A stretch of 64,000 nt of DNA, from the NCBI GenBank assembly GCA_016125225.1, contig WGME01000004.1:372001-436000 (forward strand), read 5' to 3'. The notes under the pieces were generated by a model. That model ran no database searches and had not been told where the DNA came from. It saw only the letters and a program-made list of their open reading frames with translations. Shown piece after piece: positions 1-64,000 of this stretch. Numbering within the stretch: position 1 is the stretch's first letter; every line of letters begins with the position of its first letter. Both the position numbers and the translations under genes were made by a program. This stretch comes from a bacterium (lineage in GTDB: Bacteria > Planctomycetota > Planctomycetia > Planctomycetales > Planctomycetaceae).

Positions 1-145
1 CAAACAGGAAGGAGTCTTCACTGGCAGGCAGACGGCAATAGGCACTCACTGGCGTTAAGGTGTCGCTGATCAACTGGCGGTAGACAGGAACCAGATCATG
101 GTTCTGAGCCAACTCGCAGAACTGCTCGAACGACGGGGCATGCAT
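1..145 (-). CDS. trpE: Anthranilate synthase component I, N-terminal fragment
   Basis: Partial gene cut by the left window edge and absent from the ORF track. Reading the minus strand from the ATG at 145 gives 48 codons, MHAPSFEQFCELAQ... then LVPVYRQLISDTLTPVSAY, which is the conserved N-terminal signature of TrpE, the chorismate-amidating subunit that makes anthranilate for tryptophan synthesis in the cytoplasm. The LVPVYR and LTPVSA stretches contribute to the tryptophan feedback site in known TrpE proteins. Only the start can be judged here; catalytic residues lie outside the window. No clear Shine-Dalgarno is seen. An aminodeoxychorismate synthase component I is a less likely alternative. 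Confidence 0.82.
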   Translation of the reverse strand, partial: MHAPSFEQFCELAQNHDLVPVYRQLISDTLTPVSAYCRLPASEDSFLF

Positions 146-500
146 GGTCACGACTGTCGATTCCCAACTTCAGATGATCACGGAGACACCTGCCAGCCCA
201 GCATGGTAGCGAGCCAAGCCAGACGTCGGTAGCTGGCTGCAGAGCCTCGGCGAGGACACAGAAAACACCGACAGCGGAATTTCAGAGAACCGTGACACGC
301 TGGGTCATCGTGGGGTTACCGAAAGCGAGTCATTTGTCGATCGGCAGATTCTGCCATACGGCCAGAGCTTGAAAGCGGGCGATCTGGGTTGAGAATGCTG
401 ATTTTTCCTGTTGAAACGACTGTGCCGATGCCGAATTGGGCGATACGGCGAACGTCCGCGCCGTCGGATATCGCTGCCATGCCCTGGTTGGATTGGCCGC
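146..500. other. Divergent intergenic region, trpE / efflux operon
   Basis: About 355 bases between the divergent trpE start and the TolC-like start. It should hold promoters for both directions. I see no convincing coding frame, hairpin or repeat. The ORF-track entries here are short, in conflicting frames and without family signatures. Confidence 0.5.
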
Positions 501-3374
501 ATGCGTTCTGTAAGTCGTTACACAAAATTGCTTTCCGGTCGATCACTCCATGTGGCAGCATGGGGCCTGTCGGTCGGATTTCTGCTCACTCTGCCCGGCT
601 GTTCCCGGATGTTCTGGCGTTCACAAGCCGACTTCGACACGTACAACCAGCTCCTGGAAAAAACCCAGGACCCTCGCTGGGACTTGCCGCGGTTGACTGT
701 TGAAGCCGACCCGCGCAGTCGTTTCTTCGAGAGTCACGATCTCGATATGCCGCCGCTGCCGCCCGATGATCCGGCGGCCCATGTTTACATGCACGAAGTC
801 GACAAGATGCCCGGCTACAAAAGTTGGCATGCGTTTGGCGACTCGATGACGGTCGAAAATCCACAATGGCTCGCCAACTTCCCGTTTGAAACCCGCATTG
901 AACAAGCGAGTTGGGAGAAGTCGGACGACCCTGCCGTCGAAGCGCAGCCGGCACCGATGGTTCCTTCGATCCGCAATTTGAAACTCGATCAGGCGATTGA
1001 ACTGGCGAACATCCACAGTCGCGACTATCAGACGCAGATCGAAAATGCTTATCTGTCGTCACTGCTGCTGACGTTTGATCGCTTTCAGTTCAACGTGCGG
1101 TATCTCGGAATCGGGAACAACGAACCGTCATCGTCGCTGACCTACCTGAATACGCCATCGGTGCGTGACGATGTGCAATTCAATTCCCGGTTTGGTGTGA
1201 GTCAACTGCTCCCGACGGGCGGACAATGGGCGTTGGAACTGGCCAACAACACGTTGTGGCTGTTCTCGGGCGATAACAAAACCAGTTCGTCGTCGCTGCT
1301 GTCTTACTCCATCACGCAGCCGTTGCTATTGGGGGCTGGTCGCAAGATCGTCCTCGAAGGCCTGACCCAGAGTGAACGCTCGGTGCTGTACGATGTGCGG
1401 ACGCTGGCCCGGTTCCGCAAAATCTTCTTCAGCGACATCGTGGTGAATGGCAATGGGGGGGGCTATCTCGGTCTGTTGCGTCAGCAACAGCAGGTGCTCA
1501 ACCAGCGTGGCAACATTCTGGCTCTCGCGGTCCAGATCGAAAAGCTCCGTGAAACCAGCGCTCAACCTCAACCGGAACCATTAGAAGCCCTGCCTGAAAA
1601 CCTCGCGATTCCCGAGGACATGACTGATCGCCTCCGACATGATTCAATTCGTGGGCGGCTTACCTGGCGCGGGGCGATGGACCCGACGGAACGCGACCGC
1701 CTGCTGGAACTCAGTAACGATCCAGCCTGGCGGACCGCAGTTCAGAACATGTTTTCGCGGGCCCAGTCGGGTGTCGTGACTCTCGATCTGGCACAGTTGC
1801 TCACGCGGTTGTCCTCGCAGGAAAACAGCCTGCGATCAGCAGAACGCCAATTCCTCGATTCGCTGGATCAGTACAAGCTGGAGTTGGGATTGCCAACCGA
1901 TTTTCAGATCACGATCGACACCAGCCTCCTCAAACAGTTCGAGTTGATTGATCCACAAATTAATACGCTCGAGCAAGGGATTCTGCAGTTCAAACAACAA
2001 CTGGCGGAAATCGAAGAAGGGGGCGTGACACCGGAAGAAGTGACAAAGGCGGTTGAGGGCATCGAACAACTGCGGCAGCGTGTCCGTCGGGAGGGGTTGG
2101 ATCTGATCGAAACAGACTTCCGTCGGGTGGATGACATTCTGCCCGAGCGCCTGGAAAAAGTTCGCGATGATTATGACCGCGACATCATTACGAAAGATCT
2201 GGAGCGCAGCCGCGTCGTCTATCGCGAAGTTGTGCTGCAGTTGTTTGCTGAGTTGACGCAGGATCTCGAAGAGATCCAGAAACTGACCTCAACGACGGAA
2301 TTGCAGACCGAGGCCCGGGCCACCGCAATTCAGGATATTGACAGCATTCGCGAAGTCCTGTTGCAGGTCACGCAGAGCCTGAAGGCCGTGCAGGCGGGGT
2401 TGCGTTCAGAACTGATCACCATTCAGGACTTTCACATGACCCAGGAAGAGGTCGTGCAGATGGCTCTGGAAAACCGCCTTGATCTGATGAACGCCCGGGG
2501 TGTGGTGATGGATGCCCGTCGGAAAATGGAAGTCGCGGCCAACCGGCTGGAAGCGGTGCTGAATGTGGTCGCGACGGGCGACATCGGGACCTCCGGTGGA
2601 AACAAGCCGTTTGACTTCCGGGGCGACCAGAGCACATTTCGCGCGGGGGTGCAATTCACGGCCCCGCTCGATCAGGTTCTGGAGCGCAACAATTACCGCG
2701 AGTCACAAATTGCCTACCAGCGGGCTCGCCGGGCGTACATGCAGCTGGAAGACAATGTGAAACTGGATGTGCGTACAGAATGGCGGCAATTGCAGGTGCT
2801 GCGTCAGAACATTGAAACGGCTAGGCAGAATTTGCGGATCGCCGCTGTGCAGTTGGACAGTGCTGTTGAAAACGTAAATGCCCCAACTGCGGGAAGAACA
2901 GTAACAAGTGGCGGGTCCAACTCGGGGAATCTGGGGTTAAATCTCTTGAACGCTCTGCAGAGCGTGCTGAATGCCCAAAACGATTTGATCGGAATTTGGG
3001 TACAATATGAGCAGAATCGCATTAACATCCACCGAGATATGGATATTATGCAGGTTGATGAACGCGGGGTCTGGATCGATCCGGTCTATCAAAACCTGTC
3101 GTCCATCTCCGCGACTCCTCCCACCTTGAGCGAGCCCTCCGATGAGCAGCCCCGAAACGACCCTCCTCGGGTCCTCCCCATCGATCCCGGCCAGCCTGAA
3201 CCCGCAGCAGCCCTCGGCCCCGTCCTTGAACCGGTCCAGTACGCCGAAACCGCGCCGCCGGTGGTTCCTGCGGACCGTGGTCCTGTTGATTCTCGCCGGA
3301 GTAGTGACGGTTGGCGCCCTCGCCAACGGCCCGCTACAGCCGTACCTGCAACCAGTGCTCACGCAGCTCCATGA
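501..3374 (+). CDS. Large TolC-like outer-membrane efflux lipoprotein
   Basis: Outer-membrane channel component of a tripartite efflux system, 957 residues from the ATG at 501. I prefer this start to the TTG at 411 in the track because it gives a clean lipoprotein signal: basic start, hydrophobic stretch, lipobox LPGC with Cys at about residue 34. Two OEP-type repeats are visible, one beginning LDQAIELANIHSRDYQ and one beginning MTQEEVVQMALENRLDLMNAR. A long Glu/Gln-rich coiled-coil insertion lies between them, so the protein is about twice the usual TolC length. The folded part seems to end near GVWIDPVYQ; the last 90 or so residues are Pro-rich and are overprinted by the next gene. It heads an efflux operon with the adaptor, ATPase and permease. 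The substrate is unknown. Confidence 0.85.
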   Translation: MRSVSRYTKLLSGRSLHVAAWGLSVGFLLTLPGCSRMFWRSQADFDTYNQLLEKTQDPRWDLPRLTVEADPRSRFFESHDLDMPPLPPDDPAAHVYMHEVDKMPGYKSWHAFGDSMTVENPQWLANFPFETRIEQASWEKSDDPAVEAQPAPMVPSIRNLKLDQAIELANIHSRDYQTQIENAYLSSLLLTFDRFQFNVRYLGIGNNEPSSSLTYLNTPSVRDDVQFNSRFGVSQLLPTGGQWALELANNTLWLFSGDNKTSSSSLLSYSITQPLLLGAGRKIVLEGLTQSERSVLYDVRTLARFRKIFFSDIVVNGNGGGYLGLLRQQQQVLNQRGNILALAVQIEKLRETSAQPQPEPLEALPENLAIPEDMTDRLRHDSIRGRLTWRGAMDPTERDRLLELSNDPAWRTAVQNMFSRAQSGVVTLDLAQLLTRLSSQENSLRSAERQFLDSLDQYKLELGLPTDFQITIDTSLLKQFELIDPQINTLEQGILQFKQQLAEIEEGGVTPEEVTKAVEGIEQLRQRVRREGLDLIETDFRRVDDILPERLEKVRDDYDRDIITKDLERSRVVYREVVLQLFAELTQDLEEIQKLTSTTELQTEARATAIQDIDSIREVLLQVTQSLKAVQAGLRSELITIQDFHMTQEEVVQMALENRLDLMNARGVVMDARRKMEVAANRLEAVLNVVATGDIGTSGGNKPFDFRGDQSTFRAGVQFTAPLDQVLERNNYRESQIAYQRARRAYMQLEDNVKLDVRTEWRQLQVLRQNIETARQNLRIAAVQLDSAVENVNAPTAGRTVTSGGSNSGNLGLNLLNALQSVLNAQNDLIGIWVQYEQNRINIHRDMDIMQVDERGVWIDPVYQNLSSISATPPTLSEPSDEQPRNDPPRVLPIDPGQPEPAAALGPVLEPVQYAETAPPVVPADRGPVDSRRSSDGWRPRQRPATAVPATSAHAAP

Positions 3375-5175
3375 GACCTTTCCGTTCCTGAATCGTAAGG
3401 AACGCCGTCTCGAAGGGTTGGTCACGGAAACTGTGAAGCGTGGCCCCTTCCGTATCACTGTCACTGAACGTGGCACGCTCGATTCGCTGAAGAACGCGGT
3501 TCTGGCTTCGAAAGTGGAAGGCAGTACCACCATCATTAGCATCGTTCCGGAAGGCTCACACGTCAAAGCCGGTGATCTCGTCTGTGAACTCGACTCGTCT
3601 GCGATGGTCGAAAAGGAAACGCAGCAGCAAATCTCGGTGACTCAGGCTGAGTCGGCTTTGCAGTCGGCCAAAGAAGCGGTCGAAATTCAGAAGACACAAA
3701 ACGACAGTGACATCGCCGCCGCGGAATTGAAGTTGAAGCTGGCGGACCTCGATCTCGAAAAATTCGAGCAAGGCGACTACGAAACTCAACGGGCCGAACT
3801 CGATGCGCAGGTGAAACTCGCCGCCGAGAAGGTGGCACAAGCCTTGGAGACCTACGACTTCACCGAGCGACTGGTCAAGAAGGGTTACAAAACCCAGAAC
3901 GAGTTGGAAAGTGCCCGGATCACCAAGCAGACCGAAACGCTGAATCTGCAGACGGCTCAGGGCAAACTGGCACTGCTCGAAACTTACACCAAAGAGCGCA
4001 CGCTCACCGAACTCAAGGCGAATGCGGCCGAATTCAAACGCGAACTCAGCCGTGTTGAACGCAAAGCCAAAGCCGCCCTGGCTCAGGCAGAAGCCGACTT
4101 TGCTTCCAAGCGGTTGACCCATGATGTGGAAGTCAGCAAGCACAATCGGCTCAGAGAGCAGATTGCCAACTGCAAGATCTTTGCCCCGCAAGATGGCCAG
4201 GTGGTCTACGCCAACAATCGAGATGGTCGCGGCAGCGATCAGGTGATGATTGAAGAAGGCTCGTCGGTGCGCGAACGCCAGCCGATCGTGAACCTGCCCG
4301 ACCTGAGTGAAATGAAGGTCAATGCCCGCATCCACGAATCACGCATCAGCCTGATGCGGCCGGGACTCTCGGCAACGGTGAAAGTCGATGCCTATCCCGA
4401 CGAAGAATTTCCTGCGGCGGTCGATACCGTAGCATCAGTTCCGAGTTCTACCGGTTCATTCTTCAGTCGCGATCTTAAAGAATATGAAGCGGTCGTGCGT
4501 CTTCTGGGGACGGGAAATCAGGTCAGCAAATTGCGCCCGGGTTTGACGGCGGAAATCGTGGTCCTCGTCAGTTCTCGCGAAGATGTCTTGCAGGCCCCGA
4601 TTCAATCAGTTGTGACCGTGGTCAGCCAGCAGGTCATCTTTGTGATCAAGGATGGCAAGGCCGAGTTGCGGCAAGTGAAAATTGGCGAAAGCAACGACCG
4701 GATGGTCGAGATTAAAGAAGGTCTCGATGTCGGCGATGTGGTGGTGATGAACCCCAAGAGTCACTTTGAACGCGAGATCAAGGAACTCGAAACCGAGTTG
4801 ATTAAGGAACAGGCCGCACAGGGAGCTCAGGAAGCTGCGACACCACAAGAAGCGGTTGCACCACCCACAGGTTCGCAGCCCGGTCCCGGTGGTTTGCCTA
4901 ATGGCCCCGGCATGTCGCCTCCTCCGGGTTCCGAAGGTGCGGGCCGCCCAGCGTTTGATCCCTTGGCGATCTTCCAGCGTATGGACACCGACAGCGATGG
5001 GAAGTTGGTGGCAGGTGAATGGTCGGATAAATTCAAAGAGCGGGCACCATCACTCGACAAAGATGGTGACGGTGCGATCAGTCTGACCGAGTTCCAGGCT
5101 GGGATGGCCAATCGTCCGCCCGGCGGTGGTCCCCCCACGGGTGGTCCCGGCCAAGAATTACCGGGTGGTGGTTGA
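3142..5175 (+). CDS. HlyD/MacA-family periplasmic adaptor with C-terminal EF-hands
   Basis: Membrane-fusion (adaptor) subunit linking the inner-membrane ABC transporter to the TolC-like channel. 677 residues: a basic stretch PKPRRRWFLR and one membrane anchor (about residues 40-62), a barrel/lipoyl half with VPEGSHVKAGDLVCELD, a long alpha-helical hairpin (about 155-340), then the second lipoyl half and beta-barrel domains. The C-terminus carries a Gly/Pro-rich linker and two EF-hand loops, DTDSDGKLVAGEW and DKDGDGAISLTEF, so calcium binding is plausible. The start at 3142 makes the gene overlap the TolC-like gene by 233 nt in another frame. The membrane anchor lies inside the overlap, so most of the overlap must be coding. 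No strong Shine-Dalgarno precedes 3142. Confidence 0.87.
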   Translation: MSSPETTLLGSSPSIPASLNPQQPSAPSLNRSSTPKPRRRWFLRTVVLLILAGVVTVGALANGPLQPYLQPVLTQLHETFPFLNRKERRLEGLVTETVKRGPFRITVTERGTLDSLKNAVLASKVEGSTTIISIVPEGSHVKAGDLVCELDSSAMVEKETQQQISVTQAESALQSAKEAVEIQKTQNDSDIAAAELKLKLADLDLEKFEQGDYETQRAELDAQVKLAAEKVAQALETYDFTERLVKKGYKTQNELESARITKQTETLNLQTAQGKLALLETYTKERTLTELKANAAEFKRELSRVERKAKAALAQAEADFASKRLTHDVEVSKHNRLREQIANCKIFAPQDGQVVYANNRDGRGSDQVMIEEGSSVRERQPIVNLPDLSEMKVNARIHESRISLMRPGLSATVKVDAYPDEEFPAAVDTVASVPSSTGSFFSRDLKEYEAVVRLLGTGNQVSKLRPGLTAEIVVLVSSREDVLQAPIQSVVTVVSQQVIFVIKDGKAELRQVKIGESNDRMVEIKEGLDVGDVVVMNPKSHFEREIKELETELIKEQAAQGAQEAATPQEAVAPPTGSQPGPGGLPNGPGMSPPPGSEGAGRPAFDPLAIFQRMDTDSDGKLVAGEWSDKFKERAPSLDKDGDGAISLTEFQAGMANRPPGGGPPTGGPGQELPGGG

Positions 5176-5191
5176 GGGAATGGAGGCCGCC

Positions 5192-5222
5192 GGTCATGAG
5201 TCATCTAATCCGGCTCATGACC
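5192..5222 (+). repeat. Intra-operon inverted repeat after adaptor gene
   Basis: Arms GGTCATGAG and CTCATGACC form a perfect 9-bp stem around a 13-nt loop, just after the adaptor stop codon. There is no T-run behind it, so an RNA-stabilising or processing hairpin fits better than a Rho-independent terminator. Confidence 0.45.
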
Positions 5223-5318
5223 AGTCGTTGTGGCTGAACAGAGCCATGGTCCCTGCCAGTCTCTGTATGACCCATCGTCAGTTCCTGAAACCTGACTCCT
5301 GTTACCTGACGCCCACCC

Positions 5319-6029
5319 ATGCAGTACGCCGCTCAACTGATCGATTTGCAGAAGCATTACCAGCTGGGTGAGCACACTGTCCGTGCGCTCCGGGGCGTCA
5401 CGCTCGATTTCCCGGTCGGCGATTTTGTTGCCATCATGGGTTCTTCGGGAAGTGGCAAGAGTACGATGCTGAACGTGCTCGGTGCGCTCGATCGACCTAC
5501 CAGCGGGCATTATATTCTGGGGGGCGATGACGTCAGCATCATGGATGACGATCGCCTTTCGGAAATCCGCAACCGCCGGATCGGGTTTATCTTTCAGTCG
5601 TACAATTTGATTGCTCAGTACACGGTCCTGGAAAACATTCAGGTTCCTTTGCACTACCGCCGCGATCACCGGCAACTCAGTGCGCAGGATATGAATCGCT
5701 GTCTTGATCTGGCGTCGCGCGTCGGACTGGCGGAACGGTTGGATCACCGCCCGTTTCAATTGTCCGGCGGTCAGCAGCAACGTGTCGCAATTGCCCGGGC
5801 CTTAGTGAATGATCCCGATATCATTCTCGCCGACGAACCGACGGGGAATCTCGATTCAGTCACGGAAAAAGAGATCATGGACTTCCTGACCAGTCTCAAT
5901 CGAGAAGGCCGCACGATTATCATGGTGACTCACGAAACGTCGGTGGCCAGCCGTGCTCGCCGACAGATCGTGATGAAAGACGGACTGGTGGCCCGCGAAG
6001 GAATGCTGATGACTCACGATGGAAAGTAG
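5319..6029 (+). CDS. ABC transporter ATP-binding protein, MacB/LolD type
   Basis: Cytoplasmic ATPase of the efflux system, 236 residues, the usual length for a stand-alone LolD/MacB-type nucleotide-binding protein. Walker A is GSSGSGKST, the Q-loop is FIFQSYNLI, the signature is [15 protein letters not shown], Walker B is [12 protein letters not shown], and the switch His follows in MVTHE. All catalytic motifs are intact. It lies between the adaptor and the permease on the same strand, so it should drive that permease. The 143-nt gap upstream has no clear Shine-Dalgarno next to the ATG and instead carries degenerate CCTGACTCCTG-type repeats. Confidence 0.93.
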
Positions 6030-6044
6030 TGCCAAGGTCTCAGA

Positions 6045-6073
6045 TTTCAGGGATCAGAATGAAATCCCTGAAA
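6045..6073 (+). repeat. Hairpin between ATPase and permease genes
   Basis: Perfect 10-bp inverted repeat, TTTCAGGGAT and ATCCCTGAAA, with a 9-nt loop. It stands in a 99-nt gap rich in degenerate CTGAAACC / CCTGAC words like those before the ATPase gene. It may tune the level of the permease relative to the ATPase. Confidence 0.45.
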
Positions 6074-6128
6074 CCCACCTGACACTTTTGACCTGATTGC
6101 TAACACCCGACTCCTGATACCCAATCCC

Positions 6129-7493
6129 ATGTCACCGACCGGACTCATTCGCGCGATTCGCCTGGCCTTCAAAAGCCTGTTGCTGCACAAGCTGCGCTCC
6201 GGCTTGACGATGCTGGGGATTGTGTTCGGCGTCTTCTCGGTGATCGCCATGCTGGCGATTGGTGAAGGGGCCAGCGCCCAGGCACAACAACAGGTGCTCG
6301 CATTGGGGGCCACCAACATCATCGTACTGTCGGTGAAGCCGCCCGAAGATACCGGAGCCGCTTCCGGAAGCAGTGGCAGCCGGTCACGAACCCGCATGCT
6401 GCAATACGGGCTGCTGCGATCCGATTATAAATTGCTGGTTGATACCATCCCGACAATCAACGGCGCCGTGCCGATGCGCGAGGTGCCTAGCGAAACACGC
6501 TATCTCGCACAAACCATCAACGCGCGCATTGTCGGTTGCACGCCAGAATATCTCGAGATGAATCATCTGGAGTTACAACGCGGTCGGTTCATCAGCGATC
6601 AGGATCAGGAACAGCTTTCGAACGTTTGCGTGATTGGTGCCGAGACCGCATCGATCCTCTTTCCGTTCGATAATCCCATCGATCAGGCGATTCAGATCAA
6701 GAACTATCGTTATCGGGTGATCGGTGTCACTCGGCAGCGGACCGCTTCTGCCGCAGTGGGGGGCAGCATGTCGGGGCAGGATTTCAACAAGGACGTTTAT
6801 ATCCCGCTGAAGACCTTGCAGGTCCGCATTGGTGATGCCGTCGCGAATGCCACCGCGGGAAGTTTTTCCGCTGAGAAAGTAGAACTGAATCAGATCACAT
6901 TGCGGGTGCGCGATGTCGAGGACGTGTTGCCGACGGCGGAAGTCGTCAAAGAGTCTCTGGAACGGACGCATGGCCGCGTCAAAGACTGGGACGTGATTGT
7001 TCCCTTGGAACTGCTCAAGCAAGCCGATCAGATCCGGCAGATCTTTAATATCGTGCTGGGCTCGATTGCGGCGATCAGCCTGGTGGTCGGTGGCATCGGC
7101 ATCATGAACATCATGCTTGCCACGGTGACCGAGCGCACCCGCGAAATCGGTATCCGGCGGGCTCTTGGGGCCCGCCGTCAGGACATTATTTCGCAATTCC
7201 TGACCGAGACAATTGTCTTGTCCGGGGCCGGTGGGCTGATCGGCGTGCTGTTGGGGTTATCCACCCCCTTTGCTTTCAAAGGGATTCAGTGGGTCGTGGA
7301 AAACTTCGTGCTGGACCCTTCGGCACAGACCTCGCCGCTTGGACAGATGCTCACGGATATGCACCCCCAAATTGCCATGTGGAGTCTGCCTGTCGCTTTT
7401 GGCATCTCGGTCGGCATTGGTGTGGTCTTCGGCATCTATCCCGCGCGATCGGCGGCCTACATGGACCCGATCGAAGCTCTGCGCCACGAATAA
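6129..7493 (+). CDS. ABC transporter permease, MacB/FtsX type
   Basis: Inner-membrane permease, 454 residues. Order: N-terminal helix ([23 protein letters not shown]), a large MacB-type periplasmic core (about residues 45-310), then three C-terminal helices of the FtsX domain starting near [20 protein letters not shown]. The conserved motif [14 protein letters not shown] follows the second helix. MacB proper fuses the ATPase and permease; here they are separate genes. With the upstream adaptor and TolC-like channel it would form a mechanotransmission-type exporter for macrolide-like, peptide or lipid substrates; the substrate cannot be read from sequence. Confidence 0.92.
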
Positions 7494-7834
7494 TCTTCCC
7501 TCGCTCGCGACACAGAGCCTTCTGTCTTCTCGCGGACTGCACCTCATATTTTGTCAGGCAACTGAGGTGACATTTGGGGTTTCTACGAGGTTGCATCGGG
7601 AAATTTGGCCCCGAGGGACATGGGTTGTCGCATAGCCTCCACGAGGTGGCCGACCCGCATCATGGTCATCCTTGGTGCAAAGAGCCGGCGGGCTGCTGCC
7701 TTACGGTTTAGCGTCAGGCCCGGTTTCCGGGGTGATTACGCCGCGTTGGCAGCGGGATCGTTGGCATGGGCTCTTGGTGGAGCCCTGTTGGCATCTGAGC
7801 CAGTACCGGTATTGCGGGCGCGAACAGGCATTGT
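7494..7834. other. Intergenic region without recognised features
   Basis: About 340 bases between the efflux operon and the AraC regulator. Track ORFs here are short, overlap in several frames and have no family motifs. No clear terminator hairpin with a T-run was found. It probably contains the AraC-gene promoter. Confidence 0.4.
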
Positions 7835-8854
7835 GTGAGAGGATCAGCGGTGATCATTCCGACGAAACTGCGGCCCGATATGCCACCGTCCTATGTCTCG
7901 CTCTCAAGTTCCGGCATGGGACATCGCATGACAGTGGTGCCAGACAATCTGATCGATCCTGATCCTACCTCGGCGTTGCTGGAGCATTTGCAACTGCGCT
8001 GTCAGACCACGCACGAGAACAGCCTGAGTCCCGAGGCCAATATTGTTGAGTGCTCAGATTTACAACCCTTGTTCCACTATGTAGTGGCAGGGAGTTGTCT
8101 CTTTGAAGATGCACAAACGACGCTTCCTCTGGAGGCCGGCGATCTGCTTTTGCAGTTCGAGGGGACTCCCCATCGATTACAGGTTTCGGATAAGGGATCT
8201 CCGGGGATGGGCATCGCTGATTCTTCCGGACGGAATTATGACTGTGTGCAAGTACTCACAGGACGCATTCACGCCGCGGGGAACGACTGGACTTTGCTAC
8301 AGAATTCCCTGCCCTCGCGCATCGTCCTTCGCCGCGATGATCCCCATCGACAAGGGATCTCGCAGATTCTCCAGAACGTATCCGAAGAGTTGAAGGACGA
8401 GCAGGCTGGGTCATGGGTTATTGTGAATCATTTGTTCACATTGGTTCTGATGCATCTGGCCCGCCACGCCTTGCAGGGCAATCCCCCTGAACTCTCCAAC
8501 TGGCTGCGGGGCCTCCGAGATGCTGAACTGGGGCCGATCATGTCGCGAATGCTCCGGCAGCCGGAGTGGCCGTGGACCATTGCCTCATTAGCCGAATCTG
8601 GCCAGCTTGCCAGGTCCACCTTTGCCCGCCGCTTTCGGCAAGTCGTGGGCGAAGCCCCGATGGACGTTTTGACCACCATCCGTATGCGGATCGCCTGTGA
8701 ACTGTTGCAGAGTGATTTGGGGCTGAAAGAGCTCTCCCGGCGGGTCGGTTATCGGTCGGTTTCTGCCTTCAGTGTCGCCTTTCGCCGCAAGTACCAGTCT
8801 TCCCCGTGGCAATACCGCCAACACGTTCAGGCATCGAGCCTGCCTCGGCGCTAA
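7835..8854 (+). CDS. AraC-family transcriptional regulator with cupin sensor
   Basis: Probable DNA-binding regulator, up to 339 residues. The N-terminal half reads as an AraC-type cupin, with FHYVVAGSCLFED and LEAGDLLLQFEGTPHRL. The C-terminal 95 residues are a double helix-turn-helix: first WTIASLAESGQLARSTFARRFR, second LKELSRRVGYRSVSAFSVAFRRKY, which match the family well. The track start is a GTG at 7835; ATGs at 7880, 7916 or 7928 are possible and none has a clear Shine-Dalgarno, so the first 15-30 residues are uncertain. It is the only regulator near the efflux operon and could control it, but its targets are not shown by the sequence. Confidence 0.85.
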   Translation: MRGSAVIIPTKLRPDMPPSYVSLSSSGMGHRMTVVPDNLIDPDPTSALLEHLQLRCQTTHENSLSPEANIVECSDLQPLFHYVVAGSCLFEDAQTTLPLEAGDLLLQFEGTPHRLQVSDKGSPGMGIADSSGRNYDCVQVLTGRIHAAGNDWTLLQNSLPSRIVLRRDDPHRQGISQILQNVSEELKDEQAGSWVIVNHLFTLVLMHLARHALQGNPPELSNWLRGLRDAELGPIMSRMLRQPEWPWTIASLAESGQLARSTFARRFRQVVGEAPMDVLTTIRMRIACELLQSDLGLKELSRRVGYRSVSAFSVAFRRKYQSSPWQYRQHVQASSLPRR

Positions 8855-9080
8855 TCTTATCGATGATGCCAGATGTTTCACGCTTTCCCCGGTCCGAAAT
8901 CCTCTCAAAGTTGTCTGTTAGCGTCCCTCTGGCTCAAGTTGAAGTTGACGAACTGATCGGCGGAGGATAAATCCCTGCCCTCCCATTTCCAGTTTCCCCA
9001 TCGACGAGACGTCACCTCACTTCCGTTCTGGCAGTGCGGGAAGACGGTGCGCTGTTGGACTCATCGGAGGTAAAACGTCG

Positions 9081-12038
9081 ATGACAGTCGTTTCTCCTGC
9101 TCGTAAGTGCTTGAACCACGCCACTCATTGCAGTTGGATGAAATGCTGCCAGTGGTTGATTCTCTGCCTGCTATGTCCGGTGCTGGCCATCGCGGACGAT
9201 GATGCCGAGGAACCAGAACCGGAAGTCGCCAAACCGCAACCGCGCACCTTCCGCAAATCGGCCACGAGTGATGGCCCCGGCGTGCTGACCAGCGTGGGCT
9301 TTCTCGCCGGGCCGACTTTGGGGCGTGACGACTCGATCGCTCCCCTGGAAGTCATGCCGTACATGCTTTTCGATCCTCACTTTGTGTTCGCCGATGTGCG
9401 GGGCTTCGTCTCCACGGAAGGTAACTTTGGCGGCAACATCGGTGCGGGCTACCGGCATCTCAATGAAGGTCTCGGTGGCTGGTACGGCGTGAACGGCTGG
9501 GTCGATGTCGATCAGACATCGGGCGAAGTCTTTACGCAACTTGGGTTGGGATTTGAAGCCGTCTGGAACCGTTGGGAAGCACGTTCGAACTTGTACTTAC
9601 CTGTTGGCGATCGACAACAGATTCTCGAACAGACTGCCGTCGACAAGCATTTTGTGGGACATCAGTTGTGGTTCGATCAGCAGACTACGGTCGGTAATTC
9701 ATTAGCGGGTGTCGACGGGGAAATCGGGTTTACCTGGGCGATCGAACCATTCGACATTCCCACGATCATTCGTGGCTTTGTGGGCGGATATCACTTCGTG
9801 GGAGATACCGGCGATGACATCAACGGGTTCCGCACACGCTTGGAAAGTACAATTAACAGTAGCGTGATTACTCAAGTCGAATACACCAGCGATAATGAGT
9901 ATGGGCAAAACGTCTTCGCAGGTGTCACGCTGCAATTCCCCTGGGGCGGAGCGCACCCATCTTCCAATTGGAAACGCAATACACCCACTCCCTTCCGTGC
10001 CGTCAAACGAAATTACAATGTTGTCTTGGATCGACAGGAGTCATTTGCAGCCGATGTCATCGCGATGAATCCTCTCACGTCTCAACCCTATTTCTTCCAG
10101 CATGTGGATACCCATGCGGCGGCTGGTGGAGACGGAACCGCCGAAACTCCTTATGCGAACTTCACTCCCGCAACCAGCGGCAATCCGGACATCATTCTCG
10201 TTCACAGCGGGTCGGTGCTGAATGAAACTCTGGTGATACCCAATGACACGCGGGTTTGGGGGATGAATGGCTTGCAGTCGATCAATACCTCAAATCTCGG
10301 ACGGCTAACCCTCCCGGGTGATAGCGACTCCAGTGCCGATACGCCACGCATCACGGGTGTCATCGGCAATGCCGTGACCATTGGCAGCAACAGCGAACTG
10401 ACGGGCTTTGTGATCGACGACATTCACGGGAACGGCATTGTCGGCAGCGATGGCAGTAATGTCACCTTGAGAGATCTGGAACTGCATGACATCTCTGGTG
10501 ATGCCATCCAGTTCACCGGGGTTTCCGCGAACACCTTGAAGCTGACTGATCTCGACATCAGTCAGGTTGGAGGGCAAGCTGTTAGCGTGCGTAATCTCGA
10601 AGGAGACCTCGTCGCAACTCGCTTGACCATCGATGACACTGATGGTTCATCAATCTTTCTCGACAGCGGCAGTGGTGATGCCTACTTCTATGGCACAACC
10701 ATGATCACGGGAGACAAGAGCCACATCAACATTCTGAATACCGAGGGCCACGTAGAGTTCGCCGATTTGCAGATCACCGGGAATTCCGCGACCCCGTTAG
10801 TCGCATTGTCCAATATTCTGGGTGACGTCGAGTTTTCAGCTTTGACCCTGGAAAACGCCGGGGGGAGTGGACTCATCGCGAACAATGTTGAACTGTTGAC
10901 GGTGACCAATGGCAGTATTGAAACCACCGGTGGTCCGGCGATCGATCTGACCGACTCGGAACTGGCCGTCAGGCTGGCCAGCGTTCAGGTCACCGACGGT
11001 CCGGTGGGCATGCGACTCAGCAATGTGACGGGCAGCGTTTCCATTCTTGATGGAACAATCGATGACACCGCGACGGCTGTGGATCTCGACGAAGTGGGAA
11101 CCGTTAATCTCCAGTCGCTGGTGCTGACCGGCAACGACGTTGGCATCAAATCCCAAGGGGCCGAGTATTTGCGGTTGGATGGTCTGACGATCACAGAGAC
11201 GACCGGCTATGCACTCGATTCGACGAATGATGCGTTGCTGTCGGTCAACAACTCGACGTTTACTGACAATGGCGCCCTCGATGCCGGGACGATTCGCGTC
11301 GCCGCGAATCAGTCCGACCTGTACCGATCAGAATTCAACAATAATGGAATTGGTGACAGTCGTGGTACCGCGTTGCAGTTTGTGACCACGGCGGACGACA
11401 CCGGAGCCAAATTGAGCACCACGATCAACGGGAATACATTCCTGGTAACACGGGGCGGCCAGAGTGCGATTCTGATTGACTGGAATGGCGAGGTGGGGGC
11501 CACCATTACCAGCAATACGATCCAGCTCAACGGATCATCCATGACGGGGATCGAGATTCATGCGACATCGCCCGACGATAATCTTTCCACCTCGATTACC
11601 TCGAATGATCTCTACATGAATGGCTCCAACGGCATTGGTGTCGATATTTTGAGCACCAGCACCAGCGATACTACGCTCGGCGCCAATCAGATCGTCACGA
11701 CGACGACCGGGAACATCGGGTTCCGCTTACAGTTCGATGCCGAAACGCAAACCTGGATCTACTCGAACGTGATTGATGATAGCTCGGGCGGTGGTGGAAC
11801 AGGGATGAAGTTCATCAACGTTGCTGATCTGTCGCAACTGCAGATTGAAGACAACGTGATCGATCTGACATCGAGCAGTTCCAGTGTTGATCGCGGCATC
11901 CGGTTTGATTCTCTGGGAGACGATGTCGAGTTCTTTGGTAACTACGATAACACTGTCTCTGGAGCGACAGATCCTATTTATATTCCCTCCGGCAAAGGGA
12001 TCGGCGGCTTTTACGTGAATGGCACGCTGGAACCGTAA
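9081..12038 (+). CDS. Inverse-autotransporter-like beta-barrel with beta-helix passenger
   Basis: Predicted surface protein, 985 residues. The start is supported by a strong GGAGG nine bases upstream of ATG 9081. There is a signal peptide (WLILCLLCPVLAIA) and an acidic linker. Next comes a barrel region (about residues 75-300) with alternating hydrophobic strands such as FGGNIGAGYRHL and LGLGFEAVWNRWEARSNLYL, resembling the intimin/invasin inverse-autotransporter barrel. From about residue 335 the protein becomes a right-handed parallel beta-helix of many degenerate rungs (ITGNS, VTNGSIETTG, ITSNTI). Barrel-first, passenger-last order fits type Ve secretion. The ligand is unknown. Confidence in the barrel family is lower than in the beta-helix. 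Confidence 0.72.
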   Translation: MTVVSPARKCLNHATHCSWMKCCQWLILCLLCPVLAIADDDAEEPEPEVAKPQPRTFRKSATSDGPGVLTSVGFLAGPTLGRDDSIAPLEVMPYMLFDPHFVFADVRGFVSTEGNFGGNIGAGYRHLNEGLGGWYGVNGWVDVDQTSGEVFTQLGLGFEAVWNRWEARSNLYLPVGDRQQILEQTAVDKHFVGHQLWFDQQTTVGNSLAGVDGEIGFTWAIEPFDIPTIIRGFVGGYHFVGDTGDDINGFRTRLESTINSSVITQVEYTSDNEYGQNVFAGVTLQFPWGGAHPSSNWKRNTPTPFRAVKRNYNVVLDRQESFAADVIAMNPLTSQPYFFQHVDTHAAAGGDGTAETPYANFTPATSGNPDIILVHSGSVLNETLVIPNDTRVWGMNGLQSINTSNLGRLTLPGDSDSSADTPRITGVIGNAVTIGSNSELTGFVIDDIHGNGIVGSDGSNVTLRDLELHDISGDAIQFTGVSANTLKLTDLDISQVGGQAVSVRNLEGDLVATRLTIDDTDGSSIFLDSGSGDAYFYGTTMITGDKSHINILNTEGHVEFADLQITGNSATPLVALSNILGDVEFSALTLENAGGSGLIANNVELLTVTNGSIETTGGPAIDLTDSELAVRLASVQVTDGPVGMRLSNVTGSVSILDGTIDDTATAVDLDEVGTVNLQSLVLTGNDVGIKSQGAEYLRLDGLTITETTGYALDSTNDALLSVNNSTFTDNGALDAGTIRVAANQSDLYRSEFNNNGIGDSRGTALQFVTTADDTGAKLSTTINGNTFLVTRGGQSAILIDWNGEVGATITSNTIQLNGSSMTGIEIHATSPDDNLSTSITSNDLYMNGSNGIGVDILSTSTSDTTLGANQIVTTTTGNIGFRLQFDAETQTWIYSNVIDDSSGGGGTGMKFINVADLSQLQIEDNVIDLTSSSSSVDRGIRFDSLGDDVEFFGNYDNTVSGATDPIYIPSGKGIGGFYVNGTLEP

Positions 12039-12184
12039 TCAGGCGGTTTCTGAACGGTTGATCTGTTCACGTTCATGGGATCGTCTCAAAGTCTCCCGCG
12101 TGCGTCTGCCCGGTCTGATCATCGGTTATGGTCACTTCGAAGTCAGCGATTCATAATCGCTCGACGATTGGAGGAGACAGCACG

Positions 12185-13147
12185 ATGACAGAAGTTGGAC
12201 TCGTCGAGACATTCGCGACAAACCAGGAACAGAACCTTCAGGGTGTGATGTCGCCACTGAATGTGACGACTGCGTCAGTTATCTTCATCTGCTCCCCGAG
12301 TTTTTCCGGGTCGACCATGCTCGACCTGATGTTGGGTCATGGGCCGAATACCTTCAGTTGTGGTGAAGTCGGATTCTGGTACCGCCCCGTTGAATCGCGA
12401 CATCATCAACTGCTCTGTTCATGCGGCGACTCGGATTGTCCGGTCTGGGAGTCGATGCTGACTGTCCCGGCAGAAAAATTTCATCAACAGGCGCTCGCAG
12501 CGGGCCAATATGCGTCCGTAATTGACTCCACCAAACGGTTGGCCTGGATCATCGATGGCAATCGCTGGGCAAGGCGTCACGACCAATCGGTGGCGAACAT
12601 CGCGATCTGGAAGTCGCCCCAGTTGTATGCCTATTCCTGGTGGAAACGTGGCAAGACAATTGAAGCCGCACTGACTCGCTACGTGCGCTATTATCGACAG
12701 TTGGCGGAATGTCGGTTACCAATCGTGAGTGTGTGTTACGACGAACTGGTCGAACAACCTGCCGAGCGATTGCAGGAAGTGTGCCGATCGGTGGGAGTGC
12801 CATACTTCCCGGGCAAAGAATACTTCTGGCATGCTGAGACACATCTGGCCTATGGAAATGCCAATACGCGGCAGACATTGGCAAGCACCACGCCGCAGAT
12901 CTACCGTCCCGCAGCCTATCCGGCTGACTTCGTTGAGCAATACGAGTCTCTGCAGAATCGAAGTTGGACGGAACCCTTGTACGAGGTGGTTGCCTGGTTG
13001 CGCCGGGCTGACGTGTGGAACTTAACAGCCGAGGCAGCTCAAAAGCAGGCGCGTCCCTTCAAGCGACCATTTTGGTATTACCGCCAGACCTGGAAACGCA
13101 TCTGGCAGAGTCAACTGCAAAGACTGTGCTTGCGCGACAAGTCCTGA
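12185..13147 (+). CDS. Sulfotransferase-family protein
   Basis: Probable PAPS-dependent sulfotransferase, 320 residues from ATG 12185, which has GGAGGAGA upstream; the track start at 12128 lacks this. The N-terminal P-loop-like motif FICSPSFSGSTMLDLMLG is the 5'-phosphosulfate-binding loop of the family. It is followed by a CSCG...CPVWE cysteine motif seen in a subset of bacterial sulfotransferases and by the acidic stretch CYDELVEQPAERLQEV typical of the C-terminal half. It lies between a surface protein and a haloperoxidase with no obvious pathway partners. The acceptor may be a cell-surface carbohydrate, but this is not shown. Confidence 0.78.
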   Translation: MTEVGLVETFATNQEQNLQGVMSPLNVTTASVIFICSPSFSGSTMLDLMLGHGPNTFSCGEVGFWYRPVESRHHQLLCSCGDSDCPVWESMLTVPAEKFHQQALAAGQYASVIDSTKRLAWIIDGNRWARRHDQSVANIAIWKSPQLYAYSWWKRGKTIEAALTRYVRYYRQLAECRLPIVSVCYDELVEQPAERLQEVCRSVGVPYFPGKEYFWHAETHLAYGNANTRQTLASTTPQIYRPAAYPADFVEQYESLQNRSWTEPLYEVVAWLRRADVWNLTAEAAQKQARPFKRPFWYYRQTWKRIWQSQLQRLCLRDKS

Positions 13148-13167
13148 ATCTCAACGTGCCCATCCAC

Positions 13168-14598
13168 TCAGCGAGTTCTGGCAACCTGGCTGTTGGAGTT
13201 GTTTCGGGTCGGCTTCAGAATGCGGCTGAAGACCTTTTGTGCGATTGCGGTTCCTTGATTCACACCCTGTGTGGCATCAAATCGCCAATGCACGCCCAGG
13301 TAGATGCGGCTATCCGCATTTTCTTTCAAGGCTTGCGACAGCTTTGTATAGCTGCGAGTTCGGATGGGTCGCACAGCACCTGTGTTGTCGGTCGTTATGC
13401 CGTTGTATTCGTCCGAGCTTAATGTGAAAGCAAGGTCGTCGGTTCCATAGAAGAGCTGAAGCATCACGAAAGTGGCTGAACCGAAGGTGGCATGTCCCGA
13501 AGCATAAGCCGGGAAAGGGGGCGAGAAATTATTGCCCATACCATTGCTGTACGGTGCGCCGAGTGGTTCCCAAGACGGATCGCCGACAGTGTGTGGATTC
13601 CCATCACCTAATCCTGTTGGTCCCGTTCCAGGATCGGCTTCGCGGATGGCGAGCACTGGTCGCCAGAAGTTGTACATGTACTTATCGTCCCAGGCGGCGA
13701 TTCCGCTGTCGGCCATGGCGATGTTGACCAGTGCGAACAGGCGGGCGTTCTGTTCCGGGGTGTTATGCTTGAGGGCGACAATCGTGCGTACGCACTGATT
13801 ATAAAGTCGCGGCGGACTGCCAACTCCCGGACGGGCGTCATATCCCCAGAAGATGCCGATTTCTGTCTGATCTGCCGTGCGCGTGAGACTGTTCTTGTCA
13901 CCGATCGATTTCACTTCATCAAAAGCCTCTGCGTAGTCCCGCGTCGTGAGTGCAGGCGGCGGTGGGATTTCGAAATCATCGACGTTACCGATGGCAAATG
14001 GGTGGACCAATCCCCAGCCACAGGTCAAAAACCCCTGGTTTGGATTGAGTGGGTCGGGACGGTGTGTGCCCGGCAGATCATTGGGATGGTACTTGACCTT
14101 CTCTGCGATCCGCTTCTCATCCGTGGAGCGTGACAACAATACGGCATTGCCGACGATCTTACCGACAGCCAACCCAAGGGCCTTGCGTGGACCGTCCGGA
14201 ATGGCGGCGAGGTATTCCGCCAGTTGCTGATCAAGTATGGCAGCTTGTGAAGGATACATGGCCTTCAGGGTCAGATGCGCCGCAACAGCTACAGCAGCCT
14301 TTTCTGAAGCAGCCGATGCTCCGGGCACACTTAGCAGATACGGTTGGCCGATGCCTTTCACGGAGTTGAAGGCGTCGTACATCGCGATATGGACAATTGC
14401 GAAGGCACGACTCGTGCGGGTTGGTCCACCCTGGTCGGGAGGGACGAAATCACAATCGTGCTTATTGGCTTCACAAACCAGGAAATTCCAATCGAGGATG
14501 ACATCGTCCGTGATGGGAACGTCGGCATGGGCCGAGGATGCAAACAGGACCGTAACAAAGCTGATGGCACACACAAGAGCGCGCGATGTGTGAAACAT
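13168..14598 (-). CDS. Vanadium-dependent haloperoxidase / PAP2-type phosphatase, exported
   Basis: Secreted enzyme of the PAP2/haloperoxidase superfamily, 476 residues from ATG 14598, which gives a good signal peptide (VCAISFVTVLFASSAHA) and has AAAGGGTG upstream; the track start at 14664 is too early. The vanadate/phosphate-binding set is complete: KYMYNFWRP, YASGHATFGS with the catalytic His, and SRIYLGVHWRFDATQG. Length and helical pattern match vanadium haloperoxidases better than lipid phosphatases, so halide oxidation is the best guess. It converges with the sulfotransferase gene, 20 bases away. Confidence 0.86.
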   Translation of the reverse strand: MFHTSRALVCAISFVTVLFASSAHADVPITDDVILDWNFLVCEANKHDCDFVPPDQGGPTRTSRAFAIVHIAMYDAFNSVKGIGQPYLLSVPGASAASEKAAVAVAAHLTLKAMYPSQAAILDQQLAEYLAAIPDGPRKALGLAVGKIVGNAVLLSRSTDEKRIAEKVKYHPNDLPGTHRPDPLNPNQGFLTCGWGLVHPFAIGNVDDFEIPPPPALTTRDYAEAFDEVKSIGDKNSLTRTADQTEIGIFWGYDARPGVGSPPRLYNQCVRTIVALKHNTPEQNARLFALVNIAMADSGIAAWDDKYMYNFWRPVLAIREADPGTGPTGLGDGNPHTVGDPSWEPLGAPYSNGMGNNFSPPFPAYASGHATFGSATFVMLQLFYGTDDLAFTLSSDEYNGITTDNTGAVRPIRTRSYTKLSQALKENADSRIYLGVHWRFDATQGVNQGTAIAQKVFSRILKPTRNNSNSQVARTR

Positions 14599-14819
14599 AT
14601 TCACCCTTTCATAAACTGGCGTGTGAGCCTCCCCGAAGGGCTCGAGCCAGTACGGCGAGCACACCGATCTAATTCGGAACTTGCCACGGCGATTTCAGCC
14701 TGGCAGATCATTCTGATGCAGGAGAGATGTTTCTCACGGTACTGAGCGATTTGAGCCAGTTGCAAGAGATTTGATGACAGGAATTCACGATTTGATCATG
14801 CGATGCTGAACGAAATGAA

Positions 14820-14849
14820 CAACCCCCGGCCTGTGGTGACCGGGGGTTG
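14820..14849 (-). terminator. Rho-independent-like terminator of ppdK
   Basis: Inverted repeat with arms CAACCCCCGG and CCGGGGGTTG, 10 bp, loop 10 nt, about 40 bases after the ppdK stop on the minus strand. The stem is very GC-rich but the following run is only moderately T-rich. Confidence 0.6.
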
Positions 14850-14885
14850 CGTCGACCTACTTCAGAATTCATTCCAAGCAATTAA

Positions 14886-17609
<2,724 letters not shown>

Positions 17610-18102
17610 TTGCGTGACTTTCTCGCCCTAAGCCGTCGCCGGAGGCATCTGGTTCTTAATATCAGGCCACGGATGGCGCTTGCCGTCCTGGATAGTGATA
17701 GACCTGACTGTGAGTTTCCGGCAGGTTTTGTGTAGCAGATGAAGAGGCAGTGACACCGGACCTAGTGCGCACACCAACGGCGCTCCGTCCCCATCTCTGC
17801 GGACGCGAAAACCGTACCGCCGCAGTTGCGGCGCGTCAAGCATGCGACTTGTCGCCAGGCGTTCAGCCCCCAACTCTGTCGCGATCTGTGGGGCATTTCC
17901 CGCAGGCATTTCCCTCGGAGGGATTTGTCGCAATCTTAACAGCCATAAGTGTTTGTGAAACTGGATCAGGTTGGCAATTCAAACGGGCTGCCTGACAGTT
18001 TTGAAATAATCGTGCTGACAGCTCTCGATAACAAGTCGTGGTTATGTTGGTTGTTCCGGATTTGCGGGATCTTGCGCAATTGTCGAGAAGAGGGGCCGTT
18101 TC
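17610..18102. other. Divergent promoter region, ppdK / beta-barrel gene
   Basis: About 490 bases between divergent genes. It must hold both promoters. The ORFs in the track (17628..17933 and others) conflict with each other and have no recognisable motifs. I see no tRNA, riboswitch or strong hairpin. Confidence 0.45.
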
Positions 18103-19191
18103 ATGATCATGGATCTGCAACGCGTGGTGGGGACTGCAGTATTGCTGGCAGGCTCGGCTCTCCAAAGTGCTGTGCTGGCTGATACGACTACGGTTCCGGC
18201 TGAGGAAACTGGCACCGCAGTTCCCGCAGTTGCCGAATCATCGCTTTGGGATTCCCCCGCAGTGCAGCCGATTTCCTATGACTGGCAGCCCTGCGCGCCT
18301 GTCAAGGGAGGGATGTCCTGCGGATCGTCTTGCACCTGCGGTCAATGTGGATGTCAGTCGACAAAGCTGTTCGGCCTGATTGCTCCCTCCGATATGTGCT
18401 TTTCCGACTTTGTCAGCCCGATCTCGAATGCACTTTTCTTCGAAGACCCTCGCACGCTCTCAGAAATTCGGCCGATTTTTGCTAACCACTGGATTCCCGA
18501 CAGCAATCCGGCTTTCCAGGGAGGCAACGCGCAATTTCTCGCGGCTCAGATTCGCATTGCTTTGACGGATCGGCTCTCGATCATTGCTACGAAAGATGGA
18601 TACATCTGGCTGGACAGCAATAACGAAGCCGCCATTCCCGATGAAGATGGCTTCGCCGATGTGGCGGCGGGCTTGAAATACAACCTCATCCGCGATCCCC
18701 ACGCACAATTCCTCGTCAGTTCCGGTTTCACCTTCGAAGCCGATGTGGGAACCCACGACGTCTTCCAAGGACGGGGCGATGGAGAATTCCATCTCTTCAC
18801 GACGATGGGAAAAGGGCTTTCTCCTCACATGCACTGGCTAAGTGCCACCGGCTTCCGTCTTCCCACCGACACCGCCGCTCGCAGCCAAATGTGGTACTGG
18901 TCCAATCATGTCGACTACGAATTCCGCGACAACTGGTATGCCCTGCTGGAATGCAACTGGTTCCACTGGATGAAAAGTGGTAACGCCCTGCCCGTGAACT
19001 TTGAAGGGGGCGATTTGTTCAATCTCGGTTCGACCGATGTCGCCGGTAACGACATTGTGACGCTCGCCCTGGGCGGGAAGAAGAAGTTCGGCAAGTACAA
19101 CGAACTGGGCGCGGGTTACGAATTCCCGGTGACCAATCGCAAAGACATCCTGCAATCACGGCTGTATGTCGATTTGATCATTCGTTACTGA
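18103..19191 (+). CDS. Exported, probable outer-membrane beta-barrel protein
   Basis: No characterised family recognised. 362 residues, with a signal peptide (VVGTAVLLAGSALQSAVLA) and an upstream GAGAAGAGGGG that supports the ATG at 18103. A short Cys cluster, CGSSCTCGQCGCQ, lies at about residues 73-85. From about residue 140 to the end there are alternating-hydrophobicity strands (FLAAQIRIALTDRLSIIATKDGY, AAGLKYNLIRDPHAQFLVSSGFTF, ELGAGYEFPV) and a C-terminal YVDLIIRY ending in an aromatic residue, as in outer-membrane barrels. A porin or transport-related barrel is plausible. The Cys cluster might bind a metal or be lipid/cell-wall linked; that is speculation. Confidence 0.7.
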   Translation: MIMDLQRVVGTAVLLAGSALQSAVLADTTTVPAEETGTAVPAVAESSLWDSPAVQPISYDWQPCAPVKGGMSCGSSCTCGQCGCQSTKLFGLIAPSDMCFSDFVSPISNALFFEDPRTLSEIRPIFANHWIPDSNPAFQGGNAQFLAAQIRIALTDRLSIIATKDGYIWLDSNNEAAIPDEDGFADVAAGLKYNLIRDPHAQFLVSSGFTFEADVGTHDVFQGRGDGEFHLFTTMGKGLSPHMHWLSATGFRLPTDTAARSQMWYWSNHVDYEFRDNWYALLECNWFHWMKSGNALPVNFEGGDLFNLGSTDVAGNDIVTLALGGKKKFGKYNELGAGYEFPVTNRKDILQSRLYVDLIIRY

Positions 19192-19200
19192 GCATGGAAG

Positions 19201-19986
19201 CTAACTCGCGGACGGAAAATTCGAATGGCGTACTTCATCGGCCAATAACGGCGGATCGCCCCACTTCCAGAGAATTTTCATGCGTGGCCGGGCAATCTTC
19301 GGCACGGTCTCGAAAGTCCCGATCGGCAACAGGAACTCCATGCGGTTAGGTTGGATGGTACCAAGAGGAACCCTACCGGCGAGCAGGCCTCCCAATACCA
19401 TTAGTTCTGCGTGCAGATTGCGAAAGTTGGCATCGGCATCCAGAGTTACACCTCGATGAAATCGGACTCGACGTCCCCGACCTTCGGGATACATGGCCGT
19501 GCAACCGATTTCAAAATCTAATGTCATTCCTTGAAAACGTCCAGGAACCGCAAACGGCATTTGGGCTGCACCAAAACCCGCCGGAGGGCAAACGATTTCG
19601 ACACCGACGCGCTCGATCGTCTGAATTCGTGGCTTTTTCCGTAATATTGGACTGATAGCGATGCGGGATTCGCAGGGGCGGTCGTACTGATTCTGAAACG
19701 TGAAGAGAAAGTAGGCTGCATCGTCATCGCAAATGACATCTACGGTAAACGCAAACCCATCTCGATTGAAGTACTCACCACAGGCATCTCTGAGATAATC
19801 CCGGGCACGATCGGGCTGAAACTCCAGAAACAGGATCGCGATCACGCAGATTGCCGAGATTACAGTGCTGACGATTCGTGTGGTCCAGACTTCCGGACTG
19901 GGTTGACCCATAGACCAATTCAAGATGGCGATGATTGATGATGCCGCAAAAATCACGCCGACGATGGCTGCAACTGAGTCCCGCAT
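19201..19986 (-). CDS. Hypothetical membrane protein with two N-terminal helices
   Basis: Unrecognised family, 261 residues. Two hydrophobic segments at the N-terminus (VAAIVGVIFAASSIIAILNW and VSTVISAICVIAILFLEF) anchor a soluble domain of about 190 residues rich in beta strands, with an RPCESRIAISP segment and several Phe-Arg pairs. It converges with the beta-barrel gene with only 9 bases between stops. Nothing in the sequence indicates its role. Confidence 0.6.
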   Translation of the reverse strand: MRDSVAAIVGVIFAASSIIAILNWSMGQPSPEVWTTRIVSTVISAICVIAILFLEFQPDRARDYLRDACGEYFNRDGFAFTVDVICDDDAAYFLFTFQNQYDRPCESRIAISPILRKKPRIQTIERVGVEIVCPPAGFGAAQMPFAVPGRFQGMTLDFEIGCTAMYPEGRGRRVRFHRGVTLDADANFRNLHAELMVLGGLLAGRVPLGTIQPNRMEFLLPIGTFETVPKIARPRMKILWKWGDPPLLADEVRHSNFPSAS

Positions 19987-20030
19987 GGCATCTCTCGATT
20001 TATCAGAATTTGATAATCACATTATGATTT

Positions 20031-21533
20031 CTAACTTCCGCACGACGTATTCCAGCCGCGAGAACGGGTGACGGCGGCTTGCCAGCCGGCATACAACTGG
20101 TCTGCGGCGTTCGATGGGATGCTGGCAGAAAACTCGCGATCCAAAACCCAATTTCGTTGGAGATCGCTGAGATCGTTCCAGTAACCGACCGCTAAGCCTG
20201 CCAGATAGGCCGCCCCGAGAGCCGTTGTCTCCTGGACGACCGGGCGTTGGACCGGCACACCGAGCAGGTCAGCCTGGAACTGCACCAACCAGTTGTTCGC
20301 CGTCGCCCCCCCATCGACTTTGAGCGTCGACAATGGCACCCCCGCATCGGCCTGCATCGCCGTAAGGACATCGCGTGTCTGATAAGCCATGGATTCCAAA
20401 GCCGCTCGTGCCAGATGGGCCCGTGTGGTGCCGCGGGTGAGGCCGATCAGTAATCCACGAGCGTCGGAATCCCAATAGGGAGCACCGAGACCTACAAACG
20501 CGGGCACAAAATAGACGCCTTCGTTGCTGGTCAGCGTTGACGCCAGTTGTTCGGTTTCCGGGGCGGATTCGATCAACCCCAGCCCATCCCTTAGCCATTG
20601 CACCGCGGCTCCGGCAATGAAGATCGAACCTTCCAAGGCATAAGTCACCTCTGTACCGATCTTCCAGGCAATGGTGGTGACCAGCCCGTGCTGAGATTCG
20701 ACGGCATCGTGGCCGGTGTTCATCAACATGAAACAGCCGGTGCCGTAGGTGTTCTTGGCGTTGCCAGGTTCAAAGCAGGCCTGTCCGAAGGTCGCGGCCT
20801 GTTGATCCCCCGCTGCGCCGGCGAGCGGAATCGCCTGGCCGAAGAGTTGTGGATCAGTTTCGCCATAGACTTCGCTGCAGCTGCGGATCTCTGGCAACAT
20901 CGCCCGCGGAATGTGAAAGATCTGCAGTAGTTCGTCGTCCCAATCGAGCGTGTGAATATTGCAGAGCAAGGTGCGACTGGCATTCGACGCATCGGTGATG
21001 TGGAGTCGGCCACCCGAAAGACGCCACAGCAGAAATGTCTCCACGGTTCCGAAGAGAATGTCGCCCCGTTCGGCGGCTGCTCGCGCGCCGGAAATCGTAT
21101 CGAGCAGATGTGCAATCTTGGTTCCGGAGAAATAAGCGTCGAGTACCAACCCCGTCTTTTTCCGGATGACGGGTTCCACCCCCTCGCGTTTCAGTTGATC
21201 ACACCGAGGCGATGTGATGCGGCTTTGCCAGACGATGGCGTTGGCGATGGGTTGACCAGTGCGGCGATCCCACAGAATGGTCGTTTCGCGTTGATTGGTC
21301 ACACCAATGGCGGCGATGTCACCCGCGGTGATTCGCGCTCGATCCATGGCCTCGCGCATGGTGGCCAACTGGCTTGACCAGATCGATTCCGGATCATGTT
21401 CCACATGCCCGGGCGACGGATAAATCTGTGGGAATTCCTGCTGAGCCGAGGAGACCGGGCGGCCATCACGTCCGAAGAGAATCGTGCGGCTGGATGTGGT
21501 TCCCTGGTCAATCGCGAGCACGACAGACGACAT
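20031..21533 (-). CDS. glpK: Glycerol kinase
   Basis: Phosphorylates glycerol to sn-glycerol 3-phosphate with ATP. 500 residues from ATG 21533, the start preceded by GGAG at good spacing; the ORF-track start is four codons earlier. FGGY kinase signatures are present: [14 protein letters not shown] at the N-terminus, [36 protein letters not shown] and the C-terminal [19 protein letters not shown]. No glycerol facilitator or GlpD gene is adjacent. It follows the GspE-like gene on the same strand, separated by a strong hairpin. Confidence 0.96.
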
Positions 21534-21551
21534 ATGGAACTCCAAAATGAG

Positions 21552-21581
21552 GAAGCCCAGAGAATTTCTTCTCTGGGCTTC
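21552..21581 (-). terminator. Strong hairpin between GspE-like gene and glpK
   Basis: Perfect 13-bp inverted repeat, arm GAAGCCCAGAGAA, loop 4 nt, filling most of the 60-base gap between the two minus-strand genes. It may terminate the upstream transcript. The GAAGCCCAG...CTGGGCTTC arms resemble the repeated palindromes at 23969 and 39967. Confidence 0.6.
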
Positions 21582-21596
21582 GGTGAGAGCGTGAAA

Positions 21597-22952
21597 TTAA
21601 CCCGCCTTGAAGATCCGTTGCAGTTCTTCCAGCGAGGTCTTGCCTTCGGCCACCAGCCGCAAGCCATCTTTGTGCAATGTCTGCATCCCTTCGGCTCGGG
21701 CTTGAGCTTTGATCTGATCGGCTGAAGCACCTTCAGCGATCAACTTTTTGATGGTTTCTGAAGCCAGGATGTATTCGACCATCGCGATGCGGCCGAGGTA
21801 TCCGAGGCCGCCGCACTTCTCGCAGGGTTCGGGCATCTCGCCGGTTTTGGGATCGGGCTCGAATTCCGGTTTGCGGTACAGCACTTTGGTCTCGGGGGGC
21901 AAGCCGACCTTTGCCAGCAACTTCGGATTGGGGCGAAAGGCCTCCTTGCAGCCTACGCACAAAGTGCGAATGAGCTTCTGGCTGAAGAAACCTTCGATCA
22001 ATTCCGACATCTTGGCGGGATCACCGATCCAGTCGCGGAACTGCACAATGCCACTCGCGGCGTCTTTCGCGGGCATTTCCGAGAGGATGGTTACGCGATC
22101 GGCGACGGCGGCCGCTGTCTTGGCCATCTCAGGTCCATCGATGGGATCGAGGAAGATGACGTCGGCTTCCGAGCGGATCATACGTTCGGCGGTGAAGGTG
22201 TAATCGTCACCCTCGTTCCGCTCAAACTGCTGGACGTTATAAACTTCGCGGCTCCCCATCTTCACGATGGTGAACGCGGAGTACATATATAGGTCAAGCC
22301 CCTTGAGAAAGGCGTAAGCGGTCGTTGTGACACCACTGCCCGGTGGACCGGCCACGATGATGAGGCCGTGCCGCTTCGAAGAGATTTCGCGTAACGTGGC
22401 TTTGAGCGAGGGAGGAAACCCAAGGTCCTCCATCGTGCTCATCTTGGCTTTGAGATTCCGCGTGCGCAGAATCACACGGTCGGCACCATCGGGTTGAGGC
22501 GTGGCATCCACCGTGACTTCATACGGCGTGCCCTGATAATCGGCTTTCACGCCGCCATGTTGTGCCTGCCCCTTCAGCTTCGGATCAAGTCCGGCGAGCA
22601 GCTTCAGCATCTGCGTGACAGCGACGAATTGCGGCTTGGCCAGCTTGCCCCCGGAATACGGCATGCCATCGACATACAGGGTAACCTGCGCGCGTTCACC
22701 CTTGAGTTCGATTTTGACCTGCTCGGCGCGTCGACCGATCGCATCGGTGACCAGTTCTTTGGCGGGAATCAGGCCCGCTTGGGCCAGGCGACCATTCGCT
22801 GCCAGATCGACATCTTTTCCGTTCACGGCTCCCTGGAATGAGACGAGTTCGATGTCTTCATCATCCTCGTCGTCATCACGAGCATCGCTCCCTTTGCGGC
22901 CGAACAACCCAAATACCACAGGAAGATCTCCCAGCGAACGCGCAGACATCAA
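21597..22952 (-). CDS. GspE/PilB-like protein with degraded ATPase motifs
   Basis: Homologue of type II secretion / type IV pilus ATPases, 451 residues, but probably not an active ATPase. Visible: an N-terminal domain with AKELVTDAIGRRAEQVKIEL, then a RecA-like core. The Walker A loop is GPPGSGVTTT, where Val replaces the nucleotide-binding Lys of GxxGSGKTT. The Walker B region is ADVIFLDPIDGPEMA, where the usual GEIRD acidic signature is lost. The His box is replaced by LSEMPAKDA. The zinc-type cysteines are kept (CVGC and PCEKCGGLGYLGR). Arg-rich catalytic positions could not all be checked. No other secretion gene is adjacent. A structural or regulatory role in a pilus/secretion machine is an inference. 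Confidence 0.82.
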   Translation of the reverse strand: MMSARSLGDLPVVFGLFGRKGSDARDDDEDDEDIELVSFQGAVNGKDVDLAANGRLAQAGLIPAKELVTDAIGRRAEQVKIELKGERAQVTLYVDGMPYSGGKLAKPQFVAVTQMLKLLAGLDPKLKGQAQHGGVKADYQGTPYEVTVDATPQPDGADRVILRTRNLKAKMSTMEDLGFPPSLKATLREISSKRHGLIIVAGPPGSGVTTTAYAFLKGLDLYMYSAFTIVKMGSREVYNVQQFERNEGDDYTFTAERMIRSEADVIFLDPIDGPEMAKTAAAVADRVTILSEMPAKDAASGIVQFRDWIGDPAKMSELIEGFFSQKLIRTLCVGCKEAFRPNPKLLAKVGLPPETKVLYRKPEFEPDPKTGEMPEPCEKCGGLGYLGRIAMVEYILASETIKKLIAEGASADQIKAQARAEGMQTLHKDGLRLVAEGKTSLEELQRIFKAG

Positions 22953-23050
22953 GACAGCGGAACCAACGATTCCGTGATTGTGTCACGCGGAACGACCGGA
23001 GTCCATGTTCCCGCAGTGATTTCGTTTTCCGCCGGAAAAACACGGGCCGA

Positions 23051-23938
23051 TTACAACAGTCCGTAGCTGACCAGCGTCTGCCGCAGCTTGCGGGCTTCGG
23101 CTTCACCCAGCGGCGTCATCGGCAAACGAAGTTCGCCGGAATCGCGGCCGAGCATCTGCATGGCGGCTTTCACCGGAATGGGATTCGTCGCCAAGCCCAG
23201 CATGTCACGACAGAGGGTGAACAGCTTGTAATGGGCGGCTTGAGCTTCCGTGAGTTTTCCAGCTTTGAACGCGGCCAGCAGTGCCAGCATATCTTTGGGG
23301 ACAATGTTGCCCACCACCGACACGATGCCACTGCCGCCTAATGCCATCAAGGGCAATGTCAGGCTGTCATCACCGGACAGGACGGTGAGATTCGTTTCCG
23401 CCAAAGTCCGTGAGGCCTGATCCATCGACCCGGTGGCTTCCTTGATCGCCACCACATTCGGAATTTCAGCGATGCGGGCGACCACATCGGGTTCCATGTT
23501 CTTCGCGGTGCGTCCCGGAATGTTGTACAGAATGATCGGAATGTCGACCGCTTCGGCGACCGCCTTGTAATGCTGATAGAAGCCTTCGCCAGTCGGCTTG
23601 TTGTAGTACGGGGCGACCATCATGGCCCCATCGGCGCCGACACTTTTGGCAAACTTCGTCAGTTCGATGGCTTCCAGGGTGCTGTTCGACCCGGTGCCGG
23701 CCATCACTTTGATGCGACCCGCCGCGTGTTGGCAGACGATGGCGATGACGCGTTCGTGCTCTTCATGCGTCAGCGTCGGGCTTTCGCCGGTGGTGCCCAC
23801 CGGGCACAAGCCGTTGGTGCCTTCCGCGATGTGCCAGTCGACGAGTTTTTTCAGCGCGACCTCATCAACCTTGCCGTCCTTGAACGGCGTGATGATGGCG
23901 ACTGTCAACCCTGCGAACTGTTCACCTTTGCGAGGCAT
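23051..23938 (-). CDS. dapA: 4-hydroxy-tetrahydrodipicolinate synthase
   Basis: Condenses pyruvate with aspartate semialdehyde, first committed step of lysine and diaminopimelate synthesis. 295 residues from ATG 23938 ([10 protein letters not shown]), which matches family length better than the track start six codons earlier. Signatures: [18 protein letters not shown], the catalytic Tyr in [12 protein letters not shown], and the Schiff-base Lys in VVAIKEATG. It is followed upstream on the same strand by a 3-hydroxyisobutyrate-dehydrogenase-type gene. Related aldolases of the DHDPS/NAL family are possible, but the motif set favours DapA. Confidence 0.93.
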
Positions 23939-23968
23939 GATGTTTCTCTTTAGCAATACGACACGGAA

Positions 23969-23992
23969 GCCCAGGGATAGCGTTCCCTGGGC
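23969..23992. repeat. Palindromic repeat, copy 1
   Basis: Arms GCCCAGGGA and TCCCTGGGC around TAGCGT, in the gap between the dapA start and the preceding minus-strand gene. The same palindrome recurs at 39967..39990 with one base changed in the loop, so it is a dispersed element and not just a gene-specific terminator. Confidence 0.7.
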
Positions 23993-24011
23993 GTCTTAAA
24001 TGACATTGAGA

Positions 24012-24923
<912 letters not shown>

Positions 24924-25046
24924 GCCACCGTCCAACCAATCCTGCGAAATTCATGAGTCCGTTGAACCGGGCGATTCCGCCAGTTCAACCCGAAGTTCGC
25001 AGTATACCGGAAGAGACGACAGCCGTCACCGATGCGGACCCGAGCG

Positions 25047-25766
25047 CTATTCCGCCTGTTCCTGCCCCGTTAACTGCAGTTTGCCGGGGGTGTCGTCGTG
25101 GGTGGGGGTGTCAAAGGCCACGTAGCTGGGTAGTGGCTGGTTGGCCATGCCCGGCTGACGGATCGTGGTTTTCTGAATTTCGTCTTTCAGTTGGCCATTC
25201 TGGTAGGGACCGATCCCCAATACGTACCAGTTGTTATCTTTCGATTGCGATGACGAAACGCCCCCGTGACCCAGGAGCTGTTTGGTTTTGGCGTCGTAGG
25301 CCACAATGCCGAGTTTGGCGACCGCCGATTGATTATTACGGGTGATCAGCCGGACTTCCGGCAGTGTCAACATGCCTGGCAAAACCACTTCGGGAATACC
25401 GAGGTAAGAGTCGGCGGTATCGGTGCCGACCGCACCCGATCGTAATTCCAGCACGACATCGGCTTCTTCGGCCTTGGCTGCGACACGTGCTCCACTGACC
25501 ATCGCCCGGTGACGCAACGAGCCAATGATGTACCCCTTGTCGACGCAATCGAGGTACTTGTCTTCGATGTAGATGTTTGTTCCCTGGAAGGCAGAGAAGT
25601 CAACCTTTGACAACGACTGATCAACCGCATTCGAAAGCAGGAGTTGTTCACGTGCCGTTCGTGCGGTATTCGATGACCGTGCAGACGTGCAGCCCAGCAA
25701 CGATCCCAAAACCAGCAGTGCCGTTGTGCCCAGAAGTTCACGCCTGAGCCGACAAACAGAAATCAT
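25047..25766 (-). CDS. Exported lipoprotein of unknown function (DUF6655-like)
   Basis: 239 residues. The N-terminus is a lipoprotein signal: LLGTTALLVLGSLLGCTSA with the lipobox Cys at about residue 26. The mature part has FSAFQGTNIYIEDKYLDC, LRSGAVGTDTADSYLGIPE and KLGIVAYDAKTKQLLGHGG. This pattern recalls planctomycete lipoproteins I know as DUF6655, but the name is from memory and not verified. It is probably periplasmic or outer-membrane anchored. The role is unknown. Confidence 0.72.
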   Translation of the reverse strand: MISVCRLRRELLGTTALLVLGSLLGCTSARSSNTARTAREQLLLSNAVDQSLSKVDFSAFQGTNIYIEDKYLDCVDKGYIIGSLRHRAMVSGARVAAKAEEADVVLELRSGAVGTDTADSYLGIPEVVLPGMLTLPEVRLITRNNQSAVAKLGIVAYDAKTKQLLGHGGVSSSQSKDNNWYVLGIGPYQNGQLKDEIQKTTIRQPGMANQPLPSYVAFDTPTHDDTPGKLQLTGQEQAE

Positions 25767-26032
25767 GGGCAGGCTTTCCTGACAAAATCGCCAACGAGAA
25801 TGTCACTTCTCATGCCGAGCGGCATCAAAAGGGCGGCCCGAAAACCAGCAGGTGTAAGGCGAACTGTGACCCATCGGCAAGACAGGTTGTCCTCTGGTAC
25901 ACTCCTGAGAACAGGGATTGTCAGTTTCTACGATGGTGATCGGCGAGATATGCCGTTGAAATCTTGCAGGGCCCAAGCCAGAGCGGCGTGACCGCTGTGA
26001 CTCTGGCTCCAGATCCGCAATGAGGAGCACTG
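25767..26032. other. Divergent promoter region
   Basis: About 265 bases between a minus-strand lipoprotein gene and a plus-strand peroxiredoxin-like gene. It presumably carries both promoters. Short track ORFs here have no supporting motifs. Confidence 0.4.
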
Positions 26033-26551
26033 ATGATGCTAACGATTCGCCAATGGCTTGGAATGGCGGCCTGTTGCCTGATTGGCCTGTCTGTCACTGC
26101 GGCAGAGCCAGTCCTGAAGGTCGGAGATGCGGTCCCGGACTTCACCGCGATGAGTCTGTCAGGCAAGCCTGTGCGGTTCTCGGAACTGACTGCTGCTAAG
26201 CCAACGGTCCTGGTCTTCAGCCGAGCCCATTGGTGCCCATACTGCATGGGACACATGCAGGCCCTGCAAAAGCAACTCGCCGAATTCGAAAGTGCCGGCG
26301 CACAAGTGGTCGCAGTCTTTCGCGAGAACACAGAAGGCGTTGCCGGACTGAAAAAAGTGCAGATGGCTTCGAAAGCAGAATTCCTGCTGCTTGATGATCC
26401 GAAAGGCGAACACACCAAGCCCTACAGCCCCGAAGGCTATGACGCCTATGTTGTCGACCAGGCGGGTAAGATTCGAGTTGTCATCGATGGCACGAAAACT
26501 GGTCGCCCCGCACCAGAGAAATTACTGCAGGCGGTGAAAGAACTGCAGTAG
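26033..26551 (+). CDS. Exported peroxiredoxin/thioredoxin-like protein
   Basis: AhpC/TSA-type redox protein, 172 residues, with an N-terminal signal peptide (WLGMAACCLIGLSVTAAE). The thioredoxin fold begins VGDAVPDFTAMSLSGKPVRF. The active site is SRAHWCPYCMGHMQALQ, so a CPYC redox pair is present, and it is followed by QVVAVFRENTEG. Such proteins reduce peroxides or act as disulfide reductants outside the cytoplasm. A terminator-like hairpin shared with the convergent metalloprotease gene lies downstream. Confidence 0.87.
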   Translation: MMLTIRQWLGMAACCLIGLSVTAAEPVLKVGDAVPDFTAMSLSGKPVRFSELTAAKPTVLVFSRAHWCPYCMGHMQALQKQLAEFESAGAQVVAVFRENTEGVAGLKKVQMASKAEFLLLDDPKGEHTKPYSPEGYDAYVVDQAGKIRVVIDGTKTGRPAPEKLLQAVKELQ

Positions 26552-26604
26552 CTCTCCAGCACGTTCTGAGTAGACCACTGACATTTCCACCCCACGAAAA
26601 ACGA

Positions 26605-26639
26605 AGCAGCCGGTCACCCTGCGAGAGCGACCGGCTGCT
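26605..26639. terminator. Bidirectional terminator hairpin
   Basis: Perfect 11-bp inverted repeat, arm AGCAGCCGGTC, loop 13 nt, followed by CAATTTC on the plus side and preceded by an A-rich run (CGAAAAACGA) that gives U residues on the minus transcript. It sits between two converging genes. Confidence 0.75.
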
Positions 26640-26667
26640 CAATTTCTATCGTTTTCCGGTCTTCCGC

Positions 26668-27600
26668 TTACTGGAAGATGTTCGGTCGGAAGAGCTGAAT
26701 CATGGTATTCATGCGGTCCACCTGTCCCGGTGTGAACTCAATCAGGCAGGCATCGTCTGAATAATCCATGAAATTGAAGATGGGATCAACTCCCGGTGCG
26801 GGACACGTATCAGGCTGGGCGGTCACGCAACCATAGAAGGGCGCGGCTTCAGCCGGAGTGTCATCAACGGTGTCGTTACGGCGGCGGCATCCCCCTTGGA
26901 AGGTGTGGTAGAGACCCAACCAGTGACCCACTTCGTGGACCGCCGTATCGCCTTCATCGTAGGGAGCCAGACCACCCGGAATGGAATCGTAGGAAATGAC
27001 CACGCCATCGAGTTCGGGACTCTTGCGCTGATTCCAAGGAAATTTGGCATAGCCGAGCAGGCCGACGTAAGACAGCCCGGTCGAGTAGATGTTCAGGAAT
27101 TCGCTGCTGTCTGCCCCCAAAGAGAGCTTCATGTTCCGCTCAGCCTGAGAACCCGGAGAGTGGAAGAACCAGTCATAATTTTGGGTCTGAGTGAAAATCT
27201 CGAGCGAGAAGTCGACATTGGTGTAGGCCGCACTCAAGGCGTCGACTTGTGCCTGTGCGTCGGCTTCGGTCAGCAAACCTTCGGAACCGCCGAAAAAACC
27301 AAAGTCGTAATACACACAATGGAAAGCCACAGGGATCGTGCCCAGCGAGACATTAGCGGGTAACACCTGACCGGGTTTGAATCCTCGACGACGACGTTCG
27401 GCGGCAATGAACCGTTCGATCAGATCGACATCGCGCTCCACAAGATCACTGGTCCCACACACGCGAACCAGTGGCTTGATTTGCCGGGCACCCGCGGCGG
27501 GATGCGAAGTCGTCGCTGACGATTGGGGCAGCAGGCAGACCGATCCCGTCAGCAACAGGGCTGCAACAGCCAGTCCCAACACTCCCGATTTCTGATTCAT
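26668..27600 (-). CDS. Secreted zinc metalloprotease, M43 (pappalysin/cytophagalysin) type
   Basis: Secreted protease, 310 residues from ATG 27600, which has GAGGAAA upstream; the GTG start in the track is five codons earlier. Signal peptide: LGLAVAALLLTGSVC. The zinc site is HEVGHWLGLYHTFQGGC (HExxHxxGxxH), and the Met-turn region NFMDYSDDACLIEFTPGQVDRM is characteristic of M43. The propeptide region starts with a conserved CGT (VRVCGTSDLVERD). Substrate unknown. Confidence 0.9.
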   Translation of the reverse strand: MNQKSGVLGLAVAALLLTGSVCLLPQSSATTSHPAAGARQIKPLVRVCGTSDLVERDVDLIERFIAAERRRRGFKPGQVLPANVSLGTIPVAFHCVYYDFGFFGGSEGLLTEADAQAQVDALSAAYTNVDFSLEIFTQTQNYDWFFHSPGSQAERNMKLSLGADSSEFLNIYSTGLSYVGLLGYAKFPWNQRKSPELDGVVISYDSIPGGLAPYDEGDTAVHEVGHWLGLYHTFQGGCRRRNDTVDDTPAEAAPFYGCVTAQPDTCPAPGVDPIFNFMDYSDDACLIEFTPGQVDRMNTMIQLFRPNIFQ

Positions 27601-27909
27601 ATCCACTTTCCTCACAGATGAACGTCCTTGAGCGGGTGCGGTGGTATTTCACCGCTCGATTTACTCTAGGTCGCTCCTCCCACCTCAGCAATTGGATGAT
27701 GAGGTAATTTGGCAACTTCGTAGGGGCTGTTCAGTACAGGCGTCATCGTCGTTCCATCCCGAGTTGATGCCTATAAACTCACTGGGCCGTCTTCTGCGTG
27801 CCTTCCGTGCAAACGACACAACAAGCAGAGCCTGTAAAACTCAACTAGGCGCTATATCTCAGAGATTCTGCAAACCCGCTGGAATTTTGCCCTCGTCATC
27901 ACATCGGGG
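27601..27909. other. Intergenic region with small hairpin
   Basis: About 310 bases upstream of the metalloprotease gene. The only structure seen is a small hairpin, GCGGTG / CACCGC with a 6-nt loop, at 27638-27655, which lies in the metalloprotease leader. No coding frame is convincing. Confidence 0.35.
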
Positions 27910-28401
27910 ATGGTCTATATTCACAAAGTGAGTTGTCTTCACAGATGTTCCCTAGCTGTCGGGTACACCGTGCTGGCTGTCCGTTCTACAGTGTCGCTGA
28001 TCTTGGTGTTCGGCCTGCTGATTCCCAGCGGGGGCCGTAGCGATTGCTGTTGTCGAACCCGCTCGCTGGATCATTCATCGCCAGCGGTCTCCACAGATAT
28101 TGCGGCACTCCCTGCCTGCTGCGCGGCACGACTGAAAGCTCAGTCCGCAGAGCGTGAATCAAAAGACGCTTGGCGATCCCACTGCAACTGCCGCTTCGAT
28201 GTGCATAGCCAAGCCATGCCTTTGGCAGGACGATTCCAGCTGACCTCGGAATCGTTATCGTTCCTCGAGATCAGCCTGTGCCGCCCCGATGACGGCGTCA
28301 TTTCGTCCGGCGTACAAAGCTTGGCAAGATTGCCTTCGGAATTTCGATGGGATGTGGGTGGTCAGAGTGCTTGCATCCTCCTCTGCCGCTGGCTGGCGTG
28401 A
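27910..28401 (+). CDS. Small Cys-rich hypothetical protein
   Basis: Unrecognised. 163 residues with one hydrophobic segment (VSLILVFGLLIPSGG) followed by cysteine clusters SDCCCR, PACCAARL and CNCRF. It precedes a YHS-type cysteine protein on the same strand, leaving a 137-base gap to that gene's real start. The signal-like N-terminus and the Cys clusters favour a real exported protein, but no known domain is present and the start is uncertain, so a spurious ORF cannot be excluded. Confidence 0.42.
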   Translation: MVYIHKVSCLHRCSLAVGYTVLAVRSTVSLILVFGLLIPSGGRSDCCCRTRSLDHSSPAVSTDIAALPACCAARLKAQSAERESKDAWRSHCNCRFDVHSQAMPLAGRFQLTSESLSFLEISLCRPDDGVISSGVQSLARLPSEFRWDVGGQSACILLCRWLA

Positions 28402-28538
28402 CAGCTTCGCTGATCCCCGATGCTCATCTGATTTCTTGGGCCGTTGAACCTGTGATTCGCGGCCGCTTCCAATCCATTCCCGGTCGGGTAGATCCTCTTC
28501 CACCGACCGAACCTCTATGCCACGTGAAGGAATATCGC

Positions 28539-28988
28539 ATGTCTGTTCATCGTTTGGGTCTCTGTGTCGCTGCTTTACTCGTGACCACTTTCGCCATCGC
28601 CGCGGAAGCCGAAAAATTTACTGCCAAGTGCGTGGTCGCCGGTAAGCCCGACGCCAAGCCCGATAAGTTCGCCGAATACAAAGGTGGCAAGGTCTACTTC
28701 TGCTGCGACAACTGCAAAGGCAAGTTCGCGGAAGGTCCGGAGAAGTTCGCCATCCCCGCCAACATGCAACTGGTCACCACCAAGCAATTCACTCAGGTGA
28801 AGTGCCCGCTGTCGGGTGGCAAGATTGATCCCACCAAGACCGTGGAAGTTGCCGGTGTGAAGGTGGCCTTCTGTTGTGAAAACTGTCAGGGCAAAGTGGC
28901 CGAAGCTGGCGATGACGAAAAGAAAGAACTCGTCTTCAAAGACGCCGCGTTCGACAAGGGCTTTGAACTGGCCAAGAAGGACAAATAA
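28539..28988 (+). CDS. Exported YHS-like protein with two Cys domains
   Basis: 149 residues from ATG 28539, chosen because it starts a clean signal peptide (LCVAALLVTTFAIAAEA) and has GAAGGA upstream; the track start at 28347 runs through non-coding sequence. Two similar modules follow, each with FCC(D/E)NC: YFCCDNCKGKF and AFCCENCQGKV. The second is preceded by CPLSGGKIDP. These resemble YHS domains, thought to bind metals such as copper. Periplasmic metal binding or trafficking is a reasonable guess only. Confidence 0.8.
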   Translation: MSVHRLGLCVAALLVTTFAIAAEAEKFTAKCVVAGKPDAKPDKFAEYKGGKVYFCCDNCKGKFAEGPEKFAIPANMQLVTTKQFTQVKCPLSGGKIDPTKTVEVAGVKVAFCCENCQGKVAEAGDDEKKELVFKDAAFDKGFELAKKDK

Positions 28989-29020
28989 TCTTCGGCGATG
29001 ATTTCGCTTGGATTCAACAA

Positions 29021-29050
29021 ACAGAGCCCGTTCTCAGGAACGGGCTCTGT
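29021..29050. terminator. Bidirectional terminator hairpin
   Basis: Perfect 13-bp stem, arm ACAGAGCCCGTTC, loop TCAG, followed by CGTTTGAT on the plus side. It sits between the converging YHS and DUF1080 genes. Confidence 0.8.
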
Positions 29051-29075
29051 CGTTTGATCAAATGACCATTCGCAT

Positions 29076-29813
29076 TCACTCGGGCCGTTGAGCCACGAGA
29101 TCGGGAATTTCCCGCAACCAGATGTTCCGGAACCGCACCGGATTGCCGTGGAACTGCAGGCTGATAGGCAACCGCTCGGGATGGGCTTGATATGTCGGCG
29201 GGGTATCCCAAGCCGTCGATCCGAGCAATTCCGTATGGTCCTGGATCAGCACGCCATTATGCAGCACGGTGACGTATCCCGGCCGCAGCAACTGGCCGTG
29301 CTCATCGAATCGCGGGCCATGAAAAACAATGTCGTAGCTTTGCCATTCACCTGGCTTGCGACTGGCATTCACCAGCGGTGGCTTCGTCTTGTAGAGAGAA
29401 CCCGCCTGACCATCGAAGTAGGTCGGATTCTGATAAGAATCAAGCACCTGCACTTCGTACTTGCCCATCAAGTAGACGCCGCTGTTGCCCCGCCCCTGTC
29501 CCGAACCGCTCACCACGTCCGGCGTCGCCCATTCCACATGCAACTGGCAGTCACCGAAGTTCTCATTGGTCGAAATGCCGCCCCCTTTTGAGATGGCATA
29601 CCCGTTTTCGACCGTCCACTGCTCGCCCCCCTTCCATTGCGACAGATCCTGACCGTCGAACAACACAATCGCATCGGACGGCGGGCTTCCGTTGGTTCCC
29701 GGCTCGATGACTTTAGGTTCCGGCCAGACGATCCCGCTGACCCACTCTTTACTCACCGCGAGACTGCCCACCGACAAACTCACGAATAATGCCAACAACA
29801 TACGCCGCGACAT
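29076..29813 (-). CDS. DUF1080 (3-keto-disaccharide hydrolase-like) exported protein
   Basis: 245 residues from the Met of MSRRMLLALFVSLSVGSLA, a typical signal peptide. The DUF1080 fold, a concanavalin-like beta-sandwich, shows its hallmarks: LFDGQDLSQWKGGEQWTVENG, GDCQLHVEWATP, RGNSGVYLMGKYEVQVLDS and RNIWLREI at the end. Relatives act as glycoside hydrolases, some on 3-keto sugars. It follows a ThuA-domain gene on the same strand, a common planctomycete pairing that suggests carbohydrate breakdown in the periplasm. Confidence 0.9.
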   Translation of the reverse strand: MSRRMLLALFVSLSVGSLAVSKEWVSGIVWPEPKVIEPGTNGSPPSDAIVLFDGQDLSQWKGGEQWTVENGYAISKGGGISTNENFGDCQLHVEWATPDVVSGSGQGRGNSGVYLMGKYEVQVLDSYQNPTYFDGQAGSLYKTKPPLVNASRKPGEWQSYDIVFHGPRFDEHGQLLRPGYVTVLHNGVLIQDHTELLGSTAWDTPPTYQAHPERLPISLQFHGNPVRFRNIWLREIPDLVAQRPE

Positions 29814-29853
29814 GGAGTACTCCACAAGGACTTCATGGTCTCAAATTGTCATA

Positions 29854-29876
29854 GCCCCCGGTGAGTCACCAGGGGC
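29854..29876. repeat. Hairpin between ThuA and DUF1080 genes
   Basis: Near-perfect stem: GCCCC + GGTGA pairing with TCACC + GGGGC around a single G, with one C/A mismatch. It has no T-run, so an intra-operon RNA hairpin or a dispersed palindrome is likelier than a terminator. Confidence 0.5.
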
Positions 29877-29945
29877 ATCGCAAGGGAATCGGTGATAGGC
29901 CGTGACAGAGCCCGGTCGTTGACCGAGGGCCAAGCACGAAAATCG

Positions 29946-30803
29946 TTACTTGGCTTCGGCGGCTTCGGTGTCCGTTTTGGCTTTCGCTTCCAGTTGAGCG
30001 GAGAGTTCCGGGTTCGGCGTCGCAACGCCCGGTTCTAATCCCACTACCCATTGGAAGCCACCGGTGACATGGTCGAGGAACATCGGGTTGGTCCAGGTTC
30101 CTTCGTTGTGTCCCAGGTTGGTAACGAAGACTTTGCCTTCACCATAATTCTTCACCCAGGAGACCGGCACCATGTATGGTCGCTTGGTTTTGCACTTCTC
30201 CATGTTGAGGCTCATCAGTACATGCACTTTTTCCGGTTGCCAGTTCTTGTACTGATAGATTTCATCCTTGATCTGGAACTCTGCACCGAGCGGCTTCATC
30301 GCTGGATGGGACGTATCATTGACGCTGATGGTCACGGTCTCGCCCGAACCCCACGGATGACCATTGAACGTCCCACCGATCATGTCCCAATAACGCTGAT
30401 CGTTGTGATACGTATCTGTTGCCGAGTGAAACCCGATGAAACCATGGCCTTTGGAGGGGAGCCATTCCTTGAAGAAGTACTCACGATCGGCTTCAGCGAT
30501 CGGCAGATCACCGGTGGTGTAGAACATCACTACCTGATACTTCTGCAGGTTCTCTTTCGTGAAGTCGGCTTCGGCATTTTGGGTGCAGGTGACATTGAAG
30601 AGGCCGGTCTTCTGCCCCAACTGAGTCATGGCCACTTCAGCAACGCACAACGGCTGGTCTTTCCGATTCACCGAACCGTGCGTGAAGCCCTTGCTCTGCG
30701 TGAGCATCAACACTTTGACCGGCTCTGAGGCGTGCGAGACGGCAGAGATCGTGGCCAGCAAGACGCCGGCCGTCAGCCAGCGTGTCAGTAAACGAATCGA
30801 CAT
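29946..30803 (-). CDS. ThuA-like (trehalose utilisation) domain protein, exported
   Basis: 285 residues with a signal peptide (LTAGVLLATISAVSHA). The ThuA domain, a glutamine-amidotransferase-like fold, is visible from VKVLMLTQSKGFTHGSVNRK, through YQVVMFYTTGDLPIAEADR and GHGFIGFHSATDTYHN, to the domain core GGTFNGHPWGSGETV. It lies upstream of DUF1080 in one direction, 120 bases apart. ThuA proteins take part in sugar utilisation, some in 3-keto-sugar pathways with DUF1080 proteins; the exact reaction here is unknown. Confidence 0.88.
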   Translation of the reverse strand: MSIRLLTRWLTAGVLLATISAVSHASEPVKVLMLTQSKGFTHGSVNRKDQPLCVAEVAMTQLGQKTGLFNVTCTQNAEADFTKENLQKYQVVMFYTTGDLPIAEADREYFFKEWLPSKGHGFIGFHSATDTYHNDQRYWDMIGGTFNGHPWGSGETVTISVNDTSHPAMKPLGAEFQIKDEIYQYKNWQPEKVHVLMSLNMEKCKTKRPYMVPVSWVKNYGEGKVFVTNLGHNEGTWTNPMFLDHVTGGFQWVVGLEPGVATPNPELSAQLEAKAKTDTEAAEAK

Positions 30804-30903
30804 GGAAGAATTCCTCTCAGAATGGTTGCGAGTTCAGAGTCTTCTGCGATGATATCGCCAAGTGCACTCGCGTGCATCTCTTCTCGGGCTCTGGAAAGTA
30901 GAC

Positions 30904-31449
30904 ATGGCAAAACGAAAGCTGGCGGCTGCTCGTGAGATTCTCGGCGAAGGCCATTTTGTCCGGCTGGTCCGTGACGGCCGTTGGGAATTCGCCGAGCGGA
31001 ATAATTGTCAGGGTGTGGTGGCCGTCATTGCTGTCACAGCAGAAGATCAACTGATCCTCACCGAACAGTTTCGGCCTGCGGTCGGAAAATTGGTCATCGA
31101 TATCGCCGCGGGACTTTCCGGTGATGAACCCGGTCAACAAGACGAAGAACTCGCCCTGTCAGCCCAACGCGAACTGCTCGAAGAGACGGGTTATGTGGCG
31201 AAAAAACTGGTTCATGTCGCCGATTGCCCGTCATCACCTGGGCTGACCAACGAAATCTTTTCCTATTTCGTTGCCAGGAAAGTTCAGAAACAAGGAACAG
31301 GCGGCGGCGTGTCTCATGAACAGATCACGGTGCATACGCCCGCTGTCGCCACCATCAGCCGCTGGCTCAAACGACAGGTGAAACTGGGCAAGCTCATCGA
31401 TCCCAAAGTCTATGCGGCTCTCTATTTTGTCTTGAAATCCCGCAGCTGA
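30904..31449 (+). CDS. NUDIX hydrolase, ADP-ribose pyrophosphatase type
   Basis: 181 residues from ATG 30904 (MAKRKLAAAREILGEG), which has GGAAAG upstream; the earlier track start is GTG. NUDIX box: GLSGDEPGQQ...ELALSAQRELLEETGYVA, with REx2EExGY intact. The SPGLTNEIFSYFVAR segment matches the ADP-ribose pyrophosphatase subgroup. It hydrolyses nucleoside diphosphates linked to another moiety. The phage-like cluster begins only 71 bases downstream on the same strand, so readthrough is possible. Confidence 0.88.
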   Translation: MAKRKLAAAREILGEGHFVRLVRDGRWEFAERNNCQGVVAVIAVTAEDQLILTEQFRPAVGKLVIDIAAGLSGDEPGQQDEELALSAQRELLEETGYVAKKLVHVADCPSSPGLTNEIFSYFVARKVQKQGTGGGVSHEQITVHTPAVATISRWLKRQVKLGKLIDPKVYAALYFVLKSRS

Positions 31450-31471
31450 ATTTCGGCACTGCCGCGCAACT

Positions 31472-31515
31472 TTCGCTCCTCGGTTGAAAGCACCGAGAAC
31501 TCCCGACGGAGCGAA
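31472..31515 (+). promoter_or_regulatory. Two-tier inverted repeat before the portal gene
   Basis: Outer arms TTCGCTCC and GGAGCGAA enclose inner arms TCGGT and ACCGA with an asymmetric bulge. The structure fills most of the 71-base gap and ends five bases before the portal ATG. The downstream arm GGAG could also be the portal Shine-Dalgarno, in which case the fold would hide it. The role is inferred. Confidence 0.45.
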
Positions 31516-31520
31516 ACTGC

Positions 31521-32894
31521 ATGTGGGATTATTTCCGCGACAAGTGGCGCACGGCCCGACTCAAAGCCCGCTATCAACGACTCGTTCAGGAACAGGTCCT
31601 GGAACTGATCGAAGAGCGGGCCAGCCAGACCTTGTCGGAAGAGCCGGGTCAATGGTCGCTGCTGGGTGGTGGCAAGTCGACCGTCGATGCCCTGGAACGA
31701 GGTGAGATCCGCCAGCAGTCGCGGCAACTCGTTCAGACCAACCCTTATGCCCGCAACATTCTGCGGCTGCTGGAAGTCTATGTGACGGGGCCGGGTCTGC
31801 GCGTTTCGGCGATGCCCGTCCATCCCGATCACGCCGATGTCGAGTTGCTGCGCAAGTGCGATCGGCTGTGGAAGGAATTTCTCCGGCACAACCGCCGCCA
31901 TTTCACGTTCAGCGAAACCGCCCGCCGAACCTGGCGTGATGGGGAATGCTTTGTGCGGTTGTTCTCCCAAGCGGAATGGCCGCCGAGTGTGCGGTATGTC
32001 GATCCGGAAATGATTGCGGCGAGCACTGAGCATCCCGATTCGGAAGGTCTCATCACCGAGCCACAGGATATCGAATCGATCGTCGCCTATCTGCATAAAG
32101 ATACCAGTACCGGCGAACTGCTCGAAGCCATTCCCGCAGAGGAGATGCTGCATCTCAAGATCAATGCCGATTCCAACGAACGCCGTGGTGTTTCCATCTT
32201 CGCGTCGATTCTCGATTCTCTTGCTTACTTTGAGAAATGGCTCGATACCGAATTGCAGGCCCGTAAGCTGCAATCGTCGATTGTCCTCTGGCGGAAAGTT
32301 CAAGGCGGACCGAGTCAGGTAACGGCCACGGCTGAAGCGGCGGCTTCTTCCAACAGCACCGATCCCTATGGCTCCGTGCGACGGGAACGGTATCGACCGG
32401 GAACCATCCTCACGACCTCTCACAGTACCGACCTGCAGTTCTTGCAACCCAATACCAACTTTGGCGACGCCGTGCCCTTGGGGCGTCTCGTGCTGTTGGG
32501 GATTGCTGCCGGTGCCGGTGTCCCCGAATTCATGTTGAGCAGCGATGCTTCGAATTCAAATTATTCCTCGACCATGGTGGCTGAAGGTCCGGCCGTGAAG
32601 TTGTTCGAAAGTGAGCAATATTTCTTCGCCCGGGAACTCGAACCGTTGTGGGAATGGGTGCTGCAGGAAGCCGCCGCCTTCGGACTTCTGCCCACGGACG
32701 TGCTTGATCAAGTCACGCCGCACTGGACCTTCCCGCAACTGGTCAATCGCGATCGGGCTAAAGAACGGCAGGTCGATGCACAGCTGGTGAAGGCCGAGAT
32801 CCTGAGCCGGGCCGAAGTCGCACGGAGGGACAACGTCGATCCGCACGTCATGGCCGCCGAGATCGCGCAGGAAGCGGCAACCGACGCTGACTGA
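31521..32894 (+). CDS. Phage portal protein, lambda type
   Basis: 457 residues. A portal forms the dodecameric DNA gate at one capsid vertex. Family traits: the N-terminal helical part with NPYARNILRLLEVYVTGPGLRV, then FTFSETARRTWRDGECFVRLF, and a C-terminal region with GIAAGAGVPEFMLSSDASNSNYSSTMVAEGP resembling the lambda-type portal NYSS segment. It opens a same-strand run of virion-type genes. A terminase gene is expected just upstream in a complete phage, but a NUDIX gene stands there instead. The ATG overlaps or follows the GGAGCGAA hairpin arm. Confidence 0.85.
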   Translation: MWDYFRDKWRTARLKARYQRLVQEQVLELIEERASQTLSEEPGQWSLLGGGKSTVDALERGEIRQQSRQLVQTNPYARNILRLLEVYVTGPGLRVSAMPVHPDHADVELLRKCDRLWKEFLRHNRRHFTFSETARRTWRDGECFVRLFSQAEWPPSVRYVDPEMIAASTEHPDSEGLITEPQDIESIVAYLHKDTSTGELLEAIPAEEMLHLKINADSNERRGVSIFASILDSLAYFEKWLDTELQARKLQSSIVLWRKVQGGPSQVTATAEAAASSNSTDPYGSVRRERYRPGTILTTSHSTDLQFLQPNTNFGDAVPLGRLVLLGIAAGAGVPEFMLSSDASNSNYSSTMVAEGPAVKLFESEQYFFARELEPLWEWVLQEAAAFGLLPTDVLDQVTPHWTFPQLVNRDRAKERQVDAQLVKAEILSRAEVARRDNVDPHVMAAEIAQEAATDAD

Positions 32895-32938
32895 CGAATT
32901 CTCCTTTCATCCTTCCGCCTTCCTCCTTGGAACATCCC

Positions 32939-33310
32939 ATGTCGCGCTTGCTATGGCTGGCGTTTGAACGGCCGCCACATCCTGATGCCGTGTGCCATCC
33001 GGCGACCATGGACGATGTGCTGCTGATTCTTGAATGGCTCGAATCCGCGGAATCCCGGCGCGTGCATCTGTCGGAACAGCTGCGGGGGTATCTCGCCCAA
33101 CAGCACGACATCACGCCGTGGTCTCGACCGGCGGTTCCGTGTCGCCGTGAATCGGGGTTGTATGCCCTGGTTCCCTGGCGAATGGCGAAGTGGCTGTCGC
33201 ATGTGCTTCCCGCTTCGCCCGGCGTGATCGAGCGCACCCGTCGGCAACTGGAACGCTGGCTGCAAACCACATCTTCGTCCCCCATCGTTAACCCGGCCTT
33301 CTCATCCTGA
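32939..33310 (+). CDS. Unknown protein between portal and protease genes
   Basis: 123 residues from ATG 32939 (MSRLLWLAFERPPHPDAV). No family recognised. It has a helical middle (VLLILEWLESAESRRVHLSEQLRGYLAQQ) and a C-terminal WMxK-type segment (ALVPWRMAKWLSHV). Position within the virion gene run suggests a capsid-assembly or DNA-packaging accessory; no sequence motif confirms it. Confidence 0.6.
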   Translation: MSRLLWLAFERPPHPDAVCHPATMDDVLLILEWLESAESRRVHLSEQLRGYLAQQHDITPWSRPAVPCRRESGLYALVPWRMAKWLSHVLPASPGVIERTRRQLERWLQTTSSSPIVNPAFSS

Positions 33311-33354
33311 TGCCTTTCCTGCGCAACACTTTCTCATGGTTAAGGAGTCCTTCA

Positions 33355-34467
33355 ATGACCATGTCGTCACCCTCGATCGACTGCGAACCCTTAACGGAAC
33401 ATATCCGCGACTGGCGGACCACTGACCTGAAGGTCGATTCCCAAGCCCGGCGGGTGCAGAACCTGGTGCTTTGTGGAGCCCATTCGCGGAATGGTTACCG
33501 CTATTCCACCGAGGCCATGCAGGCCGCCGCGACTCTCTACGAACGGAAGCCGGTCTTTCTGGATCATGCGGCCAATACCTCGCGGCCGTATGAACGCAGC
33601 ACGCGTGATCTCGTTGGCATGGTACAGAACGCCCGCTATGACGCCGAACATATTCTCGGCGACATTCAGGTTCTGGATACCGAAGCCGGTCGCACTTTTC
33701 TAGCGTTGTTGGCTGCCGAGAATTCGCCCGTTGGCTTGAGTCATGTCGTCCTGGCGCAACGCGGCCCGCAATCGCAACTGGTCGAGAAGATTCACGACGT
33801 GGTGAGTGTCGATGCCGTGGTCTTTCCGGCGACCACACGCGGTTGGCGAGAAAGTACCGAGGCCCTGTGGCCGGGATCGTGGGAAGCCGTTGTCGAGCAG
33901 ATCGATGCCTTGCTACCGGCCCATCTCAGTCAGCTTGATCCCTCGCAAGAGCGCAGCGTTCGCCGGGTGGCGGTTTTCGGCACATCATTGATTATCGAGC
34001 AGACTTCAGCTGAGGGAACTCCGTCGCAGTGTGCCGAACTCTCCTGGTCCCTGAGTCCGCAGGGCGTCGTGCTGGGAGACGAATTGCGGCCCGTAGACCC
34101 AACGGATTTACGCACTCAGGCCTCGATCGGTGAGCTGCACGAGCAACTGAGGAGCACTCGCGCCGAAGTTCAACGACTCGAGAAATGTCTGCGAGAGCAA
34201 CACGACGCCGAGCAGTTGGAGGCTCTGCTCTCCGCCGCACATCTCCCAGCCTTCGCGATGACTGATGCCTTTCGCCAGCAACTGGCTACCAGCCCCGATG
34301 CGGATCGTCGTCGGCAGTTGATCACCGAACGTCAGCAGCTCATTGAGCGGGCGATGCGACCAGCCGTGGCGAGTCGTGCGCGTCTCGTTCCCAGTAGTTC
34401 AGGCGATGGGGATTTCGTGCGGGCCGTGCGGGGAATCCGCGGCGGTGTTCTGTGCGGCCAGGCCTAG
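33355..34467 (+). CDS. Prohead-protease-like head maturation protein
   Basis: 370 residues from ATG 33355, which has AAGGAG at ideal spacing; the track start at 33310 does not. The N-terminal half resembles phage capsid maturation proteases: LVLCGAHSRNGYRYSTEAM, then the candidate catalytic His in KPVFLDHAAN and Ser in NSPVGLSHVVL. The C-terminal half is a long coiled coil (LHEQLRSTRAEVQRLEKCLREQHDAEQ), as expected for a protease fused to an assembly scaffold. The position between portal and capsid genes fits. The exact protease clan is uncertain. Confidence 0.75.
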   Translation: MTMSSPSIDCEPLTEHIRDWRTTDLKVDSQARRVQNLVLCGAHSRNGYRYSTEAMQAAATLYERKPVFLDHAANTSRPYERSTRDLVGMVQNARYDAEHILGDIQVLDTEAGRTFLALLAAENSPVGLSHVVLAQRGPQSQLVEKIHDVVSVDAVVFPATTRGWRESTEALWPGSWEAVVEQIDALLPAHLSQLDPSQERSVRRVAVFGTSLIIEQTSAEGTPSQCAELSWSLSPQGVVLGDELRPVDPTDLRTQASIGELHEQLRSTRAEVQRLEKCLREQHDAEQLEALLSAAHLPAFAMTDAFRQQLATSPDADRRRQLITERQQLIERAMRPAVASRARLVPSSSGDGDFVRAVRGIRGGVLCGQA

Positions 34468-34520
34468 GGGCCTCGTTGCCTCGTCCGCTTATTCCTCTTC
34501 TTTCTGAAAGGTCATGTTCC

Positions 34521-35003
34521 ATGTCCAATCGTCTGCGTTTTCGCAGTGGTCAGGTCGAACTGCACAAAGTGCGTGTCAACAGCGATACCGTGCTGGAAGC
34601 TGGTGACCTGGTTTATCTCGATACCGATGATGTCAAACCGGCGAGCGAGTTCGCCTTCGACACCGATCTCGCAACCACCCGGAGTAACTTTGCCGCTGTC
34701 TTTCTAGGGGTGTGTCATCAAGCCTCGGCGGATGGCGAGACCGCCGATGTCTCGGTCGATTTGAGTCCGCTGGCGGTTTATGAGTTCGATGTCGACGCCG
34801 ACACGTTTGAACTCGGCAACAAACTGGCCTGCGATGGTGACTCCGATGGCCTGGCCGCCCAGCAGCTCGCCAAGGTGACCAATGCTGCCCATGCCATCGC
34901 CCGGGCCAGCGAGTTCAAAGCGACCGCGGCGTCTCTGCTCCGCGTGCAGTTCGCCTCGGCGTTTCATGCGGCATCGGCCAACGTGAACGCCGCCATCGGG
35001 TAG
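34521..35003 (+). CDS. Small capsid-decoration-like protein
   Basis: 160 residues from ATG 34521, with GAAAGG upstream. It has beta-rich N-terminal sequence (VNSDTVLEAGDLVYLDTDDVKPASEF), a Thr/Asn segment (DTDLATTRSNFAAVFLGVC) and an Ala-rich helical C-terminus (ASAFHAASANVNAAIG). Position between protease and major capsid genes is where decoration or capsid-stabilising proteins sit in lambda-like phages. DUF2190-type proteins look similar, but the assignment is tentative. Confidence 0.6.
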   Translation: MSNRLRFRSGQVELHKVRVNSDTVLEAGDLVYLDTDDVKPASEFAFDTDLATTRSNFAAVFLGVCHQASADGETADVSVDLSPLAVYEFDVDADTFELGNKLACDGDSDGLAAQQLAKVTNAAHAIARASEFKATAASLLRVQFASAFHAASANVNAAIG

Positions 35004-35059
35004 GCCGCACGCTCCATCAGTTTTCAAGTTTCGACATTCGCACATCAAAGGAATTGTCC

Positions 35060-36259
35060 ATGCAAGGCAGTAGCCTCAAACATCTGGTGGAGTCGCTCGG
35101 AGCCGAGGGCTTCTACCACAAACTCTGTACGTTGCTCAACGAGCAGCAGTTGTCGGTCGATGACTTCAGTTACTACGAACTCGCCGAAGCCTGTGGTGTG
35201 CTGCCACAGTTGCGACGGCTGCGGGAATGGTCGGCCGATGGCACGCCGGTAACCGCGCTGCTGCGGGAATCGAACCCCGGCGTAAATACCAGCCTGTTCC
35301 AGGTGGTGACGGGCGAACTCATCGGTCGCAAGGTGATCGAGGGGTACGAAGACAAATCGGGCTTCATTGGCGACAAACTCGTCACCGTGATGCCCAGCCG
35401 TGTCCGCAACACGAAAATCGCCGGCTTTCGAGCATTGTCGGGACCGTCCGAAGTCCATGAAGGGCATCCGTACGAAGAGTCAACTTTTGAGGAAAAGTAC
35501 GTTGCCACCTCGGAAACCAAGCAGGGGCGGGTCCTCTCCATCAATGAAGAGTTGATCGCGTTCGATCAAACGGGTGAGATCAACCGCCGAGCACGAGCGC
35601 TCGGATTCTATCTGCGGCAGGAACGGGAGCGGACCATTGTCCGCGCGGTGACCGACGCCGATGCTGCTGCGGGCAAATACGTCTATCGCCCCAGCGGTCA
35701 GGGCACCGCGCTCTATGCGATCGATGGTTCCCATCGCAACTGGATCGGGGCCGGGAACACGACTTCCGAGGATTTTGATGCCGCCGTTCCGCTCGTTGAT
35801 TGGACCGATATCGACACGGCCCTCAACTATCGGGCGACCGAAGTCAAAGATGACCGCATCGACGGCACGGCAAGGCCGATCATGGCACCGGTCAAACAGA
35901 TCCTGGTACCCGAACGGCTCCGTGGCACGGCTCGCAGCATCATTCATTCGACCGAAATCACCGTCTCCGATGGTGACCAGGAAACGCGATTTGCGAATCC
36001 CGTTCAGGGGTTGGTCGAAGTGCTGAGTTCACCCTTCATTGATGAGCAGGGCGGGCAAGCCATCAATGACTGGTACATCGGCGACTTCCAGAAGCAGTTC
36101 CTGTGGACCGAAATCTGGCCGGTGCAGACCTTCCTGCAACGGGCCGACAGCGATGCCGCTTTCGATCGTGATGTCGTGCTGCGGGTGAAAGTGCGGTACT
36201 ACGGCGGCGTATCGGCGGTGGATACCGTCTTCGTCACCAAAGTGGATGGGGCCGCGTAG
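35060..36259 (+). CDS. Probable major capsid protein
   Basis: 399 residues from ATG 35060 with AAAGGA upstream. It reads as a phage major head protein: N-terminal helical segment (LKHLVESLGAEGFYHKLC), then TSLFQVVTGELIGRKVIEGYE, NTKIAGFRALSG, and a region of helix-strand pattern ending in RVKVRYYGGVSAVDTVFVTKVDG. The size and the position after protease and decoration-like genes fit. A strong intrinsic terminator directly follows, consistent with high capsid output. The family assignment rests on context more than on a specific motif. Confidence 0.75.
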   Translation: MQGSSLKHLVESLGAEGFYHKLCTLLNEQQLSVDDFSYYELAEACGVLPQLRRLREWSADGTPVTALLRESNPGVNTSLFQVVTGELIGRKVIEGYEDKSGFIGDKLVTVMPSRVRNTKIAGFRALSGPSEVHEGHPYEESTFEEKYVATSETKQGRVLSINEELIAFDQTGEINRRARALGFYLRQERERTIVRAVTDADAAAGKYVYRPSGQGTALYAIDGSHRNWIGAGNTTSEDFDAAVPLVDWTDIDTALNYRATEVKDDRIDGTARPIMAPVKQILVPERLRGTARSIIHSTEITVSDGDQETRFANPVQGLVEVLSSPFIDEQGGQAINDWYIGDFQKQFLWTEIWPVQTFLQRADSDAAFDRDVVLRVKVRYYGGVSAVDTVFVTKVDGAA

Positions 36260-36278
36260 TCACGTGGCGTCCTTCGAG

Positions 36279-36308
36279 CCGCGGGGGCCATTTCCCCGCG
36301 GTTTTCTT
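36279..36308 (+). terminator. Intrinsic terminator after capsid gene
   Basis: Stem CCGCGGGG / CCCCGCGG, 8 bp, loop 7 nt, followed at once by GTTTTCTT. This is the clearest Rho-independent terminator in the window and lies 20 bases after the capsid gene stop. Confidence 0.85.
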
Positions 36309-36334
36309 CCACCTCATTCACAGGTCGATGGATT

Positions 36335-36622
36335 ATGGCGGATTTGACATCGCTCGACAGCATCGCAGGGCAACCGCTATCGGAAGCTCAGATTCGGGGC
36401 ATCCTCGCGCAGATCGACCTCGACATCACCAACCTGCTGCGGGATGGCAAGCTCGCTGCGGTGAAGTATGCCGTCGGTTCCAACATCGGTCCCAGCGCCG
36501 ATCGGGCGGCTAATCTCAAGGCCTTGCTCGAAGCCCGTCAGCACTATGAAACGTTGCTCACGGCTTTCCCGGCCTGGGAAGTCTCGCAGGGTGTCGATGA
36601 TTCCCCTTTCACTCCGGAGTAA
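36335..36622 (+). CDS. Small phage-cluster protein of unknown function
   Basis: 95 residues, mostly helical (SEAQIRGILAQIDLDITNLLRDG; RAANLKALLEARQHYETLL) with a Gly/Ser linker. No family recognised. It lies just beyond the capsid terminator. Head-tail joining or connector proteins occupy this place in phages, but this is inference from position. Confidence 0.6.
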   Translation: MADLTSLDSIAGQPLSEAQIRGILAQIDLDITNLLRDGKLAAVKYAVGSNIGPSADRAANLKALLEARQHYETLLTAFPAWEVSQGVDDSPFTPE

Positions 36623-36625
36623 CCC

Positions 36626-36847
36626 ATGGACGACAAACTCGATCGCGTCCTGGAGTCGTTGCAGCAGGTGGCCGTGAGCGTCGAAAGCCTACGAGTCTCG
36701 CTCAATCGGCTGATTGATGTCACCGAGGATCATGAACAACGACTACGGCGACTGGAAACCTGGCGGAACAACCTCACGCCGGTGATTGCCGTGAGCACGT
36801 TTGTGTTGGGTTCGCTCTTCAACGCGTTCCTGCATCGACTGCAGTAG
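36626..36847 (+). CDS. Small coiled-coil membrane protein, holin-like in form
   Basis: 73 residues: a helical coiled-coil N-terminal part (LDRVLESLQQVAVSVESLRVSLNRLIDV; EDHEQRLRRLETW) followed by one membrane helix (LTPVIAVSTFVLGSLFNAFL). GGAG lies within the end of the preceding gene, so they are translationally linked. Holin-like by size and topology, but no lysin gene is seen nearby. Confidence 0.6.
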   Translation: MDDKLDRVLESLQQVAVSVESLRVSLNRLIDVTEDHEQRLRRLETWRNNLTPVIAVSTFVLGSLFNAFLHRLQ

Positions 36848-36865
36848 TGGTCGATGGTTGAAAAG

Positions 36866-36885
36866 CCGCCACCGCCGAGTGGCGG
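36866..36885 (+). terminator. Small hairpin after coiled-coil membrane protein gene
   Basis: Arms CCGCCAC and GTGGCGG with a 6-nt loop, followed by GTTTAT. The stem is short; weak terminator or attenuator. Confidence 0.4.
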
Positions 36886-36942
36886 GTTTATGATTTCGTC
36901 GATGGACCGTCCAGTCATCAGCAGCCAAATTGGAGACAACTC

Positions 36943-37299
36943 GTGATCCCAGACCGCTCGGAAGAACTTTCACTGGCGTTGGCAGACTGGGGCGTCACGA
37001 TCACGCATCTGGCCGTCACTGCCGCGTTTGATGCCGAAACGCAAACGGTATCGGAAACCACCGCCACGACCGAGTTGCTCGCCATCCTGGGACCGCTCGA
37101 ATCGAAAGTCCACGCATCTCTACCAGGCCAGCAACAACGGCAACAGCGATCCCTGCTTGTCCGTTCTACCGATTGGCCTGAGATCGATGCTGGCGTCACC
37201 CGCCGCGTGATCATTGAGGACGTGAGTTACGACATCATCGAGATCCTCGTTTCGGAAGCCGCTGGTTGGCTGCGAGTCACCGGTGTCCGCCGCGATTGA
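36943..37299 (+). CDS. Head-tail connector-like protein
   Basis: 118 residues, GTG start supported by GGAGA six bases upstream. Beta-rich: DWGVTITHLAVTAAFDAETQTVSET and RRVIIEDVSYDIIEILVSEAAGWLRVTGVRR, the kind of two-sheet fold found in phage head-completion or head-tail joining proteins. The position fits. No exact family identified. Confidence 0.6.
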   Translation: MIPDRSEELSLALADWGVTITHLAVTAAFDAETQTVSETTATTELLAILGPLESKVHASLPGQQQRQQRSLLVRSTDWPEIDAGVTRRVIIEDVSYDIIEILVSEAAGWLRVTGVRRD

Positions 37300-37322
37300 A
37301 CCCACTCAGCATAGGCTCGGAA

Positions 37323-37763
37323 ATGACCACGATCACTTTGTCACAAATCTCCGGATCACTTTGCCGGGCCTGGTCGGCAGCGATGGGCACCACCCCCCCG
37401 ACGATATATCCCCAGATGTTCGCCAACACCGACCAATGGTCGACCTGGTATGAACTGATCATCGAGTCCTGGACACCCCGTTGGCCGCGTGCTGGTGACC
37501 CCGTGCAAGGGTCCATTGATGTGAGAGTGACCGTCTGTGCCAAGCCTACGATCACGGCCGCACAGGTGACTGCGCTCTTGGAACAAGCCCGCTTGGTCTT
37601 CAGTGGGCAGGCCATCGCCGTCCGCAGTTCTTCCAGTGATCCCATCGTTGGCCGAGTTCGTTTCCAGGACGCGGTAGTCCAGAACCAATCCGAGAAAACG
37701 GCTCATCCCGGCGGACAACTCTGGCAACTGCAATGGACCGGCAACGTGCTGGCGGAACAGTGA
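37323..37763 (+). CDS. Tail-completion-like protein
   Basis: 146 residues from ATG 37323 (MTTITLSQISGSLC). Features: YELIIESWTPRWPRAGDPVQGSIDVRVTVCAKP, and RVRFQDAVVQNQ. Together with its neighbours it fits a tail-terminator/minor tail role as in lambda gpU- or gpZ-like proteins, judged by size and order only. Confidence 0.55.
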   Translation: MTTITLSQISGSLCRAWSAAMGTTPPTIYPQMFANTDQWSTWYELIIESWTPRWPRAGDPVQGSIDVRVTVCAKPTITAAQVTALLEQARLVFSGQAIAVRSSSSDPIVGRVRFQDAVVQNQSEKTAHPGGQLWQLQWTGNVLAEQ

Positions 37764-37765
37764 TT

Positions 37766-37890
37766 GGCTAAGGGTTCAGGGCTGAGTGCTAAGGGCTAAA
37801 CAGATACAGCGGAAGGCGTAAAGCAAAAAGCGGAAAGCCAGACTTGAGATTTTGGTATCCCGCCTTTGCTCTCAACTCTCAACCATCGAC
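37766..37890 (+). repeat. Intergenic repeat element, copy 1
   Basis: Begins GGCTAAGGGTTCAGGG and ends AACTCTCAACCATCGAC. The same 16-mer and 17-mer bound the gap at 47423..47532. The interior is different in the two copies but keeps a GCCTT(T)GCTCT word. It fills most of the 153-base leader of the next gene, which has no good Shine-Dalgarno. Confidence 0.65.
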
Positions 37891-37916
37891 TCTTAACTTT
37901 CCAGCGAGCCAACATC

Positions 37917-38366
37917 ATGCCCTTCACTTTCCGACCGGCAATTGTGCGTGGCGAGACGTTGTACGAACTGCCGCGGCCATTGCCTCAATTGAAGCTCGTC
38001 GATACCTGGGACAGCGAAGGCTTCAAAGTTCCCTTGCGTGACGGCGAAACCCGGCAGAGGCATTCTCGCAATGGCGTGGTGATCACCTTGTCCGGGGATG
38101 TGTTGAGTCATGATGGGACTTTGCAACTCGATGAACAGGCCATGTTCGAAACGCTCGAAGGCCTGCGGGCGGCGTTGCACGTCGGCGGTGAGACCGAACG
38201 CTATCGGCTCTATCTTTATTTCGATGCCGCGACTGAAACGTATCGCCACTTCCGCGACTGTTCGACATTGAAATTCGAATACGACCTTAGCGATGCCACG
38301 CGGTTCCGCTATGAACTGCAGATTCATGCGGAAGATCCGCAGCTTTATACGACCGGGCTGGAGTAA
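37917..38366 (+). CDS. Tail-type structural protein of unknown family
   Basis: 149 residues from ATG 37917 (MPFTFRPAIVRGETLYELP). Beta-rich with RHSRNGVVITLSGDV, RYRLYLYFDAATETYRHF and STLKFEYDLSDATRFRYELQIHAEDP. It resembles distal-tail or tube-like proteins in pattern but I cannot name a family. It precedes the hub-like gene by 47 bases. Confidence 0.55.
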   Translation: MPFTFRPAIVRGETLYELPRPLPQLKLVDTWDSEGFKVPLRDGETRQRHSRNGVVITLSGDVLSHDGTLQLDEQAMFETLEGLRAALHVGGETERYRLYLYFDAATETYRHFRDCSTLKFEYDLSDATRFRYELQIHAEDPQLYTTGLE

Positions 38367-38413
38367 GCCAACTCGCGTTTCGCTCGCCCCCTTCCGCATA
38401 CGGACCAATCATC

Positions 38414-39934
38414 ATGGCCTATCAACGTCGCCTGCTCCGTTATGGTCCCTCGCCGGATGAACTGCTGGAATCGCTGGATGAGCGGGCCATTGCCGGTTGT
38501 CGATTTACCCTCGAACGTGTTGGCGGTTGCGGTGCGGGGCAATTGAAGTTGCGTGATGCTTTTGCCGATCGTGCGGCGTTGACCGTCGGAACCTGGATTG
38601 CCTGCGAGTATGCCGATGGGGATCGCTGGTATCTGGGCCAGATTGTGGAACGGGTCACCCAGAGTCCGGCGGGGATCACGTTGCAACTGGCGGGTCTGTC
38701 GCAACAGTTGCAGCAGGTCTTTCCCGGGGGATTCGGTGTCGACAGTGATGATCCGCCGCATCGGTATGCGCTCACCGATTTGTTTTCCGAAGATCCCGAT
38801 CGTGCTCTGGAAACACTTGATGTGGTCGAACGTCCGGAAGACATCGTGCGGCTGCTGCTGTCGCAGTATGTCGTCTCGGCGACCAGCATCACCTATGTGC
38901 CGGAACTTGTGGAGAATGCCGACGTCATGGCCGATGTCGCCAGCTTGAAGTTTTATGGCGAAGAGTCGGTCAGTTCGATTCTCAAAGACCTGGCCTTGCG
39001 GGTGCAGCACGCTGCGTGGGGTGTGAATGAAGCGGGTCAATTTTACTTTCTGCCGGAACGCAGCACGCTGCTGATGACGTGCCAGGAAAGCGTGGATGCG
39101 GTCGAACTCCGTGAGTCAGTGTCTCACGATCAAATCTTCAATCGTGTGCTGCTCACCGGTGGCTACATTTATGGTCCGCTCGGCACCGCCCGCTGGCGTG
39201 CCAATTATCGGCAACCGGCGAGCATCGCGACGTATGGGGAACGTCGCATCAAAATCTGGGTCCCTTGGATTCGAACCAGCGAAGACTCACAGCAATTCGT
39301 GCGGGAATTCTTCGATGTCTATGCCCAGCCCACCAATCATTTCCGAGTGACGATCGCAAATCCGACGACCTGCCCTTGGCCCTGGTTGGGATGCGTGCGG
39401 CTGCTGGATAGTGAGAGCAATGAACTGATCACCGCTCAACCAGAACGTGTCATCGTGGAGTTCGACCACACCCCTGTGCTTACATTTGAACTCGGGCCGG
39501 ATGATCCCCGCAAACTCTGGCCGTCGCCGCCGCATGAAGAACGCTATCCACGTGAACGGTTATCAGAATTTGATCTCACTGACCCACCGAGCGACTTCGG
39601 TTCTTCCAGCGATGATGAGAGCAGTGGTCTCACCAGCACCGCCAGTTCTTCTTCGGACGACATGACAACTTCGAGCGGATCGTGGTCCAGCAGTGAAGCA
39701 GGTTCCGATGCAGGATCGTCTGCCGCCAGCTCCTCGGCTGCTGAGTCCGATTCCGGAAGTGATTCGTCACTGGTTTCGTCGAGCATGCTGATATCGGACG
39801 CATCAAGTTCCGACATGAGTTTCGATAGCGATTCGTCGTCTGAACTGCCGCCACCGTGGTCGGGACCCGGTTCGAGTGGAGGAGGCGGGAGTGGAAGCGG
39901 CGGCAGCGGTTGGTCGGGGACGGGATCGCTCTAG
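38414..39934 (+). CDS. Baseplate/tail-hub-like protein with Ser/Asp/Gly-rich tail
   Basis: 506 residues. N-terminal 380 residues look like a phage hub or tail-tip protein: CRFTLERVGGCGAGQLKLRD, then RWYLGQIVERVTQSPAGITLQLAGL, a late VSSILKDLALRVQHAAWGVNE, and FNRVLLTGGYIYGPLG. From about residue 396 to the end the protein is almost entirely Ser, Asp, Gly and Ala, with a short PPPWSGPG interruption, and probably unstructured. Such acidic Ser-rich tails may be glycosylated or adhesive; the downstream glycosyltransferase makes that testable. Confidence 0.65.
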   Translation: MAYQRRLLRYGPSPDELLESLDERAIAGCRFTLERVGGCGAGQLKLRDAFADRAALTVGTWIACEYADGDRWYLGQIVERVTQSPAGITLQLAGLSQQLQQVFPGGFGVDSDDPPHRYALTDLFSEDPDRALETLDVVERPEDIVRLLLSQYVVSATSITYVPELVENADVMADVASLKFYGEESVSSILKDLALRVQHAAWGVNEAGQFYFLPERSTLLMTCQESVDAVELRESVSHDQIFNRVLLTGGYIYGPLGTARWRANYRQPASIATYGERRIKIWVPWIRTSEDSQQFVREFFDVYAQPTNHFRVTIANPTTCPWPWLGCVRLLDSESNELITAQPERVIVEFDHTPVLTFELGPDDPRKLWPSPPHEERYPRERLSEFDLTDPPSDFGSSSDDESSGLTSTASSSSDDMTTSSGSWSSSEAGSDAGSSAASSSAAESDSGSDSSLVSSSMLISDASSSDMSFDSDSSSELPPPWSGPGSSGGGGSGSGGSGWSGTGSL

Positions 39935-39966
39935 CTGAGGGTTTCACAAATCAGATCGATCAAGAC

Positions 39967-39990
39967 GCCCAGGGATAGCGATCCCTGGGC
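39967..39990. repeat. Palindromic repeat, copy 2
   Basis: Same palindrome as 23969..23992, GCCCAGGGA / TCCCTGGGC, with loop TAGCGA instead of TAGCGT. It lies between the hub-like gene and the MptE-like gene. Flanking GAC...TT is also shared when the first copy is read in reverse. Confidence 0.7.
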
Positions 39991-40023
39991 TTCAGACGCG
40001 GGTTGATCGACAGTATCAATCTG

Positions 40024-41175
40024 ATGTCTGAGTCAACGACAACACGCCGAACGGGGATGACATCGATGACATCCGCTACTCAAGATTCGCCGCTGTTCTA
40101 TCGCTTGGATACCGACCAGCATGTGCAGCCGATGCCTCTCGAGGATCTATATGGCGGGCCGCAAGCCTCGACGTGCTGGCTGATTGGTGGCGGACCGTCG
40201 CTCTGCGAGTTGCCCTGTGAGGAGATCGCCCGCAGTCCGATTCCCAAGATGACAATTAACTTGAGCGGCACGGGGTTATTGCGGCCAAACTTCTGGACGT
40301 CATACGATCCCACGGCACGGTTTCATCGATCGATCTATCTCGATCCCGGCATCCTCAAGTTTGTGCATCGTCGCCGGTCAATGGACCTGGTGCCTGAGAC
40401 AACTTTCAAAGTGTGTGAATGCCCGGGTGTGATCTTTTTCGATCGTCATGACGGCCGTGATTTTTCGACGTTCCTCAGTCCCAATGCTCCGGGCATCATC
40501 GACTGGGCCGACTCCATGGTGCAGGCGATCGATCTGCTTTACCGGCTCGGTTTTCGCAAAATCTATCTCGCGGGTTGCGAACTGCGGGTGCGGCCGCCGG
40601 CAGAGTTATGGCAGCAGGCGTTGGAGCGCAAGATCCCGGTTGAACCGTGGGGCTTGCTCGGTGAGTTCTTCAAGGCGTGTGAAACTCATGGCCTATGGTC
40701 GGAAGAAACAGCCGCAACCAAGGACCTTGCCATCTATCACTTCGATGAATCGAAATCGCTGCGAGCGGCTGTGCAGACCGATCAGCATTACTATCGGATC
40801 ACGCAATGCCTGCGGTTAGCACGGCGAAATCTGACACAGCATGGTTTGCAGTTGATTTCGGTGACACCGGAAAGCCGGCTGAACGATTACTTTCCGTATC
40901 AGCCCGTCGCGGAAGTCCTTGACGAGATGCGATTGCGAGTTGGTGATGCGGGACAGGAACCGACCCGGGGATTGTATTCGCAGCAAGCGTCCAGGGCTCC
41001 CGCGCTCTTAGGGCCGATGCGGGATGTCAAGCCGCCCAACTGGTCGGCGGCCCCTTCTCCGTTGAAACCCGGAAAGCCGGACGATGCACCGCAATTACTG
41101 GTCGAAGCCGAAGGCTGGATCGCGGCAGGGCATCGCTTTCAGGATGCGTATCGTACGCCGCAAGAGGTCGGTTGA
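40024..41175 (+). CDS. MptE/DUF115-like protein next to glycosyltransferase
   Basis: About 383 residues from ATG 40024; an ATG at 40066 is possible. The N-terminal half carries WLIGGGPSLCELPCEEI, a Rossmann-like GGGPSL motif seen in MptE-like/DUF115 domains of glycan-modification proteins, then FWTSYDPTARF, and DSMVQAIDLLYRLGFRKIYLAGCEL, which fits the same fold. It overlaps the glycosyltransferase gene by 4 nt, so the two are co-translated. Sugar transfer or sugar-nucleotide binding is likely; the reaction is unknown. Confidence 0.6.
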   Translation: MSESTTTRRTGMTSMTSATQDSPLFYRLDTDQHVQPMPLEDLYGGPQASTCWLIGGGPSLCELPCEEIARSPIPKMTINLSGTGLLRPNFWTSYDPTARFHRSIYLDPGILKFVHRRRSMDLVPETTFKVCECPGVIFFDRHDGRDFSTFLSPNAPGIIDWADSMVQAIDLLYRLGFRKIYLAGCELRVRPPAELWQQALERKIPVEPWGLLGEFFKACETHGLWSEETAATKDLAIYHFDESKSLRAAVQTDQHYYRITQCLRLARRNLTQHGLQLISVTPESRLNDYFPYQPVAEVLDEMRLRVGDAGQEPTRGLYSQQASRAPALLGPMRDVKPPNWSAAPSPLKPGKPDDAPQLLVEAEGWIAAGHRFQDAYRTPQEVG

Positions 41176-42170
41176 CGTCGGCGATTGGAACGCGATTCAT
41201 GAAACCACGTCTGTTGCAGATTGCGAATGTCGGGCAGATTTGCGGTGGCACGGCGGCTTGTGCCTGGACAGTGACGCAGGCCTTGCCGGGCTTCGATCAT
41301 CACGTGGCCTTTCTCAGCTCGATTCACGCTGACACCCGGCGAGTCTTTGTGGATGCAACGTTGCATGCCTGGACAACGGTGACATTAAACCTTGTGCGAT
41401 CGGTCTGTCCGGATGTTGTACTGCTGCATAACATCTCGCCGCAGAAGCTGAATCAGCGGTTGCCGATTCCGACCGTGCAATACGTCCATTCTGCAGGAAG
41501 GAAAGCGGAAGCCGATGTCACGGTCTACTGTTCTCACTGGCTGGCTCAGCAATTTGAGGCTGATAGCGATGATGTGCTCTGGCAGGGGGTGCCGTTGGTC
41601 AATGTCGCGCGAACATCTGCCACAGATCGCCCATTGATTATCGGCCGCATCTGCACGCCCCAGTTATGCAAGTGGCCGATGGAGCTGATCGCGTTCTATG
41701 AAACATTGTCGCCGGTAGCTCCGGAGGTGTGGTGGGAATTCGTCGGCTGTCCGTCCGAATTGCAGGCTGGGCTCAAGCAAGCCTGTGGGGGGCGGGCTCG
41801 ATTCTTTCCCGCGGGATGGGAACAGCGTCAGTTTTTGGGATGCTGGGACGCCTTGCTGTATCACCATCCGACCTTGCCGGAATCGTTTGGCCGCGTGGTG
41901 GCCGAGGCCATGCGTGCCGGTTGTATTCCCATTGTCGATCATATGGGCGGCTTCCGTGAGCAGTTGAGGGAAGGGGGCGGATTCCTCTGCCGAGACCTGA
42001 GTGACTTTCAGCAGGCCATGATACAACTCCGCGATCCGTCACTGCGCAAAACGCTGTCGCAACAAACGCTACAAATTGGTGAATCACGCTGGTCTCTGGA
42101 TCGATTCGCAAAAGCTCTGCTGACCAGACTGGATGCTGCTGTCGCCCACTTTTCACGTGCAGCTTCTTGA
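41172..42170 (+). CDS. GT4-type glycosyltransferase
   Basis: 332 residues. The TTG at 41172 overlaps the preceding stop; ATG 41199 (MKPRLLQIANVGQ) is the more usual alternative. GT-B fold: N-terminal domain with DVVLLHNISPQKLNQ, C-terminal domain with IGRICTPQLCKWPMELI, WEFVGCPSELQ and the donor-site motif PESFGRVVAEAMRAGCIPIVDHMGG. Members transfer sugars from nucleotide donors to glycans or proteins. Its place at the end of the virion-like cluster suggests a structural protein as target, but a host surface target is possible. Confidence 0.85.
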   Translation: MTSAIGTRFMKPRLLQIANVGQICGGTAACAWTVTQALPGFDHHVAFLSSIHADTRRVFVDATLHAWTTVTLNLVRSVCPDVVLLHNISPQKLNQRLPIPTVQYVHSAGRKAEADVTVYCSHWLAQQFEADSDDVLWQGVPLVNVARTSATDRPLIIGRICTPQLCKWPMELIAFYETLSPVAPEVWWEFVGCPSELQAGLKQACGGRARFFPAGWEQRQFLGCWDALLYHHPTLPESFGRVVAEAMRAGCIPIVDHMGGFREQLREGGGFLCRDLSDFQQAMIQLRDPSLRKTLSQQTLQIGESRWSLDRFAKALLTRLDAAVAHFSRAAS

Positions 42171-42173
42171 AAT

Positions 42174-45068
42174 CTACCGCGAGCCTTCGCCACTGGAGAC
42201 GCCATCGGCGCGCCATTCCCGGGTGTCGGGATTGAATTCAATCCGTTGCAGACTGACGGGCGGTCGTTCCACTCCCGGCACAATTTGCGGCCAGAGCCGG
42301 GCCTTGTTCTTGCCGCGCGAAACCAGTTGATAAGTGCCACGAACTTCATCGAAGGCAATCTGGTCTGCGGAGGCTGCGAAACCATCGCCTTCCAGCCAGG
42401 CGTTGCCATCGCCCTTGATCTGAATGGCTTTTTCGGGTCGATCGGGAAGAGTAACTTGACGGACTTCCAGGACCGAGCACGACATAAAGCCCCCGCCTTT
42501 GGGTAACTGGTCGCGCGAGAGTGTCTGATTGGGCAGCTTCACCGGGCCATGCAGAATTTCGACCCGTTCCTTGAAGACGGCATAGTGATGATGCATATGG
42601 CCATCCATGCGGCCATCGAATTTGACGCGTGTGTATTGCCATTCCGAGGCATCGAGTTGGATGGGGGCGTTCGGCCGGGCCGATTGCGAGGCCACCAGGT
42701 TGGTGCGTGGGCCTTTGCCACGTCGCCACATTTCCATTACTCCGGGCCCTTGCGCCAGCATCTCGCCCGAGAGGCGGTTGATGTGCAGCTCCCAGACTTC
42801 CGCGGCTTGCTTCTCGATGAGCTTATTGGCCTCGTAGATCAAACTCAGCAGTTCGACATGGTCGCGACAGGTAATCGACTTCAGTTGAATGTTGTGCAGG
42901 TCGGTCGGCGGCCGCATGAAGTTGATCGGTTCGGTCAGCGTGACTTCCATTGTCGTGCACGAGAGGCGTCGGCCTTCGAGCATCGCGGTGGCATTGCCAC
43001 GGAACGTTGCCAGTTGGCCATCGAACGACAAGCGGTCTTCCCAAGAGACGTTCAGCAGGGCGGGCGTTCCCAGCTTCTTTCCTTCCATGTCGGAAGTCAT
43101 CGGAAACTGCAAGGCCCCGCGGCCCTGAATGTCAAACTGGTTATCGGCGCGGTGCAGATGCATTTCGCCCGCTTCCAGTTGGGTTTCTCCATTTCGGATG
43201 ACGGCCGGTTTGCCATAGAGATGAAGCACCTGATCGTTCATGTTCCGATTTTCAACATGGGCCGAATCCGCGATGACCGTGAAGCCCTGCGTCTCTTCGG
43301 TCTTTGGCTGCTCCAGCACCACGCGGCCCTCTGTCCAGACATCGGCCAGATCAGGCGTTTGTCCCGCTCGGGGTCGCAAACGGACTCGGATGGTTTCTGC
43401 ATGGGCATCGATGGGTTGCTTCGCCGACTGCTCTGTTGGGGCATCTTGTGCAGCCGGTTGTTCGACTTCATTGGAAGCCGTCATGACCCCTTCCGGTTCG
43501 GAGAGGGCCGCTTCGTGGTCGAGCCAGACGAGGAGTTGCTTGCCCCGCGCTTCGACTTGCGGATTGACGAGCACCACATTCTCGTGCGCTTCCATGCGTT
43601 CCAACTCGACCTGCCGCATGTTCGTGAGAAGCGCTGAGTTACTTTTGGTATCGTTTGAAGAGGTTTGCGCCGGCCGGAGCCAGACACGGATGAGTTCCGC
43701 ACCGAGCGCACTTTCTTCCCGTGGTTGTCGAAACGAGGCGGCCTCTCGCAGTTCGATCAGATCGAGTCCACTCACCGGGTCGGACCCATGTTGCAGTTGG
43801 TAACGCCAATCGGCAGCAAAGGCAATTTCCCGATCTTTGGGATCTCGATAGACCACCCAACCCGGACCGCGGCACATGGCCGATTTCAGTTTCTGGCGAT
43901 CTCCCAGTGTGAAAGTCACGTCGGGACATTGCAGAATCGGTTGGCGGGCCTGCAGGATCACCACCCCTTCAGGATGGGTCAGTCGGACTTGCTGTTGATC
44001 GCCGTGATACCACAGCGTTGTCGCCCGGCATTCAAGCTGATGTTGCGTGGAAGAGAGACGGATGACGGGAATCTCATCACCCTCTTCATTGGGATAGGCC
44101 TCGGCCTGCAGCCAGCGGAACTTCAACCGGGGATGAAGCTGCTGATACAATCCCGGCTGGCCTTCATCCGGCAACATCCGAGTTGGTCGGCCATCGTCCG
44201 GAGCGGCAAATTGCAGGCTCAAGCGATCGCATTCGATCGAGTCATACTCCGTCGGTCCGGTTTGTCGGAATGCCGCCACATCGTCGGAATACACCGCCCG
44301 CTGCTGTAACACATCGTAGATAAAGCTGCCGCTGCAGTTCACGGTCAATTCGAGCGGTTCGTCTTTCTCTTCGAGCTGCAATTTCATCTGCACATTGCGG
44401 CTGAGTTGCAGATCCTTCACGCCGAAAATGTGAGGCCGGTCATTGCCCGGAGAACCGGCTTGACGAATCAGATTGACCTGCATTTTATCCGCACTGCCTC
44501 GATTGCCGGCATACTCGAAGCGAACAGGGGAATCACTCCAGAGAGCGTCGCCCGCTTCCGAGAAATAGAAGTTGCGACCATCGAGCAACATCCCATTGGG
44601 GCCGGTCATTTGAGCCCGGCCGAGTAACTGTGCTGTCACCATGCGACCCGGCTTGGGGTCTGGCATTTCGAAGGACCCTGCAAATTTCACCAGGGCGGAT
44701 TCGCTTACCAGTGTGATGGCTTCTTCGTCGCCCGTTTTGGGATTCTTGGTCATCCAGACCAGGGCGAATGGTTGGAGGCGGATGCGGCCAGCGTCTCCTT
44801 CCGGAATCCATTGATTCGTATAGACGAACGAATTGGAACTGTGGAGGTTATAACGGGCCTGAGCCGCCCATTCCTGCTGCGGAAGAAACGTTTTCGCAAC
44901 CCGCACATTTTCGAGAGGCCGCGAAGAGACCGGCGCTCGTGGAATGACCGGCGAACTCACCGTCAACGTGGGGAGTTGTATGAGGGGTTGCATGCACACG
45001 GCATAGCCGACGTAGACCCCTGTCAATGACAGGGCGACAGCGACCGTGAATAACAACCGGGATACCAT
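42174..45068 (-). CDS. Very large LptC/LptA (OstA)-like envelope protein
   Basis: 964 residues. N-terminal membrane anchor (LLFTVAVALSLTGVYVGYAV) followed by a long beta-strand region with repeated OstA-type words: YDSIECDRLSLQFA, HQLECRATTLWYHG, HVENRNMNDQVLHLYGKP, TQLEAGEMHLHRADNQFDIQGRG, EGRRLSCTTMEVTL. LptA and LptC use such beta-jellyroll repeats to pass lipopolysaccharide across the periplasm. The gene follows kdsD on the same strand, the order kdsD-lptC-lptA known from enteric bacteria. An LptC anchor plus LptA-like repeats in one chain is an inference from sequence and synteny; it could be a dedicated planctomycete family. Confidence 0.68.
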   Translation of the reverse strand: MVSRLLFTVAVALSLTGVYVGYAVCMQPLIQLPTLTVSSPVIPRAPVSSRPLENVRVAKTFLPQQEWAAQARYNLHSSNSFVYTNQWIPEGDAGRIRLQPFALVWMTKNPKTGDEEAITLVSESALVKFAGSFEMPDPKPGRMVTAQLLGRAQMTGPNGMLLDGRNFYFSEAGDALWSDSPVRFEYAGNRGSADKMQVNLIRQAGSPGNDRPHIFGVKDLQLSRNVQMKLQLEEKDEPLELTVNCSGSFIYDVLQQRAVYSDDVAAFRQTGPTEYDSIECDRLSLQFAAPDDGRPTRMLPDEGQPGLYQQLHPRLKFRWLQAEAYPNEEGDEIPVIRLSSTQHQLECRATTLWYHGDQQQVRLTHPEGVVILQARQPILQCPDVTFTLGDRQKLKSAMCRGPGWVVYRDPKDREIAFAADWRYQLQHGSDPVSGLDLIELREAASFRQPREESALGAELIRVWLRPAQTSSNDTKSNSALLTNMRQVELERMEAHENVVLVNPQVEARGKQLLVWLDHEAALSEPEGVMTASNEVEQPAAQDAPTEQSAKQPIDAHAETIRVRLRPRAGQTPDLADVWTEGRVVLEQPKTEETQGFTVIADSAHVENRNMNDQVLHLYGKPAVIRNGETQLEAGEMHLHRADNQFDIQGRGALQFPMTSDMEGKKLGTPALLNVSWEDRLSFDGQLATFRGNATAMLEGRRLSCTTMEVTLTEPINFMRPPTDLHNIQLKSITCRDHVELLSLIYEANKLIEKQAAEVWELHINRLSGEMLAQGPGVMEMWRRGKGPRTNLVASQSARPNAPIQLDASEWQYTRVKFDGRMDGHMHHHYAVFKERVEILHGPVKLPNQTLSRDQLPKGGGFMSCSVLEVRQVTLPDRPEKAIQIKGDGNAWLEGDGFAASADQIAFDEVRGTYQLVSRGKNKARLWPQIVPGVERPPVSLQRIEFNPDTREWRADGVSSGEGSR

Positions 45069-45156
45069 AGGTTCAAACGGCTCTTGCAGAATCGTGGTTG
45101 GTCAAATCGTTGTTCACAATTCCCGCGTGAAAACACCACCATTGAGGTGGCAGCGA

Positions 45157-46170
45157 TCAGGTCATGTTCGGCATCAGACCCAGCACATCGGTGATGTCGA
45201 TGAGACCCACGGGATGACCTGTGGCATTGACGACGGGCAATTCACTCAAGTGGCGTTGACTCATCAATTGCACGGCTTCACCGAGGATCGCCGTCTCAGC
45301 AATTGTGATGGGTCGGGCCGTCATCACTTCCGACATCGACCGATCGAGTTGTTCGTCACGGCGTTGTTCGAGTAACCGGGCCAGATCGCTATCGGTGAAG
45401 AGACCACTCAAGCATTGTTCGGTATCGACGAGCATCACCGCACCGGTGCGACGACCGGGGCGACACAGTGTGGTCAGCACATCTCTGACAGTGGCTGTCT
45501 CGCAGGCGATGCGGAGTTCGTCCCCTTTCCGCATGATCTCGTTCACGGGTGTCAAACGCCGTCCGAGACTGCCCCCCGGATGAAACCGTCCAAACTCCTG
45601 CGGTGTAAACCCACGGGATTCCGCAACGACGATCGCCAGGGCATCACCGAGGGCCAGCATGGCAATCGCACTTGATGTCGGTGGCAACCCATGCAGACCC
45701 GCTTCCGCAATCTGTCCCAGGCACAAAGTCACATCGGCTTGCGTTGCCAGGGTGCTCAGGGGACGTCCGGTCATGGCAATCAGCGGCACTCCCGCCTGTC
45801 GTAGTGAAGGCAGCAGTTGAACGACCTCGCTGCTTTCGCCGCTGTTCGAAAGAATCAGCATGACGTCGTCACGACCGACACAGCCGAGGTCGCCATGAAA
45901 GGCTTCGGTGGGATGCAGGAAAAACGAGCGCGTGCCGGTGGAACAAAACGTGGCGACCAGCTTCTGCCCGATCAACCCCGCCTTGCCGACGCCGGTGACA
46001 ATGACACAGCCGGTGCATTGAGCGAGTTGCTCGACGGCGGCACAGAACGACGCATCGAGCCGACGAGATAAATCGAGCAGAGTTTGCCCTTCGTGGACAA
46101 TCACGTCTCGCGCGGTACGCAGTTGCTCAAAATGCGAATAGGGCACAACGGCCGCGGCTGCCGTTTGCAT
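45157..46170 (-). CDS. kdsD: Arabinose-5-phosphate isomerase
   Basis: 337 residues from ATG 46170, preceded by AAGGAGG; the track start is ten codons earlier. N-terminal SIS sugar-isomerase domain (VIVTGVGKAGLIGQKLVATF, LILSNSGESSEVVQLLPSL) and two C-terminal CBS domains (VNEIMRKGDELRIA; MSEVMTARPITIAETAILGEAV). Converts ribulose 5-phosphate to arabinose 5-phosphate for Kdo synthesis. Next to the LptC/A-like gene it supports a Kdo-containing lipopolysaccharide. A GutQ-like role is an alternative name for the same chemistry. Confidence 0.92.
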   Translation of the reverse strand: MQTAAAAVVPYSHFEQLRTARDVIVHEGQTLLDLSRRLDASFCAAVEQLAQCTGCVIVTGVGKAGLIGQKLVATFCSTGTRSFFLHPTEAFHGDLGCVGRDDVMLILSNSGESSEVVQLLPSLRQAGVPLIAMTGRPLSTLATQADVTLCLGQIAEAGLHGLPPTSSAIAMLALGDALAIVVAESRGFTPQEFGRFHPGGSLGRRLTPVNEIMRKGDELRIACETATVRDVLTTLCRPGRRTGAVMLVDTEQCLSGLFTDSDLARLLEQRRDEQLDRSMSEVMTARPITIAETAILGEAVQLMSQRHLSELPVVNATGHPVGLIDITDVLGLMPNMT

Positions 46171-46309
46171 AAGTCCGCCTCCTTGCGGTCTCGCTGCCAC
46201 GCCGGCCTGGCGCGGACCGCGGATGGTAGCTGTTCCGGCGGTTTCCGGTCAATTGGGGATCGGGGAGCGATTTTCCCATCTCTCCCCTTGCCCGGGATGG
46301 GTTGCGCGT

Positions 46310-46329
46310 GTTAAGACATATGTCGTAAC
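46310..46329. promoter_or_regulatory. 20-bp near-palindrome between kdsD and rfbB
   Basis: GTTAAGACATATGTCGTAAC: nine of ten base pairs match across the dyad, with a perfect 10-bp core GACATATGTC. It is 46 bases upstream of rfbB and about 140 upstream of kdsD, a good place for an operator serving one or both. Confidence 0.45.
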
Positions 46330-46375
46330 GTGCTCAACATTAAGGATTTGCGAAGAGTTCAGGCGGTAGATTCGC

Positions 46376-47428
46376 ATGCAGGTTCTCGTCACAGGCGGAG
46401 CAGGCTTCATCGGTTCGGCGGTCATCCGGGATATGCTGACGCAAACGTCCTGGAGCGTGGTCAATTGCGACAAACTGACCTATGCCGGGAACCTGGAATC
46501 ACTTGCAAGTGTTTCCGGCGATTCACGTTACGTCTTTGAACAGGTCGATATCTGCGATGTAGCCGAGGTCGCCCGGCTGTTCGATCAGTATCGTCCGAAC
46601 GGGGTGATGCATCTCGCTGCGGAATCCCATGTCGACCGGTCGATCGACGGCCCGGCCGACTTCATTCAGACGAACATTGTGGGCACTTACACGCTTCTGC
46701 AGGCGGCCCGGAATTATTGGTCGACGTTGGCTGGTGCCGACCGCGACGCGTTCCGTTTTCATCACATTTCGACCGATGAAGTGTACGGATCGCTGGGGGA
46801 GGACGGCTACTTTTACGAGACCACACCGTACGACCCGAACTCTCCTTACGCGGCGAGTAAGGCCTCCTCGGATCATCTGGTGCGGGCTTGGGAACACACG
46901 TTTGGCCTGCCGACGATTGTGACCAATTGCTCGAACAACTACGGGCCCTATCAGTATCCCGAAAAGCTTATTCCGCTCATCATTCACAATGCCCTCGCCG
47001 GGAAGACACTGCCGGTCTATGGCACGGGGGCCAATGTCCGCGACTGGCTGTATGTCGAAGACCATGCCCGCGCGCTACGTCGGGTCTTCACCGCAGGCCA
47101 AGTCGGCGAGACCTATAATATCGGCGGACACAACGAACGCAAAAACATCGACGTGGTGCACGAACTCTGCCGATTGCTGGATGAACTCGTGCCAGCTTCG
47201 CCCTTCCGACCACATGCCAAGCTGATTCAATTCGTGACTGATCGCCCAGGTCACGATCAACGCTATGCGATCGATGCCAGCAAGATCGAACGCGAACTCG
47301 GCTGGAAACCAGAGGAAACCTTCGAGACCGGTTTGCGGAAAACCGTCGAATGGTATCTCGACAATCAGGGATGGTGTCAACGAGCCATGGCCGGCCGTTA
47401 CCACGGCGAAAGACTCGGGAAAGGCTAA
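46376..47428 (+). CDS. rfbB: dTDP-glucose 4,6-dehydratase
   Basis: 350 residues. Makes dTDP-4-keto-6-deoxyglucose. NAD-binding [29 protein letters not shown], the catalytic [15 protein letters not shown] and YAASKASSD (YxxxK), and [14 protein letters not shown] are all intact and diagnostic for RmlB. It pairs with rfbA downstream, separated by a repeat-bearing gap. rmlC and rmlD are not in the window, so rhamnose synthesis cannot be assumed; the intermediate could feed amino sugars through the nearby aminotransferase. Confidence 0.95.
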
Positions 47429-47532
47429 GGGTTCAGGGTTTAGAGTTGAGAGTTCAGACATGATTCTCAGTTCGGCCCCGCAATCCAAATGCCTTGCTCT
47501 TATCTATCAACCCTTAACTCTCAACCATCGAC
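47423..47532 (+). repeat. Intergenic repeat element, copy 2
   Basis: Same ends as the element at 37766..37890: GGCTAAGGGTTCAGGG at the left, which includes the rfbB stop, and AACTCTCAACCATCGAC at the right. Inside is GTTGAGAGTT, which pairs with AACTCTCAAC at the right end, so the transcript can fold over a 61-nt loop. It ends seven bases before the rfbA start. Confidence 0.65.
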
Positions 47533-47539
47533 CATACAC

Positions 47540-48418
47540 ATGACCCGCAAAGGCATCATTCTCGCAGGGGGATCGGGGACACGGTTGTACCCGGCGACCA
47601 AGGCCATCAGTAAGCAACTGATGCCGGTCTACGACAAACCGATGATCTACTACCCATTGTCCACGCTGATGCTGGCGGGCATTCGTGACGTGCTGATCAT
47701 CACCACGCCGCATGATCAGCCGTTGTTTCAGGCCCTGCTGGGAGATGGCACGCCCTGGGGGATTCGCATCGAATACGCCATCCAGCCACAACCCAACGGA
47801 CTGGCGGAGGCATTTCGTATTGGAGCTTCATTTGTCGGTGACAATCCAAGTTGCCTGGTGCTCGGCGACAACCTCTTCTATGCGCATGGATTAGCTGAAA
47901 CCTTACAGCAGGCGTCGCAGCGGACGGAAGGGGCCACGGTTTTCGCCTACCCCGTGCGTGACCCCGAACGGTATGGTGTGGTCGTCGTTGATGCCCACGG
48001 CCGACCCACCGAGATCGCCGAAAAACCGAAGCAACCGAAGTCACGCCTCGCCGTGACGGGTCTTTACTTCTATGACCAGCAGGTGATCGAAATTGCCCGC
48101 GATCTGAAACCTTCGGCTCGTGGCGAACTTGAAATCACCGATGTGAACCGCATCTATCTGGAACGGGGGCAACTCTATGTCGAAGAGTTCGGCCGTGGTT
48201 CCGCCTGGCTCGATACTGGCACCCACGAGTCACTGCTCGAAGCCGCGACCTTCGTCAGCGTCCTCGAATCACGACAGGGCTTGAAAATCGCCTGCCCGGA
48301 AGAAGTCGCCTGGCGCATGGGCTTCATCGATCAGCAACAACTCGCCGCCCTCGCCGAACCCCTCAAGAAAAGCACCTACGGCCAATACCTGCTCGAGTTG
48401 CTGCAGTCGAGTCGTTGA
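47540..48418 (+). CDS. rfbA: Glucose-1-phosphate thymidylyltransferase
   Basis: 292 residues from ATG 47540 ([18 protein letters not shown]); the track start lies in the repeat element. RmlA nucleotidyltransferase signature [64 protein letters not shown] and [16 protein letters not shown]. Makes dTDP-glucose for rfbB. No Shine-Dalgarno is obvious, as the preceding bases are the repeat element. Confidence 0.96.
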
Positions 48419-48491
48419 AGACGGATGTTCCCTGAATAGTAATGTGTGATGATCAGCGATATTGGTAAGTGGGACATCAATATGAGTTCGG

Positions 48492-49355
48492 CTATCGTCG
48501 ACTAATCAATCGGCGCAGCGGCCACGTCAGTGCGAATCCCAGCCGGTGGCTCAGGGATTGCGTAATCTCTCCCATTTCATCCACGAGGTGCCGTGCAAAG
48601 TGATGCTGCCCCGCAAAAAGATCTGGCAGGCATTCCGCCGGGAGATGTTCTGCAAGTTGGGGGTAGACATCAAGGAGTTTGAGAGAGCGGGTCAACCAGG
48701 CTTGTGTACTCCAGACGCCGCCGGAATGTAATCGATAGCAGGCCATGGGTTCAGGCAGCATGCCGATTGGGCCACATCGAGCGGCGAGGAGACACAGCGG
48801 CCAATCACCCATGGGCATCGTCCGCACCCAGTCTGGAAGTGCTGGCAACATGTCTCGGCGGATGACAAGCGAACACGTCTGAATGCAATTGCCACGGCAA
48901 AGATCAGCGAATGTGACTTCCGATGCAATGTGTCGAGGGTGGACCTGCCCCGTGGGTTGCCCGTTCTGATTCACATAGATCACGGGATGGAAGCAACCGC
49001 TCCAATGGGGGTGGGCTTCGAGGGCTTCGATCTGCAGTTTCAGTTTCTGGGGATTGGTCCAGTAATCATCCCCTTCCAGAAACGCAATAAAATCCCCCGT
49101 GCAGGCTGCATACGCATCCAGGAAATTGGCCATCATCCCCAGGTTGGAAGCATGCAGCCTTGGCTGAATCTGTCCTGGATAGGCTGTGGCGATGCTACGA
49201 ATCACATCAGCAGTACGATCGGTCGAAGCATCTTCACCGATGATGATTTCCAGTGGAGCGACACCCTGTTGATCGAGTGCGCTTCGTACGGCCTGTTCGA
49301 TGTAGTGTGCATGATTGTAGGTAATCATGCACACGCTGACTTTCTTGGTTGTCAT
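48492..49355 (-). CDS. Family 2 glycosyltransferase
   Basis: 287 residues, GT-A fold: VSVCMITYNHAHYIEQAVRSAL, IIIGEDASTDRTADVIRSI and the metal-binding FIAFLEGDDYWTNPQKL. It ends in a long C-terminal region without a membrane helix. The start overlaps the aminotransferase stop by 4 nt, so the genes are co-translated. It probably adds a sugar to the exported polymer of the same operon. Confidence 0.92.
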   Translation of the reverse strand: MTTKKVSVCMITYNHAHYIEQAVRSALDQQGVAPLEIIIGEDASTDRTADVIRSIATAYPGQIQPRLHASNLGMMANFLDAYAACTGDFIAFLEGDDYWTNPQKLKLQIEALEAHPHWSGCFHPVIYVNQNGQPTGQVHPRHIASEVTFADLCRGNCIQTCSLVIRRDMLPALPDWVRTMPMGDWPLCLLAARCGPIGMLPEPMACYRLHSGGVWSTQAWLTRSLKLLDVYPQLAEHLPAECLPDLFAGQHHFARHLVDEMGEITQSLSHRLGFALTWPLRRLISRR

Positions 49356-50572
49356 CTCAAAGAGAATCCATCAAACGCATCGCCCGGAGCAAGCCGGGCT
49401 TCCAGTTGCTCACTCAGTTCCGCGGAATGAGTCATCGCCCAACGCAGAATATCCCCGATTTGAGCGATCATCTCCGGCGTCACAGCGGTTCCCGTGGGCA
49501 TCACAATCACTCGTTGCACCACATCCTCGGTTACCGGTAACAGCAGATAGGCGTTCGGATAGTAGGCGCGGTAAGGTTCCATGCGATGCACGCCCGGGAA
49601 GAAATATCGTCGGGCCAGCACGTGGTGAGCATGTAACACCTGCAGAATCTGATCACGAGTCAATGGACAGACTGCGGGGTCAACATCGAGAACCAGATAC
49701 TGATAGTTCTGTCGCTCGGATTCGTTGTAACTCTGTACCGTGATGCCCGGCAAATCAGCAAGGGCCTGTTGATAGGCCTGATAGTTTCGGTAGTTGACTG
49801 CAATAAAGTCCGACATGCTATCAAGAGAAGTGAGGCCCACCGCCGCAGAGAACTCACTCATCTTTCCATTCGTACCAATGTAAATCACGCGGTCATAACC
49901 GGAAAAACCAAAATTCCGCATGAGTCGCATTTTGTCGGCGAGCGCATCATTATTCGTGACGACTGCACCACCTTCTGCACAGTTCACAAACTTTGTCGCA
50001 TGAAAGCTGAAGACCTCTGCAAGACCAAAAGACCCGATAGGTTGATTTTGATGGCCACATCCGAAGGCGTGAGCTGCATCGTACATCAGTATGAGGCCAT
50101 GCTTATTGGCGATACACTCCAACGCGTCGGTGTCGCAGCCGCGACCCCAGACGTGCACACCGATAATCGCCGATGTGCGTGGAGTGATAAGCCGCGCTAT
50201 CTGCTCCGGATCGATGTTGTGCGTGACAGGATCGATATCGCAGAACACGGGAGTCAGCTGCTGCCATTGCAGGGCATGCGCCGTCGCCACAAACGTATAG
50301 GCGGGGACAATCACCTCGCCCGTCAGACCGGCCGCACGAGTGGCAATTTCCAGCGCCACCGTAGCATTGCACATCGCGACACAATGCCTGGTGCCGGCAA
50401 TCGCGGCTACCCGCGCCTCAAATTCGCGGACCAGCGGTCCATCATTCGACAACCAGTTGCGATCCAGCAAAGCATCGATCCGCTCCTGCAACCGTTGACG
50501 ATCACCCGTATTCGGGCGACCCACATGCAAGGGGTGCGGTAATATCGCAGAACGTAGGAGCGGAGTACTCAC
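49352..50572 (-). CDS. DegT/DnrJ/EryC1-family sugar aminotransferase
   Basis: 406 residues. PLP-dependent enzyme that aminates a keto sugar nucleotide. Motifs: CNATVALEIATRAAG, VPAYTFVATAHALQW, DAAHAFGCGH, and the PLP Lys in FSFHATKFVNCAEGGAVVT. Together with rfbBA it could turn a dTDP-keto sugar into an amino sugar, and the next gene upstream is an acyltransferase that could then acylate it. A specific product such as Fuc3NAc cannot be proved; a ketoisomerase was not found. Confidence 0.92.
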   Translation of the reverse strand: MSTPLLRSAILPHPLHVGRPNTGDRQRLQERIDALLDRNWLSNDGPLVREFEARVAAIAGTRHCVAMCNATVALEIATRAAGLTGEVIVPAYTFVATAHALQWQQLTPVFCDIDPVTHNIDPEQIARLITPRTSAIIGVHVWGRGCDTDALECIANKHGLILMYDAAHAFGCGHQNQPIGSFGLAEVFSFHATKFVNCAEGGAVVTNNDALADKMRLMRNFGFSGYDRVIYIGTNGKMSEFSAAVGLTSLDSMSDFIAVNYRNYQAYQQALADLPGITVQSYNESERQNYQYLVLDVDPAVCPLTRDQILQVLHAHHVLARRYFFPGVHRMEPYRAYYPNAYLLLPVTEDVVQRVIVMPTGTAVTPEMIAQIGDILRWAMTHSAELSEQLEARLAPGDAFDGFSLR

Positions 50573-50584
50573 GTTGGCCCTATG

Positions 50585-51163
50585 TCACGCTGAGGGATCC
50601 TGAAGGCATTGATGCTGCAGTTCTTGCAGACGATTGACATTTCGCGACAACGGAATGACTCGTGCAGGATTACCTGAAACGATAGTTCCTCGCGAAACTG
50701 ACTTTTGGACGAGTGTCAGTGCGCCCACAGCAGATCCATATTCCAGCGTGACATTCGGTAAGATCACTGCGCCGCTACCGATAATCACATGCTGGTGCAA
50801 ATGAATCGGGCCTGAAGTAACCCTGCGATACTGGTTCGGTACTGTGGGATTCGTGAGATATCCTTCCGTAAAATCGTCGGTCGAAGTGAAGAGTGAGACG
50901 CGTGCTGATAATCCAGAGAAATCTTCGAATGTAACAGCACCACCGGCACCAAAGATGTAGCAACCGACTCCCAGGTGAACATGATTTCCAATCGTCAAGC
51001 CCTCTGCACTGGCACTCAACATGCAGAAGCAGTCGATACGGACATGGTCTCCAATGGAAATGTGCTCGCTGCCAAAAATTCGTACCGACCGGTCCAGCCG
51101 CACATCCTGTCCGCAATGACGGAAACGAAATGCCGCGAGTTCTTCAGGAGTGTAACAGTGCAT
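50585..51163 (-). CDS. Hexapeptide-repeat acyltransferase
   Basis: 192 residues with left-handed beta-helix rungs: ISIGDHVRIDCFCMLSA, LTIGNHVHLGVGCYIFGAGG, and VIIGSGAVILPNVTLEYGSAVGALTLV, ending in SGNPARVI, the usual family tail. Acetyl- or acyl-transferase on a sugar or sugar nucleotide. It sits 12 bases before the aminotransferase gene, so N-acylation of the new amino sugar is the best guess. Confidence 0.9.
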   Translation of the reverse strand: MHCYTPEELAAFRFRHCGQDVRLDRSVRIFGSEHISIGDHVRIDCFCMLSASAEGLTIGNHVHLGVGCYIFGAGGAVTFEDFSGLSARVSLFTSTDDFTEGYLTNPTVPNQYRRVTSGPIHLHQHVIIGSGAVILPNVTLEYGSAVGALTLVQKSVSRGTIVSGNPARVIPLSRNVNRLQELQHQCLQDPSA

Positions 51164-51207
51164 ACATCCACCGTGCTGGTCATTAAGACAAGGTCGATTG
51201 AAAATGA

Positions 51208-51837
51208 CTATGACGCCTCGCAGACGAGAGACGATTCGCGGCGCGTTTCGCGATTCTGCAGCGGAATGTGATCACTCTCGCCACAACCGACATCGGTGAT
51301 CTGCGTGAAGCCGGCCTCATGCAGGCGACGGTGGAGTTCTTCACGATCGTACAGCCACAAATGCCCCCATTCGCGGAAGCAGATGTTGACCATCTCGCAC
51401 CCGGTTTTGATCCACGTGTAACCATATTTCTCCAGCCAGGGCTGTTGCTGCCAATCTCCGTCCATATATTGGCGCACGCACTCTCGCATGTCGGGCATGG
51501 CGATTCGCAACACGCCTCCAGGTTGCAGCACGCGGCGGCATTCCTTCAACAGGTTCAGGCCATCCTGCGGGTTGAGATGCTCCAGAAAGTGTTCGCTATA
51601 GATGTACTGGCAAGATGCATCGGGGCAGGGGAGTCCATCTTGTGCGAACCACACGGCGTCAATGTGTGAGAGCGCGGGATTTGCATCCAGATGAATCCAT
51701 TCCGGAAAGTGGATGTCTCCACAACCAAGATGGAGTTGGTAGGGTTGAGGCCGCTTGAGCAAACGTCGCTGAGCAATCCGCCTGCGACGGCGCGACTTCA
51801 TCAAATTGGTTGCGCGTGAAAGCAATGTCAGCATCAT
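51208..51837 (-). CDS. SAM-dependent methyltransferase
   Basis: 209 residues. SAM motif I is [21 protein letters not shown]; motif II/III region [39 protein letters not shown]. Its ATG overlaps the stop of the ABC ATPase gene (ATGA). In characterised ABC-exported O-antigens, a methyltransferase caps the chain and the ATPase's C-terminal domain recognises that cap. The coupling here makes the same role plausible. Confidence 0.9.
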
Positions 51838-53159
51838 GTTCCTTCAACAACGGTGCCAGTCGTCTCAGGTGCGGACAGAAGCGGGATAGCAGACCAGGAA
51901 AGTTGCGGCCGCACCGCGCCAATCACTTTGCCGTACCATTCTTCACGCGAAGTATCGTCGGCGATCGTCAACAGTAACGCATCATCAATCCGCCATTCGC
52001 AGGCAGAGCGATCACGAATCATGTAGAGCTGCAGGCGATAGGTTTCGTCATTCAGCAGATGGGGAGGAATCGTGCAGGTGCAGCGGTACTCTCCGCGTGA
52101 CAGCGGTTCTGCCAGGATGGAATTTCGCAACATGGGGTAAGTATTGAAAACGGGGACACCTTCGGCGGTTTGCAGAACAACGCTGGGGTTCAGCAGCAAC
52201 TGGTCTTCCAAAGCCCAGAAGTCGATCTCCAGATGAATCGATGAGCCGATCGTCAGCTGCCGCGGATCTTCATTGTCAGAAAATGCTGCGATTCTCTTGA
52301 GCCGTACGGCGGGAGTTCCGGGAGCGGTGTCGGGTGTGCCCCAGTGTTTTTCCAGGCAAGGCCGTTGAATGTCTGAGAGATACTGTTGCAGAACGTGACC
52401 GGTTTCGTTGATGTCGCGTGACTCGCCATGATCTAGCCACAGAACTCTTTGGCACAAAGAGCGGACCGCAACGAGATTATGACTGACAAATAGCACCGTG
52501 CGGCCGCTGCGGGCCACGTCGCTCATTTTCCCCAAACACTTCTTCTGGAAAGCGGCGTCACCAACGGCGAGGACTTCGTCGATAATCAGGATTTCGGGTT
52601 CGAGATGTGCGGCGACGGCAAAGCCCAGGCGGACATACATGCCGCTGCTGTAGCGTTTGACCGGAGTATCGAGGAACTGTTCGACATCGGCGAAGGCGAC
52701 GATTTCGTCAAAGCGGCGGCGGACCTCGGCGCGGCTCATGCCGAGGATGGCACCGTTGAGATAGATGTTCTCACGGCCGGTCAGTTCCGGGTGAAACCCC
52801 GTGCCCACTTCGAGCAGGCTACCCACCCGGCCACGGACACGTATGCGGCCGGAGGTCGCCTCGGTGATGCGGGAGAGAATCTTCAGCAGCGTGCTTTTGC
52901 CAGCTCCGTTGTGACCGATGATGCCGACCACTTCTCCTTCCCGCACTTCGAAGGAGACATCGTTCAAGGCCCAGAAATCGCGGGTTGTGGCCTCGGTTTC
53001 GGTTATGCATCGAGTCCCCTGTCGCCACAACTTCCGAGGCCATTGCCGTGCGGCATTTCCCAGGTGATATAACGATTCGGAGAGGCGATAATACGGCTCT
53101 CGCGTTCCAATCTGGAACCGTTTGCTGACACGATCGACTTGTAAGACCAGGTGGCTCAT
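51834..53159 (-). CDS. wzt: O-antigen-type ABC exporter ATPase with C-terminal Wzt domain
   Basis: 441 residues. NBD in the first 260: Walker [15 protein letters not shown], signature [17 protein letters not shown], Walker [13 protein letters not shown], switch VSHNL. The remaining 180 residues form a beta-sandwich Wzt-type cargo-binding domain ([40 protein letters not shown]). It powers export of lipid-linked polysaccharide and reads its chain end. It follows the permease by three bases and overlaps the methyltransferase. Confidence 0.94.
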
Positions 53160-53162
53160 GAT

Positions 53163-54083
53163 TCAGATGCGATCTGCCAGGAATCGATCGACACGCAGGA
53201 AGTACCGGACACAGCCGACCGTGATCACGCTCATTGCTGCCAGCGTGATTAATGCTTCGGACAGTGTCGGCGCGGGGGTACCAAGCAGTGACCACCGCAG
53301 GCCCTCCAGAAGGCCGGTCAGCGGATTCAGATGAAACAGCCAGCGCCATTGAGTGGGAATCAGAGCGGATGTCTCATAGACCACGGGCGACAGAAAGAAG
53401 CCGGTCTGTAACAGGAACGGCACGGCGAAACCGACATCACGATAGAGAGCATTGAGTGCGGCCAGTCCGACCGCCGCCATTGCGGAGCAGAGAATGATGC
53501 CCAGAACGAAAAACGGTGCCAGGACAGCCGTCGGCGATAACGGTTGCTGACAGATTAGCAGCATCACACCCAAAAGCGGCAACGACACGAGCAGATCCAG
53601 CAGCGGGGGAACGATGCAACTCAGCGGCAGGCAGATCCGCGGGAAATAGACTTTGGTCACGAGCGCTTGATTCAGCACCAGCGAGTTCGTGCCCTGAGAG
53701 ACCGTCCCTGCGAAGACTTGCCAACCAAGTAAGCCCGTCAGCAACACCAGAGAATAAGGGACACTCGCCTCTGCGGGATGAGACCCTAACAGACCGAACA
53801 TCGTCATGAAGATCAGCATTTGGGCCAAGGGTTGTAACACGGCCCAAGCGACACCGATGAGTGTCTGCCGGTAGCGGACCTTGAGATCACGCAGGCCGAA
53901 AATGACAATCAGTTCACGATGGGTCCAGAGGTCGTGACAGATCGTCCAGAAGCTGGTGTGGCCGCCCCCAAATTCTTGCCAGACAGCATGAGTTTTTGTC
54001 GACGCTAGATTCGGCTCTCGATCTGCGGACATCGGAACTGTCCCTGAGAGCGTCGCGACAGACGGTGATTCCGGCGGATACAT
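53163..54083 (-). CDS. wzm: O-antigen-type ABC exporter permease
   Basis: 306 residues, ABC-2 family. Amphipathic start then six membrane segments, e.g. ALVTKVYFPRICLPLSCIVPPLLDLLVSLPLLGVMLLIC and VLAPFFVLGIILCSAMAAVGLAAL, with the RYRQTLIGVAWAVLQPLAQMLIFMTMF stretch typical of polysaccharide exporters. It is the first gene of the operon. The Met at 54032, with AGGGA upstream, is an alternative start. Confidence 0.9.
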   Translation of the reverse strand: MYPPESPSVATLSGTVPMSADREPNLASTKTHAVWQEFGGGHTSFWTICHDLWTHRELIVIFGLRDLKVRYRQTLIGVAWAVLQPLAQMLIFMTMFGLLGSHPAEASVPYSLVLLTGLLGWQVFAGTVSQGTNSLVLNQALVTKVYFPRICLPLSCIVPPLLDLLVSLPLLGVMLLICQQPLSPTAVLAPFFVLGIILCSAMAAVGLAALNALYRDVGFAVPFLLQTGFFLSPVVYETSALIPTQWRWLFHLNPLTGLLEGLRWSLLGTPAPTLSEALITLAAMSVITVGCVRYFLRVDRFLADRI

Positions 54084-54348
54084 GATCGGTCAACAAACCC
54101 GGTCAGGCTCGTCGCTTTCGGTTGGTCGATAACTCGCGATAACCGTCCATCCGCATTCCCCATCGATCTTCTGAGGACGGGAACTTCCCGGCAGCGGGAA
54201 CAGATCGGAAGTCTGGACGCGGTGCAACAGCATACCGTTCGACGCAACTCCCTGCCAAAACACGGGTTGTGAATTTTTGGCGAAGATGTGTCGGCGTTGT
54301 TGTGGCCAGGCCAGCCTGCCAGAGCCTAAGTCAAGCACAGAGAGGGGA

Positions 54349-55539
54349 TTATCGCTCGCGACGCTTCATCGCTTTCGGGAGTTCGAGTTCGAATTCCCGC
54401 TGCAGTTCCGTGACCGATTTGCCCATGATGTCTTCGAATTCCGACAACCTGGCATCGGGTCGATCGACGCTGAGTGGTTTCTTTTGTGCGTAGTGACGCA
54501 CCAGTTTGTTGTACTGACTGCGATATTTGGTCACCAGCAGCCAGTGCAGTCCCCAGGCATGCCCGTAGGCTTCGGCAGCCAGGACATCTCCCTGAAACGC
54601 GGCGTCCTCGGTAATCACGTCTTTCCAGCCAATGCGGGTGGCTTTCAAAGCCAGCGGTCCGTAGCGATCGCTCACCACCCGTGGCCCACTGGTGACTCGC
54701 GAGCCATCTCCTTCAAAACCGGTGGCGATGCCTTCATTGAACCAGGCGGGCACCGGGGCCAGTCGCTGCAGAATTCCACGGTTATAAACCTGCTGATGGA
54801 CCGCTTCATGCAACGGCGTGTCGAACGTCGCACATTCCCGGAGCCGGATGACCAACCGATTGGAAAGCAGGCTGTAAAATGCCGCGATGTTTTCTGGGGA
54901 CAACCCTTGCTGGCCGGTCACCATGACGGTGTAGGCATCAAACTGCCGATCCGATTCGAAGATCAGTGCCACGAGCGGATATTTGACGGGCGTGGTTTCC
55001 ACGCGGGCCTGTTTGACGAACTGTAGAAACGTGGTCTGGCGGCCTTTAAAGAATTCCCCCGCCTTTTTGACGATCGACTGAAACTGTTTCTGGGATTGGA
55101 GATCGGCGGGTGCCGTCGTGGCGCGAATCAGGGCGATGACAAAGGGCTTCTCGACTTCGATTACCAGCCGTTCCGCGCCGAATTCCTCCTGTAATTGTAG
55201 GACCATGCCTTCATGCGAAATGGGCGTTGGATCGGGGCTGGATTTGCGTTCGACCAATAACGCATCGGGAATGATTAGCAACTGGCCATCTTCGAGTTCC
55301 AGGGCATGGCCTTCCGGGCCATAACCCAGGTGACGGGCCTCGATCGAAGTGTCTGGCTGTCCATCGCGTTGGCGGATGACAAAAGATTCTGCGATCGCGC
55401 TACCGGAAATGATGAACGCAATTGCACATGTGTGGACAGGAAACACGCACCGGCTCAGGAGCAGCAAGTTGCACAGCGGTCGCGATCTGGAAGTCCGAAC
55501 AACGCTCGCAATCTTCCTGTCCGAACGGGATTCCGACAT
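54349..55539 (-). CDS. DUF1570-type exported peptidase-like protein
   Basis: 396 residues from ATG 55539, supported by AGGAG upstream and a signal-like segment (VFPVHTCAIAFIISGSAIAES); the track start extends into rpsD. Zinc-peptidase-like motif HEAVHQQVYNRGILQRLAPVPAWFNEGIATGFEG, where HExxH and a downstream Glu could form a gluzincin site. Ends in a long helical tail (VTELQREFELELPKAMKRRER). Common in planctomycetes, function unknown. Confidence 0.82.
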   Translation of the reverse strand: MSESRSDRKIASVVRTSRSRPLCNLLLLSRCVFPVHTCAIAFIISGSAIAESFVIRQRDGQPDTSIEARHLGYGPEGHALELEDGQLLIIPDALLVERKSSPDPTPISHEGMVLQLQEEFGAERLVIEVEKPFVIALIRATTAPADLQSQKQFQSIVKKAGEFFKGRQTTFLQFVKQARVETTPVKYPLVALIFESDRQFDAYTVMVTGQQGLSPENIAAFYSLLSNRLVIRLRECATFDTPLHEAVHQQVYNRGILQRLAPVPAWFNEGIATGFEGDGSRVTSGPRVVSDRYGPLALKATRIGWKDVITEDAAFQGDVLAAEAYGHAWGLHWLLVTKYRSQYNKLVRHYAQKKPLSVDRPDARLSEFEDIMGKSVTELQREFELELPKAMKRRER

Positions 55540-55741
55540 CTTAGGGCTCCTGTGAGACAGGGGGCGACAGGGGCAGCGGAGGGCGACCTCTTTTAGACTA
55601 ACGCTCAATCTGCAGCGGAACCAGCAGAGAAACGGGTGGTTTCTTCCAGAACTGCAGGAATTGATCGTCGCTGGACGGTTGACGTCTGGCAGTGAAGTTG
55701 CCATCATGCCGGACTCTTTTGTGGTTCTCTAGGCAGATCAG

Positions 55742-55759
55742 GTGCGGCATCGACCGCAC
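55742..55759 (+). promoter_or_regulatory. Small hairpin in rpsD leader
   Basis: GTGCGG / CCGCAC, 6 bp, loop CATCGA, ending just before the GGAG of rpsD. Ribosomal protein S4 binds its own leader in some bacteria; whether this small stem has such a role is unknown. Confidence 0.3.
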
Positions 55760-55772
55760 GGGAGTGAGTCGG

Positions 55773-56381
55773 ATGGGTCGTTACACAGGTCCCAAGGGAC
55801 GTGTGAATCGCCGGTTGGGTGCGATGGTTTTCGAGAACACCGGTGCGGTGAAAGCGCTCGAACGTCGGAATTCTCCCCCGGGCATGGCAGAACGTCGTCG
55901 CAAGCTGTCGGTGTATGGGGAAGCCCTCGCCGACAAGCAGAAGATCAAGTATTATTACGGTATTCGCGAAGCGCAACTCCGTCGCTACTTTGGCATTGCG
56001 AAAGCCAAAAAGGGTAACACCGGCGACATTCTGATGGTGATGTGCGAATCGCGGCTGGATAACGTGGTCCGCCGGGCTGGCTTCACCTCCACCCGTCCGC
56101 AAGCCCGCCAGGGAATCGTGCATCGGCACTTCCAACTGAATGGCAAGACGGTCGATAAGCCCTCGATGTTCGTCAAGCCGGGCGATGTGATCACAATCCG
56201 CAAGCGTCCCAACCTTCAGCGGATGTACCGCGACACCGTCGAAAGCTCGAACCGTCAACCCTGTGAATGGGTGCAGTTCGACGCCAAGGAACTGGAAGCC
56301 CGCGTGGTCGCCCTGCCGACCAGCACCGACGTTTCCCTGCCGATCGAGCTGGGGCGTGTCGTGGCTTTCATGTCGCGCTAA
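55773..56381 (+). CDS. rpsD: 30S ribosomal protein S4
   Basis: 202 residues from ATG 55773, with GGAG upstream; the track start at 55692 is too early. Standard S4: N-terminal MGRYTGPKGRVNRRLG, central DNVVRRAGFTSTRPQARQGIVHRHFQLNGKTVDKPS (the S4 RNA-binding domain), C-terminal LPTSTDVSLPIELGRVVAFMSR. No zinc-binding cysteines at the N-terminus, so the C-minus form. It stands outside any ribosomal operon. Confidence 0.98.
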   Translation: MGRYTGPKGRVNRRLGAMVFENTGAVKALERRNSPPGMAERRRKLSVYGEALADKQKIKYYYGIREAQLRRYFGIAKAKKGNTGDILMVMCESRLDNVVRRAGFTSTRPQARQGIVHRHFQLNGKTVDKPSMFVKPGDVITIRKRPNLQRMYRDTVESSNRQPCEWVQFDAKELEARVVALPTSTDVSLPIELGRVVAFMSR

Positions 56382-56560
56382 CCTCGAAAAACTGGATCGC
56401 TGGCCACGGGATGGATGTCCCGGTGGCCAGAGCATCAGCCGCGTCACCGAGTCTCGCTGCTTTCTGACAGTAGAAGGCCGTTCGACTGTTGTGATGCGGC
56501 TGTGTCGCTTACAATTCCGAGAGATTGGCAACCAGATCGGAATGCAGTCGGGGTCTGATC

Positions 56561-57196
56561 ATGTTTGATGGTCGCTTTCCTACCATCTTGTTATTCGGAG
56601 CCCCCGGTGCGGGCAAGGGAACTCAGGGAGCCATTCTCGGGCACATTCCCGGGTTCTACCATCTCGCCTGCGGCGACGTCTTTCGCTCGCTGAACATCAA
56701 CTCTCCCGAGGGGCGTGAGATTTATCACTACAGCTCGCGCGGGGAACTGGTGCCCGACGAGTTGACCGTGCGGGTCTGGAAGAAAGCCCTGCATGGGCAA
56801 ATTGCCATCTCGCGGTACAAACCCCCTGATGAGTTTCTGATTCTCGATGGCATTCCCCGCAATCAGCACCAGGCGAAGATTGTGGCGGACCTGATCAACG
56901 TCCAGCACGTCATCCACTTGGTTTGTGCCAATGTCGATGCTATGGTCGACCGCATCAAACGCCGTGCGATTCGGGAAAACCGCGTCGATGATGCGAATGA
57001 AGAAGTGATTCGCAACCGTTTCGAAGTCTATCAGGCCGAATCGGAACCGGTCATCAACTACTACCCAAAAGAGATCGTGTCGCAGATCGATGCGATGCAG
57101 TCGCCCGCTGAAGTTTTGAAAGAGATCCTGTCGATTCTGGTCCCCCTGCAGAATCAGTGGTTGGCGGGACTGCCGGATGACCCCTTGCCCGCGTGA
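56561..57196 (+). CDS. Adenylate kinase-family nucleoside monophosphate kinase
   Basis: 211 residues from ATG 56561; the upstream bases lack a clear Shine-Dalgarno. P-loop LLFGAPGAGKGTQGA, NMP-binding segment YHLACGDVFRSLN, FLILDGIPRNQHQAKI, and RIKRRAIRENRVDDANEEVIRNRFEVY, with the Arg residues of the family and a short LID. Transfers phosphate between adenine (or other) nucleotides. Its convergent neighbour overlaps it by 43 nt at the 3' ends. Whether this is the main Adk of the cell is unclear. Confidence 0.88.
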   Translation: MFDGRFPTILLFGAPGAGKGTQGAILGHIPGFYHLACGDVFRSLNINSPEGREIYHYSSRGELVPDELTVRVWKKALHGQIAISRYKPPDEFLILDGIPRNQHQAKIVADLINVQHVIHLVCANVDAMVDRIKRRAIRENRVDDANEEVIRNRFEVYQAESEPVINYYPKEIVSQIDAMQSPAEVLKEILSILVPLQNQWLAGLPDDPLPA

Positions 57197-58077
57197 TTCG
57201 CTTGAGCCGGGGCGTCTTTTCCCACAGGGACTTGCTCGTCGAGCCAGGCTAAGATTGTAGCGGCGATGTCCGGCCAATCGGCTTCCTGCAGTACTTCGTG
57301 AACGTGATCGGGATAGGTAATCAGTCGCGTGGACCGCTGACCCCGGGCAGCCACGAATCGCTCTACAGCCGCCGGGTCAACGGTGCGATCAGCCAGGCCT
57401 TGCAGCACCAGCACAGGGCAGGTGACGTCATCGAGTTGCTGCCAGACATCGCGTAGTCCCTGTTGCATGGCATAGAACCACCGCACCGTGACCGACCGGA
57501 TTAACAACGGATCAGCCAGCCGCTGTTCGAGAAATGCCGGATCTCGGGTCATGTTGCGTGGGTTGATGCGGGTGCGGAAACGTGTCTGGGGCGCGAGGTA
57601 GACCAGCACGCGGCCGATCGCCCGTTTCCACAACGCGACGGGATGCAGCAGGCCGAGCAACGGGGCGGTTAACACTAGCGCCTTGGGGGGCGGGGTGGTT
57701 TCCGCCAACCGCAATGCCAGCAGCCCGCCAAAGCTGTGGCCCAGCACCACATCGGCTCGACCGCCGGGGCAGAATTGTTGCTGCAGATCGGTGAGGTCAT
57801 TCAGATAATCTTCCAGGCTGACAACATCAGTCCGTTCGCCTCCAGACCGGCCATGTCCGCGATGATCGGGCAAGATCACCAGCCATCCCGCCTGTTGGAA
57901 GAGGGGACGCAGATGATCGTATCGCCCACCATGCTCGCACCCGCCATGAACCCACAGTATTGAGCCACGGATTGGGACAATAGGACGCCAGAGACGCACG
58001 AAAAGCTTGAGACCATCACGGGCCACAAACTCGGTGACCTCTTCGCCAACAGTCGTATTGCTCACGGACGGACTCAC
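57154..58077 (-). CDS. Alpha/beta hydrolase, monoacylglycerol-lipase type
   Basis: 307 residues, GTG start. Oxyanion region WVHGGCEHGGRYDHL, DHRGHGRSGGER and the nucleophile elbow VVLGHSFGGLLAL; later a catalytic Asp in LQGLADRTVDPAA and His in YPDHVHEVLQE. Hydrolyses acylglycerols or lysophospholipids. The start overlaps the upstream TlpA-like gene's stop (GTGA), so both are in one operon; it also overlaps the convergent kinase gene by 43 nt. Confidence 0.9.
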   Translation of the reverse strand: MSPSVSNTTVGEEVTEFVARDGLKLFVRLWRPIVPIRGSILWVHGGCEHGGRYDHLRPLFQQAGWLVILPDHRGHGRSGGERTDVVSLEDYLNDLTDLQQQFCPGGRADVVLGHSFGGLLALRLAETTPPPKALVLTAPLLGLLHPVALWKRAIGRVLVYLAPQTRFRTRINPRNMTRDPAFLEQRLADPLLIRSVTVRWFYAMQQGLRDVWQQLDDVTCPVLVLQGLADRTVDPAAVERFVAARGQRSTRLITYPDHVHEVLQEADWPDIAATILAWLDEQVPVGKDAPAQANHAGKGSSGSPANH

Positions 58078-59123
58078 TTGCTGTCGGCGAGGTGAAGTAA
58101 CGCATCCAAAGCGGCCCGCAGGTCATCCGGGCGGACATCCGTTGCGGCAATGTGACCCGTGCGATCGACCAGCATCAGGCAGGGAATCAACGTCACATGG
58201 AAGGCCTCTTCGGCTGTTTCGCGGTCCAGCACCACCCGCCAGGGAATCGGCTGGCTCATCCGAAACTGTTCGACATCGCCGGGTGACTCATCAAAACTGA
58301 TCCCGAGGAATTCAACTCCCAGGCTATGAAATTCGGCATACCGCCGACGCAACCGTGGTAACTCTTCTATGCAGGGACGACAGTTCGTCGCCCAGAAATC
58401 GAGCATCACCACTTTTCCCTGCAGGGTTGACCAGTCGAGTGGTTGGCTGTGAATGTCAGCGGCGGCCAATGCCGGAACGGGCTGTCCCACCAGCTTCAGT
58501 CGCTGCCGTCGACGCTCCGCAAAGTCCTTCAGTTCCGGGTTGAGAAAATAGGTTTCAGACAGTTGTTGGTAGACGGCGTCGGCTTGCTCGGGTTGTCCGC
58601 GAAGTTGCCAAGTCAATGCCAGGGACTGTGCCAGGTCTCCGGCGATGTTCGGTAGTCGGAGTCGCAACGCGCGGAGAAATTGCGTCCAGGCCTGAGTCGA
58701 CGCCTCAATATCACCACGCTGAGCCCAGCCGATTGCCAGCACTGATTGCGCAAGTTGGTGAAATTCGGGAGTGACCGCAAGATCTGGCGGATTGGGGAGT
58801 TGTGCGGTTTCGATGGCCGCGGCTTCCCAACCATAGTCCCGAGCAGTTTCCAGTACCCAGGTGCGGGCGGCGAGAGTATCCGCTGCCTGGGGATTTTTCA
58901 GCACAGCCACGCGGATTCGGTCGAACGTTTCACGAATTCCTGAGGTGTGCAAATGGTGGAACTCTGTCGAGTTCGGGGTTTCTGCGGGGGAGTTCTGCGC
59001 AACACATGGGTTTGTAAAGAGTTGCGTCAGGATTGTCAGGCCGATTCCCAACCGGACGGCCTGTCGCAATCTCCGCTGACAGAATGGGAAGTCGCAGAGG
59101 CTGTTCACCATCATCAGGATCAT
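58074..59123 (-). CDS. Exported TlpA-like thioredoxin with TPR-like N-terminal region
   Basis: About 349 residues from the Met at 59123, which fits the signal segment AVRLGIGLTILTQLFTNPCVAQ; the exact start is uncertain and other Mets are near. Middle region helical, with SETYFLNPELKDFAERRRQRL. C-terminal redoxin domain: VMLDFWATNCRPCIEELPRL (CRPC active pair), FLGISFDESPGDVEQF and the cis-Pro region VTLIPCLMLVDRTGHI. Probable disulfide reductase facing the periplasm. It overlaps the lipase gene. Confidence 0.87.
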   Translation of the reverse strand: MILMMVNSLCDFPFCQRRLRQAVRLGIGLTILTQLFTNPCVAQNSPAETPNSTEFHHLHTSGIRETFDRIRVAVLKNPQAADTLAARTWVLETARDYGWEAAAIETAQLPNPPDLAVTPEFHQLAQSVLAIGWAQRGDIEASTQAWTQFLRALRLRLPNIAGDLAQSLALTWQLRGQPEQADAVYQQLSETYFLNPELKDFAERRRQRLKLVGQPVPALAAADIHSQPLDWSTLQGKVVMLDFWATNCRPCIEELPRLRRRYAEFHSLGVEFLGISFDESPGDVEQFRMSQPIPWRVVLDRETAEEAFHVTLIPCLMLVDRTGHIAATDVRPDDLRAALDALLHLADSK

Positions 59124-59361
59124 TCCACACATCAGGATGTGAAAAGGCTGTTCATCGTGGAAACGGTGTTCGCGGCAGAACAGGCAATTGCAGTCGACCG
59201 CGAGCAGGAGTAAAGTAACAAAGTGAGTCAATCTGTGTCACCATCACGCGTTGCTGTCATTAACATGGGTTGATGAGAGCTTCTGAAATATCGTCGCATC
59301 CTTGCCGGATGCGTCTGCATCGCATACGCCTCGCGTGCCCCTAATTTTGAGGGAGTTCGCC

Positions 59362-61257
59362 GTGAAAACCGGGTCAACAATCGCCACGGATGCTGCTGCT
59401 TCCGGAACGAAATTCCGACTGCTTGATTTATCAGCCTGGAGTCTTAGCTTGGGGCTGCATGTGGCGGCCCTGTTGGGGCTGTCGCTGATTTACTTCGATG
59501 TCGAACAGCATCTCACGACGGTCATCGACAGCGTCTTCGATGATGCTGACCCCAATCAGTTTAAGTTCGATGCGACCGCCGTTGACCAGATCGGAAATGA
59601 TAGTTCGGTCAACACCCTGGCGGCATCACAAGCCGCGGCCACCGCGGTGGGGAAGAATCCTCAGGAAGAGATTCAAAGCCAGATCGACGAAACGCTCGAT
59701 GTGCAGGTGCCCTCGCCGAATGACATCGTCGAGCCTCCCAAGGCGGAAATGCTCTCTCAGGTGGCGACCACCGGCGGCACGGAATACACGGGCGGCGTGG
59801 AAGGTTCGATCGATCGTCTCGCCTTTGAAATCGCCAACTCACTCCGTGAAAAGAAGACGCTCGTCGTCTGGTTGTTCGACGTCTCTCCCTCTCTCAGCGT
59901 GCGTCGTGAAAAGATCGCCGACCGCGTGGAGAATGTTTACGGCCAGTTGAACACGTTGAATGTTGGGTCGGATAAGGCTCTGCGGACCGCGATTGGTGTC
60001 TTCGGTGAAAAGACCTCGATGGTGACCGATGACCCCATTGATGAAACCGCTGATGTCGTGAAGGCCGTTCGCAGCATCAAGTCGGAAGAATCGGGCAAAG
60101 AGAACGTCTTCAACGCCGTGCTCACCGCCACGCAACGTTACCTGACCTACCGCACCAAACAGAACCGCGCGATGATGATCATCGTGGTGACCGATGAGGC
60201 GGGCAGCGATGCCGACAAGCTCGAACAGGCCATCCAACTGACTAAGCGGTACGGCATCAAGTGCTTCTGCGTGGGCGATGCCGCCCCCTTGGGCCGTCAG
60301 AAGGTCGAAGCCGAATTCACTCTCGATAATGGCGAAACCGTCATTGGTGTGATGGATCGCGGACCGGAAGGGTACTTCCAGGATCGCTTGAACCTGCCCT
60401 ACTTCGGCGTGAATGGCGGGCATCTCGAAAACATCTCCTCGGGCTTCGGTCCCTACGGTCTCACGCGGTTGTGTGCGGAAACCAATGGACTCTTCCTGGT
60501 TGGCGAAACGGGCATGAGCGCGGGGATCGATCCGATCATCATGCGGAGCTATGCCCCCGATTACCGTCCGATCAAGATGCTCGAAACGGACATTCAGGCA
60601 AATGCAGCCAAACGCGCGTTGGTGGGACTCTGCGAGAAAGCCCGGGTCGAATCGATTCCGGTACCGACGACGTTCTTCCCGGCGGAAAACGACAACGTCT
60701 TGCGAGTCGCCGTCAGCGAGGCCCAGAAGCCGTTAGCTGTGTTGGATTATCGGCTCGATGAATTGCTGCAGGGGCTGCAAGTGGGTGAGAAAGACCGGGC
60801 TAAGATCACCGAACCCCGGTGGCGAGCCGTGTATGACCTGGCATTGGGCCGTGTGTTGGCCATGAAAGCCCGCAGCTTCGGCTACAACATGATGCTGGCG
60901 GAAATGAAGTCGAGCCCGAAAAAGTTTGAGACCGAAGGCAATAACAGCTGGCGACTTGTCCCATCGAAGGACATCGCCTCGGGTCCGGCCACCAAAAAGC
61001 TCGCCAAGCAAGCCGAAGAGTTGCTCAAACGAGTCATTGATGAACACTCCGGGACCCCTTGGGCCAAGCTGGCCGAACTGGAGTATCAGACTCCGATGGG
61101 TTGGGAGTGGAAAGAAGGCAAATACAATCCGCAACCAGCGGGCATGGGGAATGGCAAGGACAAGCAGGGCCCCCGCTTTGAAGAAGTCGTCGATCCTAAA
61201 ACTGGTAAGAAGATTAAAAAGATGATCGGGGGACCACCTCCGAAACGGGAAATCTGA
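59362..61257 (+). CDS. Membrane-anchored VWA-domain protein A
   Basis: 631 residues from GTG 59362, which has GAGGGAG just upstream; the TTG at 59302 in the track does not. N-terminal helix LSLGLHVAALLGLSLIYF followed by an Asp/Gln-rich linker. VWA domain from about residue 170: WLFDVSPSLSVRREKI carries the MIDAS DxSxS, with VVTDEAGSD as the third metal loop. A distinctive later motif SSGFGPYGLTRLCAETNGLFLVG and a C-terminal TPWAKLAELEY are shared with the next gene. Function unknown; the domain is usually protein-binding. Confidence 0.85.
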   Translation: MKTGSTIATDAAASGTKFRLLDLSAWSLSLGLHVAALLGLSLIYFDVEQHLTTVIDSVFDDADPNQFKFDATAVDQIGNDSSVNTLAASQAAATAVGKNPQEEIQSQIDETLDVQVPSPNDIVEPPKAEMLSQVATTGGTEYTGGVEGSIDRLAFEIANSLREKKTLVVWLFDVSPSLSVRREKIADRVENVYGQLNTLNVGSDKALRTAIGVFGEKTSMVTDDPIDETADVVKAVRSIKSEESGKENVFNAVLTATQRYLTYRTKQNRAMMIIVVTDEAGSDADKLEQAIQLTKRYGIKCFCVGDAAPLGRQKVEAEFTLDNGETVIGVMDRGPEGYFQDRLNLPYFGVNGGHLENISSGFGPYGLTRLCAETNGLFLVGETGMSAGIDPIIMRSYAPDYRPIKMLETDIQANAAKRALVGLCEKARVESIPVPTTFFPAENDNVLRVAVSEAQKPLAVLDYRLDELLQGLQVGEKDRAKITEPRWRAVYDLALGRVLAMKARSFGYNMMLAEMKSSPKKFETEGNNSWRLVPSKDIASGPATKKLAKQAEELLKRVIDEHSGTPWAKLAELEYQTPMGWEWKEGKYNPQPAGMGNGKDKQGPRFEEVVDPKTGKKIKKMIGGPPPKREI

Positions 61258-61390
61258 TCACCATGGACAGGATCACGACCGTCCGCTGATTCGGTACTCT
61301 CCAAACAGCGGACAACGAGCAAGGATGTTCGTGTTCGGGACGTTCGTCGCAACTTCGATTCGTCACCTCGACACCTGACGGCAGCCATAC

Positions 61391-63268
61391 ATGAACACGA
61401 AGAATTATTCCGCTTTCGCGATCTCGCTCAGCCTGCATGGTGTGGCCTTACTGGCCTTGGCTTTTATCAAATACCAGATCGCGAACAGCGATGTGCAAGT
61501 CGCCCTCGACTCCGTCTTTTCCGAAGAACGTGTGCAGGAAGAGTTCGAGCAGGAAGTTGACGTCAGCACCGATGTCGCGGAAACGATGAATTTCATCGCC
61601 GGCTCGGTGGCTCCGAATACAACGGCAGTAGGTGGAGGAACGGGGGCGGTCGCCGCACAAACGAAAATCGACCAGTCACAGTCGCTGAAAGAACCCGACT
61701 TCACCTTCAAGGCTGGCCCTATCACCGTTCCCGGTTTGAACGTTCTCTCGAATGACCTGGGTTCCGGACAGGTGACCGGCGATATCGGTCGTGTGGTCGA
61801 AGGATATGGAGCCGCTCTCGGTCAGATCACGCAGGAACTCATTCGTCTGATGCGGGAAGAAAAGGTACTCGCCTGCTGGATGTTCGATGCGTCCGAGTCA
61901 ATGGAAGATGATCGCCGCGAAATTCGTGACAACTTCCATAAGGTCTACGAAGAACTGGGACTCGCCGCGAAATCGGATGACAAACTGCGGTACACCGACG
62001 AACCAATTCTGACATCGATCTTTGCCTTTAACACCAATGCGACCGAACTGACCCAGAAGCCAACATCGGACATCAAGCAGATTCGGACCGCGATCGACAA
62101 GATCACCAAGGATGAAGGGGGCGATGAGAATTTCTGCACCTCTGCGGCATCGATCATTAACAAGTACGGACGCATGGCCGCCAGCCAGAAACGCAAGCTG
62201 GTGCTGATTATGGTCTCTGACGAATCGGGCGACGATGGCAGCAAGGTGGAAGAGGCGGTTGAACTCTGTAAACGTGGTAAGGTCTCGACCTACTTCATGG
62301 GTCGCTACGCCGTCTTCGGATTTCCCTATGCCCGGATGACCTGGAAAGATCCCAAGTACGGACTGACCCACTGGTTGCGGATCAAGCGTGGCCCGGAGAC
62401 GCCGTTTCCCGAATGTCTGCAGTTCGATGGAATTCACGAACGCTGGGATGTCTATTCCAGTGGGTTCGGACCTTACGAACAGGTGCGATTGTGTCGTGAG
62501 ACAGGGGGGATTTTCTTCCTCTTGCCCGGCGATGAAGACAACATTTCCGGTCGCGGTTCGCAGTTGGAGCGTAAGTACGAACTGCTGGACATGAAGGAAT
62601 ATCTGCCCGATCTGAGTGCCCGTGTGGTGTATCAGAAAGAGCGGGATTCCAGCAAATTTCGCAATGTCATTTTCCAGGTGATCCAGCAGGTCAACCCGTT
62701 TGTCGACAAAGATCTGCAGATGCGGGAACACCATTTCCCGATGGAACCAGAGGCCTTCGCAAAAGAAGGGGCCGCGAACTTCACCAAGGCCGTCCGTGCT
62801 CTCAAGTTGATGAATCAAGCCGTGGTCTTTCTCGAAACCGTCAAGCCGCTCCGCGACAAGGAAGAGTCACAACGCTGGCGGGCGCATTACGACCTGATCC
62901 ACGCCCAGTTGCTGGCCTACCGCGTGCGGTTGTTCCAGTACATTCTGGTTCTCGACAAAATTCAGAAAGAGAAGCCGCAGCCGAAAGACAAGAAGAGCAA
63001 TCAATGGCACCTGGTCCGCGTGCCGCAGATGCTGACGCCCGACCCGGTGCAGGTGAAGCAGGCGGGTGTCGACCTGGATGAGTTGAAAGCTCAAGAAGAT
63101 CAGGCCCGCAAAGAGTTCCAGGAAGTGATCAAGCTCCATCCGCGAACCCCTTGGGCCAATCTGTCTCAGCAGGAACTCAACGTCGGCTTCGGCATGAGCT
63201 TTCGCGAGCACTACCACGATCCCAAGTACGATCTGGTCGGCAAGGAAATCAAGCTGCCGAATCCCTAA
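61391..63268 (+). CDS. Membrane-anchored VWA-domain protein B
   Basis: 625 residues, a paralogue of the upstream gene. N-terminal helix ISLSLHGVALLALAFIKY; MIDAS in WMFDASESMEDDRREI (DxSxS); third loop VSDESGDDG. Shared motifs: SSGFGPYEQVRLCRETGGIFFL, RWRAHYDLIHAQLLAYRVRLFQYI and TPWANLSQQEL. The two proteins diverge clearly, so the duplication is old. Nothing shows the ligand. Confidence 0.86.
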   Translation: MNTKNYSAFAISLSLHGVALLALAFIKYQIANSDVQVALDSVFSEERVQEEFEQEVDVSTDVAETMNFIAGSVAPNTTAVGGGTGAVAAQTKIDQSQSLKEPDFTFKAGPITVPGLNVLSNDLGSGQVTGDIGRVVEGYGAALGQITQELIRLMREEKVLACWMFDASESMEDDRREIRDNFHKVYEELGLAAKSDDKLRYTDEPILTSIFAFNTNATELTQKPTSDIKQIRTAIDKITKDEGGDENFCTSAASIINKYGRMAASQKRKLVLIMVSDESGDDGSKVEEAVELCKRGKVSTYFMGRYAVFGFPYARMTWKDPKYGLTHWLRIKRGPETPFPECLQFDGIHERWDVYSSGFGPYEQVRLCRETGGIFFLLPGDEDNISGRGSQLERKYELLDMKEYLPDLSARVVYQKERDSSKFRNVIFQVIQQVNPFVDKDLQMREHHFPMEPEAFAKEGAANFTKAVRALKLMNQAVVFLETVKPLRDKEESQRWRAHYDLIHAQLLAYRVRLFQYILVLDKIQKEKPQPKDKKSNQWHLVRVPQMLTPDPVQVKQAGVDLDELKAQEDQARKEFQEVIKLHPRTPWANLSQQELNVGFGMSFREHYHDPKYDLVGKEIKLPNP

Positions 63269-63333
63269 AGACCGTGGCCAACGGCGTGCGAGTATCGGCT
63301 TGGTGGAAGCTTGTTACGCCAAGTTGATCACTC

Positions 63334-64000
63334 TCAGGGTAACGCGGCAGATGTGGGAGTGTGGAGTGCCGGTGGCGTGCGACTCTGGCTCAGGCTGGTG
63401 GTTTCGCTCACCTCATCACGAATGACGTGAACAGTGGCCTGAAACTCAGTGAGCTGTGCCGCGTCATGGTGGAAACTCTGGCATTCTGCATCGAGTTGGG
63501 GAAAGAGTCCGCCGGGCAAGCGGGACTGGGCCAGTTCTTCGGCGAGTTGACGTACCCGTTGTTGCATGCCCCGGCGTAACCGTCCGGTAAACAGCATTAA
63601 TGCTCCGGCAGTCCACAACGCGAGAAAGAGCAACGCTGGAATGTAAAAATGGCTTTCGAGTAACGGTCGCTCCAGCCACCACGAGTCGTAGAAAAAATTC
63701 TTGCCGATGCGGTAGATCAGCCAAGCCGGCAGAATGGCAAAGCCCACTTCGTATAGTGCACGAACTCCACCGGACGTTTGCCGCCGTGCCGTCTCGGCGA
63801 TCTCTTCATCGAGGCGACGCTGCGCGAGTTGCCAGAACTCCTCCTCCGCAATGGCAACGGAACGGGTGAGGTCCTGTGTGGCCGCCGTGATGGTTTCGCG
63901 AGTGAGTCCGGCCGAGCGAGCATGCCCTTCGATGATCAGGCGGGCTTCCTGCCAGTCCCCTTCCGCCACCTGCAACAGCGCGGCTTGTTCGAGCCGCTGG
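63334..64000 (-). CDS. C-terminal part of a membrane protein, possibly a GTPase-type protein
   Basis: Partial gene cut by the right edge: reading frame stays open to base 64000 (QRLEQAALLQVAEGD before the track start), so the TTG in the track is not the true start. Visible: a helical region, then two membrane helices, ALYEVGFAILPAWLIYRIG and HFYIPALLFLALWTAGALMLF, and a final helix. The pattern recalls the tail of planctomycete GTPase-domain proteins, but the GTPase domain lies outside the window and the family is unproved. Confidence 0.5.
   Translation of the reverse strand, partial: QRLEQAALLQVAEGDWQEARLIIEGHARSAGLTRETITAATQDLTRSVAIAEEEFWQLAQRRLDEEIAETARRQTSGGVRALYEVGFAILPAWLIYRIGKNFFYDSWWLERPLLESHFYIPALLFLALWTAGALMLFTGRLRRGMQQRVRQLAEELAQSRLPGGLFPQLDAECQSFHHDAAQLTEFQATVHVIRDEVSETTSLSQSRTPPALHTPTSAALP

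Follow-up and report, generated by a model that had tools for sequence, protein, structure and literature searches.

Within the 64,000-nucleotide stretch of contig WGME01000004.1 analysed here (the window), from a Schlesneria-like planctomycete, two genes on the minus strand form a pair, in which kdsD is followed after 88 bases by an open reading frame of 964 codons with an ATG start and no internal stop (the giant; Table 1). The shared strand and the 88-base gap would suit co-transcription of the two genes. The kdsD product, 337 amino acids long, was assigned its domains by Pfam and NCBIfam; it passes the KpsF/GutQ subfamily cut-off (273 versus 203.7 bits) and scores below the equivalog cut-off for E. 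coli KdsD.

An O-antigen-type glycan cluster adjoins this pair at positions 46376-54083 and holds, besides the genes listed in Table 1, glycosyltransferases, a DegT aminotransferase and a methyltransferase-like reading frame. To the left of the locus, at 38414-39934, lies a 506-residue reading frame with a long serine/glycine-rich low-complexity C-terminal tail, which could encode a phage-tail-type or surface protein.

Table 1. Features of the kdsD-giant locus and the adjoining glycan cluster, in window coordinates.
Feature	Position	Strand	Remarks
Giant LptC-LptA fusion protein	42174..45068	minus	open reading frame; PF03968 in 36 of 44 homologues; predicted fold
Array of divergent LptA/OstA-like jellyroll segments	42198..44171	minus	about residues 300-957 of the giant
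LptC-like domain	44199..44915	minus	about residues 52-290; model and Foldseek; PF06835 in the corresponding region of homologues
N-terminal membrane anchor	44991..45065	minus	helix predicted at residues 2-26; one hydrophobic stretch
kdsD	45157..46170	minus	first gene of the pair; KpsF/GutQ-type arabinose-5-phosphate isomerase, SIS domain and two CBS domains
RmlB-like dTDP-sugar dehydratase	46376..47428	plus	divergent neighbour; O-antigen-type sugar cluster
RmlA-like nucleotidyltransferase	47489..48418	plus	O-antigen-type sugar cluster, alongside the RmlB-like gene
Wzt/Wzm-like polysaccharide ABC transporter pair	51834..54083	minus	neighbouring glycan cluster

The giant reading frame is a real gene, because full-length homologues occur in nearly all relatives and adjoin kdsD at 76 of 80 named loci. 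A homologue was detected in 51 of 59 related genomes. Both genes are present in 18 of 20 fetched regions, on the same strand and either adjacent or separated by one small reading frame (in L045, for example, the giant is the plus-strand frame 5580-8651), while no kdsD was picked up in L047 and L056. Alignment of the giants yielded no usable peptide pattern, and a peptide-pattern scan with the giant returned no named relatives. A search with kdsD instead reached 80 named loci. All carry planctomycete labels (two of them, misleadingly, Kuenenia) apart from two records labelled 'bacterium', and Schlesneria accounts for several of the closest. At the 76 loci the giant lies immediately downstream of kdsD on the same strand, and its median length is 1034 amino acids among the 63 complete copies at kdsD loci. 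Of the four loci lacking a giant, two have under 200 bases of sequence after kdsD. The other two, L174 and L182, have more than 5 kb without one, possibly because the gene has moved or the assembly is broken.

At Pirellulales-type loci, a gap of 530-800 bases between kdsD and the giant holds a KdsC-type HAD phosphatase, recognised by reading the motif DVDGVLTDG from the sequence. An earlier note on this DNA had likened the gene order to the enteric kdsD-lptC-lptA arrangement. The comparison was right, and the homologues with kdsC in between bring it closer to the order in E. coli, kdsD-kdsC-lptC-lptA-lptB (lptC and lptA being yrbK and yhbN). No LptB orthologue was found in the flanks of the giant, where the best ABC match scores 124 bits.

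The same note had proposed that one 964-residue chain carries an LptC-like anchor and OstA-like repeats. Searched alone, the window protein gives zero matches in Pfam or NCBIfam, including PF03968 (LptA/LptD_N) and PF06835 (LptC), so a simple domain search could not have confirmed this call. The likeness is undetectable from the window sequence by itself but clear through homologues and predicted fold, and on both counts the proposal holds up. PF03968 matches 14 of 20 homologues from the class (best E 1.4e-13) and, in a second set, 36 of 44 at E<=0.1; a homologue from the same genus, L040, just exceeds the cut-off (20.6 versus 20.4 bits). PF06835 matches are weak and sub-threshold, in two of the 20 homologues (at residues of about 160-230) and in four of the 44. 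Neither the window protein nor anything else in its genome matches PF06835, the genome having been searched at E<=10, and we therefore do not claim LptC membership by sequence for this protein. Sequence-profile matches of the giant to LptA in the PDB are weak (E 0.018-0.03) and were not relied on.

The decisive family link is provided by LptC and LptA fusions from other planctomycete classes. These proteins of 658-662 amino acids carry PF06835 at residues 47-197 (E 1e-13 to 1e-16) followed by PF03968 (E 1e-21 to 1e-28), and their genes follow kdsD and kdsC, giving the order kdsD-kdsC-lptCA. Profile-profile comparison aligns the short fusions with the window family roughly between residues 119 and 750 (prob 99, E 8e-18). 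The two groups thus have the same gene order and the same LptC-then-LptA succession in one chain, and they differ in that the short fusions (L110, L116) are recognised by Pfam whereas the window type is about 300 residues longer. The genome search that found the short fusions gave no PF06835 match in any genome of the window's class, which fits replacement of a separate LptC by a divergent fusion. A profile built from four of the short fusions (A4) had no match in the window genome, a result that is uninformative as a negative. In one distant planctomycete family, reading frames of 1704 and 1688 amino acids (L204:5388-10502, minus strand; L205:7140-12206, plus strand) contain a weak internal LptC match (E about 6e-5) and are possibly still longer fused bridges.

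The structure of the giant was predicted with AlphaFold2 from a 20-row alignment. The model, with a mean pLDDT of 80.5, consists of one N-terminal helix and a continuous beta-jellyroll whose strands extend to residue 955, interrupted by four low-confidence linkers near residues 292-306, 469-484, 522-549 and 787-807. Hydropathy likewise reveals one N-terminal hydrophobic stretch, preceded by a positive residue, and no second transmembrane-like segment in the window protein. As expected of an LptC, a single N-terminal transmembrane helix is thus predicted to be followed by periplasmic beta-jellyroll. The N-terminal 300 residues modelled alone (pLDDT 85.9) match LptC 4b54 best in Foldseek (prob 1.00, target TM 0.66-0.70), and all their matches with a probability of about 1 are LptC, LptA/LptH, LptD or LptF/G jellyrolls.

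For the whole chain, LptD leads the PDB matches (E 5e-9, prob 1.00), although the superposition is loose (TM 0.16-0.20), and LptA comes next (prob 1.00, target TM up to 0.65). The beta-jellyroll that the earlier note had suggested looking for in the repeats by structure prediction is borne out by these models. Teneurin, Rhs and SF3B entries were rejected, having probabilities of 0.2-0.8 and TM values of 0.1 or less. Internal profile comparison finds segments 485-660 and 805-957 alike (prob 94) and other pairs less so; the repeats are old and divergent. The LptD N-terminal domain belongs to the Pfam family found in homologues of the giant (PF03968) and is its best whole-chain fold match, but the giant lacks a beta-barrel and is predicted to be anchored in the inner membrane, and LptD is encoded by a separate gene in this genome.

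LptD, LptB and LptF/LptG, the partners that the earlier note had named for a genome search, are all encoded in the genome, which totals 6.35 Mb in 42 contigs and is 100% complete. Absence of LptD or LptB, or a fold unrelated to LptA/LptC, would have spoken against the note's reading, and neither was observed. There is an LptD of 1042 amino acids, together with two LptF/LptG-type permeases and one LptB above the curated cut-off (300.7 bits versus 240). As read from the sequence, lptB adjoins signal peptidase I and lpxK. Genes for Kdo2-lipid A synthesis were also detected, namely LpxC, WaaA/KdtA, LpxK and KdsD. In the LptD of this genome (L007:8516-11644), the barrel match begins near residue 564, with LptD_N-like matches upstream, so this protein may have a longer periplasmic jellyroll region than its E. 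coli counterpart.

Taken together, the giant is very probably a single-chain LptC-LptA bridge that takes LPS from LptB2FG to LptD. This assignment was weighed against three alternatives. In E. coli, oligomers of LptA complete the span. The giant might correspondingly supply an LptC-like anchor and only part of the bridge, with a further, undetected soluble LptA completing it, a scenario we consider unlikely but the strongest of the three. Divergence hides LptA-type domains from Pfam in this lineage, and PF03968 misses the giant itself, so a small divergent LptA could escape the same search. Also, one family of the class includes genomes with an extra PF03968 protein of 365-460 amino acids (G056:C8:153188, G484:C393:1065, G499:C279:55596 and G518:C244:6739; in G056 it is on a different contig from the giant). 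Against a separate LptA, PF03968 finds only LptD in the window's genome at E<=1, and the profile of the giant's own family recovers only the giant. Moreover, across 149 genomes of the class nearly all PF03968 matches fall in reading frames of about 1000 amino acids or more, a few in frames of 365-460, and none in a frame of LptA size (150-200 amino acids).

It is very unlikely that the giant is an LptC/LptA-derived transporter for some other glycolipid rather than for lipid A-based LPS. Atypical diderms do retain partial Lpt sets (PMC8871954), but LpxC, LpxK and WaaA are encoded in the genome, kdsD and the O-antigen-type cluster are adjacent, and lpxABCDKL are essential in Planctopirus (PMC10632474). 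Least probable of all is an AsmA-like bridge of the TamB/YhdP type moving phospholipids, which would likewise combine an N-terminal anchor with a long beta groove but belongs to different families: AsmA, TamB and DUF3971 are absent from the matches of the window protein and of both homologue sets (20 and 44 sequences), where PF03968 and PF06835 do appear among homologues, the closest structural matches are to LptD, LptA and LptC, and the giant adjoins the LPS Kdo genes kdsD and kdsC.

As an LptC-LptA bridge, the giant would be a one-polypeptide version of the periplasmic portion of the LPS transport machine. The N-terminal signal anchor would hold it in the inner membrane, where the LptC-like jellyroll behind the anchor would receive the acyl chains of lipid A as the LptB2FG extractor passes them on. 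From there, the LptA-like segments that make up the rest of the chain would extend the same hydrophobic groove toward the N-terminal jellyroll of LptD at the outer membrane. Docking on LptF/G and LptD, LPS as the cargo, and its route and direction of movement are inferred. A rough estimate, which ignores linkers and twist, puts the stack at about 13 nm, taking about 56 strands divided between two sheets and a spacing of about 4.8 angstrom per rung. At that length, a single chain, with the jellyrolls of LptF/G and LptD added, may be enough to span a normal periplasm with no separate LptA subunits. The suggestion in the earlier note that such a protein could bridge the whole periplasm is likewise an estimate from length.

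E. coli LptC and LptA are separate subunits of under 200 amino acids each, whereas the giant is one chain of about 1000. Its LptA-like segments are covalently joined to a membrane anchor, unlike LptA, which is a separate soluble periplasmic subunit. The planctomycete system further departs from that of E. coli in the location of lptB, near lpxK, and in its strong sequence divergence. What the two systems have in common is the kdsD neighbourhood (with kdsC in homologues), the single N-terminal anchor, the jellyroll fold and the presumed task.

Planctomycetes were long thought to lack a normal LPS outer membrane, a premise repeated in the earlier note that is now outdated. It was revised in 2012, when LptD and BamA were reported in these bacteria by an analysis that relied mainly on both (PMC3422733). 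In Gemmata, LPS has since been detected (Mahat et al. 2015, cited by PMC5394234 and PMC10632474), and the premise is further undercut by the essential lpx genes of relatives noted above. A survey of 16 outer-membrane genes described the planctomycete Lpt set as 'largely reduced' (PMC8871954), and we found no description of a fused LptC-LptA in planctomycetes in the open-access literature. The giant appears to be the missing piece of the bridge that eluded earlier surveys of these bacteria. Such a single-chain bridge, well supported as to its family and with a function predicted from sequence and models, is best read as a phylum-wide variant of Lpt.

The length of the proposed bridge ranges between lineages from about 660 to perhaps 1700 residues, and the planctomycete periplasm can be greatly enlarged (PMC5394234). 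More tentatively, the Lpt bridge might be one covalent chain across Planctomycetota whose length sets or matches the distance between the membranes. Such a bridge, of fixed length and with no LptA oligomer, would mark the places where a variable and often enlarged periplasm stays narrow. In planctomycetes, the giant family would supply what was missing between LptB2FG and LptD, and in this group its bridge length can be compared with the width of a periplasm that is sometimes greatly enlarged. A bridge that is naturally one chain also opens a debated question to testing, because a fixed covalent bridge would exclude shuttling of LptA.
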